DNA of 53,808 bases from Melioribacter roseus (GTDB lineage Bacteria > Bacteroidota > Ignavibacteria > Ignavibacteriales > Melioribacteraceae). A program made the translations under genes and the position numbers. The notes under the pieces were generated by a model, which was not told where the DNA came from, did no database searches, and saw only the letters and a program-made list of their open reading frames with translations. Positions 1-53,808 of the stretch are shown here, one piece after another; position 1 is the first letter of the stretch, and every line of letters starts with the position of its first letter. The stretch is from the NCBI GenBank assembly GCA_020722005.1, contig DYLP01000016.1, positions 1 to 53,808 of the forward strand, given 5' to 3'.

Positions 1-168
1 ACTTTTCTCTAATGACAAATCTGGGTTTAAATAATAAACTGCTGCCAATCATTTGTTTTATTCCAACAAATTTTGTTGATGCGAAATATTTGAGACAAAT
101 TGCATCTTTCGAGAATTTTTATTTTTATAGTATATACAATACATTTCATTAATTAAAGGGATTTTAAT

Positions 169-1164
169 ATGAAAAAAGTTCGACTTGGAATTATCGGTTG
201 TGGTATTGCTGCAAAGGAATTGCATTTACCTGCAATAAAGAAACTTAAAGATAAATTTGAGATTGTCGCTGCGTGTAACAGAACTGAGAAGAAAGCAAAA
301 GAATATTCGCGTCTCACAGGTGGTATTACCTACACTACAGATTGCAGAGAAATATTTAAGAATCCCGAAATCGATGCGGTTGTTATTGCTGTGCCGATAG
401 AATTGAACTATAAATTTGCAGTGGAAGCAATAAAATCGGGCAAGCATATATTTCTCGAAAAACCACTGGCAGCTAAACCGAGGGAAGCAAAGAAACTACT
501 TGCTTTGCAAAAAAGAACAAGCAGTACATGCTTCCTTGCAGAAAATTATCGATTCGACACTCTCTACCTTGAAATAAAAAAAATATTGAATGAAAAAGTA
601 ATCGGGGATGTCTATTCTGTTGTATGGAACGTATTTAACAATCTTACGTTGAAAGACAAATACGCACAAACCTTATGGCGTCAAAAAAACAAATATCCTG
701 GCGGATTTATTTACGACGGTGGAGTACACAATATAGCTGTGCTACGAATGCTATTTGGTGATATTGAATCCGGTTATGCATCGATGAAAACGATTAATCC
801 TGAAATCGGCACAGAAGATACGTTCTCATTTCTGTTCAATTTTAATAAATCATTACACGGTGCACTTAATATCTTTTTCTCAGTAAGAGGCTTTCATAGT
901 AACAATTTGATAATCTTAGGCACAAAAGGTTCTTTGATAGTCCAGAGTAACAACCAGATTATCATTAAAAAAGACGGCAGGAAAGAACAGAAAATAAATA
1001 TTAAAACCGACGGCGGATACGAGAATGAATTTTTGCATTTTTATAGGATTGTAAAGAAAGGTGCGGAAAATTTAAGTCCTTTTGAAGAAGGCTACAAAGA
1101 TATGATGACGCTTCAGAGAGCTTTTGAGTCGGCTAAAAAAAATAGATTGGTAAAAATTTTTTAA
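169..1164 (+). CDS. Gfo/Idh/MocA family NAD(P)-dependent oxidoreductase
   Basis: 331-residue cytoplasmic oxidoreductase, usual length for the family. The N-terminal Rossmann fold starts with LGIIGCGIAA (about residues 6-15), and the family motif EKPLA lies at residues 97-101. The C-terminal alpha/beta domain has DGGVHNIAVLRMLFG, whose His187 sits where the family's catalytic His is found. Family members oxidise or reduce sugars, inositols or related polyols with NAD(P). Nothing here fixes the substrate. AAGGGA lies a few bases before the ATG. It stands alone on this strand and converges on typA. Confidence 0.9.
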   Translation: MKKVRLGIIGCGIAAKELHLPAIKKLKDKFEIVAACNRTEKKAKEYSRLTGGITYTTDCREIFKNPEIDAVVIAVPIELNYKFAVEAIKSGKHIFLEKPLAAKPREAKKLLALQKRTSSTCFLAENYRFDTLYLEIKKILNEKVIGDVYSVVWNVFNNLTLKDKYAQTLWRQKNKYPGGFIYDGGVHNIAVLRMLFGDIESGYASMKTINPEIGTEDTFSFLFNFNKSLHGALNIFFSVRGFHSNNLIILGTKGSLIVQSNNQIIIKKDGRKEQKINIKTDGGYENEFLHFYRIVKKGAENLSPFEEGYKDMMTLQRAFESAKKNRLVKIF

Positions 1165-1174
1165 AGAAAGTAAT

Positions 1175-1224
1175 GAGCGTATGAAATGAAAAAGAATAGT
1201 TTATGAAAGTCGTATCATACGCTC
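1175..1224. terminator. Hairpin between convergent genes
   Basis: The perfect 10-bp arms GAGCGTATGA (1175-1184) and TCATACGCTC (1215-1224) are separated by a 30-base loop. They lie in the 68-bp gap between the stop codons of the oxidoreductase and typA. A U-run is lacking, so this is at best a weak bidirectional terminator or a transcript-end stabiliser. Confidence 0.4.
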
Positions 1225-1232
1225 GTTATGTA

Positions 1233-3041
1233 TTAAACGGCTTTGTTGAGATTGTAACGTTTGCGTTCGAGCGGATCAAGATAGAGCTTGCGTAGTCGAA
1301 TCGATTTGGGCGTGACCTCAACCATTTCGTCTTCGTTTATATATTCGAGTGCTTCTTCAAGAGAGAATTTGATTGAAGGAGGAATTTTGATTGCTTTATC
1401 AGATCCCGAAGCGCGCATGTTTGTTAATTTCTTACCCCGTTGAATATTAACTTCTATATCGTTGTCTTTATTGTGTTCACCAATAACCTGTCCTCGATAA
1501 ACGACATCGCCGGGCTCTACAAAAAATTTACCTCGATCTTTCAATGAATCGAGAGCGTATGCAGTTACAGGACCGTCATCCATCGATATAATTGCACCGT
1601 TCCTGTTTCTGTTGATTGAACCTTTAAAATATTCGTACTGATAAAACCTGTGGTGCATTATGCCTTCGCCAGATGTTACGGTAAGTAATTTTGTTCTTAA
1701 ACCTATTAATCCTCGTGAGGGAATATGAAAGATCAGACTCTGAACCGAGCCTTTGTTTTCCATTTTCACCAATTCGCCACGTCGTTGACCGACGAGTTCG
1801 ATAACCTTACCCGAATATTCTTCGGGAACTTCGACAACCAGTATTTCAATCGGTTCGGCTTTTTTGCCGTTGATTTCTTTATAGATTACTTTGGGTTCTC
1901 GAATTTGTAATTCGTATCCTTCGCGTCTCATGTTCTCAATCAATATCGACAAGTGTAAAATACCCCTGCCCGATACCTTGAATGAATCCGGGGTATTTGT
2001 CTCTTCAACTCTGAGAGCAACGTTATGTTCGAGTTCTTTAAAAAGTCTATCTCTTAGTTGGCGTGAAGTTACAAATTTCCCTTCTTTGCCATAAAAAGGC
2101 GAGTTGTTAACTGTGAAAGTCATGCTGATTGTCGGTTCATCAATCGTAATCAGAGGAAGTGGTTCCGGGTCGTTTGAATCTGCAATTGTATCTCCAATAT
2201 CGATATCTTCAACTCCTACAATCGCGCAGATATCGCCGCAGTCGACTGAATCGACTTCCATACGATGCAAACCATCAAAAACAAAAATTTGCTTAATTGA
2301 TACTGGATGAATTTTGCCGTCGCGTTTTATAATTGATAAAGGACGAGATTTTTCCAGAGTACCTCTAAATACTCTTCCAATACCAATTCTTCCAATATAG
2401 TCGCTGTAATCGAGTGTTGTAATTTGAATTTGAGTTGAACCTGGATTATTCTGTGGAGGGGGAATGTCTTTGATTATCGATTCGAGCAAGGGCGTAATGT
2501 CAACTTTTTTGTGAGATAAATCTGATACCGCCCAACCTTCACGACCGCTAGCATAAAAGACGGGAAATTCGAGTTGTGTTTCATCAGCGCCCAGATCAAT
2601 AAATAAATCATATACTTCATTTAATACTTCTGCGGGTCTTTTATCGGGTCGATCTATTTTATTGATGACTACAATCGGAGACAGATTTAGATCCAGAGCC
2701 TTTTCAAGAACAAAACGTGTCTGCGGCATCGGTCCTTCGAAAGAATCGACGAGAAGTAGTACGCCGTCTGCCATTTTCAGTACTCGTTCTACCTCGCCGC
2801 CAAAATCTGCATGCCCGGGTGTGTCGATTATATTTATTTTATAATCTTTATACGGAATACTTATATGCTTTGCTAAAATTGTAATTCCTCTTTCGCGTTC
2901 GAGGTCATTTGAATCGAGGAATCTTTCCCTTACAACCTGATTTTTCCTGAAGATGTTACATTGTTTTAGTATTTGATCTACTAATGTTGTTTTTCCATGG
3001 TCTACATGTGCAATGATTGCAATGTTACGTATATTATTCAT
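1233..3041 (-). CDS. typA: Ribosome-associated GTPase TypA/BipA
   Basis: 602 residues, full length for TypA/BipA, a translational GTPase that binds the 70S ribosome and helps 50S assembly and stress adaptation. The P-loop AHVDHGKTT is at residues 11-19, followed by the switch region RERGITI, then [15 protein letters not shown] (G3) and NKIDRPD (G4). Beta-barrel and EF-G-like domains follow, then the TypA-specific C-terminal domain (GPVTAYALD, near [10 protein letters not shown]). The gene is monocistronic, and a TAAATTTG promoter element lies 31 bases before the ATG. A longer product or different start is unlikely because the N-terminus already aligns with the family. Confidence 0.97.
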
Positions 3042-3352
3042 TCATTACCTCAAAATTCAAAAAGTAAACTGCAAATTTAATGATTTTTTTTATTATAAAT
3101 GTGAGTTTACTCAGAAATGAAAATATTATAAGCCTTTAAAGTTACAGCGTAAAAAGAACCTTTTGTTCTTGAATATCTCAGAGAGACCCAAAATAACTAA
3201 ACCGTAGAAATAAGATAAGTAGTAAAAAACTTTTTGAAAGTATAAAGTGATTCTATCTATACGCTTTAATAACTTGATTTGTGAGATTATCAGTTTTAAA
3301 TCGGCATCAAAATAGAATCAATCATACTGAAAACAGATAGTATATTTAACGA
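3042..3352. other. Intergenic region between typA and the sugar-transporter gene
   Basis: 311 bases without a gene. It holds the typA upstream region (about 3042-3110) and a weak hairpin, AAGAAC (3155-3160) with GTTCTT (3166-3171), that could end a transcript. I see no open reading frame with a ribosome site, no repeat and no RNA family I recognise. The transporter gene ends here without a clear U-tailed terminator. Confidence 0.6.
3072..3079 (-). promoter_or_regulatory. Bacteroidota-type -7 element of typA
   Basis: TAAATTTG on the minus strand matches the TAnnTTTG -7 box of the Bacteroidota housekeeping sigma factor. It would start a leader of about 25 bases before the typA ATG at 3041. No convincing TTTG -33 box is seen at the usual spacing, so the call rests on the -7 box and its position. 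Confidence 0.45.
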
Positions 3353-4858
3353 TTATGTTGTATTGTCTTTATCTTGTACAAAATTAACCAGAAGAGCAGC
3401 AAGGAACATTGAAAAGCCTCCCAGCATAAGTGCATAAATAGCTTCGCCAGCAAAGATTGTTCTTACAAAAAATCCTAAAATTGCTGCTGCAGTTATTTGA
3501 GGAATAACGATGAAAAAGTTGAATATGCCCATATAAACTCCCATCTTATTTTGCGGGAGCGAACCGGTCAGGATTGCATAAGGCATCGCAAGTATTGAAG
3601 CCCATGCCAGTCCAATTCCTAATTCTGAAATTAACAGTAACTGGGGATTCTTAATAAAATAGAAAGAGATTAAACCGAGTCCCCCGAAAATAAGACTTAT
3701 AGCATGGACAGTTTTTCGGCTTGTCTTTTCTGCCATTATAATTAACACAAATGCCATTAATGCGGCAAATCCGTTGTAAACCGACATCAAAACGCCAACC
3801 CAATTTGCACCTTCGTTATATAAGGCAGAAGATGTATCGGTAGCGCCGTATATGTGATGCGTAACTGCAGGTGTGGTATAAATCCACATTGAAAATAGTG
3901 CAAACCAGGAAAAAAATTGAACGTAAGCCAATTGCACCATCGTTTTCGGCATATTGTAAAGGTCGTTAATGATAACAACGAATCCGTTCTTATTCTTCTT
4001 GCCTTTGATCAACAATCCGGCAACTATCTGGAGTAATCCGAATATTGTAGCTCCAAGTAAGAAAAGAGCTACTCCGTAATCGATATAAATTTTATAGATA
4101 AAAATGAGATATAAAATCAGTCCTGTTAATAACCAGATAATCCCGTTTCTAATTAATTTTTTGCTTTCTACAAATTGCCCTTCATAATTGCCTGTTGCTT
4201 TTGATTTACCAAATTCTGCAAATTTCTCAAGTTCTTCCGGCGAATATTCTTTAGATGTAGTAACTGTCCAGAGTACAGAAAGAAAAAAGACGACTGCACC
4301 GATATAAAAAGCAAATTTTACACTGTCGGGAATTATGCCTTTGTGAGCTACATTACTAATTTTGAACCAATTAGTCATTAAATATGGGAGTGCCGAGGCA
4401 ATTACGGCTCCGGTGCCAATGAAAAAACTTTGCATCGAAAATCCTAAAGTACGTTGAGCTGAGGGAAGCATGTCGCCCACAAATGCCCGGAAGGGTTCCA
4501 TCGAAATGTTGATCGAAGCATCCATAATCCACAACATACCTGCGGCTACCCACAGAGCAGGAGAATTAGGCATAATAACGAGAGCAAGCGAAGCCAATAG
4601 AGCACCAGTCAAAAAGTAAGGTTTTCTTCTGCCGAGTTTGTTCCACGTATGGTCGCTCATGTGTCCGATAATAGGTTGAATAATTAATCCTGTTACAGGC
4701 GCAGCTATCCACAATATTGGAATATCGTCAATATTGGCGCCTAATGTTTCGAATATTCTACTCACGTTTGCGTTTTGTAGGGCAAAACCGAACTGGATTC
4801 CAAAAAATCCAAAACTCATGTTCCATATTTGCCAGAAACTTAAACGGGGTTTTTCCAT
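3353..4858 (-). CDS. MFS sugar carrier, maltose/oligosaccharide (GPH/SLC45-like) type
   Basis: 501-residue inner-membrane carrier with about twelve hydrophobic segments. SFGFFGIQFGFALQNANVSRIF near the N-terminus and DHTWNKLGRRKPYF at the loop between segments 2 and 3 are hallmarks of the maltose/sucrose carrier branch of the major facilitator superfamily, close to MalT/SLC45. These proteins usually import disaccharides or maltodextrins with a proton. The gene starts 12 bases after the stop of a secreted alpha-amylase and is almost certainly co-transcribed with it, so uptake of maltose and maltodextrins released outside the cytoplasm is the natural role. This is an inference from family plus context. 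Confidence 0.88.
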   Translation of the reverse strand: MEKPRLSFWQIWNMSFGFFGIQFGFALQNANVSRIFETLGANIDDIPILWIAAPVTGLIIQPIIGHMSDHTWNKLGRRKPYFLTGALLASLALVIMPNSPALWVAAGMLWIMDASINISMEPFRAFVGDMLPSAQRTLGFSMQSFFIGTGAVIASALPYLMTNWFKISNVAHKGIIPDSVKFAFYIGAVVFFLSVLWTVTTSKEYSPEELEKFAEFGKSKATGNYEGQFVESKKLIRNGIIWLLTGLILYLIFIYKIYIDYGVALFLLGATIFGLLQIVAGLLIKGKKNKNGFVVIINDLYNMPKTMVQLAYVQFFSWFALFSMWIYTTPAVTHHIYGATDTSSALYNEGANWVGVLMSVYNGFAALMAFVLIIMAEKTSRKTVHAISLIFGGLGLISFYFIKNPQLLLISELGIGLAWASILAMPYAILTGSLPQNKMGVYMGIFNFFIVIPQITAAAILGFFVRTIFAGEAIYALMLGGFSMFLAALLVNFVQDKDNTT

Positions 4859-4870
4859 ATGTAACCTGTT

Positions 4871-6232
4871 TTATTTATTAACAAGAATGATATATTCCCA
4901 TGGTTTTAGAGTTAATGTGTTTTCAGTATTTAATTTAATTATGCCTGAAGTAAAATAATTTTTGTAAGAACCGGCAAGCTGTTCGGAATTAAACGAAAAT
5001 TTTTGCTCCTTCGGTGAAGTGTTAAAAAATGCAATCAAACGATAGCCGTCTTTTTCGCAATAAAAGGATAAGATATTTTCCGAATTGCTGTTTTCGATAA
5101 GTACAACTTCTCCGCCGTAAGAACCGCTCCATATAGCCTTGTTCTTTTCTTTGAGCTCAGACAATTTAGTAAATAAATCTTCATAGATTAGATTCGACCA
5201 ATCGATCGTATCTTTTTCGAAGAAACGGAGTCTTTTGTTGAGCCCGGCTTCCTGTCCGCTATAAAATAATGGCATTCCATGGATGGTTGCTGTAAGCACA
5301 GAAAACATTTCGGCGCCTTCGCCCAATCTTTCAAATTCAGTTCCACTCCATGAATTTTCGTCGTGATTGGTGGTGAAGTTGAGTCTGTAACCTTCTTTTG
5401 GATATTCTTTTTTTTCGGTCGTTATGTGATTGGATAACGCTGTTGCGTTTAATTCGCCTTTTGCAATTTTATTCATTATATCTTTTAACTGCCAGTTGTA
5501 AGTCATATCAAAAGCAATATGCATTTCGGGTTCGGCGGCTTCTGCCAGCATAAAGAGATGTTTTATTTTTTCGAGTTCTTTTCTGGCTGCCGTCCAGAAT
5601 TCGATAGGAACGCCGTTAGCGTAATCGCAACGGAATCCGTCAACATCGAATTCGGTAACCCAATATTTCATTGCGTCTATCATATATTTCCATAATTCTC
5701 TGTTAGAATAATCGAGGTCAATTACGTCTTGCCAGTCCGGTACAGGCGGATGAAATTCGCCTTTTTCATTTTTACTAAAAAATTCCGGATGCGATTCCAC
5801 CCAAACATTATCCCATGCTGTATGATTTGCCACCCAGTCGAGCATTACATAGAATCCCATTTTGTGAGCTTTATCGACAAGACGTTTGAAATCTTCTTTG
5901 CTTCCATATTCGGGATTAATTGCTTTGTAATCTTTGATTGAATAATAACTGCCGAGGTTGCCTTTTCTATTTTTTTCGCCTATGGGATGAATTGGCATAA
6001 ACCACAAAATATCGATTCCCATTTTTTTTAGTCGTGGTAAATGCTCCTCGAAAGCTTTGAAAGTTCCTTCCGGTGTGTATTGTCTGACGTTGACTTCGTA
6101 CATAACCACATTTTTTGACCATTCAGGAGGAGTGAATTCAGGAACAATAGGCTTCTTATCCTGAGCATTAATTATTATGAATAATAATAGAAACTGGAGA
6201 ATTAAGATTTTCCTGACGTTTACCAACTTCAT
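4871..6232 (-). CDS. Secreted alpha-amylase family (GH13) glycosidase
   Basis: 453 residues from the ATG at 6232. I chose this start because AAGGAG lies seven bases ahead of it and a Sec signal peptide follows (MKLVNVRKILILQFLLL, then IIINAQ). An upstream in-frame ATG at 6343 gives a non-signal-like extension. The TIM barrel carries the GH13 residues: Asp203 (nucleophile) in DGFRCDYAN, Glu231 (acid) in LAEAAEP and Asp291 in TTNHDENSW. The C-terminus is a short beta domain. It should cut alpha-1,4 glucans outside the cytoplasm. It is first in a two-gene operon with the sugar carrier and divergent from malQ. Confidence 0.92.
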   Translation of the reverse strand: MKLVNVRKILILQFLLLFIIINAQDKKPIVPEFTPPEWSKNVVMYEVNVRQYTPEGTFKAFEEHLPRLKKMGIDILWFMPIHPIGEKNRKGNLGSYYSIKDYKAINPEYGSKEDFKRLVDKAHKMGFYVMLDWVANHTAWDNVWVESHPEFFSKNEKGEFHPPVPDWQDVIDLDYSNRELWKYMIDAMKYWVTEFDVDGFRCDYANGVPIEFWTAARKELEKIKHLFMLAEAAEPEMHIAFDMTYNWQLKDIMNKIAKGELNATALSNHITTEKKEYPKEGYRLNFTTNHDENSWSGTEFERLGEGAEMFSVLTATIHGMPLFYSGQEAGLNKRLRFFEKDTIDWSNLIYEDLFTKLSELKEKNKAIWSGSYGGEVVLIENSNSENILSFYCEKDGYRLIAFFNTSPKEQKFSFNSEQLAGSYKNYFTSGIIKLNTENTLTLKPWEYIILVNK

Positions 6233-6255
6233 CTCATGGCTCCTTTTTTTTCCCG

Positions 6256-6285
6256 AAAATGTAAGGTAATTTTGATTTACATCAA
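6256..6285 (-). promoter_or_regulatory. Predicted promoter of the amylase-transporter operon
   Basis: On the minus strand, TTG (6285-6283) is followed after 19 bases by TACATTTT (6263-6256), close to the Bacteroidota TTTG-N19/20-TAnnTTTG pattern with one mismatch in the -7 box. The -33 box lies inside the right half of the palindrome at 6269-6288, so a protein bound there would touch polymerase directly. Confidence 0.45.
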
Positions 6286-6288
6286 AAT
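6269..6288. promoter_or_regulatory. FNR/CRP-type palindromic operator
   Basis: The perfect palindrome ATTTTGAT-TTAC-ATCAAAAT contains TTGAT-N4-ATCAA, the exact consensus of FNR-type regulators of the CRP/FNR superfamily. It lies in the 135-bp gap between the divergent amylase and malQ genes. It overlaps the proposed -33 box of the amylase operon and is centred about 67 bp before the proposed malQ start. The binding protein is not in this window. A different regulator with a similar palindrome is possible. Confidence 0.6.
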
Positions 6289-6310
6289 CGAGACTGATTA
6301 ATAAAAATTT

Positions 6311-6339
6311 TTGAGTGATTATAAAATTGTGTAGTTTTA
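6311..6339 (+). promoter_or_regulatory. Predicted malQ promoter
   Basis: TTG (6311-6313), an 18-base spacer and TAGTTTTA (6332-6339) resemble a Bacteroidota promoter, with a transcription start expected near 6346. GAGAGGAAA precedes the malQ ATG at 6368. The elements are degenerate, so confidence is modest. Confidence 0.35.
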
Positions 6340-6367
6340 TCACTAAAAAATTTGAGAGGAAATTTGT

Positions 6368-7876
6368 ATGACATTTAAACGTTCAGCGGGTATTTTATTG
6401 CACCCGACATCATTGCCCGGTAATTACGGTATTGGTGACCTCGGTAAAGAGGCTTACAAATTTATCGACTTTCTTGTTGAAACAGGAAATACACTATGGC
6501 AGGTTCTGCCGCTGGGTCCTACCGGATATGGTAATTCTCCTTACCAATGTTTTTCTGCATTTGCCGGCAATCCGTTATTGATTAGTCCCGACATTTTAAA
6601 AGATGAAGGACTTTTGACCGAAGAAGATTTGAAAGGTTCGATTACTCAGGAAAAATATCACGTCGACTTTGGAAAAGTAATCGGTACAAAATTTAATTTA
6701 CTGCGACGTGCTTTTGCTAATTATAATTCAAAAGGAATAGATGGATTTGAAGAATTTTGCGAGTCAAATAAAGATTGGTTAGATGACTTCGCACTTTTTA
6801 TGGCTTGTAAAAATTATCATGGCGGTATTGTTTGGAGCAAATGGGATGAAGAGATTGCATTCCGAAAGAAAAATGCGATTGAAAAATGGACAGAAAAATT
6901 GAGCGATGAAATTAGATTCCAAAAATTTGTGCAGTTCAAGTTTTTTAGTCAATGGAAAAAACTAAGAGAATATGCCGACTCAAAAGGCATAAAAATTATT
7001 GGAGATGTACCGATTTACATTGCTTACGACAGTGCAGATTTGTGGGCTAATAAAAAATATTTTACAGTTGATGATGAGGGTAAACTTGAATTTGTGGCTG
7101 GAGTACCGCCGGACTATTTCAGCGCTACGGGACAATTATGGGGCAATCCTTTATACAAATGGGAGGTAATGAAAAAAGATAATTTCCGTTGGTGGATAAA
7201 AAGATTTAAGTCGATTTTTAGTTTGGTTGATATTGTTCGTATTGACCATTTCAGAGGATTTGAAGCTTATTATAAAATTCCTGGCGATGCCCCTACCGCA
7301 GAAACAGGCGAATGGGTAAAAGCTCCAGGTGAGAAATTGTTTAATACTTTGAAGAAAGAATTTGATGCGCTACCAGTACTGGCAGAAGACCTCGGAGTTA
7401 TTACTAAAGAAGTTGTAAGACTCAGAGATAAGTTCGATTTCCCTGGAATGAAAATACTTCAATTTGCTTTTGGAAAAGACGGCGAAAAAAGATTCCTTCC
7501 TCACAACTTTATTAATAACTGTGTGGTTTACACAGGCTCGCACGATAACGACACTACACGCGGATTCTTCGATAAAGAAAAAGAAAAAAAATCCGACGTT
7601 TTTTATCATGCACAAGACTATATGAATTATTACGGCGATGATATGTGCCATGCTCTGATAAAACTCGCTTATTCGTCTGTGGGTAATATTGTAATTATAC
7701 CAATGCAGGATATTCTCAATCTCGACAGTTCAGCAAGAATGAATTTTCCCAGTAAGCCAGATGGAAACTGGACCTGGAGATTTAGCTGGGAACAGGTCTC
7801 CGAGGGATTGAGCAAGCATTACAGATATCTGATCGATCTTTATGAAAGAAATTCCAATAAAGAGAATCATGATTAA
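6368..7876 (+). CDS. malQ: 4-alpha-glucanotransferase (amylomaltase)
   Basis: 502 residues, usual length for the compact bacterial amylomaltase (GH77). It moves alpha-1,4-glucan segments between maltodextrins in the cytoplasm, releasing glucose and making longer chains for phosphorylase. It opens with AGILLHPTSLPGNYGIGDLG. The catalytic residues are Asp293 in VRIDHFRGFEAYYKIP, Glu340 in LAEDLGVIT and Asp393 in TGSHDNDTTRGF, close to the known Thermus numbering. It is first of a rightward set of four genes and overlaps the next by eight bases. With the secreted amylase and the carrier it forms a complete maltodextrin-use locus. Confidence 0.96.
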   Translation: MTFKRSAGILLHPTSLPGNYGIGDLGKEAYKFIDFLVETGNTLWQVLPLGPTGYGNSPYQCFSAFAGNPLLISPDILKDEGLLTEEDLKGSITQEKYHVDFGKVIGTKFNLLRRAFANYNSKGIDGFEEFCESNKDWLDDFALFMACKNYHGGIVWSKWDEEIAFRKKNAIEKWTEKLSDEIRFQKFVQFKFFSQWKKLREYADSKGIKIIGDVPIYIAYDSADLWANKKYFTVDDEGKLEFVAGVPPDYFSATGQLWGNPLYKWEVMKKDNFRWWIKRFKSIFSLVDIVRIDHFRGFEAYYKIPGDAPTAETGEWVKAPGEKLFNTLKKEFDALPVLAEDLGVITKEVVRLRDKFDFPGMKILQFAFGKDGEKRFLPHNFINNCVVYTGSHDNDTTRGFFDKEKEKKSDVFYHAQDYMNYYGDDMCHALIKLAYSSVGNIVIIPMQDILNLDSSARMNFPSKPDGNWTWRFSWEQVSEGLSKHYRYLIDLYERNSNKENHD

Positions 7877-8528
7877 AATAGATAAACTTCACAAGAGTAA
7901 TCGAAAAACTGTGTCACTTCAGATTTTGCCCGGAGGGAAACTGATAGTCAGAGCTCCCAAAAATATTACACAGTTGGAGCTCGACAGAATTATATTAAAT
8001 CATAGTAACTGGATTATGAAAAAAAAGGAGTTACTGAAAAATCATTTTGTTATGAAAAAAGAATTTTCAGAGGGCGAGCAATTCCTTTTTTTAGGTAATA
8101 GTTATACGTTAATATTCAGCGACATAACTAAGAGTATAATTTTAAGCGAGAACCTTTACATTAATCCGGAAAAGGAACATATTGCTGAAAAATTAATTCA
8201 TAACTTTTATCGCAATAAGGCAAAGGAAATTATTAGGGCGCGGGTGTTCTATTATGCATTGAAATTCGGTTATCAGTTCAAGTCGATTAGAATTACAAGT
8301 GCAAAAAAGAGGTGGGGCTCGTGCAGTTATAATGGGAATCTGAATTTTTCGTGGAGATTAATTATGGCGCCGGAAGAAATAATTGATTATGTAGTCGTCC
8401 ATGAACTCGTGCATTTAAGAATAAAAAATCATTCAAAAGTCTTCTGGGACAAAGTTGCCAGTTTGATGCCTGATTATTATGTAAGAAGAAACTGGCTAAA
8501 AAAAAATGGTCACTTGCTCGATTTATAA
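7869..8528 (+). CDS. YgjP/WLM-type metal-dependent hydrolase (DUF45)
   Basis: 219 residues from ATG 7869, which overlaps the malQ end. An in-frame ATG at 7842 would extend it deep into malQ and has no better ribosome site. The zinc site is HELVHLRIKNH: His178, Glu179, His182 and probably His188, preceded by the KKRWGSCSYNGNLNFSWRL segment typical of the YgjP family (PF01863). Family members are presumed zinc peptidases related to the SprT/WLM fold. The substrate is unknown, and placement between malQ and a thiolase gives no functional clue. Confidence 0.85.
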   Translation: MIKIDKLHKSNRKTVSLQILPGGKLIVRAPKNITQLELDRIILNHSNWIMKKKELLKNHFVMKKEFSEGEQFLFLGNSYTLIFSDITKSIILSENLYINPEKEHIAEKLIHNFYRNKAKEIIRARVFYYALKFGYQFKSIRITSAKKRWGSCSYNGNLNFSWRLIMAPEEIIDYVVVHELVHLRIKNHSKVFWDKVASLMPDYYVRRNWLKKNGHLLDL

Positions 8529-8549
8529 ATTAATACAAAAAGGAGTTAG

Positions 8550-9728
8550 ATGAAAAAAGTAGTAATTACACATGCTTTTAGAACTCCAGTTGGGAGCTTT
8601 AATGGGGGATTGAGTCAATTAAGCGCACCACAGCTTGGAAGTAGAGTCATCAAAGCTATTATTGAGAAGTCAAATATTGATCCTTTCCTGATTGACGAAG
8701 TAATAATGGGAAATGTATTGACAGCAGGTATCGGTCAGGCACCTGCCCGTCAGGCGGCTTTATATGCAGGACTTCCAGATAAAACTGAATGCCTCACTAT
8801 TAACAAAATGTGCGGCAGCGGTCTTAAAGCAGTTATGCTGGCAGCTCAGGCAATCCAGTGCGGAGACGCCGATATAATTATTGCCGGCGGACAGGAGAGT
8901 ATGTCAAACGCGCCCTATCTTCTAAAAGATGCACGTTCGGGGTATAGACTGGGAAATTCTACAATTTACGACTCAGTATTAATCGATGGACTGGTAGATG
9001 TCTATGAAAATATTCATATGGGAAATTGTGCTGAAATATCTGCCCGAGAATTTAATTTCTCTCGGCAGGAATTGGATGATTTTGCAGTCGAATCATACAA
9101 CAGAGCACTTAAAGCGCAAAGGGAAGGTCGTTTTGACGACGAAATAATCGAAGTAAAAATCGAATCACGGAAAGGCGAGAGTATTGTAAAAAAAGATGAA
9201 GAACCCGGACGCGTTGACTTTGACAAAATTCCGAAATTGAAGCCAGCATTTGAGCCGCAAGGAGTTGTTACCGCTGCAAATGCTTCGAAAATAAATGACG
9301 GTGCAGCCGCATTATTGGTTATGAGCGAAGAGAAAGCTAAAGAGCTTGGACTAAAACCGATGGCAGAAATTATCGCTCAGAGTTCAGCTGCAAAAGACCC
9401 TGTCCATTTTACTACTGCTCCTGCCGATGCTATCAAGAAAGTATTAAAAAAGGCGAATATGAAAATCGAAGGGATTGACCTCTTCGAAATAAACGAAGCT
9501 TTTGCCGTTGTTTCTCTGGCTGTTAATAAATTGCTTGGCTTGCAAGTAGATAAAGTAAATGTTAATGGTGGAGCAGTAGCATTAGGGCATCCCATAGGAG
9601 CCAGCGGTGCTAGAATTCTGACCACTCTTCTTCACGAAATGAAAAAGAGAAAGTCTGAATACGGCATAGCTTCTTTGTGTATTGGAGGTGGCGAGGCTTC
9701 TGCTTTAATTGTAAAAAATTATAGCTGA
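8550..9728 (+). CDS. Acetyl-CoA C-acetyltransferase (thiolase)
   Basis: 392-residue thiolase II, full length. The acyl-accepting Cys88 is in NKMCGSGLKAV, the base His347 in GGAVALGHPIGASG and the second Cys377 in SLCIGGGEA. It condenses two acetyl-CoA to acetoacetyl-CoA or runs in reverse in acyl-CoA breakdown. No hydroxyacyl-CoA dehydrogenase or CoA-transferase neighbours are present, so the direction cannot be set. AAAGGAG lies before the ATG. The gene is 21 bp after the YgjP-like gene and 10 bp before the beta-glucosidase, suggesting co-transcription. AtoB, PhaA and ThlA are all plausible names, so I give no symbol. Confidence 0.93.
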   Translation: MKKVVITHAFRTPVGSFNGGLSQLSAPQLGSRVIKAIIEKSNIDPFLIDEVIMGNVLTAGIGQAPARQAALYAGLPDKTECLTINKMCGSGLKAVMLAAQAIQCGDADIIIAGGQESMSNAPYLLKDARSGYRLGNSTIYDSVLIDGLVDVYENIHMGNCAEISAREFNFSRQELDDFAVESYNRALKAQREGRFDDEIIEVKIESRKGESIVKKDEEPGRVDFDKIPKLKPAFEPQGVVTAANASKINDGAAALLVMSEEKAKELGLKPMAEIIAQSSAAKDPVHFTTAPADAIKKVLKKANMKIEGIDLFEINEAFAVVSLAVNKLLGLQVDKVNVNGGAVALGHPIGASGARILTTLLHEMKKRKSEYGIASLCIGGGEASALIVKNYS

Positions 9729-9738
9729 AGGGGGTTTT

Positions 9739-11889
9739 ATGAATAAGTATTTTTTAACAATAATTATGGTATTTATTATGGTGTCTAATTCAATTCCACA
9801 AATCTATTCTAATCCCGACTATCAATATAAACCGTTTGAACCGCCAGTAGATATTAAAACAGTTGAGGAAAGAGCGGAAAAAATTATTTCTGAAATGACC
9901 CTCGAAGAAAAAATTCAATTGGTCGGGGGACATAACTTTTTCTATGTAAAAGGATTCGAGAAATACGGAATACCACAGTTTTATCTTTCGGATGCAACTC
10001 AAGGCGTTCATTTGAGAAAAGAGCTCAGTTCATCTCTCGATAAATCGGTCGCATTCCCTTGTCCGCTAGCATTAACTGCTACATGGAATCCACAACTTGC
10101 ATACGAATATGCTCGTTGTATTGGAGAAGAGTGTCGTGCGGGAGATATTGCTGTGCTGCTCGGTCCTGGCATGAATATCTATAGAATATCTCAAAACGGA
10201 AGAAACTTTGAATATTTTGGTGAAGACCCATTTTTAGCAGCCAGAATGATTGAGAATTATATAGTGGGAGTGCAAAGTACCGGCACTATTGCCACTTTAA
10301 AACATTTTCTTTGTAATAATAACGAGTACCATCGCAGAACTACGAATGCAATTGTTGACGAAAGAACTATCCACGAAATTTATACACCGGCATTTAAAGC
10401 CGGTATCGACGCTGGAGCCATGGCGGTTATGACGTCGTATAATCAAGTCAACGGCGAATGGGCGGGTCAAAGTAAATTTGTAATCGACACTTTATTAAGA
10501 AAGTCACTTGGATTTAAGTGGCTTGTAATGTCGGATTGGTGGTCGACATGGGACCCTGAGAAAACAATTAAATCGGGACTCGACCTCGAAATGCCAGGCG
10601 ACCCTCTGATGGATAAACCTGCTTTTCAGAAAAGGGGAGATATTACAGTTAAAAAGAACGCAATGAAATTACTTAATGAAGGAAAAATTAGTGAATCCGA
10701 TATTAACCGAATGGCTAAAAATATCATTAAGACTTTTATTGCTATGGGACTTTACGACAGACCTGTAAAAGATTTACAATATCTCAATAATTTCAAACAT
10801 CATGAGGAAATTGCTCTTCAAACTGCACGTGAATCAATTGTACTCCTGAAGAACAGGAATAATTTATTACCTGTTTCGTCAAACAAGAAAATTTTGTTGA
10901 CCGGCGATTTTGTAGAAACATTGCCCGGAGGCGGCGGTTCGGCAAATGTGGAAGGGTATGATATTATTACAATGTACGAAGCTTTGAAAAATAAATTCGG
11001 CGATATGATAACTCATATTAAAGAACCAACAGACGAAGAAATTAAAAATGCAGATGTTGTATTTCTTAGTGCAGGCACTTTGGACAGTGAAGGTTGGGAC
11101 AGACCTTTTCCGTTGCCCCAAGAAATGGAAGAAAATATTCTGAGAATAACATCTTTAAATCCAAATACTGTTGTGATTGTTAATTCGGGCAGCGGCATAA
11201 GAATGACCGACTGGTACGAAAAAGCAGGAGCAATTTTATATGCGTGGTATCCTGGACAAAAAGGAAACATTGCCCTTGCCGAAGTTTTGGCGGGGAATTT
11301 TAATCCTTCTGGTAAGTTACCCATGACAATTGAAAAAGAATTCAAGGATTCCCCCGGCTACGGATATATACCCGAAAACGCTGACCTAAATACAAACTGG
11401 GATGACGATTTAAATATGGATTCCCCAATTAACAATATCGAATACAAAGAAGGAATTCTTGTTGGCTACAGATGGTACGATGCAAAAAAAATTGAGCCGC
11501 TTTTCCCGTTTGGGTATGGTTTGTCCTATACAGAATTCAAATATGATAATCTCAAAATAGAGCCGAGTCTATTTGACGGGAATGGGAAAGTAAAAGTCTT
11601 TTTTGATATAACAAATGCAGGTAATTATGACGGCGCTGAAATTGCACAGCTTTATGTTAAGGATATCGAATCGAGTGTATTGCGCCCGGAAAAAGAATTG
11701 AAAGGCTTTAAGAAAGTATTTCTTAAATCTGGAGAGACAAAAAAAGTGGAAATTGAAATAACAGAAAAAGATCTATCATACTGGGATACTAAAACCGGCA
11801 ACTGGAAAGCGGAAGCAGGGGATTTCGAAATCTTGATTGGAGCTTCGTCTCGAGATATTAAATTAAAAGGGAAATTGACGCTTAGGTAA
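9739..11889 (+). CDS. Secreted glycoside hydrolase family 3 beta-glucosidase
   Basis: 716 residues with an N-terminal signal sequence (hydrophobic stretch within about residues 5-22). The GH3 N-terminal barrel contains KHFLCNNNEYHRR and the nucleophile Asp266 in VMSDWWSTW. The second (alpha/beta sandwich) domain begins around ESIVLLKNRNNLLP, and a C-terminal fibronectin III-like domain ends the protein (AQLYVKDIES to the end). Expected to remove beta-linked glucose or xylose from short oligosaccharides in the periplasm. AAGGGGG precedes the ATG. Last of the malQ set; a possible hairpin for its end is discussed under the gap that follows. Confidence 0.92.
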   Translation: MNKYFLTIIMVFIMVSNSIPQIYSNPDYQYKPFEPPVDIKTVEERAEKIISEMTLEEKIQLVGGHNFFYVKGFEKYGIPQFYLSDATQGVHLRKELSSSLDKSVAFPCPLALTATWNPQLAYEYARCIGEECRAGDIAVLLGPGMNIYRISQNGRNFEYFGEDPFLAARMIENYIVGVQSTGTIATLKHFLCNNNEYHRRTTNAIVDERTIHEIYTPAFKAGIDAGAMAVMTSYNQVNGEWAGQSKFVIDTLLRKSLGFKWLVMSDWWSTWDPEKTIKSGLDLEMPGDPLMDKPAFQKRGDITVKKNAMKLLNEGKISESDINRMAKNIIKTFIAMGLYDRPVKDLQYLNNFKHHEEIALQTARESIVLLKNRNNLLPVSSNKKILLTGDFVETLPGGGGSANVEGYDIITMYEALKNKFGDMITHIKEPTDEEIKNADVVFLSAGTLDSEGWDRPFPLPQEMEENILRITSLNPNTVVIVNSGSGIRMTDWYEKAGAILYAWYPGQKGNIALAEVLAGNFNPSGKLPMTIEKEFKDSPGYGYIPENADLNTNWDDDLNMDSPINNIEYKEGILVGYRWYDAKKIEPLFPFGYGLSYTEFKYDNLKIEPSLFDGNGKVKVFFDITNAGNYDGAEIAQLYVKDIESSVLRPEKELKGFKKVFLKSGETKKVEIEITEKDLSYWDTKTGNWKAEAGDFEILIGASSRDIKLKGKLTLR

Positions 11890-12426
11890 GACACAATTAG
11901 ATAAAAGGCTTTAGGTCCGAAGATAAAATAAAAGATTTATGTCGAATAAGATATTTATTCATCACGAAAATGGGGGTTGGATAATTATTAGAATCAATTT
12001 TAAGATAAGTGTCTGAACGACACAAATTAGAAGTCACTTATCTATATGAGAAATCTATAGAGGGCAGGATTCTCAAAAGTATGCTATACAATAAACGCGG
12101 TACTTCGAATGTCCATAAAATAAAAGAAGATAAAAAAGTTGCGGAGAGGGCGAGATTCGAACTCGCGATAGAGGTTTAAGCCCCTATGGCGGTTTAGCAA
12201 ACCGCTGCCTTCAGCCACTCGGCCACCTCTCCGGACTGAAAATTTTACAACAATGAATTCAACTCGTTAAAATTATTTTTAATCAATTTACAAAAAGCTA
12301 TGCCACTTTTATAACTTTTAATTTGCATCTCACTCTTGAAAGCTTCCGATTTCGAGTTAAATTCGATGCCAGTATATAAAGAACAAATTGTTTCATTTTA
12401 GTGCTGCCAATATAATAATCGTATAG
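11890..12426. other. Gene-poor gap containing only tRNA-Ser
   Basis: 537 bases between the GH3 gene and the TonB receptor stop. Besides tRNA-Ser (12142-12232), 12003-12043 can form either AGATAAGTG/CACTTATCT (outer arms 12003-12011 and 12035-12043) or GTGTC/GACAC (12009-12013 and 12019-12023). The two structures are mutually exclusive because they share GTG. On the minus strand the tRNA is followed by a T-rich tract. I see no small reading frame with a ribosome site and no integration-type repeat of the tRNA 3' end. Confidence 0.5.
12142..12232 (-). tRNA. tRNA-Ser (anticodon GCU)
   Basis: Full cloverleaf on the minus strand: acceptor GGAGAGG/CCTCTCC, D arm GCCGAGTGGCTGAAGGC, anticodon stem GCGGT/ACCGC around TTGCTAA (anticodon GCT, reading AGC/AGU), the long class II variable arm TAGGGG/CCTCTA, and T arm GCGAG-TTCGAAT-CTCGC. 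The discriminator base is G and the 3' CCA is not encoded (CAA follows), so it must be added after transcription. Confidence 0.97.
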
Positions 12427-14676
12427 TTAAAATAAAAATCTGTAACTTAATTTTATCTCCCTTCCGGGCATAAATATAAATTCTTTAACTGCGGATAAAT
12501 GTTCTTGATAAGTTCTGTCCAAAAGATTATCGACTTTAATGGTAAATATGTGTACGTTTCTTCCGACTATGAATTTTGTGCCTGCGTATAAATTAATTAA
12601 TCCGTATCCCGGCGTTCGTTCTTCAAAAGGACTCACTTTATTTTGGTCTGCAGCCAGATGGAATTGACCTCCAAGCCAAAAACTGTCCGTAAAATATCTC
12701 GGTTCAATTGCAAACCTTAAGGGAGGCATCAAAGGTAGATACTCTTTTGTTACTGAGTTTTTTCCCACAGTATAATCATTCATTAAGGTCAACGAAAAAT
12801 GGGAGGCAAATTCAATTTGTGCTTTGAATTCGTAACCGTAAATGAAAGCATTCGTTTGTGCATATTCAAAAACAGGAATTCCAGTAGTATCGACAAATAT
12901 CATTTCCGCAGCATTAAAATATTGACCTGTTGGCATCTTGAAAATGTAATCGTCAATTAAATTATAATATAAGTTCAATTCTGAATTAACCTGTTCAGAT
13001 TGATATCTTAAACCGAAATCGAGCCCTAAATTTTTTTCAGTGTTTAGGTTTAAATTACCGATATCGAATGTCCCTGTAGCTTCGTGTATTGCGTAGGAGG
13101 TCAATTCCTCTATTGTTGGTGAACGGAATGCAGTGGCTAAATTAGAGTAAAATGATAAATAAGGAGATATCTTAAAAACTAACCCAGCTGAGCCACTAAG
13201 AGTATTAAATGTTTTTTGCATGGAGGAAATCGACCTGCCAGATAACTCTGTCTGTGGTATGTCAGTAGAGTTATATTCATAACGCAAACCGATTTGAAGG
13301 AGTGTTCTACGAATTCTAAATTGTTCAAGGACGAAAAATGCAAGGGAAATATAATCGGCGTTGGGTGTAAGTGCTTCTTCTCCTTCGACTGTGTACTTTT
13401 GATTCTGGTACCATAATCCTATGAGTCCTTCGGAATATTTTGAAAGAGGAGTATGTTCAGCTGAGAAATCCAGTACATAAGATTTTAACCCGAATGCTGT
13501 TCCGATTTCATTTGTAACCCTGTTAATTTCCTTGTGATTATAATTTTGATACCCACCTTTTAAGAATATTTTTCCAAGTATGCCTTCCAGATCACTCGAC
13601 ATATTAAATTTTATTTCTTCTTTATGCATTTTAATACCAATACTTTCCGATTCGTCTTCTTCATTATGGCTTGAAATGTCCTCTTCGTGATGATGTTGAT
13701 GCATTGGTATCCCATAACTAAATTCGTAATTTTTATAACTGAACCCTGTTTGTCCGAATTCTGGAATATAAGCCAATCCAAATTGATAACCGCCGAAATC
13801 GAGGTAAGTGTTGGTAACCTTTCTGCCAGTTCCGTCCGTATAATCGCCGGCTTTCCTTTTTGTTAAATTACCGTGTGCCGCAAATTTATCGGCACCGAAA
13901 TGTATATCGATGCTTGAGTTGAATTCATTATTGTTAAAAGAATTTCCAGCTAAAAAATTACCTTCGAATCCATCAGGTATATGGTCAGGTATTTCTTCAG
14001 TAATTATGTTGATAACGCCTCCGAGCGCATTGCTGCCGTAAATAAGACTTGATGGACCTCGTATAATTTCAATTTTTTCCGGAATTGCTCCGTCGCTGGA
14101 AACTGCATGGTCGCTCGATGTATTCGATAAGTCGCCCATCCTTAAACCATTTTCTAAAATTAATATTCTGTTATTACTAAATCCTCTGATAACTGGACGC
14201 GCTGTTGCTTTGCCATTCGAACGCATCGAAATTCCGGGAAGAAAATTCAAAGTTTCACCGATATTTGAATTTCGTTTGATTTGTAATTCTAAATTAGCAA
14301 CGCTTAATGAACTTTGTAATAGCTCTTTCGGATCGCTATTAAACGGATTGCCTGTAACTACTACTTCGTTCAGATCAATTGTGCCGTTTTCAAGGTATAT
14401 TTTTAATATTTCCGAGGGAGCGAAAATTTTTTCTGTTAATGATTTATGTCCTATATAACTAAACCGTAAAGTGTAATTTCCTTCTTTTAAATTATCGAAT
14501 ACGAAATAACCTTTTTCATCTGTGGCTGTGCCTGTTTTCAATTCCTGCAAATAGATATTAACGCCTACTAACGGCTTGTTATTATTTTTGTCGTAAACAT
14601 ATCCTTTAATTGAATATGAGTGCGCTTGTATTGCAATAGTTAATAAAAATATAAAAGAAACTATTATTCCTTTCAT
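12427..14676 (-). CDS. TonB-dependent outer-membrane receptor with His-rich loop (metal-uptake type)
   Basis: 749 residues. A signal peptide (about 1-20) is followed by a CarboxypepD_reg-like domain (about 21-100, SIKGYVYDKNNNKPLVGVNIY), the plug (LNEVVVTGNPF onward, RPVIRGFSNNRILILENG) and a 22-strand-type barrel ending in ...LSYRFLF. An extracellular loop near residue 325 is rich in His and acidic residues (MHQHHHEEDISSHNEEDE, then MHKEE), as in zinc, copper or nickel receptors such as ZnuD. I therefore infer transition-metal or metallophore import. It lies 46 bp behind a small membrane-protein gene and is likely co-transcribed with it. Vitamin B12 or siderophore receptors are alternatives. 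Confidence 0.9.
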   Translation of the reverse strand: MKGIIVSFIFLLTIAIQAHSYSIKGYVYDKNNNKPLVGVNIYLQELKTGTATDEKGYFVFDNLKEGNYTLRFSYIGHKSLTEKIFAPSEILKIYLENGTIDLNEVVVTGNPFNSDPKELLQSSLSVANLELQIKRNSNIGETLNFLPGISMRSNGKATARPVIRGFSNNRILILENGLRMGDLSNTSSDHAVSSDGAIPEKIEIIRGPSSLIYGSNALGGVINIITEEIPDHIPDGFEGNFLAGNSFNNNEFNSSIDIHFGADKFAAHGNLTKRKAGDYTDGTGRKVTNTYLDFGGYQFGLAYIPEFGQTGFSYKNYEFSYGIPMHQHHHEEDISSHNEEDESESIGIKMHKEEIKFNMSSDLEGILGKIFLKGGYQNYNHKEINRVTNEIGTAFGLKSYVLDFSAEHTPLSKYSEGLIGLWYQNQKYTVEGEEALTPNADYISLAFFVLEQFRIRRTLLQIGLRYEYNSTDIPQTELSGRSISSMQKTFNTLSGSAGLVFKISPYLSFYSNLATAFRSPTIEELTSYAIHEATGTFDIGNLNLNTEKNLGLDFGLRYQSEQVNSELNLYYNLIDDYIFKMPTGQYFNAAEMIFVDTTGIPVFEYAQTNAFIYGYEFKAQIEFASHFSLTLMNDYTVGKNSVTKEYLPLMPPLRFAIEPRYFTDSFWLGGQFHLAADQNKVSPFEERTPGYGLINLYAGTKFIVGRNVHIFTIKVDNLLDRTYQEHLSAVKEFIFMPGREIKLSYRFLF

Positions 14677-14722
14677 TTCAGAGCTCCACTTTTAGTTGAT
14701 GAATAATTAATATCGACGGGAT

Positions 14723-15064
14723 TCAGGAAGTGAAGGGAGGAGCTCTCGATTCTGATGTGGACAATGATAAAATACGGGGTGATTCAAATACTTGAGATAG
14801 GTCCGTTGCTATTATAATTTCAATGGCGGATAAATTAAAATAAGCTATCGATTCTGAGTTGAAATTATATGTAAGAAAAACTTCGACCGAACAATTACCG
14901 TATAGATCGGCATACGGGTCCTGAAAGTTGTTATTATGCCGTTTTATCGATTCTTTGGTCTGGAAGTCTATAAAATGCGTGTGGAAAAAAAGCGTGCCCA
15001 AAAGCGATATATAAATCGCAATACTGAGCAATGAAGTTATTTTTCTTATCCTTTTAGACGGCAT
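14723..15064 (-). CDS. Small single-span membrane protein of unknown function
   Basis: 113 residues with one N-terminal hydrophobic segment (about 9-30), which contains FFHTHF at its outer end, followed by a polar tail of about 80 residues with one Cys in YGNCSVEVF. I recognise no family. It sits 46 bp upstream of the His-rich TonB receptor and is probably the first gene of that operon, so a role in metal sensing or delivery is possible but unproven. There is no good ribosome site before the ATG. The HxH motif next to the membrane is the only hint of metal binding. It is divergent from acs. Confidence 0.55.
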   Translation of the reverse strand: MPSKRIRKITSLLSIAIYISLLGTLFFHTHFIDFQTKESIKRHNNNFQDPYADLYGNCSVEVFLTYNFNSESIAYFNLSAIEIIIATDLSQVFESPRILSLSTSESRAPPFTS

Positions 15065-15146
15065 AAAGATATTGATCTTTCGGACGTTATATCTTATTTT
15101 TTGATGTAAAAATAGAGAATTGGACTAAAAAAAACAAGGAGGGTTT

Positions 15147-17027
15147 ATGCCTGTCGGCGAAGTCTATTATCCATCAGAAGAAGTAATCAAAAACGCCAAC
15201 ATAAAAAACTGGGACGAATTGAACGAAAGAGCCACAAAAGACTACGAAGGTTTCTGGGAAGAAATGGCAAATGAACTTGATTGGTTTGATAAATGGCAAA
15301 AGGTTCTTGATGATTCCAATAAACCATTTTATAAATGGTTCACCGGTGCTAAAACAAATATTGTTTACAATTGTTTGGACCGTCATATTAAAACATATAG
15401 GCGAAATAAACTTGCACTTATCTGGGAAGGTGAAGACGGGCAATTACGTACCATGTCGTATTTTGCTCTTCATCGCGAAGTATGCAAATTTGCCAATGTA
15501 TTAAAGAGTATGGGTGTGAACAAAGGCGACAGGGTTACAATTTATATGGGACGAATACCAGAATTAATTATTGCCATGTTAGCTTCTGCACGTATTGGGG
15601 CAATTCATTCTGTCGTATATGGAGGCTTTTCTGTGGAATCGCTGGCTGAAAGAATTGAAGATAGTGACTCGAAAGTATTGATTACAGCCGATGGAGCATA
15701 TCAGAGAGGAAAAATTGTTCCTTTGAAACAAATTGCAGACGAAGCCCTTCAACGATGCGGCACGGTTGAACATGTACTTGTTGTAAAAAGAACAGGACAG
15801 GAAATAAATATGGAATCGGGCAGGGATATGTGGTATCACGAATTGATGAACTTGCCGATTGCCACACAAAACTGCGCATTCGAAATTATGGATGCAGAGG
15901 ACCCATTATTTATACTATACACTTCGGGTACAACCGGCAAACCAAAAGCAATCCTTCATACACATGGCGGTTATATGGTTGGTGTATATACAACTCTTAA
16001 ATATGTATTCGACATAAAAGAAGAAGACCGTTATTGGTGCGCCGCTGATCCCGGATGGATTACCGGTCACAGTTATATTGTTTATGGTCCACTTTTGAAT
16101 GGAGCTACATCATTTATGTACGAAGGTGCTCCAAACTTCCCTTACCCGAACAGGTGGTGGCAGATGATAGAGAAATACGGCATTAATATTCTTTATACGG
16201 CACCGACTGCTATCAGGGGTTTAATGAGGTTTGGCGAATCTTGGGTTAAAAGACACAATTTATCTTCATTACGATTGTTGGGTACGGTTGGCGAACCAAT
16301 AAATCCGGAAGCCTGGAAATGGTACTTTAAAGTTGTAGGTAACGAAAAATGCCCCATAATGGATACTTGGTGGCAAACCGAAACAGGCATGTTTATGATT
16401 ACGCCCACGCCCTCTGTGCCGCTTAAACCTGGTTCAGGTACAAGACCTTTTCCTGGAATCGAAATGGACATCCTCGATGAAAATGGTAATTCCGTTAAAC
16501 CGAACGAAGAAGGGTATCTTGTTATTAAAACTCCATGGCCGGCAATGCTTCGCACCGTTTATAAGGATCCCGAAAGATATGTCAATCAATACTGGAGTAA
16601 ATATCCGGGATATTATATGACCGGCGACAGCGCGAGACGGGACGAAGACGGATATTACTGGATAATCGGCAGAGTTGACGACGTTATAAAAGTTTCAGGG
16701 TATCGACTTGGTACTGCTGAAATTGAAAGCGCACTTGTAAGTCATCCTGCTGTTGCAGAAGCGGCGGCAATTGGATTGCCACATGATGTAAAAGGAAATG
16801 CAATTTATACTTACGTTATTCTTAAAAACGGATATGAAAAATCGTCTGCTTTGATCGAAGAATTAAGAAATCATGTGGCTCATGAAGTAGGACCGATAGC
16901 TAAACCCGAAAGTATTGAATTTGTTGATTCATTACCAAAAACACGGAGCGGCAAAATAATGCGACGTGTTTTAAAAGCACGTGCATTAGGGCACGACCCC
17001 GGTAATATATCTACAATGGAAGATTAA
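15147..17027 (+). CDS. acs: Acetyl-CoA synthetase (AMP-forming)
   Basis: 626 residues, full length for Acs of the ANL superfamily. It makes acetyl-CoA from acetate, CoA and ATP through acetyl-AMP. The phosphate loop is [13 protein letters not shown], the aromatic/ATP motif DTWWQTETG, the hinge region [14 protein letters not shown], and the regulatory acetylation Lys603 is in [11 protein letters not shown], so acetylation control is likely. Preceded by AAGGAGGG. It is followed after 67 bp by a histidine kinase and sigma-54 regulator. It may recycle acetate released by the citrate-lyase-type genes 10 kb away (inference). Confidence 0.96.
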
Positions 17028-17094
17028 TTAGTGTAATATCGTACACAAATTAGTTCGGGATTATTTAAATTTGCGCTGTTAATTTGAAAGCGCT

Positions 17095-18279
17095 ATGGAA
17101 GAAGAGCTAAAATTAGACCCAATTGAAATACGATATTACAGACTAATAAGATATCTTACTGACTATATCTATTCTGTAAAAGTCGAGAACGGCAAAGCAG
17201 TTAAAACCTATCACGGACCGGGTTGTGCCGCCGTTACGGGATATACTTCGGAAGATTATCAGAACGACCCAGAACTCTGGTACAGAATGGTACATTCCGA
17301 CGACCGCCCTGCTGTACTCAAGCAAGCCGAAGATGCTCTTGCAGGAATTGAAGTAAAACCCCTCGAACATCGTATCATCCATCGGGATGGTTCCGTTCGC
17401 TGGGTAAAAAACAGCATCGTTTTATCGAAAGATGAATACGGAAACGTAGTTTATTACGATGGACTTATCAATGATATAACCGAATTGAAGAAGGCGCATG
17501 AACTGGCAGAGTTGAAACAAAAGCAACTGATTCAGGCAGATAAAATGGTCGCACTCGGAACTATGGTTAGCGGAATTACTCACGAAATAAATAATCCAAA
17601 CAATTTCATCCTATTAAATGCGCAGTTCCTTAAAAAAGCTTTCGATGATATAATGCCGGTCCTGAAAGAATATGCAGCAGCAAACAACGATTACTATGTA
17701 GCAGGTATTCCATCGGAAAAGGCATTTGTAAAAATTACTCAAGCTCTGGATGGAATTATCGAAGGTTCTACGAGAATCGAAAAAATAACAAACAGTTTAA
17801 AAGAATTTGCAAAAAAAGATTCCGGACGATTGGATCAAGCAGTCGATTTGAATAAAGCAATTGAAAAAGCTGTTATGATTACGTCCAACCTTATTAAAAA
17901 ATCGACAAACAATTTTAAGGTTAATTATAATAGTGATGCTACTAAAATTAAAGGTAACGCACAGCAAATTGAACAGGTAATGATTAATCTAATTGCAAAC
18001 GCTTGTCAGGCGCTGCCAGACAAAAATCGTGGTATCGAAATTTCGACATATCGAAAAGATAATTTCGTGGCTATTGAAGTAAGAGACGAAGGTACGGGAA
18101 TCGAATCCGAAAATATTAAGTTCATTTTCGACCCGTTTTTCACTACTAAAAGAAATTCAGGCGGTACTGGTCTCGGTCTTTATATTTCGTATAACATTGT
18201 CAAAAATCATGGCGGCGATATTCTTGTGGAAAGTAGCGTTAACGGAACTAAATTTACTATTCTTCTACCTATAAATTAA
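17095..18279 (+). CDS. PAS-domain sensor histidine kinase
   Basis: 394 residues with no membrane segment, so a cytoplasmic sensor. A PAS/PAC domain spans about residues 20-130 (VHSDDRPAVL, HRDGSVRWVKNS, GLINDITELK). A short coiled coil leads into the phosphoacceptor His163 in SGITHEINNPNNF. The ATPase domain shows the N box NLIANACQAL, G1 VRDEGTGIE, F box FDPFFTTK and G2 GTGLGLYI. This is the NtrB/AtoS-like subclass that usually pairs with sigma-54 regulators, which is what the next gene encodes 10 bp downstream. The PAS ligand is unknown. Confidence 0.94.
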   Translation: MEEELKLDPIEIRYYRLIRYLTDYIYSVKVENGKAVKTYHGPGCAAVTGYTSEDYQNDPELWYRMVHSDDRPAVLKQAEDALAGIEVKPLEHRIIHRDGSVRWVKNSIVLSKDEYGNVVYYDGLINDITELKKAHELAELKQKQLIQADKMVALGTMVSGITHEINNPNNFILLNAQFLKKAFDDIMPVLKEYAAANNDYYVAGIPSEKAFVKITQALDGIIEGSTRIEKITNSLKEFAKKDSGRLDQAVDLNKAIEKAVMITSNLIKKSTNNFKVNYNSDATKIKGNAQQIEQVMINLIANACQALPDKNRGIEISTYRKDNFVAIEVRDEGTGIESENIKFIFDPFFTTKRNSGGTGLGLYISYNIVKNHGGDILVESSVNGTKFTILLPIN

Positions 18280-18289
18280 AAGAGGGAAA

Positions 18290-19708
18290 ATGGGAATAGC
18301 AGACTATCCTGAATTACCAATTTTACTGGTAGATGACGAAGAACAATTTCTCTACAGCGTCGAAACTTCATTAAACTCCGATGGCATTAATAATATCAGA
18401 TTGCAACACGACAGTACTAAAGTACTGGAAATGCTCGAAAAAGATGAATTCTCTTTAATCGTTCTCGATGTAAATATGCCGGGGATTTCTGGACTTGAAC
18501 TTTTGCCTAAAATAAAAGACAAATATCCGGAAATACCTGTAATAATTTTAACAGCTTTAAACGATGTGGAGAGTGCAGTCGAAAGTATAAAATCGGGGGC
18601 TTATAATTATATCTTAAAACCCGTCGACAATACCCGTCTGGTTACAACTATCAGAGGAGCGCTTGAATACAGGGAAGTGCTTTCCGAAAATCGACGATTG
18701 AAAGATTATTTACTCAAAGACAAGATTGAAAATCCGGAAGCCTTCGAAGAAATTATCACTAAAGACAAATCGATGCGTTCCATCTTCAAATATATCGAAG
18801 CTATTGCAAATTCTCCTTTGCCAGTTCTAATAACCGGCGAAACAGGTGTTGGGAAAGAATTAATTGCCAGAGCAATACACAAAGCAAGTTCAAGAGACGG
18901 TAACCTGGTTGCTGTAAACGTTGCGGGCCTGGACGATACATTGTTCTCCGATACTCTCTTCGGTCATAAAAAAGGCGCTTTTACTGGCGCCGAACAGGAT
19001 CGAAAAGGATTGATCGAACAGGCGGAAAAAGGGACACTCTTTCTTGATGAAATTGGGGATTTGAGTATCGAATCACAGGTTAAATTGTTACGACTCATCC
19101 AGGATAACAAGTATTATCCGCTCGGCTCGGACCTTCCAAAACAGGCAGATGTTAGAATAATTTGTGCTACGAATCTGAGTATTGAAGAAATGAAGGAGAG
19201 CAACAAATTCAGGAAAGACCTTTATTACAGACTTCAAACTCATCATATTCACATTCCTCCACTGAGAGAAAGAAAAGATGACATCCCTTTACTTATCGAT
19301 AATTTCCTTGAGAAAGCCGCCGAAAAACTTAATAAGAAAAAACCAACTCCGCCTAAGGAACTTTATACGCTCCTTTCAAATTATCATTTCCCTGGCAATA
19401 TAAGAGAACTCGAAGGATTGATATACGATGCTGTCAGCATACATCGATTTGGGGTATTGTCGCTCGACTCGATACGCAATAAAATTTTTACAGATATTAA
19501 AAAAGATGTAGACCTGGAAAGTACAGAAGAAAATCTCAGCAAGATTGTATTCCCCGAAAATTTACCGACGCTTAAAGAAGTTGAAGAAGCTCTGATTCAG
19601 GAAGCTCTCAAAAGAGCTGATAACAATCAATCGATTGCTGCCCGATTACTGGGTCTTAGCAGAAGAGCCCTCAATAACAGACTCAACAGAAAAAAACAAT
19701 CCGAATAG
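18290..19708 (+). CDS. Sigma-54-dependent response regulator (NtrC family)
   Basis: 472 residues in three domains. The receiver (about 1-125) has phosphoacceptor Asp60 in LIVLDVNMPG and Lys near ILKPVD. The AAA+ domain (about 155-395) has Walker A GETGVGKE, the sigma-54 contact loop GAFTGA near residue 232, and Walker B GTLFLDEIGD. The C-terminal Fis-type helix-turn-helix (about 440-468) reads NQSIAARLLGLSRRALNNRL. Paired with the upstream kinase. The likely target lies directly downstream: repeated TGCCACA sites and a sigma-54 promoter precede the next gene, so this module and its output are encoded together. Confidence 0.96.
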   Translation: MGIADYPELPILLVDDEEQFLYSVETSLNSDGINNIRLQHDSTKVLEMLEKDEFSLIVLDVNMPGISGLELLPKIKDKYPEIPVIILTALNDVESAVESIKSGAYNYILKPVDNTRLVTTIRGALEYREVLSENRRLKDYLLKDKIENPEAFEEIITKDKSMRSIFKYIEAIANSPLPVLITGETGVGKELIARAIHKASSRDGNLVAVNVAGLDDTLFSDTLFGHKKGAFTGAEQDRKGLIEQAEKGTLFLDEIGDLSIESQVKLLRLIQDNKYYPLGSDLPKQADVRIICATNLSIEEMKESNKFRKDLYYRLQTHHIHIPPLRERKDDIPLLIDNFLEKAAEKLNKKKPTPPKELYTLLSNYHFPGNIRELEGLIYDAVSIHRFGVLSLDSIRNKIFTDIKKDVDLESTEENLSKIVFPENLPTLKEVEEALIQEALKRADNNQSIAARLLGLSRRALNNRLNRKKQSE

Positions 19709-19722
19709 TTCCTGCAAAGGGA

Positions 19723-19822
19723 TGCCACAAAATTGCAGATGCCACATTATTGCAATACCGTAAATTATTTTATTTCTATTAGTTACATTATAACCTGCGA
19801 AAATTAGGAAAAAATGTGGCAA
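19723..19822. promoter_or_regulatory. Repeated upstream activator sites for the sigma-54 regulator
   Basis: TGCCACA-AAA-TTGCA (19723-19737) and TGCCACA-TTA-TTGCA (19740-19754) are direct repeats 17 bp apart. The inverted half-site TGTGGCA follows at 19816-19822, and GCAATACC accompanies two of the three. They lie about 55-155 bp before the -24/-12 promoter, the usual enhancer distance. Binding by the regulator encoded just upstream is inferred. Confidence 0.6.
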
Positions 19823-19875
19823 TACCTAAATACCTAATCTTTTGTAATTTATGCAGATTAATAAATTATTTATTA

Positions 19876-19890
19876 TGGCACGAGCTTTGA
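19876..19890 (+). promoter_or_regulatory. Sigma-54 (-24/-12) promoter
   Basis: TGGCACG-AGCT-TTGA matches the sigma-54 consensus TGGCACG-N4-TTGC at all but the last base, with the exact 12-bp GG-to-G(C/A) spacing. Transcription should start near 19902, leaving a leader of about 23 bases with a strong AAGGAGG (19914-19920) before the ATG at 19925. Confidence 0.75.
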
Positions 19891-19924
19891 GTATTCATAA
19901 GCGAACTATTAACAAGGAGGAAAA

Positions 19925-20341
19925 ATGAAACTTCTTAATAGAATATCAACCGTGCTGTTAGTTACATTTTTTGCAACAAATATTTTTGCGCAGCAACCGG
20001 ATTACAAAAAGTTGATTGAAAAAGTCAACGAGCGTTTCCTTTACAATCTAAATATTGAGCATTCCGGAATCGTTGAATCTTCCATCTTTAATATCATGGA
20101 GGTAAAAAGCAAATTTCCGAATGAAGATTACAGTAGATTGGTTAGAAAATTATATGAACTTGCTTTAGAAGGAGCTAATCCTTCTATTAGATACAAAGCT
20201 CAACTGGCAAGTCTCTACTTTAATTTTTATGATATGTTTGCAGATATTAAAATAACGGAAGCAGAAAAGGAAAATCCGGACCTTTTCTTTCATGAAATTT
20301 CGAATAAATTGATGAAAATACCAGTAGCAGTAAACAATTAA
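19925..20341 (+). CDS. Small secreted protein under sigma-54 control, unknown function
   Basis: 138 residues with a clear signal peptide (MKLLNRISTVLLVTFFATNI, then FAQQ, cleavage near residue 22). The mature protein is about 116 residues, mostly helical and charged, and has no cysteine. I recognise no family. The ribosome site AAGGAGG is near ideal and the promoter is of the sigma-54 type, so the gene is probably silent until the adjacent two-component system fires and then strongly expressed. It is followed by a branched RNA structure. A periplasmic stress or signalling role is possible but only guessed from the regulation. Confidence 0.8.
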   Translation: MKLLNRISTVLLVTFFATNIFAQQPDYKKLIEKVNERFLYNLNIEHSGIVESSIFNIMEVKSKFPNEDYSRLVRKLYELALEGANPSIRYKAQLASLYFNFYDMFADIKITEAEKENPDLFFHEISNKLMKIPVAVNN

Positions 20342-20356
20342 CACCCCCCGCCTTAT

Positions 20357-20454
20357 AAAGGCTGTTCCGAACTGACCGGGGAAGTTTTTTAACACAACTT
20401 CATAGCCTCCTAGATACATTACCCGGAATTGTTTGGAACAGCTTTTTTTATTTT
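20357..20454 (+). terminator. Branched structured 3' UTR and intrinsic terminator, candidate sRNA
   Basis: A long basal stem pairs 20357-20372 (AAAGGCTGTTCCGAAC) with 20431-20446 (GTTTGGAACAGCTTTT), all 16 positions pairing if G-U is allowed, and ends in a T-rich tail. Inside it, CCGGG (20376-20380) pairs with CCCGG (20422-20426) and encloses a hairpin GAAGTT/AACTTC (20381-20386, 20396-20401). A single-stranded segment holding CCTCCT (20405-20410), an anti-Shine-Dalgarno sequence, follows that hairpin. It clearly can stop transcription. The branched top is unusual for a plain terminator and suggests a 3' UTR-derived regulatory RNA. Confidence 0.65.
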
Positions 20455-20499
20455 AAAGAATTAGTTAAGCATTGTAAAATGTATTGAAAAATCATAACT

Positions 20500-20507
20500 T
20501 AGATTTG
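20500..20507 (+). promoter_or_regulatory. Bacteroidota-type -7 element before the TonB receptor operon
   Basis: TAGATTTG fits TAnnTTTG and lies 28 bases before the receptor ATG at 20536. A -33 box at ideal spacing is not visible (the nearest TTG is at 20484-20486). There is no Shine-Dalgarno sequence before the ATG; the leader is A/T-rich. Confidence 0.4.
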
Positions 20508-20535
20508 AAATATTTAAAAATATTTAATAATCTTA

Positions 20536-22758
20536 ATGAAAAATATCACTTATTTCTTTATCCTATTATTTATTTACTCAGCTGTTGAGGGGCAAAACAA
20601 AGGTACACTAAGAGGACTGGTTACCGATTCTACAAATTCTGAAGCGCTGGCTTATTGTAATGTCTTTTTGAAAGAATTAGGAATAGGTACGGCTACCGAT
20701 TCCAGAGGATATTTCCTTATCCCTTCAATACCCGCAAATCAAAATTTTACTTTGATAATTTCTTATATCGGTTATCATACCAAAAAAATAAATATTAAAG
20801 TATTACCGAATAAAATAACTCATTACGACGTCCAGCTTCTTCCTTCGGATATAGAGCTGCAAGCCGTAGAAAAAATAGAAAAACTTGTCGAAGAAAATAA
20901 AACGGATATAAGTATACGCAGGATTTTAAGCAGGGAACTGGAATATCTTCCCAAAGGAGTTGAATCTGATTTGTTCCGTTCATTAAAATATCTTTCGGGT
21001 GTTCAATCAGCAGGCGACGTCTCGGCGCGGTTTTATGTAAGAGGCGGTGCGAGTAATCAGAATCTTATTTTATTCGACGGAGTAACATTATATAATCCCT
21101 TCCATGCACTCGGTTTATTCAGCGTAATCGACCCGGACATTATCAATAATATCGAATTTTATAAAGGTGGTTTTGCTGCAAATTACGGCGGACGCCTTTC
21201 ATCGGTTGTCGATATTAAAACAAATGACGGCAATAAGAATAAATTCGGTGCAAAGGCGAGTGCAAGTTATCTAGCAACCAAATTGTTTCTCGAAGGACCT
21301 CTGCCGCACGGCTCGTTCTATTTGAGTGGAAGGAAAAGTTATTCGACCGAAGTACTGAAAAAATTTATGAATAATCAAAATATACCCGCCGATTTTTACG
21401 ACTTTTCCTTTAAACTAAATTATTCCAATCAAGATTTTATTCCGGGTAGTAAATTTATTGTGAACGGATTTTTCAGCAACGATAAGATAGATAATTCGGA
21501 TCCAACTATTGAAGATTTCAGCTGGAAAAATAATTTATTTGGATTTAGATGGTTCTTCGTTGGGGATAGTCCGCTATTTCTTGAAATGGGATTGGGCATC
21601 AGCAATTTCCAGGGAGAGATACTGCCTCAATTAAGTTCACTCAATAAATCGAGTAATAAGATAAACGACATTTCAATGAGGATGGACCTGACTTATATTT
21701 TTGATTCGAAAGACGAACTGTGGGTGGGTTTCCATATCAATCAAATAAATACGCACTTGTATATAGAAAATTTAGTTGACGAGGATACAGATATTAAAAA
21801 TAGTGGCACGGATATTTCACTTTATACTAAATATAAACTCTTGAGATTCGATAACTTTGCTATCGACGCAGGACTTCGTTTTAATCTTGCATCCGTTTCT
21901 CAAAATAAAGAGATAATGTTTCTTGAGCCAAGATTTAATGCATCGTATACATTATGGAATTTTTTGACTTTGAAAAGTGCCTGGGGACTTTATCAGCAAA
22001 CTTTAACAACGGTATCAGATGAAGATGAAATTATTAATATATTCGAGCCGTGGATTGTTATCCCAGAATATCTTTTACCAGCAAAAGCAATGCATGCTAT
22101 ATTCGGTATTGAGGTTGCGAACGGAAATACATGGAAACTCGGAGTAGAATCTTACTATAAAACAGTCGATAACCTGCCTGTGTTAAACAAAGATAAAATT
22201 TATACCACTGACCACGATTTTATTGCTGGCGAGGGTGAATCGTATGGTCTTGAAGTAAATGCATCGTTAAATACGCCCGTTGTGGATTTCAAGACGTCTT
22301 ATACAAACGCGTATGCATACAAAGTAGTCGACGGGAAAAGATATTATCCGCGCTACGATACACGACATAGTTTTAATATTATAGTCGACTTGAAGTTAGG
22401 TAACAATTGGCATTCAAGTGTAACGTGGGTTTACTCTTCAGGTTTACCTTTCACTGAAATCCTCGGTTATTACGACAAGCTTTATCTCGATAATTTCTTC
22501 GATTCATGGAATTCCCGCGATCCCCGTAGACCTTATACATTAATTGGTGTGCAGAATCTCGGAAGATTGCCCGATTATCATCGACTCGACCTGAATATTT
22601 CTAAAAAGTTCGCTTTCTCGTTTATGAATTTATACCTTGATTTCAATATAATTAATCTCTACGACAGAGCTAATATATTTTATTTCAAAAAAGAAACAGG
22701 CGAAAGGGTCAATATGCTGCCGTTCCTCCCCACAATTTCTGTAAAGGTAGAATTATGA
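20536..22758 (+). CDS. TonB-dependent receptor with CarboxypepD_reg-like domain
   Basis: 740 residues: signal peptide (about 1-19), a CarboxypepD_reg-like beta-sandwich (about 22-110, GTLRGLVTDSTNSEALAYC), plug (about 130-230, FYVRGGASNQNLILFDGV) and a shortened barrel. The arrangement is that of the Bacteroidota receptors that work with DUF4249 lipoproteins. The gene overlaps the next by four bases (ATGA), and that one overlaps the third in the same way, so the three form a tight operon. The ligand is unknown. The protein is shorter than SusC-type receptors and there is no SusD partner, so glycan import is not indicated. Confidence 0.9.
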   Translation: MKNITYFFILLFIYSAVEGQNKGTLRGLVTDSTNSEALAYCNVFLKELGIGTATDSRGYFLIPSIPANQNFTLIISYIGYHTKKINIKVLPNKITHYDVQLLPSDIELQAVEKIEKLVEENKTDISIRRILSRELEYLPKGVESDLFRSLKYLSGVQSAGDVSARFYVRGGASNQNLILFDGVTLYNPFHALGLFSVIDPDIINNIEFYKGGFAANYGGRLSSVVDIKTNDGNKNKFGAKASASYLATKLFLEGPLPHGSFYLSGRKSYSTEVLKKFMNNQNIPADFYDFSFKLNYSNQDFIPGSKFIVNGFFSNDKIDNSDPTIEDFSWKNNLFGFRWFFVGDSPLFLEMGLGISNFQGEILPQLSSLNKSSNKINDISMRMDLTYIFDSKDELWVGFHINQINTHLYIENLVDEDTDIKNSGTDISLYTKYKLLRFDNFAIDAGLRFNLASVSQNKEIMFLEPRFNASYTLWNFLTLKSAWGLYQQTLTTVSDEDEIINIFEPWIVIPEYLLPAKAMHAIFGIEVANGNTWKLGVESYYKTVDNLPVLNKDKIYTTDHDFIAGEGESYGLEVNASLNTPVVDFKTSYTNAYAYKVVDGKRYYPRYDTRHSFNIIVDLKLGNNWHSSVTWVYSSGLPFTEILGYYDKLYLDNFFDSWNSRDPRRPYTLIGVQNLGRLPDYHRLDLNISKKFAFSFMNLYLDFNIINLYDRANIFYFKKETGERVNMLPFLPTISVKVEL

Positions 22759-23726
22759 AAACGAAATTTTATTTATTGACTTTGATTTTATCCTTACTAA
22801 CAATTTTATCGTGTGAAGAAACATTTGACCCTTACGGGAAATTCGAAGAAAAATATGTTCTCAATTGTATTGTAAGAGCTGATACAAATTATCAGGTAGC
22901 ATTAGTATCGAAGAGTTATATCTCGGAGAATTTAGACCCGTATTCGAACACGGAAGATAAATCCGTGCAAAATATATTGGTCAGATTATGGAATGGAAAT
23001 GATAATGTAGCAATATTAAAAGATACAATAGTTGAACGTTCGTCAGACGACAAATACAATTCTCCGTATAGAATTTATTATGCGGAAAATTTCCAACCAA
23101 TTCCTGGTCTGCCTCTTGAAATCGAAGCTGTATTGCCAGACGGCAGAGTGCTATCTTCTGCTACGAGCGTTCCTGCTCCAATAAATTTCTTAGATACATC
23201 TTCAGATACTCTTATACCTCCGTCAAAAGGAGATTATATACAGGTTGTATGGAATAGCCCCCAGACAAAACCGGTTTTCATTTTAAGATTGGGAATCTAT
23301 TATTTTAAATACGAAGGTGGCTCAAAAAAAAGATATATTTATTTTGTGCCGCAAAATTATGTGGAACATGAAGGTAAATTTGTGCCAAATTATCCTAAAC
23401 CAATAACTCAAAGTCGATTCAGTTTTGATATGAAAACAATTGATAAAGCTATGGAACTGATATCGGCAGGGGAATCAGATAAAAGCAAATTTGAAATACT
23501 TAGTTGTATTATAGAAGTAATTGCACTCGACGAGAATTTAAGTATCTACTACAATACTACAGCGAATGCAAATAATGCTTTTTCAGTTAAACTTGATGAA
23601 AAAGACTATTCCAATATAAAAGGAGGGTACGGTATCTTTGGCGCATACAATCGCAATTATTATGTTCTCAGATTTAAACACGATTATATTAGGTCGTTTG
23701 GTTATATACCGGGATTGACAGAATGA
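22755..23726 (+). CDS. DUF4249-like lipoprotein
   Basis: 323 residues with a lipoprotein signal (hydrophobic 5-18, then LTILSC-EET, lipidated Cys20). The body is beta-rich (PGLPLEIEAVLPDGRVLSSATSVP) as in DUF4249 proteins, which are encoded directly after TonB receptors in Bacteroidota and are thought to cap or assist them at the outer membrane. The start overlaps the receptor stop (ATGA), so translation is coupled. The family call is from memory of its pattern and gene context, hence moderate confidence. A receptor-associated surface lipoprotein is the safe statement. Confidence 0.7.
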   Translation: MKTKFYLLTLILSLLTILSCEETFDPYGKFEEKYVLNCIVRADTNYQVALVSKSYISENLDPYSNTEDKSVQNILVRLWNGNDNVAILKDTIVERSSDDKYNSPYRIYYAENFQPIPGLPLEIEAVLPDGRVLSSATSVPAPINFLDTSSDTLIPPSKGDYIQVVWNSPQTKPVFILRLGIYYFKYEGGSKKRYIYFVPQNYVEHEGKFVPNYPKPITQSRFSFDMKTIDKAMELISAGESDKSKFEILSCIIEVIALDENLSIYYNTTANANNAFSVKLDEKDYSNIKGGYGIFGAYNRNYYVLRFKHDYIRSFGYIPGLTE

Positions 23727-25183
23727 AAAGTGTAATAAAATTATTTTTATCTGGACTGTTATTACTAAGCATTTTTATTTCGTGCGATAGAGAAGTTTAC
23801 ACGGGTTTCACAGAACCGGTAATATTATCAAATTGCAAGATATTTGTAGAGAGCAACCCGGATTCTGCGAGCATTTATGTCGACGGTAAAAATTCTGGTT
23901 TTATTACTTCGGATACAATTAAAGGCTTGTCCGAAGGAATTCATTACATCACACTTAAAAAAAATTTGTTCAAAGATACAACCATAACCATAGAATTATC
24001 CAGTTCTGATAAGAAATCATTATTTATCGACTTTTATAACAATCCCTCTAACTTTGGAACTATCTATGTTAATAGTAATCCTGTAGGTGCTACAATTTAT
24101 CTGAATGACAAAAATACTGGATATTTAACACCTCATAATTTAACGAGCTTATTTGTTGGGAAGTATAAAGTGAAGTGCAATTTACCGTTGCATCGATCCG
24201 ATAGTACAATTGTTACAGTTACTTATGGTAAAATTCAATCTATAAATTTTAATCTGGACGATACAAGCAAGTGGGTTAATTATAATATCTCAAATTCAGA
24301 GCTGAGCAGTAATCATCTTTCTTCATTGGCTGCGGATATGAATAACGTCTGGATCGGAACTAGAGACAAAGGTATTATGAAATTACATGGCAACCAATTT
24401 GATATAATTCAATCAGTCAATTCACGACTCAAATATAATTTTATTAATTCTCTTTTTATACATAATAATGACTTGTATATTGCTACAAGTGGTAGTCTTC
24501 AAAGGTTTGACGGTTCAACATGGATGGATTTAACATCAATATTACCGGATCCTTATGTAACGAGTATTATCTTTGATAAAAATGATGTGATGTGGATAGG
24601 CACTCAAAAAGGGTTGGTGCGATATGACGGAGTAAACACGGTAGTATTCGACAGGGCCTCAGGTATGTCAAGCGATTTTGTAATGGATATCGCAGTAGAT
24701 AATCTAAATAACATATGGGTGGCAACGAATAGCGACGGAATTAATATGTACGATGGACATAAGTGGAAGATTTATGATATGTCTAATATGAATTTGGGTG
24801 CTAATTTGGGGAATTCGATAAAAGATATTGCATGCGATAAGGAGGGTTATATTTATGCAGCACATATTTATAGCATAGAAAAGGGTGAATTGGGAGGGTT
24901 TACAAGATTTAAGGACGGAACGTGGGAACAATTAGAATTAAACGGAGTTCCCGCCAATTTAGTCGAATGCATTTATATCGATGATCAAGGAAATAAATGG
25001 GTTGGAACAAAAGGTGGTATGACTAAATTTAGATATGAACCGAACGACGGTTATTTCTTCAATACTTCTAATTCCAAATTACCTGCCAATCAGGTGGTGG
25101 ACATTATAATTTCGCCGGATGGAAATTTATGGATAGCTACATTTGGTGGAGGTCTGGCAAAGGTAAAAAAGGGTAACTTTTAA
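23723..25183 (+). CDS. Lipoprotein with two PEGA domains and a regulator-type beta-propeller
   Basis: 486 residues. The lipoprotein signal ends at FISC-DRE (Cys about 21). Two PEGA domains follow (about 34-100, IFVESNPDSASIYVDGKNSG; and about 112-185, IYVNSNPVGATIYLNDKNTG), a module seen in surface and S-layer-like proteins. Residues about 195-486 form a seven-bladed type propeller with repeated W-I/V-G-T/A-x-x-G and YDG signatures (MWIGTQKGLVRYDG, IWVATNSDGINMYDG), like the periplasmic sensor propellers of hybrid two-component systems, but with no kinase attached. It probably sits on the outer membrane with the receptor encoded upstream. Confidence 0.85.
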   Translation: MKSVIKLFLSGLLLLSIFISCDREVYTGFTEPVILSNCKIFVESNPDSASIYVDGKNSGFITSDTIKGLSEGIHYITLKKNLFKDTTITIELSSSDKKSLFIDFYNNPSNFGTIYVNSNPVGATIYLNDKNTGYLTPHNLTSLFVGKYKVKCNLPLHRSDSTIVTVTYGKIQSINFNLDDTSKWVNYNISNSELSSNHLSSLAADMNNVWIGTRDKGIMKLHGNQFDIIQSVNSRLKYNFINSLFIHNNDLYIATSGSLQRFDGSTWMDLTSILPDPYVTSIIFDKNDVMWIGTQKGLVRYDGVNTVVFDRASGMSSDFVMDIAVDNLNNIWVATNSDGINMYDGHKWKIYDMSNMNLGANLGNSIKDIACDKEGYIYAAHIYSIEKGELGGFTRFKDGTWEQLELNGVPANLVECIYIDDQGNKWVGTKGGMTKFRYEPNDGYFFNTSNSKLPANQVVDIIISPDGNLWIATFGGGLAKVKKGNF

Positions 25184-25198
25184 TCTTATTCGGTTACC
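25172..25198. terminator. Inverted repeat spanning two convergent stop codons
   Basis: GGTAAC (25172-25177) and GTTACC (25193-25198) form a hairpin that includes the stop codons of the PEGA protein and of citF, which are only two bases apart. Flanking A/T tracts on both sides would give a weak bidirectional terminator inside coding sequence. Confidence 0.35.
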
Positions 25199-26739
25199 TT
25201 ATAAACTGAATCCAGTAAAGTCCCGTCAACCCATTTAACAACAGCTACAATTTTTCTTCTGTCGATTTTGGGTTTCTCAGGTTTGCCACATATTTCATAG
25301 ACTTCCTGCTGAATCTCTTTTATTGAGCGTATCGGCAGAGAACTATTCTTTACTTTTTTTATTAAATCGGTTCTTCTTGGATTAATCGCAATTCCCCGCT
25401 CCGTAATCACTACATCGATTAATTCTCCAGGACCGCATAGTGTGGTAACATCGTCTACAATCACGGGTATCCTGTCCCTGAATGATGGCACTGCCAGAAT
25501 CGTACAACCTGCGTAAAGACAATTCTGCCAGCCGCCAATACCATGCAATAATAATCCATCCGAATGTGTGACCACATTGGCATTAAAATTTATATCTACT
25601 TCGGTAGCTCCAAGAACAACAGCATCTACCATTGATGCAAAATTTCCTTTGCCGTGGAAATTATAACTTGTAAACGGAGAAGTCATAATGTGTTTAGGAT
25701 TTTCTCTCATCGAACGAACACCTTCCAGGTCGAATGTCTGTCCGTCGAGTATGTATTCGGTCAAACCTTCTTCAAGTAATTCTACTAAATATTTAGTTGA
25801 ACCGCCTCGAACAAATCGTGCTTTAATATTTTTTTGTTTCATTTTTTCTTTAAGAAATGGGATGAATGCCAGGCTAGTTCCGCCTGCGCCGGCTTGAAAC
25901 GAAAATCCATTTCTTAAAATTCCTGCTACGTCCATAAATTCCGCCACGTATTCGGCAATTAGAAGTCGGTCTGGACTTTTAGTAATTTCAGTTGTACCAC
26001 TTACAATTTGGGCAGGATCGCCTATCGTATCGACTTGGACAACATAATCTACATTGTTGCCAGAAATTTGCCATGGTGTACAGGGAAATTCAACGAGGTT
26101 ATCGGTTACAACTATTACTTTATCGGCGTATATCGAATCTGCCAGTGCGAATCCCAATCCGCCACAAGCAGATTTTCCGTATAGTCCATTGGCATTGCCA
26201 AACATATCGGCTGTTGGAGCAGCAATTACAGCAATGTCAATATGTACTTCGCCATCCTGGATTGCCTGATATCTTCCGCCGTGTGAACGTAAGACTCCAG
26301 TCCCTTTCATCTTTCCCATGCTGGCATATTTCCCCAATGGTCCGTTTAACGATCCTTCGATATGGTGAATTGTTCCGTCCTCCAGGTACTTAATTAAGTA
26401 TTCATGGCAGGGGAAAGATGCGCTTGGAGACCATGTAATATTTTTTATACCCATCGAATGGACAACGTCGAATAAGTAATTTGTAACTGTATCGCCGTTT
26501 CGAAGATGATGATGTGTGGAAATTGTCATGCCATCTTTTAATCCCGAAAATTTCAGCGCTTCTTTTAAATTTCTTACGAGTTTATTACCATTTTTAGGAT
26601 AATCCGTACAGGAAGAAATGGCAGGAGAGGCTTTATTGCCTTTAGGTTTATATTTATCTACTCCTTTAAATGCTACTTGTTTTATTCCGTTAACATATAA
26701 CGGTACATATCTACCGACTTTGTTTTTTATCATTTTCAT
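25186..26739 (-). CDS. citF: Citrate lyase alpha subunit (acyl-ACP:carboxylate transferase)
   Basis: 517 residues, full length for CitF, the class II CoA-transferase-like subunit. It exchanges the acetyl group on the acyl carrier domain for citrate to form citryl-ACP. Diagnostic stretches are GMTISTHHHLRNGDTV, GSLNGPLGKYASMG, HGGRYQAIQDGEVHID, DMFGNANGLYGKSACGGLG, GFSFQAGAGGTSLA and VVITERGIAINPRRTDL. The start codon overlaps the stop of the CitD-CitE fusion (ATGA), so all lyase activities come from two coupled genes. No citrate lyase ligase or prosthetic-group synthase genes (citC, citG, citX) lie in the window. A citramalate-lyase alpha subunit would look the same. Confidence 0.92.
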   Translation of the reverse strand: MKMIKNKVGRYVPLYVNGIKQVAFKGVDKYKPKGNKASPAISSCTDYPKNGNKLVRNLKEALKFSGLKDGMTISTHHHLRNGDTVTNYLFDVVHSMGIKNITWSPSASFPCHEYLIKYLEDGTIHHIEGSLNGPLGKYASMGKMKGTGVLRSHGGRYQAIQDGEVHIDIAVIAAPTADMFGNANGLYGKSACGGLGFALADSIYADKVIVVTDNLVEFPCTPWQISGNNVDYVVQVDTIGDPAQIVSGTTEITKSPDRLLIAEYVAEFMDVAGILRNGFSFQAGAGGTSLAFIPFLKEKMKQKNIKARFVRGGSTKYLVELLEEGLTEYILDGQTFDLEGVRSMRENPKHIMTSPFTSYNFHGKGNFASMVDAVVLGATEVDINFNANVVTHSDGLLLHGIGGWQNCLYAGCTILAVPSFRDRIPVIVDDVTTLCGPGELIDVVITERGIAINPRRTDLIKKVKNSSLPIRSIKEIQQEVYEICGKPEKPKIDRRKIVAVVKWVDGTLLDSVYKVTE

Positions 26740-27941
26740 AGCTCATTGAAATTTTGTTTTGCTGATTCTAATATTTTTAATGCCTGCTTAACCACAGGGG
26801 GATCAATCATTTTATTTCCTATTGAAATCACACTAAGATTTTTTCTTTTAGCTTCGTCGAATGCCTCTACTATTAATTTTGCCTTTTCAATTTCAGAAGG
26901 AGTTGGTGCAAAAGCTTTGTGTACGATTTTTATTTGTCTCGGATGAATGCAACCTTTGCCCTCGAATCCGAGTGTTTTCGATTCAATGCAACTTTTATAA
27001 AGACCGTCAAGATTTCCAACATCTGAGTAAACTGAGTCGATAGCTTGAACACCTGCTGCTTTGGCTGCATTTATTATTATTGAGCGGGCATAAAAACTTT
27101 CAAGACCAGCGTCGGTCCTTTGGACTCCAATATCCGCCGTATAATCTTCAAGTCCAATAGTCAATGCACAAATATTACTTGAGGAGGATGCGATTTCGTA
27201 TGCATTTACAATTCCCAGTGCACTTTCTATTATTGGCATAAGATAAATTTCATTACGAATATTATTCCTTTGTCGAATGGATTTTATTTTTTCATCAACT
27301 TTTAAGACAGTTTCTTTCGATTCGCATTTGGGAATAAGAATAACATGAACATTATGCGGAACAATTGATTCCAAATCTTCGATACCGAGAGGAAGTTGAT
27401 TAATCCTGACCATCTTTTCGGCGCCGTAAAAATTTACGCTACGTAATGCATTTCTTACCAGAATTCGAGCTGCATCTTTTTCAGTAGGATGTACGCTGTC
27501 TTCGAGGTCGAGTATAATTCCATCAGGTTTATGAAGTCCAGCATTGATATGAAACTTCGGTTCGTTACCGGGCAAATAAAGTCGGCTCTTTCTTACTCGG
27601 TCTTTTGTGGTCGATGTAATTAATGCCTTTTTAATAGGTAGAAGAAATTCTTTTGTTTCATTTTTGAAAATTCTTTTGTAAGCGGTTTCGAATCTCGCGG
27701 CTATTGTATATGGTAGTGCCCCGAAATCTTCGACCTCAATTTCAGCACCGTCTAAATTGTAAAATGATGAAATCTTACGTATTAATTTTTCGATATCAGC
27801 GCCGTATAATTTTTCAACTTTGCTCTTCAATTTAATGGTTAATTTTTTACTTCGTTGTAATTTTTTTATTGTTATATAACAGTCCGAACGTGTTTTATCG
27901 GACTTATTACCTGCTGATGCAATGTCGGTTGTAATTTTCAT
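26736..27941 (-). CDS. Citrate lyase acyl carrier (CitD) - beta subunit (CitE) fusion
   Basis: 401 residues from ATG 27941, chosen because MKIT aligns with the start of CitD; ATG 27947 and TTG 27959 are also in frame. Residues 1-95 are CitD-like (KSKVEKLYGADIEKLIRK, VEDFGALPYTIAARFETAY), with Ser14 and Ser19 as candidates for the phosphoribosyl-dephospho-CoA attachment. Residues about 118-401 are a CitE/HpcH barrel (RSRLYLPGNEPKF, DGIILDLEDSVHPTEKDAAR, GFEGKGCIHPRQI), the lyase proper, which splits citryl-ACP to oxaloacetate and acetyl-ACP. In typical cit operons these are separate genes. A citramalyl or other 3-hydroxyacid substrate is possible. Confidence 0.85.
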   Translation of the reverse strand: MKITTDIASAGNKSDKTRSDCYITIKKLQRSKKLTIKLKSKVEKLYGADIEKLIRKISSFYNLDGAEIEVEDFGALPYTIAARFETAYKRIFKNETKEFLLPIKKALITSTTKDRVRKSRLYLPGNEPKFHINAGLHKPDGIILDLEDSVHPTEKDAARILVRNALRSVNFYGAEKMVRINQLPLGIEDLESIVPHNVHVILIPKCESKETVLKVDEKIKSIRQRNNIRNEIYLMPIIESALGIVNAYEIASSSSNICALTIGLEDYTADIGVQRTDAGLESFYARSIIINAAKAAGVQAIDSVYSDVGNLDGLYKSCIESKTLGFEGKGCIHPRQIKIVHKAFAPTPSEIEKAKLIVEAFDEAKRKNLSVISIGNKMIDPPVVKQALKILESAKQNFNEL

Positions 27942-27951
27942 ATCCATCCCA

Positions 27952-29385
27952 TTACACAATTAATTTATACATGAATTCTGCAACTTCCACATTCTCGCAA
28001 TTATAAACGAGTTCTTTAATTTCTCTCTGCCTTTGAATATTTAATAATTTTGAAGAAAGACTGTTGAATTTTGTCTCCAGTTCGTCGTCGGTCATAGGAT
28101 TCTGAGGATGACCTTTCGGATATTCAAGATATTCAGAAAACTCTTTCCCGTCGTTTGTAATAATTGTAACTTGTGAAGGTTGTTTTTCCGGAAATAGTTC
28201 TTCGAATTCAGATGATGCTGCTCCTTCTATTTTATCGATAATCGACCAGACGCGTGGATCTTTAATTTTCTCTTCGGTGAATAAGTCGGTTGTAATTTTC
28301 CTGTCAACAATTGCAACGGCAATACAATAGGGCAATGAATGGTCTGCTGTTTCTCTCGATTTCGGTTTATATTTTTGCGGGTCGAACAAGATATCGCATA
28401 CGCGGGCAATAGTTGTAACAATTATTTTTTTTACTTGTTCGGGTTTTATATCGTATTTGTTCACAAGCGAGAGAACTGCAGAAATGTGAGTGTGAGTTAA
28501 TGCTTCGGTAGGAAAGGCTTTCATACTGCCTTCGAGGATTTTATATTTGCTTCCCAGCTCGTTAAAAAGATTGTCAAGCTTCCATTGCCATTCGCCGTAG
28601 CTTTCCATCCCTAGTATAGATACTGGTTTACTTCGTTTCGATTTATAATCCCAACCCAACAGGCAATCGAATAAACCTTCCTTGCCTTCGAAAATAAGTT
28701 CTGGACCGGTGAAGCCTTCTCTGGCAAGGAAACTTGAAATTACTCCGTTAAAGACAGCCATCGGATCAACTGTATTTTTCATCATCGAAAGTTGTCCCGA
28801 AGCCGGCGCGCCCGAAGTAAAATTATGAGAACCGTTAATGCCGATAGCATTTACCATCTGATTGACGTCCAGATTAAGTAACTTACCTGCAACTATAGGT
28901 GCTACAAACTGAGTTATAGTGGCGTGATGCCATTTGCGTTCTCTAATGCCTGGTACTGCAATTTCGCAAAGTCGTTGTTCGAATTCGTATCCCAAAACAA
29001 TTGCGGTCAATACCGATTGCATGCCGGAATTTGAATATTCACCTGCTGCCAATGCGGCGGGAATTAAATCCGACGGATGCGACGGATCTTGTTTCCAGTA
29101 AATGTCGTTAAAGTCGAGCGAACGTATCATCTGAGAATTTACAAAAGCGGCATGAGCAGACGGTAATTTGTCTCCGAATGCAATAACTGTGGCTTCTTGT
29201 TTACCGCCAATATTCCGAAAATAATTTCTGATTATGTTTACATCCTTAGTTTCATATGCTCCGAATGCGCATCCGATCGAATCGTACAAAAATTGTTTGG
29301 CTTTGTGAATAACTTCCCCCGGTATGTCTTTGTATCTTAAATCAACTGCAAATTCGGAAATAATTCGTGAAACGGATTTTTCCAT
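27952..29385 (-). CDS. MmgE/PrpD family dehydratase
   Basis: 477 residues, usual length. It has the PrpD pattern: SIGCAFGAYETKD near the N-terminus, HPSDLIPAALAAGEY, KWHHATITQ, the signature SRETADHSLPYCIAVA, and a C-terminal YPKGHPQNPMTDDELETKF. Members act on tricarboxylic acids: 2-methylcitrate dehydratase, cis-aconitate decarboxylase and related isomerases. Its end abuts the CitD-CitE gene, and AAGGAAA lies before its ATG. With an aconitase-family gene upstream and a citrate-lyase pair downstream, a step on citrate, methylcitrate or a homologue is likely. PrpB and PrpC are absent here, so a plain methylcitrate cycle is not shown. Confidence 0.9.
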   Translation of the reverse strand: MEKSVSRIISEFAVDLRYKDIPGEVIHKAKQFLYDSIGCAFGAYETKDVNIIRNYFRNIGGKQEATVIAFGDKLPSAHAAFVNSQMIRSLDFNDIYWKQDPSHPSDLIPAALAAGEYSNSGMQSVLTAIVLGYEFEQRLCEIAVPGIRERKWHHATITQFVAPIVAGKLLNLDVNQMVNAIGINGSHNFTSGAPASGQLSMMKNTVDPMAVFNGVISSFLAREGFTGPELIFEGKEGLFDCLLGWDYKSKRSKPVSILGMESYGEWQWKLDNLFNELGSKYKILEGSMKAFPTEALTHTHISAVLSLVNKYDIKPEQVKKIIVTTIARVCDILFDPQKYKPKSRETADHSLPYCIAVAIVDRKITTDLFTEEKIKDPRVWSIIDKIEGAASSEFEELFPEKQPSQVTIITNDGKEFSEYLEYPKGHPQNPMTDDELETKFNSLSSKLLNIQRQREIKELVYNCENVEVAEFMYKLIV

Positions 29386-29526
29386 AACGTTTTTTCCTTA
29401 TGATTTTTTAGATAAGAGATAGGTAATAGGGGAAGAACGCCTATTTATTTTGCCAGTTGGTTTCGTATAATTTAGGGAAGTTGAGGTAAGGATAATGATT
29501 CCTGGAAATTATTTTATTTAGTTTTT

Positions 29527-29542
29527 GCATAATTACTTATGC
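29527..29542. promoter_or_regulatory. Palindrome upstream of the PrpD-CitDE-CitF genes
   Basis: GCATAA-TTAC-TTATGC is a perfect 6-bp inverted repeat in the 225-bp gap between the aconitase-family stop and the prpD-like start. It has the same 4-bp spacer as the FNR-type palindrome at 6269 but a different half-site. It could be an operator for a second promoter serving the three distal genes. I see no strong promoter boxes in the gap. Confidence 0.35.
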
Positions 29543-29610
29543 CTTTAGTCGGCATTAAATTATCAATTTTTTTCCTAAAAGAAAAGCGGCAAATAATTAT
29601 TCGATAAAAC

Positions 29611-31593
29611 TTATTTCTCCATATTTTTCTTTATCCAGTTCTCCAGACCACCGGCAACAATTATTTCCTGAGCGGATATACCAACGGGAGAAATACCATA
29701 AATTTTGTCTCCTGCCATTAATTTGGAATTTTTAAAATCGACAGCTGCAATAATATTGGTTCTGATTGTTTTTGCCGGATTGTCTTGAAACTTATTTTTC
29801 AAATCCGTTACAAGTTGAGGGCACTCTATGGCAAGGAAGCCATTGTTTATTGCGTTGCGTTTGTAAGTCTCACTGAATGAACCAGCAATTACTAAATTAA
29901 TACCTTTATACTTAAGTGCCGTGGCAGCCTGTTCACGTGAACTTCCTGTCCCAAAGTTAAAGCCTCCGACGAGTATATCGCCCTCCATTGCAATATTTTT
30001 AAATTCGGGGTCATAATTTTCCATCACAACATTTGCCTGGTCCTGAGGTGTCATTTCGTCGTTGTAAGTATATTTGCCAGGGTAAATACCGTCCGTGTTT
30101 AAATTATCCTGAGGACAGAAAATAATTTCGCCTTTTATTTCTGTAGGAAATCCTTCCATAATTTCTACTTGTTTAGAGTGAGTTTCGGATTTCGAGTTTA
30201 TTTTTATCGAGCCAGTAATAGTATGCTTTGAATCAGTTATATCGTAACTGATATAACCGCTGATAGCCGAATGTGTGACTACAGCAGGCGAAGCCAGATA
30301 TGCAAAAGCATTTGGTGAACCCATTCTTCCTTTGAAATTTCTATTTGTTGCAGAAATGCCCACTTCGCCATCTTCGAGCAATCCAGTACCCAATCCAATA
30401 CAAGGACCGCAACCAGGTGGAAGGGGGATAGCACCAGCATCTAATAAATTTTGCCAGTATCCTTTGCGCTCGCTTTCTTTTTGAATTTCGCTTGATGCCG
30501 CCGCAATATAAAATTTCACATGTGGAGCAATCTTTTTCCCTTTTACAATTTTTGCAGCCTCTTCTATATCTTCCAATCTGGAGTTAACGCACGAGACTAA
30601 ATAAGCTTTATCAATTTTAACTTTCTTTTTCATGAGTTCGGAAACGGGTGAATATTTTTTAACGCTGTTAGGGCCCGATACTACTGGCTCTATTGACGAT
30701 AAATCAATCGTAAGTTCTTTGGCATAAAAGGCATCGTCGTCTGGTGTAAGCTTAGATAGATTTTTTTTAAGTTCGTTGAGTCTTTCTTTATTTAATCTCG
30801 GGTTACTGACGTTGCCGTCGGCATCGGAAGGTACTCCCTCTGGACCTCTCTTTTCGATATAATCGATTCTTTTTTTCAACCAATCGAGAGTTATATTGTC
30901 AATGGGAAAAAGACCCACGACGGCTCCCCATTCGGTAGTCATATTAGCAATGGAAAGTCTCTGGTCAATTGACAATTCACGTATTCCATCGCCTGTAAAT
31001 TCAACTGCACAATTTAATACTTCGTCGTTATTAAAATAACCGCAAAGAGCAATAATTACGTCTTTACCCGTAACGCCTTTTGAAAGTTTGCCAGTTAGCA
31101 TAACTTTTACTGTTTGAGGAACCTGCCACCAGGTTTTTCCGGTTGCCCAAATTGAAGCGGCATCTGTTCTGACAATTGGAGTGCCAAGGCAGCCGATCCC
31201 GCCGTACATATTAGAATGACTGTCGGATGCAACTGCCATTGTGCCAGGAAACGCATAACCTTCTTCGACCATTATCTGATGTCCTATTCCTCTACCGGCG
31301 GGATAAAAATCTGCTCCCATTTCCCGTGCAAATTCTTCGATGCGCTTATATTTATTAAGATTTTTTTCATCTTTGTTTTGGATGTCGTGGTCGAGTGTAA
31401 TAACAACCTGTCGAGGATTGGCAAGTTTGGTAGCTCCGATAGATTTAAATTTTGGTATTACTGCCCCAGTATTATCGTGCGTCATTACATATGCAGGTTG
31501 AACTGTAATATAATCGCCTGCATGAATTTCCTGCATCGGTTTTAATCCGACTGCATATTTCTGCGCAATTTTTTCAACTAAAGTTTGGGGCAT
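29611..31593 (-). CDS. Single-chain aconitase-superfamily hydro-lyase, fungal homoaconitase (Lys4)-like
   Basis: 660 residues. The N-terminal domains (about 1-450) bind a 4Fe-4S cluster through Cys in VSCVNSRLED and two Cys in PPGCGPCIGLG. The C-terminal swivel domain (from about 510) has GFNFGTGSSREQAATALKYKG. Segments such as LDHDIQNKDEKNLNKYK, YPAGRGIGHQIMVEEGYAFP, WATGKTWWQVP and ANMTTEWGAVVGLFPIDN resemble yeast Lys4 (recalled, not searched) far more than bacterial AcnA or AcnB. It should dehydrate/hydrate a tricarboxylic acid such as citrate or homocitrate. Its neighbours encode an isocitrate-type dehydrogenase and a lyase of citrate type. GGAG precedes the ATG. Annotation simply as aconitase is the main alternative. 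Confidence 0.85.
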   Translation of the reverse strand: MPQTLVEKIAQKYAVGLKPMQEIHAGDYITVQPAYVMTHDNTGAVIPKFKSIGATKLANPRQVVITLDHDIQNKDEKNLNKYKRIEEFAREMGADFYPAGRGIGHQIMVEEGYAFPGTMAVASDSHSNMYGGIGCLGTPIVRTDAASIWATGKTWWQVPQTVKVMLTGKLSKGVTGKDVIIALCGYFNNDEVLNCAVEFTGDGIRELSIDQRLSIANMTTEWGAVVGLFPIDNITLDWLKKRIDYIEKRGPEGVPSDADGNVSNPRLNKERLNELKKNLSKLTPDDDAFYAKELTIDLSSIEPVVSGPNSVKKYSPVSELMKKKVKIDKAYLVSCVNSRLEDIEEAAKIVKGKKIAPHVKFYIAAASSEIQKESERKGYWQNLLDAGAIPLPPGCGPCIGLGTGLLEDGEVGISATNRNFKGRMGSPNAFAYLASPAVVTHSAISGYISYDITDSKHTITGSIKINSKSETHSKQVEIMEGFPTEIKGEIIFCPQDNLNTDGIYPGKYTYNDEMTPQDQANVVMENYDPEFKNIAMEGDILVGGFNFGTGSSREQAATALKYKGINLVIAGSFSETYKRNAINNGFLAIECPQLVTDLKNKFQDNPAKTIRTNIIAAVDFKNSKLMAGDKIYGISPVGISAQEIIVAGGLENWIKKNMEK

Positions 31594-31649
31594 TTTTACT
31601 CCGATACAATTTTACTTCAGAGAATATTTTAATACTCATAAATGATTTC

Positions 31650-32189
31650 TCAATTATCTTTAAAGGGTTCGAAAGATACGAAATCCGCATGGTGAACTAT
31701 TATCGCTTCAATAGATCTTTTCCCAAGGTCGCCTTCTTTTGAATGATAAGCAATAATGTGAAGAACTTCCGGCGGCAAGCCGAAACGGTCTGCTATTGCT
31801 ACGCCGCTAAAAGGATGTCGTAATAAATTGCCAGCTTTGCTTGTTCCAAGTTTACCGTCCTTTTTCGTGTATTCCAATAATTTTCCAACATCGATTAAAA
31901 TTGCTCCGGCGATTAAAATATCCATATCGATATTAATTGCATCGCCGAAATTCTTCTTCATCCTTTGGGCAATGTCAACTGCAAGCTGTACACAGGTTCT
32001 TTTGTGATTGATGAAGGAAATATTGCTATCCCTAATTAAAAGCGAAAAAGGGATTTCGTGTAAATCCTGTATTGTTAGTTCCGAATTCTCCAGTGCATAT
32101 TTCCAGCATTCAATCACTTTCTCTTTGAGTGAATGGTCATTAATTAAATTTACTTCGGGCCATAAAAGAATTATTTCTTCTTTGTTCAT
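31650..32189 (-). CDS. HD-domain-like protein with altered HD motif
   Basis: 179 residues. The fold pattern of the HD phosphohydrolase superfamily is visible: first His in NHKRTC, the central motif in AGAILIDVGKLLEY, then RHPFSG, YHSKEGD and HHADFVSFE. The key motif is ILIDVGK where the superfamily has HD; the codon is ATC, so the metal-binding His is replaced by Ile while Asp stays. Other His residues could still bind one metal. It starts five bases after cstA (AAGGA directly before the ATG) and precedes the homoaconitase-like gene. The function is unknown and a regulatory or metal-scaffold role is possible. Confidence 0.7.
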   Translation of the reverse strand: MNKEEIILLWPEVNLINDHSLKEKVIECWKYALENSELTIQDLHEIPFSLLIRDSNISFINHKRTCVQLAVDIAQRMKKNFGDAINIDMDILIAGAILIDVGKLLEYTKKDGKLGTSKAGNLLRHPFSGVAIADRFGLPPEVLHIIAYHSKEGDLGKRSIEAIIVHHADFVSFEPFKDN

Positions 32190-32194
32190 ATCCT

Positions 32195-33826
32195 TTATTT
32201 TGATGTTGAAGGTTCTACATCTGTTTTAAGCATGGTGAAAGCTTGGACTGCCAGCATAATAGCGAGTACGAAAAGAAATATCGATACTACAGCAAGTAAA
32301 TAGTTGTTTATGAGCAAATTATTATAAAAGAGCATAGCAAGTGCAGATAATGTAACAGCGAACATGAATATCATTGGAATGAGTGTAAAATAATAATTTA
32401 ATTTAAGATTGATAACCCAGACGGTAACAGCAAGAAGCGCAATTGCTGCTAAAAGTTGATTGGCGCTGCCGAATACAGGCCATATATTCATACTCTGACC
32501 ACTCATCGTTAAAAGTCCTCCGGCTAAAACAGTGATTAGAGTTGCAAAATATCTGTTTGAAGTTATGCTGTTTCTTTTGGTTTGTAGTTCTACTTCGAAG
32601 AATTCCTGAAATGCATAACGTGCAAGTCTTGTAGCAGTATCAAGAGAAGTTAATGCAAAAGCAGCAACGGCAAGAGCTGCGAAGCTCGATGCATGAGCTG
32701 TGTCGATACCGAGTAAAGGAATATTATTAATAAATTTTGCAACCCCTGTCGAAAATGCGGCAACTGCGCCTTTCTCGTTTAATAACTGAATAAAATGATT
32801 TTGGTCCAATGATGCAACCGATAATAATGAAAGAACTGCCAGAATGCCTTCAATGAGCATTCCACCGTAACCGATTAGTTTCGCGTCGGTTTCTTTGTCA
32901 AGTTGCTTTGCAGTAGTTCCACTACTAACTATCGAATGAAAGCCGCTAATTGCACCGCAGGCTACTGTAACAAAAAGGGCGGGGAAGAGATATCCGACCT
33001 TGTCGACTTTAAAATTTGTAACTGGTGCAAGATGAACTTCGGGCATCGTGAAAAACAAACCGACTATACCGCCTATCATTAATGCATAGAGTAAAAATGA
33101 ATTAAAATAATCACGTGGCTGTAATAATATCCATACTGGAGTTACAGAGGCAAAAAAGATATAGACGAGTAAAATTAAATTCCACATTTGGTTACTTAAA
33201 AGTAATGGGAACTGGTCGCCAATATAAATTGAAAGCGCCAGTAAAATTATTCCTCCAATCGACGATAAAAGAAGGGGCATTTTTTTGCGATACGATGCTA
33301 GTCCGAATGCAATTGCAATTATTATAAATAAAATAGATGCAGTCCCTGCCGAAGGTATGCTGTTGAATGTATTTGATACTATTATAGTAAAAACGGCGAT
33401 AACGAGAATAAGCGTAGACCATGTAAAAATAAGAAACAATTTCTTGCCGCTAAGACCAATATAATTTTCGATTACCTGTCCAATTGTTTTGCCATTGTGG
33501 CGAATTGATGCAATCAATGAAGTGTAGTCGTGTACTCCACCAATAAAAGTAGAGCCGATAAGAATCCAGATATAGACCGGCACCCAGCCGAAGCTTGCAG
33601 CAATTATCGGACCTACGATCGGACCGGCACCTGCTATGGAAGCAAAGTGGTGTCCAAGTAGAACAGGCGGCTTAGTCGGTACGTAGTCAATTCCATCGTA
33701 AAGTTCATGTGAAGGAGTAGCATGATTTCGATCGATCGAAAACATATTGGAAATGTAACTTCCATATACCCGATAGGCGAGTAAAAAGAGAATTATTGCA
33801 AACACTATTAAAATGATACCACTCAT
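32195..33826 (-). CDS. cstA: Carbon starvation protein CstA (pyruvate/peptide transporter family)
   Basis: 543 residues with about 14-16 membrane segments, somewhat shorter than enterobacterial CstA, as is common outside Proteobacteria. Diagnostic segments: DGIDYVPTKPPVLLGHHFASIAGAGPIVGP, GWVPVYIWILIGSTFIGGVHDY, SGFHSIVSSGTTAKQ and FGSANQLLAAIALLAVTVW. Characterised members import pyruvate or small peptides when carbon is short. Here it sits between an isocitrate-type dehydrogenase and an aconitase-type enzyme, which favours a small organic acid as cargo (inference). CGGGG precedes the ATG. Confidence 0.93.
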   Translation of the reverse strand: MSGIILIVFAIILFLLAYRVYGSYISNMFSIDRNHATPSHELYDGIDYVPTKPPVLLGHHFASIAGAGPIVGPIIAASFGWVPVYIWILIGSTFIGGVHDYTSLIASIRHNGKTIGQVIENYIGLSGKKLFLIFTWSTLILVIAVFTIIVSNTFNSIPSAGTASILFIIIAIAFGLASYRKKMPLLLSSIGGIILLALSIYIGDQFPLLLSNQMWNLILLVYIFFASVTPVWILLQPRDYFNSFLLYALMIGGIVGLFFTMPEVHLAPVTNFKVDKVGYLFPALFVTVACGAISGFHSIVSSGTTAKQLDKETDAKLIGYGGMLIEGILAVLSLLSVASLDQNHFIQLLNEKGAVAAFSTGVAKFINNIPLLGIDTAHASSFAALAVAAFALTSLDTATRLARYAFQEFFEVELQTKRNSITSNRYFATLITVLAGGLLTMSGQSMNIWPVFGSANQLLAAIALLAVTVWVINLKLNYYFTLIPMIFMFAVTLSALAMLFYNNLLINNYLLAVVSIFLFVLAIMLAVQAFTMLKTDVEPSTSK

Positions 33827-33874
33827 TGTACACCCCGGTTTAATAGTAGTTGATATCCTAAATTACAAAAATTT

Positions 33875-35053
33875 TTATAGTTTTGAAATTACAGCATCGG
33901 TCATTTGTTGGGTTGTGGCAGCTCCTTGTTTTATTACATCGGGACCACCTTTGAGTTTAAGCATATCGTATGTTCTTACTTTACCTTCTTCGATTACTTT
34001 GGCAATGGCATTTTTAATTTTTTTGGCAATGTCAATTTCGCCAAGATGTTCAAGCATCATAACAGCACTCATAAACATTGCAATAGGATTGACAATCGAG
34101 GGTTTCAACTTTTCGTATTTGGGAGCCGAGCCGTGCGTCGGTTCGAATACGGCTACCTCTTCTCCAATGTTTGCACTGCAGGCGAATCCCAATCCACCCA
34201 CCAGTCCTGCAAAGCCGTCGCTTATAATGTCTCCGAACATATTCTCAGCTACAATTACTCCGTAATCTTCTGGATTTTTTGTTAACCACATCATTTGGGC
34301 GTCGATATTTGTATCCCACAGTTCTATTTCTGGATATTCTTTCGATATTTCGCGTGCAATTTTTAACATCATGCCGGAAGTTTCTCTCAATACATTCGGC
34401 TTTTCACACAGCGTAACGCTCTTGTAATTATTTTTTCGTGCGTATTCAAAAGCGGATCTAATAATTCTTTCACTTGCCTTTTTTGTGACTATTCTTGTCG
34501 AAATAGCCAGCTCTTCACTGGGAACATTGGCAAAAGCTTTCATCTTTGGGTGCGTTTCGAAAGCTTTCCTTACCACTTCAGGCGGATTTGTCCATTCTAT
34601 GCCGGAATAAAGTCCTTCTGTGTTCTGTCTGAAAATTACGGCATTAACATATGGTTCTTCGTAAGTGCCGTCAATTTTTTTGCGGATAAAATTTAACGGA
34701 TTCCCTTTGAATGAAATGCACGGGCGAATGCAGATATCGAGGTTAAAATGTTGCCTGAGCGCAACGATTGGAGAGAAATAAGTAAATCCTTTGTGGCGTA
34801 ATTCCGGTTTTAGTTCTTCGGCTGCTTTATCTTTTGGTTTGCTCGTTATTGCTCCGAAAAGAGCAATCTTGTGTTTTTCTATCAAGTCGATAGTCCTTTG
34901 AGGCAAAGGATTTCCTTCATTACACCAGAATTCCCAGCCGATATCTCCCCCTACATATTCTGCTATAAATCCTGCTGCATTTAACAATCTTATAGCTTCT
35001 GGTAATACTATTTTTCCAATTCCATCCCCAGGTAACGCTACGATTGTTCTCAT
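33875..35053 (-). CDS. Isocitrate/homoisocitrate/isopropylmalate dehydrogenase family protein
   Basis: 392 residues from ATG 35053, which has GGGAGA just ahead; ATG 35065 would overlap that ribosome site. The nucleotide and metal motifs are ENMFGDIISDGFAGLVGGLG and EPTHGSAPKY, and the substrate loop is YFSPIVALRQHFNLDICIRP. Ser94, Arg100 and Arg110 match the isocitrate-binding Ser and two Arg, but the Asn two residues after that Ser (Asn115 in E. coli isocitrate dehydrogenase, from memory) is Ile. The enzyme probably oxidatively decarboxylates isocitrate or a longer homologue with NAD(P). It begins the leftward seven-gene set and is divergent from pdxJ. Confidence 0.85.
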   Translation of the reverse strand: MRTIVALPGDGIGKIVLPEAIRLLNAAGFIAEYVGGDIGWEFWCNEGNPLPQRTIDLIEKHKIALFGAITSKPKDKAAEELKPELRHKGFTYFSPIVALRQHFNLDICIRPCISFKGNPLNFIRKKIDGTYEEPYVNAVIFRQNTEGLYSGIEWTNPPEVVRKAFETHPKMKAFANVPSEELAISTRIVTKKASERIIRSAFEYARKNNYKSVTLCEKPNVLRETSGMMLKIAREISKEYPEIELWDTNIDAQMMWLTKNPEDYGVIVAENMFGDIISDGFAGLVGGLGFACSANIGEEVAVFEPTHGSAPKYEKLKPSIVNPIAMFMSAVMMLEHLGEIDIAKKIKNAIAKVIEEGKVRTYDMLKLKGGPDVIKQGAATTQQMTDAVISKL

Positions 35054-35198
35054 ATTTTCTCCCATTGTGTTGAAATTTTATTAATTAACTTAGATAAGAT
35101 AATCTTTATAGGCAACTCTTTCGATTATTCAAAATGATTCTGCTTTATCTTTAAATAGTTTTTTTTAATTTAGGAAAGACAAAAAAAGGGGACATGAT

Positions 35199-35918
35199 AT
35201 GAAGTTTAGCATCAATATCGATCACATTGCGACACTCAGAAACGCACGAGCCGAATTCCAGCCCGACCCGGTGGCTTTTGCATTGATGGCTGAACTCTAC
35301 GGTGTTGACGGAATTGTTGTACACTTGAGAGAAGACAGGCGCCATATTAATGAACGCGACGTCAGACAACTCAGAGAATTAATTACAACAAAACTCGACC
35401 TCGAAATGGCAGCTGTTGACGAAATTATAGATATTGCTTGCGATGTCAAACCTGAACTGGCTACCATAGTTCCAGAGAAAAGGCAGGAACTTACAACTGA
35501 AGGCGGAATAAATGTAATTGACAACATTAATTTACTGAGCAATACAATTAAACGTCTGCACGAAGCTGGAATTGACGTTTCCCTTTTTATCGAACCCGAC
35601 GTCGACCAGATAAATGCAGCTGCCGAAATAAATGCAGACTTTATCGAAATTCATACCGGGAAATATGCCAACTCTCCTACTGAAGACGAAAGATTCGACG
35701 AACTAGATAAAATTCGTCTGGCTGTCAGGCATGCAAAAAAATTAGGATTGGGTGTTAATGCAGGTCATGGATTGAATTATGTTAATATGAAAGAATTTGT
35801 TGCTATTAAAGAAATTGACGAAGTTAGTATAGGACATGCGGTAATTGCACGCGCGGTTTTTGTAGGCGTAGAAAAAGCTATTAAAGAAATGATTGAAATC
35901 ATTCGTAATGCTCAATAA
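35199..35918 (+). CDS. pdxJ: Pyridoxine 5'-phosphate synthase
   Basis: 239 residues, full length. It makes pyridoxine 5'-phosphate from deoxyxylulose 5-phosphate and 3-amino-1-hydroxyacetone phosphate, the last ring-forming step of the DXP-dependent vitamin B6 pathway. Motifs: SINIDHIATLRNAR at the start, VHLREDRRHINERDV, EIHTGKYA, GVNAGHGLNYVN and EVSIGHAVIARAVFVGVEKAI at the phosphate-binding end. AAGGGGAC precedes the ATG. The next gene starts 17 bp later. No other B6 gene is close by. Confidence 0.97.
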   Translation: MKFSINIDHIATLRNARAEFQPDPVAFALMAELYGVDGIVVHLREDRRHINERDVRQLRELITTKLDLEMAAVDEIIDIACDVKPELATIVPEKRQELTTEGGINVIDNINLLSNTIKRLHEAGIDVSLFIEPDVDQINAAAEINADFIEIHTGKYANSPTEDERFDELDKIRLAVRHAKKLGLGVNAGHGLNYVNMKEFVAIKEIDEVSIGHAVIARAVFVGVEKAIKEMIEIIRNAQ

Positions 35919-35935
35919 ACCTGACCGGAATAAAT

Positions 35936-36709
35936 TTGATTAAAAATCTCAAGAAAAAATTAGACTACAATTATAATCAATTCAATAGTACGTCGATTGT
36001 GCTCGACCCGGTTTTATTTCCTCACAGATTTTCAGATTATCACGACATCGAAATTTCGGCTTTTATATCGTCAATTTTTGCATACGGTAATCTGTCGCAG
36101 ATTATGAAAACACTGGAAGAAATTCACAAAGTCATGCAAAATAAGCCGTATGAGTTTATATCAAATTTTTCATTGAATACGAAAGTCTTTGAAAAATTAA
36201 AATATCGATTTTACAGCCCGGATGATATTAGTCTCATTTTTTATGCTTTGAACAAAATCTATGGTCAATACGATTCATTAAAATATTTATTTCTATTATA
36301 CTATTTCGACAATGAGAAAAATCTGAAATCGTCTATTAAATTTTTTGTCGACAATATCAAGAATATCATTGCCCATAAAAGGAATATGAGCGTTGGTATA
36401 AATTTTATGCTGCCCGATCCGATGAAAAACAGTGCGTGCAAAAGAATGAATTTGTTTCTGAGATGGATGGTAAGAAAGGATAATATTGATTTTGGATTGT
36501 GGCATGAAATTACACCTGATAAGCTCGTTATTCCCGTCGATACTCACGTGGCTAAAATAAGCAGGATTTTGGGGCTCACTCAAAAGAAGATTGCAAACTG
36601 GAAAATGGCAGAAGAAATTACCGAAAATCTAAGAAAATTTAATCCATCCGATCCGGTAAAATATGACTTTGCAATCTGTCATATTGGTATGAATAAGATG
36701 AAGATCTAA
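35936..36709 (+). CDS. TIGR02757/DUF2400 family protein, TTG start
   Basis: 257 residues starting with TTG at 35936; no in-frame ATG lies near, and CCGGAA precedes it. It matches the TIGR02757 pattern: FPHRFSDYHDIEISAFISSIFAYGN near the N-terminus, a Cys/Arg-rich KNSACKRMNLFLRWMVRKDNIDFG and PVDTHVAKISRILGL. The family is related to DNA glycosylase-like helix-hairpin-helix folds by its PVDTHVxRxxxRLGL-like segment, but no activity is established. Probably co-transcribed with pdxJ. Codon use is like its neighbours. A nuclease or glycosylase role would be a guess. Confidence 0.85.
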   Translation: MIKNLKKKLDYNYNQFNSTSIVLDPVLFPHRFSDYHDIEISAFISSIFAYGNLSQIMKTLEEIHKVMQNKPYEFISNFSLNTKVFEKLKYRFYSPDDISLIFYALNKIYGQYDSLKYLFLLYYFDNEKNLKSSIKFFVDNIKNIIAHKRNMSVGINFMLPDPMKNSACKRMNLFLRWMVRKDNIDFGLWHEITPDKLVIPVDTHVAKISRILGLTQKKIANWKMAEEITENLRKFNPSDPVKYDFAICHIGMNKMKI

Positions 36710-36724
36710 ACATAAAAAGTTTGC

Positions 36725-36755
36725 TCGTCTATAATATCAATGTTATATTAGACGA
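36725..36755 (+). terminator. Hairpin after the TIGR02757 gene
   Basis: TCGTCTATAATAT (36725-36737) pairs with ATATTAGACGA (36745-36755) with one bulge. No U-run follows directly, so termination is likely but inefficient. Confidence 0.45.
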
Positions 36756-36795
36756 ACGATTATCAAATTATTAATACCATAAACAGGAGAACGGC

Positions 36796-38745
36796 ATGTC
36801 GGAACAAAAACGATTTGTCCCTTTCGTCTCGCCGGAGACAAATATGGCTGAATTTACCGTGCGAGCTCTGATTATCGGATTGCTTATGGCAGTTATACTC
36901 GGAGCGGCGAATGCCTATTTGGGTCTTAAAGCCGGTATGACAATAGCTGCCACCTATCCGGCGGCAGTAATAGGGATGGCGCTTCTGAAATTAATGAAAG
37001 GTACAATACTTGAAGAGAATTTTGCACGTACTGTTGGTTCAATAGGCGAATCGATAGCTGCTGGTGCAATATTTACTTTGCCTGCATTTTTTATAGCGGG
37101 AATTTGGGACCCATTTTTTACCCCTGGTCATTATGCAATTTCAACAGCAATAATGGTGGCTGGCGGTATACTCGGCATTATGTTCGTTGCATTGTTGAGA
37201 CGAGTTATGGTTGAAGATGCGGAACTACCTTTCCCTGAATCGGTAGCTGCCGCTGAAATTCATAAAGCAGGGCGTAATGGAACTGCCGGTTCAAAATACT
37301 TATTCAATGCAATGGGCATTGGCGCTGTTATTCAAGCATTGGGAAAATTTAAATTATTCGTATTTTCTTACGATAAAGTTTTACAATTTGGTAAAGGAAG
37401 CATTTTATTCCGATCCCCTGAAGTAAGTCCGGCTTATATGGGCGTTGGTTATATAATCGGTCCCAGACTCGCAGCATTGAACTTCAGTGGAGGTGTAATT
37501 GCATGGGGTTTACTCGCTCCCATTATTGCCTATTTCAAGTACACGGCTAACGGCGATTCTTCAATGGAGACGACGGATATGCTTGTGCAGGTTTGGAAAG
37601 ATTATGTGCGTCCTATTGCAATAGGAGGAATGCTTGTAGGAGCTGCTTATACTTTGTGGAAGATGAGAAATAGTCTTATTACAGGAATTGGTAGGTCAGT
37701 TAACGATGTAAAAAAAGCTGCTTCAGGAGAAGTAACTGAAATACGCACCGAAAAAGACCTTAGTTTCACTACAATACTCGGCGGTATCGGGTTAACAGCC
37801 GTAGCAACATTTTTTATCTATAATTTCTTCGCACAGGACCTTTTTGCAGCGTTAGTGGCAACGATCGTAATGATAATCGCAGGATTCTTTTTTGCTGCCG
37901 TTTCCGGTTATCTCGTAGGAATTATCGGTTCGAGCAACAACCCAATTAGCGGTTTGACGTTGTCGACATTAGTTGTAGCCGCCGTCTTAATGGTAGCATT
38001 GGGAATGAAAGGAACTCAAGGCGTGGCTGCAGTTCTTGGTGTAGCTGCTGTCGTTTGCGTTTCGGCAGCCGTGGCAGGTGAAATGCTGCAAGACCTTAAA
38101 GCAGGTCACATTCTAGGCGGTACTCCATGGAAAATGCAGCTCGGTGATATTATCGGTGTTGTGATTGCATCGGCTGTAATGTTTATTCCTCTTTTTATTC
38201 TTCATGAAGGTGACATAAAATCGGGCGGTATGGGTTTCGGTGGCGACGCACTCCCAGCTCCACAGGCAAGTTTAATGGCTATCTTATCGAAAGGAATTGT
38301 TGCAGGACAAATGGAATGGATACTGATTTTTACAGGTATGCTGATGGGTGTAGGATTTATTATGATGAATGTTAAAAGTCCTATGCTTGTTAGTGTGGGA
38401 ATGTATCTACCGCTTGGAACGACATTTGCAATTTTTATGGGCGGTCTGATCAAATGGATTGTAGAAAAATATTCAGCTAAATATAATTTCAACGATGCCC
38501 AAAAATCGAGAGTTGAAAATGTAGGGATCCTCTTAGCTGCAGGCTTAATAGCAGGCGAAGCTTTAATTGGACTCCTGTTTGCCGGTTTCGCATTCTGGGA
38601 AATACCACTACTGGAAATCTTTAAAGAACCTACATTCATTATAAGTCTGGTGGTAATACTGTTTATTGCTTATTTACTCATAAAAATCCCAATTAAGAAT
38701 GCAGGTAAACCAGAAGACCCTGCAGCTCCTTCAGTGCCGGTTTAA
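36796..38745 (+). CDS. OPT family oligopeptide transporter
   Basis: 649 residues with about 15-16 membrane segments. Hallmarks of the oligopeptide transporter (OPT) superfamily: GAANAYLGLKAGMTIAATYP near the N-terminus, NFARTVGSIGESIAAGAIF, and SSNNPISGLTLSTLVVAA in the middle. Bacterial members import oligopeptides (or metal-nicotianamine-type chelates in plants) with protons. Two genes downstream lies a cytosolic dipeptidase, so peptide nutrition is the probable role. GGAGA precedes the ATG. The cytoplasmic loop after the seventh or eighth span (RSVNDVKKAASGEVTEIRTEK) is typical of this bacterial subgroup. Confidence 0.93.
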   Translation: MSEQKRFVPFVSPETNMAEFTVRALIIGLLMAVILGAANAYLGLKAGMTIAATYPAAVIGMALLKLMKGTILEENFARTVGSIGESIAAGAIFTLPAFFIAGIWDPFFTPGHYAISTAIMVAGGILGIMFVALLRRVMVEDAELPFPESVAAAEIHKAGRNGTAGSKYLFNAMGIGAVIQALGKFKLFVFSYDKVLQFGKGSILFRSPEVSPAYMGVGYIIGPRLAALNFSGGVIAWGLLAPIIAYFKYTANGDSSMETTDMLVQVWKDYVRPIAIGGMLVGAAYTLWKMRNSLITGIGRSVNDVKKAASGEVTEIRTEKDLSFTTILGGIGLTAVATFFIYNFFAQDLFAALVATIVMIIAGFFFAAVSGYLVGIIGSSNNPISGLTLSTLVVAAVLMVALGMKGTQGVAAVLGVAAVVCVSAAVAGEMLQDLKAGHILGGTPWKMQLGDIIGVVIASAVMFIPLFILHEGDIKSGGMGFGGDALPAPQASLMAILSKGIVAGQMEWILIFTGMLMGVGFIMMNVKSPMLVSVGMYLPLGTTFAIFMGGLIKWIVEKYSAKYNFNDAQKSRVENVGILLAAGLIAGEALIGLLFAGFAFWEIPLLEIFKEPTFIISLVVILFIAYLLIKIPIKNAGKPEDPAAPSVPV

Positions 38746-38780
38746 TTAACAGGGTGATTAAACAGTAATTAGTCAATAAT

Positions 38781-39149
38781 ATGGACTTTTTTAGAAGACG
38801 AAAAATAGACAAAAATTATCTTGACCTTACACCCGTTAGAAAAGTTGAATATGAGGAAGACGGCAATCTGGTAACTTTACTGATTCCAAAATTTACAAGC
38901 AATTTTGCGGTAAAGTTTATTGTGCCAAGATTGAAGTCGAAATACATTAAGTTAAGACTCGATGAACTTGGGTCGGCTTCGTGGCTTGAAATTGACGACA
39001 AAACTAATGTGGGCGAATTGTGTAATCGACTCAAGAATAAATTCGGTGAAAAGGTCGAGCCGGTTGAAGAACGCTTGACTCGATTTCTGACGCGTTTGTA
39101 CGTAGAAAAAATTATTTCTTTTAAGGAAATAGAAGGAGAAAAATTATGA
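38781..39149 (+). CDS. Orphan PqqD-like protein
   Basis: 122 residues. The C-terminal half (SASWLEIDDKTNVGELCNRLKNKFGEKVEPVEERLTRFL, residues about 70-110) has the winged-helix pattern of PqqD proteins, which carry peptides to radical-SAM enzymes. No radical-SAM gene or precursor peptide is nearby. Its stop overlaps the start of pepD (ATGA), placing it between a peptide transporter and a dipeptidase. I infer a peptide-binding accessory role. The first 60 residues are basic and not typical of PqqD. Confidence 0.7.
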   Translation: MDFFRRRKIDKNYLDLTPVRKVEYEEDGNLVTLLIPKFTSNFAVKFIVPRLKSKYIKLRLDELGSASWLEIDDKTNVGELCNRLKNKFGEKVEPVEERLTRFLTRLYVEKIISFKEIEGEKL

Positions 39150-40606
39150 GTAACACACTCAGTAATCTTAAACCAGAACTGTTATGGAAACACTTCGAAG
39201 AAATTTGCAAGAGACCGCATCCATCGAGAAACGAAAAACTGGTTGCCGAATATATTATAGATTTTGCAAAGAAAAACTCACTCGATTACAGCGTCGACGA
39301 TTTCGGCAATATTGTAATTAGAAAACCAGCTACACCAGGAAAAGAAAATTTAATGACGGTTGCTCTTCAGGGACATCTCGATATGGTACCCGAAAAGAAT
39401 AACGACGTAAAACATAATTTCGATAAAGATCCAATTGAACCCTATATTGACGGCGATTGGGTAAAAGCCAGGGGCACTACACTCGGTTCAGATAATGGCA
39501 TCGGGGTAGCTACAGCTCTCGCTATTCTTGAATCGAAGGATATTGAACACGGTCCGATTGAAGCTCTTTTTACGCTTGATGAAGAAACAGGACTCAACGG
39601 CGCTCAGGCTCTTCAGCCTAGATTCCTCAACGCTAATATTATGATTAATCTCGATTCAGAAGAAGATGGTGCTTTCTACATTGGATGCGCAGGTGGTCAA
39701 AACACATTTGCAGAATTCAAAATAAAAACAACACCGTACAAAGAAAATACTATTCCTCTTGAAGTATCGGTTACAGGATTAAAAGGTGGGCATTCGGGAC
39801 TAGATATAGCAAGCGGGCGAGCTAATGCTATCAAATTACTTGTTCGCTTGCTCTATAACCTGAATGAAGGATTTGGTATTACACTTTCTAAAATTAGCGG
39901 CGGCAATAAACACAATGCCATCCCAAGAGAAGCTTTTGCATTGATAAGAATACCGAAAAAAAATTATATCGATGTTTTAGACACTGTATCCAGATTCGAA
40001 TCTATCGTCAAGTCTGAATTCGAAACCGTTGAACCTTCATTGCAGATTATTGCAAACAAAGTTCAGTCACGTGCTAAAGTTATCGACAAAGCTATCTCCG
40101 ATAGAATAATTAACTCCCTCTATGGCATCCAAAATGGCGTAATTAAAATGAGTGCCGATATTGAAGAACTTGTCGAAACTTCTTCGAACTTAGCTGTGGT
40201 GGTTACGAAACAAAATAGTATTGAAGTAACAACGAGTCAAAGAAGTTCTGTGGAATCTGAAAAATATGATATTTCTAATGCAATCGCTGCTGTGTTCGAA
40301 CTAGCCAAAGCAAAAGTAAATTTTGGCGAGGGGTACCCAGGCTGGAAACCGGATATTAATTCTCCAATACTGGGAATAATGAAAGATATTTATAAGCAGA
40401 TGTACGGCTCTGAACCAGAAATAAAAGCAATTCACGCTGGACTTGAATGCGGAATTATTAAAGAAAAATTTCCACATGTCGATATGATATCTTTAGGTCC
40501 TACAATTCAAGGAGCTCACTCGCCCGACGAAAAAGTGCAAATAAGTACAGTGCAAAAATTCTGGGATATCCTGATTAATGTATTGAAAAATATTCCTTCA
40601 ATTTAA
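39146..40606 (+). CDS. pepD: Cytosol non-specific dipeptidase (M20C, PepD)
   Basis: 486 residues, usual length. The M20 zinc peptidase residues are visible: LQGHLDMVPEKN with the first His/Asp, GSDNGIGVATALAIL with the bridging Asp, LDEETGLNGA with Glu-Glu, and a C-terminal ahead-of-stop SLGPTIQGAHSPDEKV with the last His. The lid domain (VTGLKGGHSGLDIASGRANAIK) is typical of PepD. It hydrolyses a broad range of dipeptides in the cytoplasm. GGAGAA precedes the ATG, which overlaps the PqqD-like stop, so translation is coupled. A strong terminator ends the operon. Confidence 0.95.
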   Translation: MSNTLSNLKPELLWKHFEEICKRPHPSRNEKLVAEYIIDFAKKNSLDYSVDDFGNIVIRKPATPGKENLMTVALQGHLDMVPEKNNDVKHNFDKDPIEPYIDGDWVKARGTTLGSDNGIGVATALAILESKDIEHGPIEALFTLDEETGLNGAQALQPRFLNANIMINLDSEEDGAFYIGCAGGQNTFAEFKIKTTPYKENTIPLEVSVTGLKGGHSGLDIASGRANAIKLLVRLLYNLNEGFGITLSKISGGNKHNAIPREAFALIRIPKKNYIDVLDTVSRFESIVKSEFETVEPSLQIIANKVQSRAKVIDKAISDRIINSLYGIQNGVIKMSADIEELVETSSNLAVVVTKQNSIEVTTSQRSSVESEKYDISNAIAAVFELAKAKVNFGEGYPGWKPDINSPILGIMKDIYKQMYGSEPEIKAIHAGLECGIIKEKFPHVDMISLGPTIQGAHSPDEKVQISTVQKFWDILINVLKNIPSI

Positions 40607-40615
40607 TTGACAGAA

Positions 40616-40663
40616 TCGTACAGGAAGCCAAATTTTCCGTGGCTTCCTGTACGAGACTTTTTC
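40616..40663 (+). terminator. Strong intrinsic terminator of the peptide operon
   Basis: A perfect 15-bp stem, TCGTACAGGAAGCCA (40616-40630) with TGGCTTCCTGTACGA (40640-40654), and a 9-base loop are followed by GACTTTTTC. It lies ten bases after the pepD stop. Confidence 0.85.
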
Positions 40664-40682
40664 GATAATTGAGTTTAATGTT

Positions 40683-42017
40683 ATGGTAATTACGACTAAA
40701 AAACCTCAACCGACATTCCTTTTCAGATGGACTATATTGGTTTTAATCAGCCTGGCGATGTTCGGTAATTACTATATCTACGACAGTATAAGTCCTCTGG
40801 CTGATTTGTTGGTAAAACAACTTAAATTTACCGATTCGGACATTGGACTATTGCAGGGAATTTACAGCTTCCCAAATATAATCATGGTACTCATCGGTGG
40901 AATTATCATCGATAAAATTGGCACTCGAACTTCAGTATTGATATTTACAGCTCTAATAATGGTCGGTTCGGTTGTTACTGCATTAACAGGCAAACTTTAT
41001 GTTATGACTCTTGGCAGGTTAGTATTTGGACTCGGTGCCGAGTCGATGATCGTTGCAATAACTACGATAATTGCTCGTTGGTTTAAGGGTAAAGAATTAT
41101 CTCTCGCATTTGGGTTGAATCTTACGGTGGCGCGACTCGGTTCTTTCCTTGCTCTTAATTCGCCTACGTGGGGGAAAAGTTTTTATGAATACTGGCAGTC
41201 GCCACTTTTGATTACCGTGGCTGCCGGTATATTCGCAGTTGTTACTATTGGTCTTTATTACATCCTCGATAGGATTGGTTCAGGTAAATTCGAACTTCCA
41301 GCCGAAGGTCAACAGGAAAAAGTAGTTTTGAAAGAAATCTTTACTTTTCCAAAAGCTTTCTGGTACATTACTGCGCTCTGCGTAACATTTTATTCTGCTA
41401 TGTTTCCGTTTCAGACTTTTGCAATAAAATTTTTTCAGGATGCACACGGCACAACCAGGGAAGTAGGAGGTAATCTTTCGAGTATTCTAACTCTGGCTGC
41501 CATGATTTTTACACCGCTCTTCGGATTACTTGCCGATAAGGTTGGTAAACGTTCATGGCTGATGATGTTTGGTTCACTGCTGATAATCCCGGTCTATTTA
41601 ATGATGGCTTATAAAATCGGCAAACCTGATGTAATGACAGAAAGTGATTTTATTCGTTTATCTATCTCGTTTTTTGATATTAATGTTGCAATTCCGATTT
41701 ATCTTATTCTACCGATGTCGATGATGGGAATTGCATTTTCGTTGGTACCAGCCGTAATGTGGCCCTCCGTTGCATTGATTGTTGACAATGCCAAACTGGG
41801 AACTGCATACGGTTTAATGACAATGATTCAGAATATCGGTTTATTTTCATTCAATATTATTATCGGTTACGCAAACGATATTTCAGGAGCGAGTGCCGCT
41901 AATCCCTCGGGTTACAATACAGGCATGTGGATTTTTTCGATGCTTGGATTTTTCGGATTGATCTTTGCATATTTATTGAAAAAAAGTCAACGCCAACTCG
42001 ACGCTAAACCTGAATAA
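40683..42017 (+). CDS. MFS transporter (ACS/organic-anion-like)
   Basis: 444 residues with twelve predicted membrane segments. The superfamily signature between spans 2 and 3 is GGIIIDKIGTRTSVLIF, and span 4-5 holds LGRLVFGLGAESMIVA; spans 7-8 have LLADKVGKRSWLMMF. The substrate cannot be read from sequence; the general look (RWTILVLISLAMFGNYYIYDSISPLADLL) resembles carriers of organic anions or peptides. It lies after the peptide operon's terminator and so has its own promoter. The gene ends 54 bp before a small envelope-protein gene. Confidence 0.85.
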   Translation: MVITTKKPQPTFLFRWTILVLISLAMFGNYYIYDSISPLADLLVKQLKFTDSDIGLLQGIYSFPNIIMVLIGGIIIDKIGTRTSVLIFTALIMVGSVVTALTGKLYVMTLGRLVFGLGAESMIVAITTIIARWFKGKELSLAFGLNLTVARLGSFLALNSPTWGKSFYEYWQSPLLITVAAGIFAVVTIGLYYILDRIGSGKFELPAEGQQEKVVLKEIFTFPKAFWYITALCVTFYSAMFPFQTFAIKFFQDAHGTTREVGGNLSSILTLAAMIFTPLFGLLADKVGKRSWLMMFGSLLIIPVYLMMAYKIGKPDVMTESDFIRLSISFFDINVAIPIYLILPMSMMGIAFSLVPAVMWPSVALIVDNAKLGTAYGLMTMIQNIGLFSFNIIIGYANDISGASAANPSGYNTGMWIFSMLGFFGLIFAYLLKKSQRQLDAKPE

Positions 42018-42071
42018 ATATTTTATTAGTGCTCTTTTTACTAAATTGTATCTGTAAAAGTTGTTGAATTT

Positions 42072-42809
42072 ATGAAACTAAAATTTTCAATAATAATTTT
42101 TATTACTCTTTCGGCAAGTGGAATTAATGCTCAAACTTTTGGATTCGGTTGTTTGGGTTTAAGTGGTTTCTATGCCGGCTATACGCATCATTACTACGAG
42201 ACGCCTGCAATTAATGAGTTCCTTAACAATTATAAAATAAATTTTGCAGATGGCTTAATGCCGGATATTGAATTTAAAAGGTCAACAGGCTACAGAATAG
42301 GAGCGAATATTTTCAGAGCGAGATTTTCGAGCATTTTTATTAGTACGAAAGGTTATTATCAATTCTTAAAAGAGACTCACGAATTCAAAATTGATAATCT
42401 AACTTCAGAAAAGTATGAATTATCGATGAATAATTGGGGCGTTGGACTGGACCTCGGTTTCCCGATATTCTCATTTCTCGATATCAAACTAGTCGAAGGT
42501 CACGTTAATTTTTATTCTCCGGAATTTAAGATTAATTTTCTGGAGAAAAATAACGCCACTGTTGAATTAAATAAATTTACATCCGACGAAACAAAAATCG
42601 GATATTTCCTCGGCTCCGGGATGGTTATACATCTTATACCTGATTATGTGAGTATAGAAGCTACAGCCGGATACAATTTTCTTGAGCTGAAGCAACTTTA
42701 CGACGGAGATAATAAATTATCAATTCCAATTACAAACTCAACAAATGAAATAATTAATAAAAAAACTTTTTCCGCTACTCTTCAAATTAATGTGGGATTC
42801 CCACTCTAA
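42072..42809 (+). CDS. Secreted or outer-membrane protein of unknown function
   Basis: 245 residues with a signal peptide (about 1-20, ITLSASGINAQ). The mature part alternates hydrophobic and polar residues (YRIGANIFRARFSSIFISTKGYYQF, SVGVGLDLG-like GVGLDLGFPIFSFLDIKL) and ends in FSATLQINVGFPL, a small beta-barrel pattern. I recognise no family. A small outer-membrane barrel is my inference. It ends nine bases before the broken aminopeptidase gene, whose ribosome site AAGGAAA starts at its stop codon. Confidence 0.7.
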   Translation: MKLKFSIIIFITLSASGINAQTFGFGCLGLSGFYAGYTHHYYETPAINEFLNNYKINFADGLMPDIEFKRSTGYRIGANIFRARFSSIFISTKGYYQFLKETHEFKIDNLTSEKYELSMNNWGVGLDLGFPIFSFLDIKLVEGHVNFYSPEFKINFLEKNNATVELNKFTSDETKIGYFLGSGMVIHLIPDYVSIEATAGYNFLELKQLYDGDNKLSIPITNSTNEIINKKTFSATLQINVGFPL

Positions 42810-42818
42810 GGAAATTTT

Positions 42819-43781
42819 ATGAAATTGACAAAACTTGACAGAGCCGCAGTAATAGCCATACGCGATTGTATGGGCGCAAAACCGAAATAATCGGTATTGA
42901 TTATAACCGATGAAAAAAAGAAAAAAATTGGTTATGCACTTTATCAAAATGCTCTGCAATTGGGTCATCCTTCATTATACGTGGAAATGAAGGCGGGCAA
43001 AATGCATGGAGAGGAATCTCCGGAGCAGGTTGCCGAATTGATGAAAATGTTTGATGTGGTATTATGTCCTACGGATAAATCGTTGACACATACAAACGCC
43101 AGAAGAGCTGCATCGGCTAAAGGTGTTAGAATTGCTACATTCCCCGGTATCACTGAGGACGTAATGATAAGAGGATTAAACGCCGATTACAGTAAAATTG
43201 CAAACCTTACGATCAAACTTGCTAAAAAACTCGACAGAACCAGCAAGGTGAGAATTATTGCTCCCAGTGGAACGGATATTTCTTTCGAAATTAAAGGACG
43301 AAAAGCTATTGCAAGCAAGGGTTTGTTTCAAAAGAAAGGCGAGGGTGGCAATTTACCCACAGGTGAAGCTTTTATCGCTCCTCTTGAAGGTACCGCAAAC
43401 GGCGTCTTTGTTGTCGATGGTTCAATGGCTGGTGTCGGTGTAGTTAAAAATAAACCAATTAGAATTGAAGTAAAGGATGGATATGCTGTAAAAATAAGTG
43501 GCGGTTCACAAGCAAAGACACTCGAAAAAATACACGAAAAATTTGGGAAATTAGCCAGGAATATTGCTGAATTCGGAATAGGAACGAACGATAAAGTTAA
43601 ATTGAGCGGAAATTTACTCGAAGACGAAAAAGTTATGGGTACGGTTCATATTGCTTTAGGCGATAATAAAACGATGGGTGGCAATGTAAACGTACCAATT
43701 CATCTCGATGGGGTCATTAAAAAACCAACTGTATGGTTCGATGACAGGTTAATTATGAAAGACGGGAAACTAATTAATTAA
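42819..43781 (+). pseudogene. M29/NicX-like aminopeptidase gene interrupted by an in-frame TAA
   Basis: From ATG 42819 (AAGGAAA seven bases ahead) the frame reads MKLTKLDRAAVIAIRDCMGA, then KPK, a TAA stop at 42888-42890, and continues in the same frame as SVLIITDEKKKKIGYALYQ for 297 more codons to 43781. The parts before and after the stop join into one N-terminal domain of the M29-like 'aminopeptidase' family (TNARRAASAKGVRIATFPGI, EGTANGVFVVDGSMAG), total about 320 residues. Relatives, as I recall them, have Glu at this point, so GAA to TAA is a single change. Restart at TTG 42897 lacks a ribosome site. Options: a true pseudogene, readthrough, or a base error. Confidence 0.75.
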
Positions 43782-43895
43782 AGGAAAATCTCGATAGACT
43801 TATTTTTTGAAAACAATTACAGAGAATTCCTTACTATATAGCTATCGCAGGAGCTATTAAATTATAAATTTTTACTTTATAAAACTCTCCTAAAA

Positions 43896-43926
43896 TTGAT
43901 TAACCGCTCTTAATTTTGTAAATTTG
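43896..43926 (+). promoter_or_regulatory. Bacteroidota-type promoter of the helicase gene
   Basis: TTG (43896-43898), a 20-base spacer and TAAATTTG (43919-43926) fit the Bacteroidota -33/-7 promoter exactly. The predicted start (about 43932) rules out the TTG start at 43924 and supports ATG 43951 for the helicase. Confidence 0.6.
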
Positions 43927-43950
43927 CAACTTAAAAAACAAACAATTCTT

Positions 43951-46125
43951 ATGAAATTTCTAAATGAATTAAATGAAGAGCAGCGTAAAGCTGTTGAGTA
44001 CAATTCAGGTCCACATATGGTTGTGGCAGGCGCTGGTTCGGGCAAAACCCGCGTTCTGACTTATAAAATTGCATATTTGATCGAAAAAGGACTGGAACCT
44101 GAATCGATTTTGGCTCTTACTTTCACGAATAAAGCTGCCCGAGAAATGAAAGAACGCATTAAAGTGATAATCGGAAAGAAAGCCGAAAAGTTATGGATGG
44201 GCACTTTCCATTCGATTTTTGCGCGAATTCTGAGAGCTGAATCGAATTATATCAATTACCGTCCGAATTTTTCGATTTATGACCGAGAGGATTCTGTCTC
44301 TCTGGTATCAAACGTCATGCAGGACCTCAATATCAATCTTGAAAATCTAACACCTAATGGAGTTCAGCATAAAATTAGTTACCTGAAAAACCAGATGATT
44401 TTGCCCGAAGAGTATGAAAAGGAAATGTATTCTACCTCTTTGGATAAAAAATTTCTGGAGATTTATAAAGAATATCAAAATCGACTGTTTCAAAATAATG
44501 CAATGGATTTTGACGACCTCCTTTTGAAACCCATCGAACTATTTACGAACAATCCAAAAGTACTGAACAAATACAAAAAAATCTTCAAATATATCCTTGT
44601 AGATGAATATCAGGATACGAACAAAGCTCAATATGAATTGATTAAAATTTTAAGTCCAGTCCGCAACAAAATATGTGTTGTTGGTGACGATGCTCAGAGT
44701 ATTTACAGCTGGCGTGGTGCTGAAATTAAAAACATGCTAAATTTCAAAAAAGATTTTAAAGACGCCAAGATTTTCCGCCTCGAGCAAAATTACCGCTCTA
44801 CAAAAATGATTCTGGCAGCGGCGGATTCAATAATTAAAAATAATGCCGAGCAAATTGCCAAGACATTATGGACTGAGAATAACGACGGCGAACAATTGAC
44901 TATTATTCGTGCTTCCGACGAGAAAGACGAAGCGCTTCAGATTGCCAAGCGTATTAAAAAAGAAGTTATCAACCGAAAACTTTCGCTGAACGATATAGCA
45001 ATTTTTTATCGATTGAATTCGCAATCAAGAGCACTGGAAGAGGCACTGCGCCGTGAGAAAATTCCGTATAAAATTGTAGGCGGTGTCGAATTTTACAGAC
45101 GAAAGGAAGTAAAGGATGTACTTGCTTATCTACGTATACTTTCAAATCAGAATGACGAAGAAAGTCTTCTCAGAATCATGAATTTCCCACAGAGGGGAAT
45201 TGGAAATACTTCGATATCGAAAATGATAGCATTTGCACGGCGTCTGAATATATCTCTCTTTACGACTATGGCACGTGTTTTTGAAGTAATCGAAGTCAAA
45301 GAAAGAATTCAGAAAAACGTGAAGCAATTTAAGTTAATGCTCGACAAGTACATTGAACTAAAAGATAAGCTTTCAATAAGTGAATTGACTTCTGCTCTTG
45401 TCGACGAGCTCGGAATTCTTAAAATGTATAAAGAAGAAAATACTCCCGAATCAATGGCGCGTTATGATAATATTCAGGAGCTACTCAGAGCAATTCAGGA
45501 ATACAATCAGGAAAATCCGCAAGGCACTTTGAACGAATTTCTGGCCGAAGTCTCACTTGTAGCTGGAATTGACCAGTATGACGAAAAAGCTAATGCCGTT
45601 ACATTAATGACCGTCCATTCTGCCAAAGGATTGGAATTCCCTGTTGTATTTATAACTGGGCTTGAAGAAGATATTTTCCCCTTGAGTCCACGTTTCGATT
45701 CAGACTCCAAAATCGAAGAAGAACGAAGACTCTTTTATGTTGCCCTCACAAGGGCGCAGCAGAAAGTATTTCTCACTTATGCCAGGTCGAGGTATCGATT
45801 CGGCGAAGTGGCATATCAAAGTCGCTCTCGTTTCATCGATGAACTCGACGAAGCTACTTATGTCGAAATTAACGGTCCTGGCAGTAGAAGAGCGGGCAAA
45901 AAGAAAAATGAAGATTACGACGAATACTATCAGGAAAGTTACGACGATTACGACCAGGAACGTCGTTCTTTGAGAGTCGGTAGTAAAGTTTCTCACACCA
46001 TATTTGGCATTGGTAAAATACTTGCAATTACCGGCTCGGGAGACACTCAAAAGGTGACTATTGTATTTGAAAATCACGGTACCAAAAATCTTTTGACAAA
46101 ATTTGCAAACTTGAAGCTCATTTAA
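43951..46125 (+). CDS. UvrD/PcrA-type superfamily I DNA helicase
   Basis: 724 residues. I use ATG 43951 because the upstream frame starts with a TTG inside the promoter. Motifs: Q-motif region LNEEQRKAV, Walker A AGAGSGKT, motif Ia LTFTNKAAREM, Walker B VDEYQDTN, motif III GDDAQSIYSWRGA, motif IV LEQNYRST, motif V TVHSAKGLEFPVVF and motif VI EERRLFYVALTRA. A C-terminal Tudor-like tail (VGSKVSHTIFGIGKI) is typical of PcrA. It unwinds DNA 3'-5' in excision and mismatch repair and clears recombination intermediates. The phosphofructokinase gene starts 18 bp after it. Confidence 0.94.
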   Translation: MKFLNELNEEQRKAVEYNSGPHMVVAGAGSGKTRVLTYKIAYLIEKGLEPESILALTFTNKAAREMKERIKVIIGKKAEKLWMGTFHSIFARILRAESNYINYRPNFSIYDREDSVSLVSNVMQDLNINLENLTPNGVQHKISYLKNQMILPEEYEKEMYSTSLDKKFLEIYKEYQNRLFQNNAMDFDDLLLKPIELFTNNPKVLNKYKKIFKYILVDEYQDTNKAQYELIKILSPVRNKICVVGDDAQSIYSWRGAEIKNMLNFKKDFKDAKIFRLEQNYRSTKMILAAADSIIKNNAEQIAKTLWTENNDGEQLTIIRASDEKDEALQIAKRIKKEVINRKLSLNDIAIFYRLNSQSRALEEALRREKIPYKIVGGVEFYRRKEVKDVLAYLRILSNQNDEESLLRIMNFPQRGIGNTSISKMIAFARRLNISLFTTMARVFEVIEVKERIQKNVKQFKLMLDKYIELKDKLSISELTSALVDELGILKMYKEENTPESMARYDNIQELLRAIQEYNQENPQGTLNEFLAEVSLVAGIDQYDEKANAVTLMTVHSAKGLEFPVVFITGLEEDIFPLSPRFDSDSKIEEERRLFYVALTRAQQKVFLTYARSRYRFGEVAYQSRSRFIDELDEATYVEINGPGSRRAGKKKNEDYDEYYQESYDDYDQERRSLRVGSKVSHTIFGIGKILAITGSGDTQKVTIVFENHGTKNLLTKFANLKLI

Positions 46126-46143
46126 AAAATAACGGAGAACTAA

Positions 46144-47190
46144 ATGAAGATAGGTATTTTAACAGGGGGTGGCGATTGCCCCGGTCTTAATGCCGTAATT
46201 AGAGCGGTAGTAAGAAAGTCTTTACAAAATGGACATGAAGTAATCGGTATCCGCGAAGGTTGGCGTGGTATACTCGAAAATAATTTTATGACGCTTGACC
46301 TCGAAGCCATTTCTGGAATCCTTCCTCGCGGAGGAACGATACTGGGTACTTCCCGTACCAACGTCTATAAAGTTCAAAACGGTGAAGAGAAAGTAAAACA
46401 AAATATGAAAGACGCAGGAATCGACTGCCTCGTTGCAATCGGTGGGGAGGACACACTTGGTGTTGCCTCTAAGCTCTACAAAGGCGGTGTTAAGGTAGTT
46501 GGAGTTCCCAAGACAATTGATAACGATTTGAATGCAACCGACTATACATTTGGTTTCGATACTGCAGTTAATATAGCCACCGAAGCTATAGACAGACTTC
46601 ATACTACTGCAGAAGCTCATAATCGTGTTATGGTGGTCGAAGTAATGGGTCGCCATGCAGGATGGATTGCCGTACATGCCGGCATCGCTGGCGGCGCCGA
46701 CGTAATCCTGATTCCCGAAAAGCCGTTTGACATTGATGAAGTGTGCGATATTATTACAAAACGTCATGCACGTGGAAAGAACTTCAGCATTGTAGTAGTT
46801 TCTGAAGGTGCAAAATTAAAAACAGAAAACAATGTCGATAAAGACGGTTCTTTTGTTCTAAGCAGTATGGAAGTTGATGCTTTTGGACACGTTAAACTTG
46901 GCGGCATTGGAAACGTTATTGCAGAAGAAATTGAAAAGAGAACCGGATTTGAAACAAGGGCAACAGTACTGGGTTATATTCAAAGAGGCGGAAGTCCTAC
47001 GGCATTCGACCGTGTACTCGGTACTCGTCTAGGTGTATTTGCCGCTGATCTGGTGCACAAGGGCGAATTCGGTTATATGGCTGCATTGAGAGGAAAAGAT
47101 ATAGTAGCAGTTAAACTTGAAGAAGCTGTAGGCGAACTGAAAACCGTCGATCTCGAATTATACAAGGTTGCCGAAACCTTCTTCGGTTAA
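46144..47190 (+). CDS. 6-phosphofructokinase, predicted pyrophosphate-dependent
   Basis: 348 residues, full length, with TGGGDCPGLNAVIRA at the N-terminus and VMGRHAGWIAVHAG and VLGYIQRGGSPTAFDR further on. Donor specificity residues are Asp103 in IGGEDTLG and Lys123 in GVPKTIDNDL. ATP enzymes of the same clade, such as Streptomyces, carry GGEGT, whereas GGEDT with PKTIDND is the pyrophosphate enzyme's pair (Amycolatopsis, from memory). So this enzyme likely uses PPi and works in both glycolysis and gluconeogenesis. ACGGAGA precedes the ATG. Ends in a strong terminator. Confidence 0.93.
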   Translation: MKIGILTGGGDCPGLNAVIRAVVRKSLQNGHEVIGIREGWRGILENNFMTLDLEAISGILPRGGTILGTSRTNVYKVQNGEEKVKQNMKDAGIDCLVAIGGEDTLGVASKLYKGGVKVVGVPKTIDNDLNATDYTFGFDTAVNIATEAIDRLHTTAEAHNRVMVVEVMGRHAGWIAVHAGIAGGADVILIPEKPFDIDEVCDIITKRHARGKNFSIVVVSEGAKLKTENNVDKDGSFVLSSMEVDAFGHVKLGGIGNVIAEEIEKRTGFETRATVLGYIQRGGSPTAFDRVLGTRLGVFAADLVHKGEFGYMAALRGKDIVAVKLEEAVGELKTVDLELYKVAETFFG

Positions 47191-47196
47191 AAAATT

Positions 47197-47226
47197 AAGG
47201 CTGCCATTGAGCAGCCTTTTTTATTA
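47197..47226. terminator. Bidirectional terminator between phosphofructokinase and the alanine symporter
   Basis: AAGGCTGC (47197-47204) pairs with GCAGCCTT (47211-47218), loop CATTGA, followed by TTTTATTATT and preceded by an A tract, so it can work for both convergent genes. Confidence 0.85.
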
Positions 47227-48840
47227 TTAATCTTTGCTGTCTTTTTTTAATTTTTTATACGGAATATGTTTCATTGAAAAATATTCGCGAACGTCTTTTT
47301 TCAGAACACCCGAAAGTAAAATAATCGATAATAAATTGGGTGCGGTCATAAAGCCCAACGCTGCGTCTCCAAATGCCCAAATGGCTTCGAGTTCGGCAAT
47401 CGAACCGATGAAAACAAAGAGTACAAAAACCCATTTGTAAGGTAGAATGGCTTCCTTTCCAAACAAATAAAATGTGGCTCTGTCGCCATAATAAGACCAG
47501 CTAATAATAGTAGAAGTAGCAAAGAGAAGTACTGCCAGAGTAACAATCTTATCCCCGTAGTCGAATAGCCAGCTTAAACCAATTTTAAAAGCATATGAAG
47601 TTAAAATGCTGGCATTGTAAATTTGGTCGGTGTAGTTGGGATCGATTCGTAGTTTATAAAATTCAGTATGATACCACGCACCTGTAATAACAATAACGAG
47701 GCCAGTCAAAGTACAGACCGTAAGAGTGTCGATGAAAGGTTCAAGAAGTGCAACTGTACCTTCGCGTACGCCGTATTTAGTTTTAGCGGTTGAATGCGCA
47801 ATCGGAGCACTTCCCTGACCAGATTCGTTCGAATACAAACCTCTTTTTATTCCCCACAATACAGTATTTAACATTACAAGAAAAGTTCCTCCGGTGGCGC
47901 CAGCAATCTTTGCTGGAGGATTAAATGCCATTTCAATTATCAATTCTAAACTTGGAATTAACGAGCCGATGTTTGCAATGATTATTGTCAGTGTAGCAAT
48001 TATATAAAAGATAGCCATTAAAGGTGAGAGAATACTCGTTACTCTTCCGATCCTTTTAATTCCGCCAATTATGACCGATGCAATAAGAGCAGAAAGAACG
48101 AGACCGTTTATAACCTGTTGCCACGATACTGCGAATCCAGCGAAAATCTGATGTTCAATTGTCCAGAAATTATTAGTGCCAACTATTTGAGTGACTTCTG
48201 AATAAATTTGGTCCGAGAGTGTAAAAGCTTGAATTGCGTTACCAGTGGCAAATGAACAAATAACCGCAAAACATGCGAACATAATTGCCAGCCATTTCCA
48301 TTTCGGGCCTAATCCTTTTTCGATCGTGTACATCGGACCGCCTGCAATTGAACCGTCGGGCAATATATCACGGTATTTATGTGCAAGAGAAACTTCTGCA
48401 AACTTAAGAGCGGTGCCGAATATTCCGGTTATCCACATCCAGAAAAGAGCGCCTGGTCCGCCGTAATAGATGGCAGTTGCCACTCCCGCTATATTTCCTA
48501 TCCCAACAGTTGCCGAAATTGCAGTCGACAATGCTCTGAAATGGTTCAAATCACCACTGTCTTTTGGGTCGTCATATATTCCTGCGGTAACTTTTATTCC
48601 GTGCCAGAAATAACGGATTTGAGGGAATTTCAATTTTATCGTTATAAATATTCCCGTACCCAGAAGGGCAATCAGCATTAAAGGTATTGAACCGAGGGGG
48701 ATGTCGGGTGACGGAAAGTTTTTAATACTTTCGAAATTTCCGGGGAAAGTCCATACACTGTTGAAGAAAGGGACGCCTCCTATTATTAAGACGGTAAAAA
48801 TAATTACGATGCCAATTAATCCTGCAGTCGATTTTTTCAT
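47227..48840 (-). CDS. Sodium:alanine symporter family (AGCS) protein
   Basis: 537 residues with about eleven or twelve membrane segments, in the usual range. AGCS signatures: VGIGNIAGVATAIYYGGPGALFWMWITG, LKFAEVSLAHKYRD, SIAGGPMYTIEKGLG and GLYSNESGQGSAPIAHSTAKT. It imports alanine or glycine with sodium. AAAGGAATAC precedes the ATG. It follows the NSS carrier gene by 15 bp on the same strand, so two sodium-coupled amino-acid carriers are expressed together. Confidence 0.94.
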   Translation of the reverse strand: MKKSTAGLIGIVIIFTVLIIGGVPFFNSVWTFPGNFESIKNFPSPDIPLGSIPLMLIALLGTGIFITIKLKFPQIRYFWHGIKVTAGIYDDPKDSGDLNHFRALSTAISATVGIGNIAGVATAIYYGGPGALFWMWITGIFGTALKFAEVSLAHKYRDILPDGSIAGGPMYTIEKGLGPKWKWLAIMFACFAVICSFATGNAIQAFTLSDQIYSEVTQIVGTNNFWTIEHQIFAGFAVSWQQVINGLVLSALIASVIIGGIKRIGRVTSILSPLMAIFYIIATLTIIIANIGSLIPSLELIIEMAFNPPAKIAGATGGTFLVMLNTVLWGIKRGLYSNESGQGSAPIAHSTAKTKYGVREGTVALLEPFIDTLTVCTLTGLVIVITGAWYHTEFYKLRIDPNYTDQIYNASILTSYAFKIGLSWLFDYGDKIVTLAVLLFATSTIISWSYYGDRATFYLFGKEAILPYKWVFVLFVFIGSIAELEAIWAFGDAALGFMTAPNLLSIILLSGVLKKDVREYFSMKHIPYKKLKKDSKD

Positions 48841-48855
48841 TTGTATTCCTTTATA

Positions 48856-50226
48856 TTAGATGATTCCGATGGAACTGAGTAAAACTATAATTATCAGTAC
48901 CGGAGCTACAAATTGCAAGATGAATTTCCAGTAATTCAACAGCTCAGGATGTTTGTCGAAGAGCGATTCGGCTCCCTGTCTGATTTCATTTTTTACCTTA
49001 TCGAAACCCCAAACCCAGCTCACAAAAATCGAAATGAAAAAGCCTCCGAGCGGCAACAGCAGATTCGATGATAAAAATTCAGATATATCGAAAAAGGTAA
49101 ACCTTCCAAATTTAAAGTCAGCAAGGAGATTAAAAGACAATGCACTCGGTATACCGAGTAACAAAGCGGCAAATCCGAAGACCACAACTGCTTTTCTTCT
49201 GCTCCAACCTTTTTCATCCACAAAATAAGCAGTAACTACTTCGAGTAATGAAACCGTAGAGGTAAGTGCCGCTAATGTGAGAGCAATAAAGAATAAAATG
49301 GAAAAATAGAATCCTCCAGGAATTTTTGTAAATACAACCGGGAGCGTTCTGAATATGAGACTCGGTCCCACATCCGGATTTTGTCCTGTTGCGAATACCA
49401 CCGTAAAAATACTGATTCCCGCTATGATTGCTACTAATGTATCGAGCGTTGCAATCCAAATTGATGCGATGGGAAGATTGTCCTTCTTCGACATGTAACT
49501 TCCGTATGTTAGCATAGCGCCCATACCTAAACTCAACGAAAAAAATGCCTGTCCCAATGCAGCCAATACGACACCAGTATTAATTTTAGACCAATTGGGA
49601 TTGAAAAGATATTCCAGACCTTTCGAAGCTCCGTCTAAGGTAAGGCCTCTTATCATTAATATCAGAAGTAAAATAAAGAGCATTGGCATCATGATTTTAC
49701 TGCCTCGTTCAATGCCTTTCTGAACGCCAAAATAGACAATTGCCATTGTAAGAAGCATAAATAATGTGAGCAATCCTACATTCCAGTAAGGACTCGCCAG
49801 CAAATCAGAAAAATGAGATTGAGCGATATCGGGTAGGCTATATTGGAGCAGGTTTCCGGTAATCGCCTCATAGATATAAGCGAGCGTCCATCCTGCTACT
49901 ACCGTATAAAATGAAAGGATGACAAAACCTGCTATCACCCCGATGCCTCCTACGAAATCCCAGAATGGTGAAGGGTGTAATGATTTGAATGAACCTACAG
50001 GATTTTTATGGACGCTTCGGCCGATAAGTACTTCTGCTATTAAAACGGGAATACCAATTAGCAATACACAAAAAATATAAACAAATATAAAAGCAGCACC
50101 TCCGTTTTCTCCAGCTAAATAAGGAAATCGCCAGATATTGCCTAATCCAATAGCCGAGCCGGCTGCTGCCAATATAAAACCTGCACGGCTTCCCCATTGT
50201 TCTCGTCCGGAATTGTTAGGAATCAT
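48856..50226 (-). CDS. Sodium:neurotransmitter symporter family (LeuT-like) protein
   Basis: 456 residues with eleven or twelve membrane segments. The sodium and substrate site signature GSAIGLGNIWRFPYLAGENGG (shortened in the middle by nothing) is intact near residues 18-38, and GAMLTYGSYMSKKD lies in span 6 to loop. Bacterial members import hydrophobic or aromatic amino acids such as leucine, tyrosine or tryptophan with sodium. GAGGAC precedes the ATG. First gene of the two-gene operon with the alanine symporter; the substrate is not determinable. Confidence 0.94.
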   Translation of the reverse strand: MIPNNSGREQWGSRAGFILAAAGSAIGLGNIWRFPYLAGENGGAAFIFVYIFCVLLIGIPVLIAEVLIGRSVHKNPVGSFKSLHPSPFWDFVGGIGVIAGFVILSFYTVVAGWTLAYIYEAITGNLLQYSLPDIAQSHFSDLLASPYWNVGLLTLFMLLTMAIVYFGVQKGIERGSKIMMPMLFILLLILMIRGLTLDGASKGLEYLFNPNWSKINTGVVLAALGQAFFSLSLGMGAMLTYGSYMSKKDNLPIASIWIATLDTLVAIIAGISIFTVVFATGQNPDVGPSLIFRTLPVVFTKIPGGFYFSILFFIALTLAALTSTVSLLEVVTAYFVDEKGWSRRKAVVVFGFAALLLGIPSALSFNLLADFKFGRFTFFDISEFLSSNLLLPLGGFFISIFVSWVWGFDKVKNEIRQGAESLFDKHPELLNYWKFILQFVAPVLIIIVLLSSIGII

Positions 50227-50549
50227 TTATAGTCCTCAGTTGTGAATTTAAATTTCTGCAAATATTGGATAATCATTCAAAAATATCAATAAAAAATAGA
50301 TCTTCTTCGATAACTTCAGATACTCGAGAAGCATAACTTCAGTCTTTCTTGTTCTTTGTTTCATAAAGTGATGCAATTATTAAATCACAAAATTCCGTGG
50401 AATATCAAAACTAATTCCGCCTTCTGGGCAATTTGTATAAATTGTAAGTTACGACTTTAGGATGTTCGAGTATTTTAATTTCTTAAATGAACAATACTGG
50501 ATTGCCTAAGTAATTTCTCCTTCGATTAAATTAGACAAAAAATTATGCA

Positions 50550-50579
50550 TTTGTTAAAAACGACTTTGTATTAATTTTG
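50550..50579 (+). promoter_or_regulatory. Distal candidate promoter of the T9SS gene
   Basis: TTTG (50550-50553), an 18-base spacer and TAATTTTG (50572-50579) fit the Bacteroidota -33/-7 pattern with a slightly short spacer. It would give a leader of about 310 bases. Confidence 0.35.
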
Positions 50580-50773
50580 AAATATAGAGATAGTGGTGGA
50601 GATTATATAAAATTGTTTGAATAGAGTTGTTCTATTCGTATTAAACAAGAAAAAATTACTCTGCATTAACAAAACGTACTGGGTTCACTAAGATCATTTT
50701 TAACTGAATTATCAGTTTGTAATTACAAATAAATGGATGGAGAAAATGTTTTTAATTTTTTAAAAAATAATTC

Positions 50774-50804
50774 TTGACATTAGTACCGAATAACAGTAGG
50801 TTTA
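50774..50804 (+). promoter_or_regulatory. Proximal candidate promoter of the T9SS gene
   Basis: TTG (50774-50776, inside TTGACA), a 20-base spacer and TAGGTTTA (50797-50804) match the Bacteroidota pattern except for the last base of the -7 box. The leader would be about 85 bases and would include the CCTCC-containing hairpin. Confidence 0.45.
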
Positions 50805-50897
50805 GTCACCAGCCGAATAAAAATTATCTATCCTCCTGATGGTTCCGGTTCGAAGATAAATAAGAATATATTTTTTAATAAAAGACAGAGGGTGCAA

Positions 50898-53762
50898 ATG
50901 AAAAAGGGAGTTTTTCTCTTTTTTATTCTGTCAGTTGTTTTATTTGGTCAGAATAATCAGAAATTATATACGCATGACCAGGAAATTCAGAATACATTCT
51001 CTTTGAAAAAATCTGTTCATGCAGTTACATCATACGGATCGCCTCAATTCAATAATCAATTCTATACATTTAATGCACTTGTAACCCCTCCGGATAATGT
51101 ATATTATACACAGGCAGGACTTAGTCCTGACGGCTCAAAAATTGTAGCTCAAAAATACTATGACGATGGACCCATTAGAAGAGTGGAAATTGTTCTTATG
51201 AATTCAGATGGTAGCGGGGAAACAATTATTTCTGCGGGAAATTCAGATTACAATAATGGGCCAACTTATGGTAATCCTTTCTGGAGCGACGATGGAGCAT
51301 ATATTGGATATGTAGAAAGAAATGTATCTACAAATAATAAAGTATTAAAGTACGAATTAGCAAGCAGTTTAACAACCGCCGTTTATGAACCTACTGGTAG
51401 TGATGATGTGGCTAATCCCGATTTCCTTGGCTCCAGTACAACTTCAATTATTTTCTGGGATTATGGAGCAGGCGGTGGAGCCGATCTGTTTATCTGGGAC
51501 GGAGCCACAAGAACTAATATTACAAATACTTCAGATTATAAAGAATACGAACCGATTTCAAATAAAGACGGTACTGTAATTCTTTATTGGTCGGGTGAAA
51601 CTACCTCTGAACCTGTCAACACTACTCATACACTTATTTTTAATGGAAGTAGTTGGGTTAAAGATATGGGCTTTACACCTATTGTAGATAGCTATTGGGG
51701 CTATTGGACAGGACGTGACAATGAATACATCGCTGTCACTGTAATGTCTACGAAAGATATTCATCTTTATGATAGTGCAGGCAATTTTTTGATGGATTTG
51801 ACAGGCGCTCAATATAATGGTGGTACAGGGCAATGGAATTTTGTCGGCTCTCATTTTCAGGGACCAAACGGCGAAATTATTATGACTTCAAATGCTGGTA
51901 GAACTACCAACGGCAGAGATATTATAAAAGCTACTCCTTATATTCCAGTACCAACTCTTCCAGCTAATTTATCAGTTCTTACATTACAAACGATCTATTT
52001 TAGCTGGTATACAACAAAATATGGGATGAAATTCGATCTCGAGATTGACGATGATATGGATTTTTCGTCACCGACTACTATAGCCACCGATTTGACCGGA
52101 ACATTTCTTTCTTACGATGCATCGTCTTTGGTACCAGGGCAATCATACAAATGGAGAATTACTGGCAAAACCAATACAGGTATTGTTATTAGCTATTCAG
52201 ATATTTGGCAGTTTACAACTCAAGCAGTTCCTACACCTGTAGCTACTTATCCCATCAATGGAGTGATGGTGTATACCCAGAGTCCTACTATTTACTGGTA
52301 TATTAATTCTTACTATCCAGGTTTATATTATCGAATTCGATACGGCACATCGTCGGGTAGCTATACCGAAACGAGCAGTGCCACAAATAATTTATATCTC
52401 ACACTTTCGAGTTTAACACCCGGCAATACTTATTATTATGTTGTTGACGCTTCTACTTCGAATACATTTTCAGCGAATGTAGTAACCAGCAGCGAAGAAA
52501 GTTTTGAAATTTTCAATTCGACACTGTTAACTCCACCTATTCCCGTTCCATCCTGGCCTGTGAGTGGTAACGATTCCTATATAAATCCACCTACTTTGTA
52601 CTGGTATATTACTACTTATGTTGACGGATTAAAATATTATGTTGAATGGGATGACGATTCAAATCTGGATGATGCGCCACAGGGTAATTCAGGCTGGATT
52701 GATAATCTCTATTTTATGTTGCCTTCATCTTTGAATGGTGGTACATATTACTGGCGGGTAAGGTCAAAAATAGGGGACGCAGGTACACCTTCTTCGTGGT
52801 CTACGGTTGAATCTTTTAATATTCCGTCGTTTGCATCTACGGGAGCTCCTGTGCCGACACAAACTTATCCAATAGGCGGAACAATAGTTTATACACTTTC
52901 GCCAACGTTATATTGGTATGCTTCCTCAGCATACACGCTCAATTATGATTTACGTTACTCAACTTCGTTGGACGGCGGTGGTCAATTATTCAATCCGACA
53001 ACCATAACGGATTTAACCAATAATTATTATGCTCTTTCAGGTTTGTCCGCAGGTACGACTTATTACTGGCAGGTGCGAGCTAAGGTTGCCGGTTCCCCAG
53101 GTTCGGAATCCCCCTGGTCGTCAATTGCAACATTTACAACTGATGCAGGAGCATTTGCAGTTGTGCCTTTAATCGGTTCACCGAATCATGCTCAGCCAAT
53201 TTCTTCATCGTCTGTGGTCTTATCATGGGTTGTTCCTACAAAAAGCGATTCAAAGCTTACTTATGAAGTTGAATACACGAATGACAAAAATTTCGAATAC
53301 AAAAATATAATTGGTGGACTCGATAAACCGTTTGTCGCAATTAACGGTTTGTACCCTGATAACACATATTATTGGCGGGTAATTTCAAAGACAGAAGATG
53401 GAAAAGTTTCTGACTATTCTTCGGTGGGTGTTTTCAAAACAATTAGCAATATCACGTCCGTCGAAGATGTCAAAGACTTAAAATATAATTTTGAGTTATA
53501 TCAGAATTATCCTAATCCGTTTAATCCCGAAACGTCAATCCGCTTTTCAATCGACAAAAACGACTTTGTAACATTAACCATATATGATATACTCGGAAAA
53601 GAAGTAAGGACTTTAATTTCAGAAAGACTTTCACCAGGTAAATATAACATTGTATGGAAGGGTGAAGATAATTTTGGAAATAAAGTTGCCAGTGGTGTCT
53701 ATTTCTACAAATTGAAATCGGGTCCAAATCAGGCAGTTAAAAGAATGCTGTTAGTAAAATAG
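50898..53762 (+). CDS. Type IX-secreted protein with TolB-like propeller, five Fn3-like repeats and sorting domain
   Basis: 954 residues from ATG 50898 (AGAGGG ahead; GTG 50892 is inside the ribosome site). Signal peptide about 1-19; residues about 70-340 form a TolB/WD40-like propeller (AGLSPDGSKIVAQKYYDDG, NPFWSDDGAYIGYVER). Five Fn3-like repeats start near 350, 443, 546, 650 and 753, the middle three opening with P-x-x-x-Y/W-P and an SPT-x-YWY core. The last 90 residues are the T9SS type A sorting domain (NYPNPFNPET, VTLTIYDILGKEVRTL, ASGVYFYKLKSG). The protein should be exported to the cell surface and anchored after cleavage of that domain. No enzymatic domain is seen. Confidence 0.93.
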   Translation: MKKGVFLFFILSVVLFGQNNQKLYTHDQEIQNTFSLKKSVHAVTSYGSPQFNNQFYTFNALVTPPDNVYYTQAGLSPDGSKIVAQKYYDDGPIRRVEIVLMNSDGSGETIISAGNSDYNNGPTYGNPFWSDDGAYIGYVERNVSTNNKVLKYELASSLTTAVYEPTGSDDVANPDFLGSSTTSIIFWDYGAGGGADLFIWDGATRTNITNTSDYKEYEPISNKDGTVILYWSGETTSEPVNTTHTLIFNGSSWVKDMGFTPIVDSYWGYWTGRDNEYIAVTVMSTKDIHLYDSAGNFLMDLTGAQYNGGTGQWNFVGSHFQGPNGEIIMTSNAGRTTNGRDIIKATPYIPVPTLPANLSVLTLQTIYFSWYTTKYGMKFDLEIDDDMDFSSPTTIATDLTGTFLSYDASSLVPGQSYKWRITGKTNTGIVISYSDIWQFTTQAVPTPVATYPINGVMVYTQSPTIYWYINSYYPGLYYRIRYGTSSGSYTETSSATNNLYLTLSSLTPGNTYYYVVDASTSNTFSANVVTSSEESFEIFNSTLLTPPIPVPSWPVSGNDSYINPPTLYWYITTYVDGLKYYVEWDDDSNLDDAPQGNSGWIDNLYFMLPSSLNGGTYYWRVRSKIGDAGTPSSWSTVESFNIPSFASTGAPVPTQTYPIGGTIVYTLSPTLYWYASSAYTLNYDLRYSTSLDGGGQLFNPTTITDLTNNYYALSGLSAGTTYYWQVRAKVAGSPGSESPWSSIATFTTDAGAFAVVPLIGSPNHAQPISSSSVVLSWVVPTKSDSKLTYEVEYTNDKNFEYKNIIGGLDKPFVAINGLYPDNTYYWRVISKTEDGKVSDYSSVGVFKTISNITSVEDVKDLKYNFELYQNYPNPFNPETSIRFSIDKNDFVTLTIYDILGKEVRTLISERLSPGKYNIVWKGEDNFGNKVASGVYFYKLKSGPNQAVKRMLLVK

Positions 53763-53808
53763 TATCATATGACCACAGGATGGCATAAGTAATTATAAAA
53801 GAACAAGT

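Follow-up and report, generated by a model that had tools for sequence, protein, structure and literature searches.

Does a branched RNA at the end of a Melioribacter roseus transcript merely stop transcription, or does it also regulate other messages? The question is raised by a window of 53,808 nt (the whole stretch of DNA that was analysed) in which the gene of a small protein is followed by a stem with a U tail, and this stem encloses CCUCCU, a complement of Shine-Dalgarno sequences. The original prediction was that, after sigma-54 activation, processing would release a small RNA able to block ribosome sites. Our computational follow-up supports this interpretation in part.

Layout of the locus and fold of the element

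The features on which the analysis relies are the following.

17095..18279, + strand: histidine kinase (PAS_3, HisKA and HATPase_c; Pfam)
18290..19708, + strand: NtrC-type response regulator with receiver, sigma-54 interaction and Fis-type HTH domains (Pfam)
19723-19729, 19740-19746 (TGCCACA) and 19815-19821 (TGTGGCA), + strand: candidate activator sites, found by eye
19876..19890, + strand: sigma-54-type promoter TGGCACGAGCTTTGA (pattern match)
19914..19920, + strand: Shine-Dalgarno AAGGAGG of the small-protein gene (sequence)
19925..20341, + strand: ORF of a 138-aa protein, N-terminus signal-peptide-like by eye
20344..20349, + strand: C run (sequence); five Cs in the same-genus relative
20357..20446, + strand: folded element, closed by a 16-pair basal stem (MFE structure)
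within 20376..20426, + strand: inner stem 20376-20380/20422-20426 and side hairpin 20381-20386/20396-20401 (MFE)
20406..20411, + strand: CCTCCT, anti-Shine-Dalgarno core (sequence, fold)
20443..20454, + strand: U-rich tail, intrinsic terminator (sequence)

GAFTGA was seen in the translation of the NtrC-type regulator (18290..19708), whose NCBIfam matches lay below all the curated cut-offs shown. Located 5′ of the promoter, the two TGCCACA copies and the single TGTGGCA are possible sites for this regulator, and TGTGGCAA is retained in L010, the locus of a sister genome (G001). Immediately 5′ of the kinase lies an acetyl-CoA-synthetase-like gene (15147-17027; our own reading of the translation), a neighbour present only in G001 among 20 fetched neighbourhoods. 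The next gene downstream of the element, from 20536, carries CarboxypepD_reg and TonB-receptor plug domains (Pfam).

Fold and sequence matches led us to assign no function to the 138-aa protein. Pfam and NCBIfam gave zero matches, a sequence search of the PDB gave a single one (E 0.64), and the best E among PHROGs was 0.24. Its AlphaFold model is all-helical, in a HEAT/ARM-like arrangement; with this model, Foldseek returned nothing at E 0.001, and VIA gave Z values of at most 9.4 to helical repeats, a level that the tool rates as common.

As predicted, the MFE structure of 20342-20456 on the + strand contained a basal stem of 16 positions (20357-20372 / 20431-20446, 16 pairs including 2 G-U) with its U tail, an inner stem and a side hairpin. 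The 141 nt from 20330 to 20470 folded at -34.6 kcal/mol on the + strand (z -3.77, 0/200 shuffles equal or better); on the opposite strand, z was -0.98 and 35/200 shuffles were as good. CCTCCT had been described as single-stranded, which holds for its CCUC (per-base open probability 0.85-0.97) but not for the last C and U (0.47 and 0.40), which a weak hairpin of 3 pairs, UAG(CCUC)CUA, keeps about half closed; in a local calculation, a whole 5-mer of the motif was open simultaneously with a probability of 0.26. The C run put forward as a second C-rich patch does exist, but at 20344-20349 and not at 20343-20348, and it is not a conserved six-C patch, the same-genus relative having five Cs. Read from the sequence, the element is part of the 3′ UTR, and the two have one terminator in common. 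No Rfam family was found at gathering score, and a second copy was absent from the own genome, where the 17 other BLAST matches were all ≤24 nt with E ≥0.08.

Conservation behind the gene

One further genome of the genus, G001 (locus L010), was present among the family genomes searched, and the element-level comparison is that of the window with this single sister genome. The strip around the motif (20399-20428) was identical at 30/30 positions; in this genome, at least, we did not see the basal stem conserved alone with the enclosed part free to vary. Identity was 91.8% over the element and 89.7% over its enclosed part, in which 5 of 6 changes fell in the hairpin loop (20390-20395), the loop of the side hairpin (20387-20395) being variable between the two genomes. 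For comparison, the ORF was 77.9% identical, with 89.6% at first and second codon positions and 76/139 (54.7%) at third positions, and the downstream DNA was identical at 42/68 positions (61.8%). The enclosed part was thus far more conserved than third positions (p 8e-7) and downstream DNA (p 3e-4), but did not exceed first and second positions, to which it was similar (p 0.60).

To look beyond the genus, we used a protein profile, which matched 30/79 family genomes and 41/164 in an order search that includes them, some matches being weak. The named relatives in the genome collection are MAGs labelled Melioribacter, Ignavibacteriales, Ignavibacteria, Bacteroidetes and, in one case, Balneolaceae. 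A profile match was present in 69/77 loci, and merging by the last 200 coding bases left 41 distinct genes; 36 homologues were retained and 5 with E >1e-15 left out (one of these, L051, also has CCTCC shortly 3′ of its stop). Within 130 nt past the stop, CCTCC or CTCCT occurred in 23/36 homologues, while shuffles gave a mean of 6.6 and a maximum of 12 (n=200). Control 3′ regions, which were uncurated and came from other ORFs of the same loci, had the motif in 10/67 cases (Fisher p 1.2e-6; 16/139 unfiltered). With the same filter on both sides, that is, fully open frames excluded, the counts were 16/26 for homologues vs 10/67 for controls. GGAGG or AGGAG followed the homologues on the same strand in 4/36 cases, equal to shuffles. 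Because related genes are not independent, we grouped the homologues by single linkage at 50% protein identity: the motif was found in 7/13 clusters, against a null mean of 2.0 and a null maximum of 6 (n=500). Two 8-mers, CTTCATAG and TAGATACA, were each common to three groups, on a noisy list of 162 shared 8-mers among 26 representatives (null mean 89).

The 13/36 homologues without CCTCC/CTCCT comprise six with a weaker C-rich relative (CCTCTC in L011, ACCTCT in L015, ACCTCA in L016, GCCTCA in L036, CCCCCC in L014 and ATCTC in L043) and seven with nothing clear (L021, L062, L067, L068, L023, L019 and L069). A genome-wide habit was considered and rejected: in own-genome 3′ regions, sampled from the window and a further 400 kb of the 2.66-Mb genome, CCTCC alone was found in 5/107 (shuffle 3.7) and CCTCC/CTCCT in 12/107 (shuffle mean 6.7, maximum 10 of 30), a mild excess at most, far under 23/36. 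The motif was present in 10/77 regions of the tandem-gene subset (shuffle 4.0, maximum 6) and in 1/21 regions with terminator-like ends (shuffle 0.9).

The homologues agree with the proposed sigma-54 control. TGGCAYN5TTGW stood 49-67 nt before the start in 25/35 of them, one of the 36 having no upstream DNA (shuffle mean 0.02, maximum 1 of 500). A kinase and an NtrC-type regulator lay upstream of the homologue in 17/20 fetched loci, the exceptions being L080 and L084, where neither was seen, and L083, which shows a distant regulator only. Among 17 named loci, which partly repeat the 20 fetched and have ≤3 kb of upstream DNA, both genes were present in 11.

Two arrangements of motif and terminator were seen. 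In the enclosed form, a basal terminator stem surrounds the motif or a variant, and this form occurred in four genera: the window's genus (2 cases), g54 (4, one with ATCTC only), g31 (2, with CCTCTC) and g16 (2). In the simple form, the motif lies 5′ of a terminator hairpin, as in L022, L037, L038, L059 and L060. (L037 also has a long perfect hairpin 3′ of the gene's terminator, perhaps a repeat element.) The basal stems of the window's genus, g54 and g31 have a core TGTTC in common. Across these three genera, 98.3% of cells were paired, against at most 57.1% in slid versions. The covariation set had six rows, with arms cut by hand because a multiple alignment of the ten enclosed elements misaligned the motif. 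In this set, the covariation score was 0.507 vs 0.347 in shuffles and was reached by 0/500; both-side changes were seen in 4/10 pairs, a number that 32/500 shuffles reach. A covariance model built from the two congeneric sequences and run on 75 genomes matched 35/75 at E 1 or better. Full-length matches, at E ~1e-39, came only from the two genomes of the genus; the next was 7e-7 over 46 nt, and outside the genus, matches of ≥85 nt had E 0.008 or worse. Most other matches, of 40-70 nt, were taken for terminators. A spread of the element apart from the gene was rejected, full-length matches being confined to the genus, though the model is a weak test because the enclosed elements that follow this gene in g31, g54 and g16 escaped it. 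Promoter, gene neighbourhood, stem and motif are thus conserved at the level of sequence.

A probable regulatory RNA and the alternatives

Because the 3′ UTR of distant relatives repeats the motif behind the same gene, the element is probably a regulatory RNA, more than a stop signal. The most likely explanation, to which we give a probability of about one half, is a sigma-54-controlled 3′ UTR RNA that would mask Shine-Dalgarno sites in trans. In this view, a small secreted protein would be encoded by a sigma-54-dependent mRNA whose conserved 3′ UTR is the element. Termination would fall to the basal stem and U tail, and the CCUCCU strip between the stem arms, kept free, would pair with the Shine-Dalgarno sites of other mRNAs. 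Once the kinase and the NtrC-type regulator activate the promoter, protein and RNA tail would increase together, and the tail, either processed free or still attached to the mRNA, would lower the translation of any message whose AGGAGG site is strong. Release of the RNA, pairing in trans and repression are what we infer from these traits. Counting against this explanation are the 13/36 homologues lacking CCTCC/CTCCT, the mild excess of the motif in sampled own-genome 3′ regions, the 32/500 shuffles that match the both-side stem changes, and the uneven motif opening and the target scans described below.

The alternative that survives best, unlikely as we hold it to be, is that the 3′ UTR serves its own mRNA through protein binding, stability or processing, CCUCC being a protein or RNase site. 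It would account for conservation tied to this gene, and also for a motif that is frequently predicted to be partly closed. Indeed, opening was uneven across homologues: computed for whole 5-mers at the best site per gene, a choice that flatters the result (GC-rich background 12.6%), it exceeded 0.5 at 9/25 sites and fell below 0.1 at 9/25 (L015, L012, L018, L013, L031, L035, L039, L066 and L020). Yet it is simpler to read the motif as an exact match to the complement of the Shine-Dalgarno core, and the fold surrounding the motif varies between genera.

That target scans gave none is also in favour of a role in the own mRNA. Scanning 384 gene starts by duplex gave no clear target, only a mean slightly better than inside genes (-9.25 vs -8.34). 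TAGGAGG-N2-12-ATG sites were fewer than those of a reversed-pattern control, both in the own genome (21 vs 29) and in G001 (33 vs 40). Strong ribosome sites are a minority in the own genome, since GGAGG, AGGAG or GGAG stood ahead of ~24% of the genes sampled (n=388) and 54% had not one of six patterns, with starts taken from a simple gene caller whose choice favours Shine-Dalgarno sites. A TAGGAGG search brought up eight secreted-looking proteins of at least 500 aa led by this sequence, four in the own genome (L147, L159, L169 and L171) and four in G001 (L144, L146, L148 and L166); Pfam gave no matches for the first 500 aa of six of them. Candidate targets, as leads at most, are the long secreted-protein genes L171/L148, L169 and L159/L166 and a 138-aa protein that both genomes conserve (L163/L164). 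The good duplex ranks of candidate targets are circular, because candidates were chosen for TAGGAGG.

A mere intrinsic terminator, its loop decorated with a C-rich motif that has no pairing job, comes second among the alternatives and seems improbable to us. A stable stem is directly followed by a U run, as in a plain intrinsic terminator, and outside the genus, with its two genomes, the whole-fold model was not found complete; a second job is still compatible with these traits. However, the motif after this gene far exceeds both shuffles and control 3′ regions, and it recurs also in L035, L059, L060 and L022, where it is 5′ of the terminator hairpin. Within the genus, the hairpin loop drifts and the motif strip stays constant. 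The view that the element is more than a plain terminator was upheld on these grounds, namely an enclosed strip kept in the sister and CCUCC/CUCCU found again in distant genera where this gene ends.

Pairing in cis, that is, repression of the mRNA through its own ribosome site, was rejected as very unlikely. The own leader does carry AAGGAGG, with a predicted duplex of -13.3 kcal/mol, but across 25 homologues own pairs were no better than swapped ones (mean -8.51 for self, -8.65 permuted, p 0.64, with the first motif site of each UTR), and the leaders of L013 and L035 lack GGAGG despite a strong 3′ motif. The own leader is thus not the preferred partner, which points to action in trans.

Finally, we give next to no credence to, and rejected, a small reverse-strand gene of which AGGAGG would be the ribosome site: the reverse strand does read AGGAGG-CT-ATGAAG, and enrichment of CCTCC on one strand equals that of GGAGG on the other, but frames are not conserved between the window genome and G001 (4 codons in the window vs 22 in L010, an 84-aa reverse ORF being only 22 in L010, and 6 and 29 codons at an acetate-kinase-like gene in the two genomes), and fold and U tail are strand-specific.

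Known RNAs and other 3′ UTRs

If the preferred reading, masking of Shine-Dalgarno sites in trans, is true, the element would act in the manner of FlmE (CJnc230) or of the alphaproteobacterial anti-Shine-Dalgarno RNAs. CJnc230 of Campylobacter appears to be the closest precedent. In Campylobacter jejuni, this 98-nt RNA is processed from an RpoN-dependent mRNA, 3′ of the coding part, and has a single-stranded 12-nt stretch with a putative anti-Shine-Dalgarno; in its targets, it pairs with start codon and ribosome site (PMC11187230). It differs by a CCUU motif between two stem-loops and by following the flagellar hook gene flgE; the gene 5′ of our element has no Pfam or NCBIfam match. Processing and targets were measured for CJnc230, whereas for the element of the window they would be predictions from sequence.

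CcsR1-4 also carry a C-rich motif. These RNAs of Rhodobacter sphaeroides arise by processing of a 3′ UTR, that of the small-protein gene ccaF1 (PMC8625941). They differ in being four homologous RNAs behind an RNA-binding DUF1127 protein, unlike the secreted-looking protein here. The NfeR1 / alpha-r14 family keeps the anti-Shine-Dalgarno CCUCCUCCC in unpaired regions while stem sequences vary, and is related by citation to the cuckoo RNA family (PMC10746234). Its RNAs belong to Alphaproteobacteria, have three hairpins each with CCUCCUCCC and use their own RpoD-type promoter; the window element has one CCUCCU and no Rfam match at gathering score. As in 3′ UTR-derived small RNAs with an anti-Shine-Dalgarno motif, the core is conserved (23/36 homologues vs 10/67 controls). 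As for Hfq-dependent small RNAs, PF17209 was unmatched in the 99% complete draft genome; control rings were matched in 5/14. By the features tested, the element belongs to none of those RNA families. Judged by title, searches of an open-access library gave no paper dealing with regulation or small RNAs for this lineage. If the preferred reading is true, a conserved two-component/sigma-54 unit joins a secreted protein and an RNA arm in a lineage without a found Hfq, much as FlmE does for flagella, and one motif, one promoter and one gene neighbourhood would make a compact, testable model.

CCTCCT also precedes the terminators of an acetate-kinase-like and a ferredoxin-like gene, both named from our own reading of the translations. 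CTTCAT-n-CCTCCT is the complement of AGGAGG-n-ATGAAG, and since CTTCATAG stands beside the motif in the window and in the acetate-kinase-like UTR, its complement reads a ribosome site followed by ATGAAG. A speculative extension, which we would not expect to prove right, is that, in these bacteria with no detectable Hfq, several 3′ UTRs (of the small secreted protein, the acetate-kinase-like and the ferredoxin-like gene) carry the antisense of the whole translation start beyond the Shine-Dalgarno core. Such an RNA set might silence messages that begin with Met-Lys and have a strong ribosome site in front, as is typical of secreted proteins, and tie this shut-off to a sigma-54 envelope signal. 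Family-wide, CAT preceded the motif at a spacing of 2-9 in 6/23 sites (null 2.6, p 0.03), at 4-9 in 4/23 (p 0.13) and at 0-9 in 9/23 (p 0.0015), a weak and post hoc statistic, the idea having arisen after the data were seen; TCA, taken as a comparison, gave 6, 4 and 6 at the same spacings.

In the acetate-kinase-like gene (C31, L121 ~1813, G000:C31:148312; L198), CTTCATAGCATAACCTCCT lies ahead of the terminator. Compared with G001, 3/42 positions differed around the motif, 13/92 in the UTR and 50/272 in the aligned coding part; the terminator stem is still paired in G001, where one G-U reads as A-U. In the ferredoxin-like gene (C13, L104 1501, G000:C13:31104), ACTACCTCCT is immediately 5′ of the terminator, as in L059.
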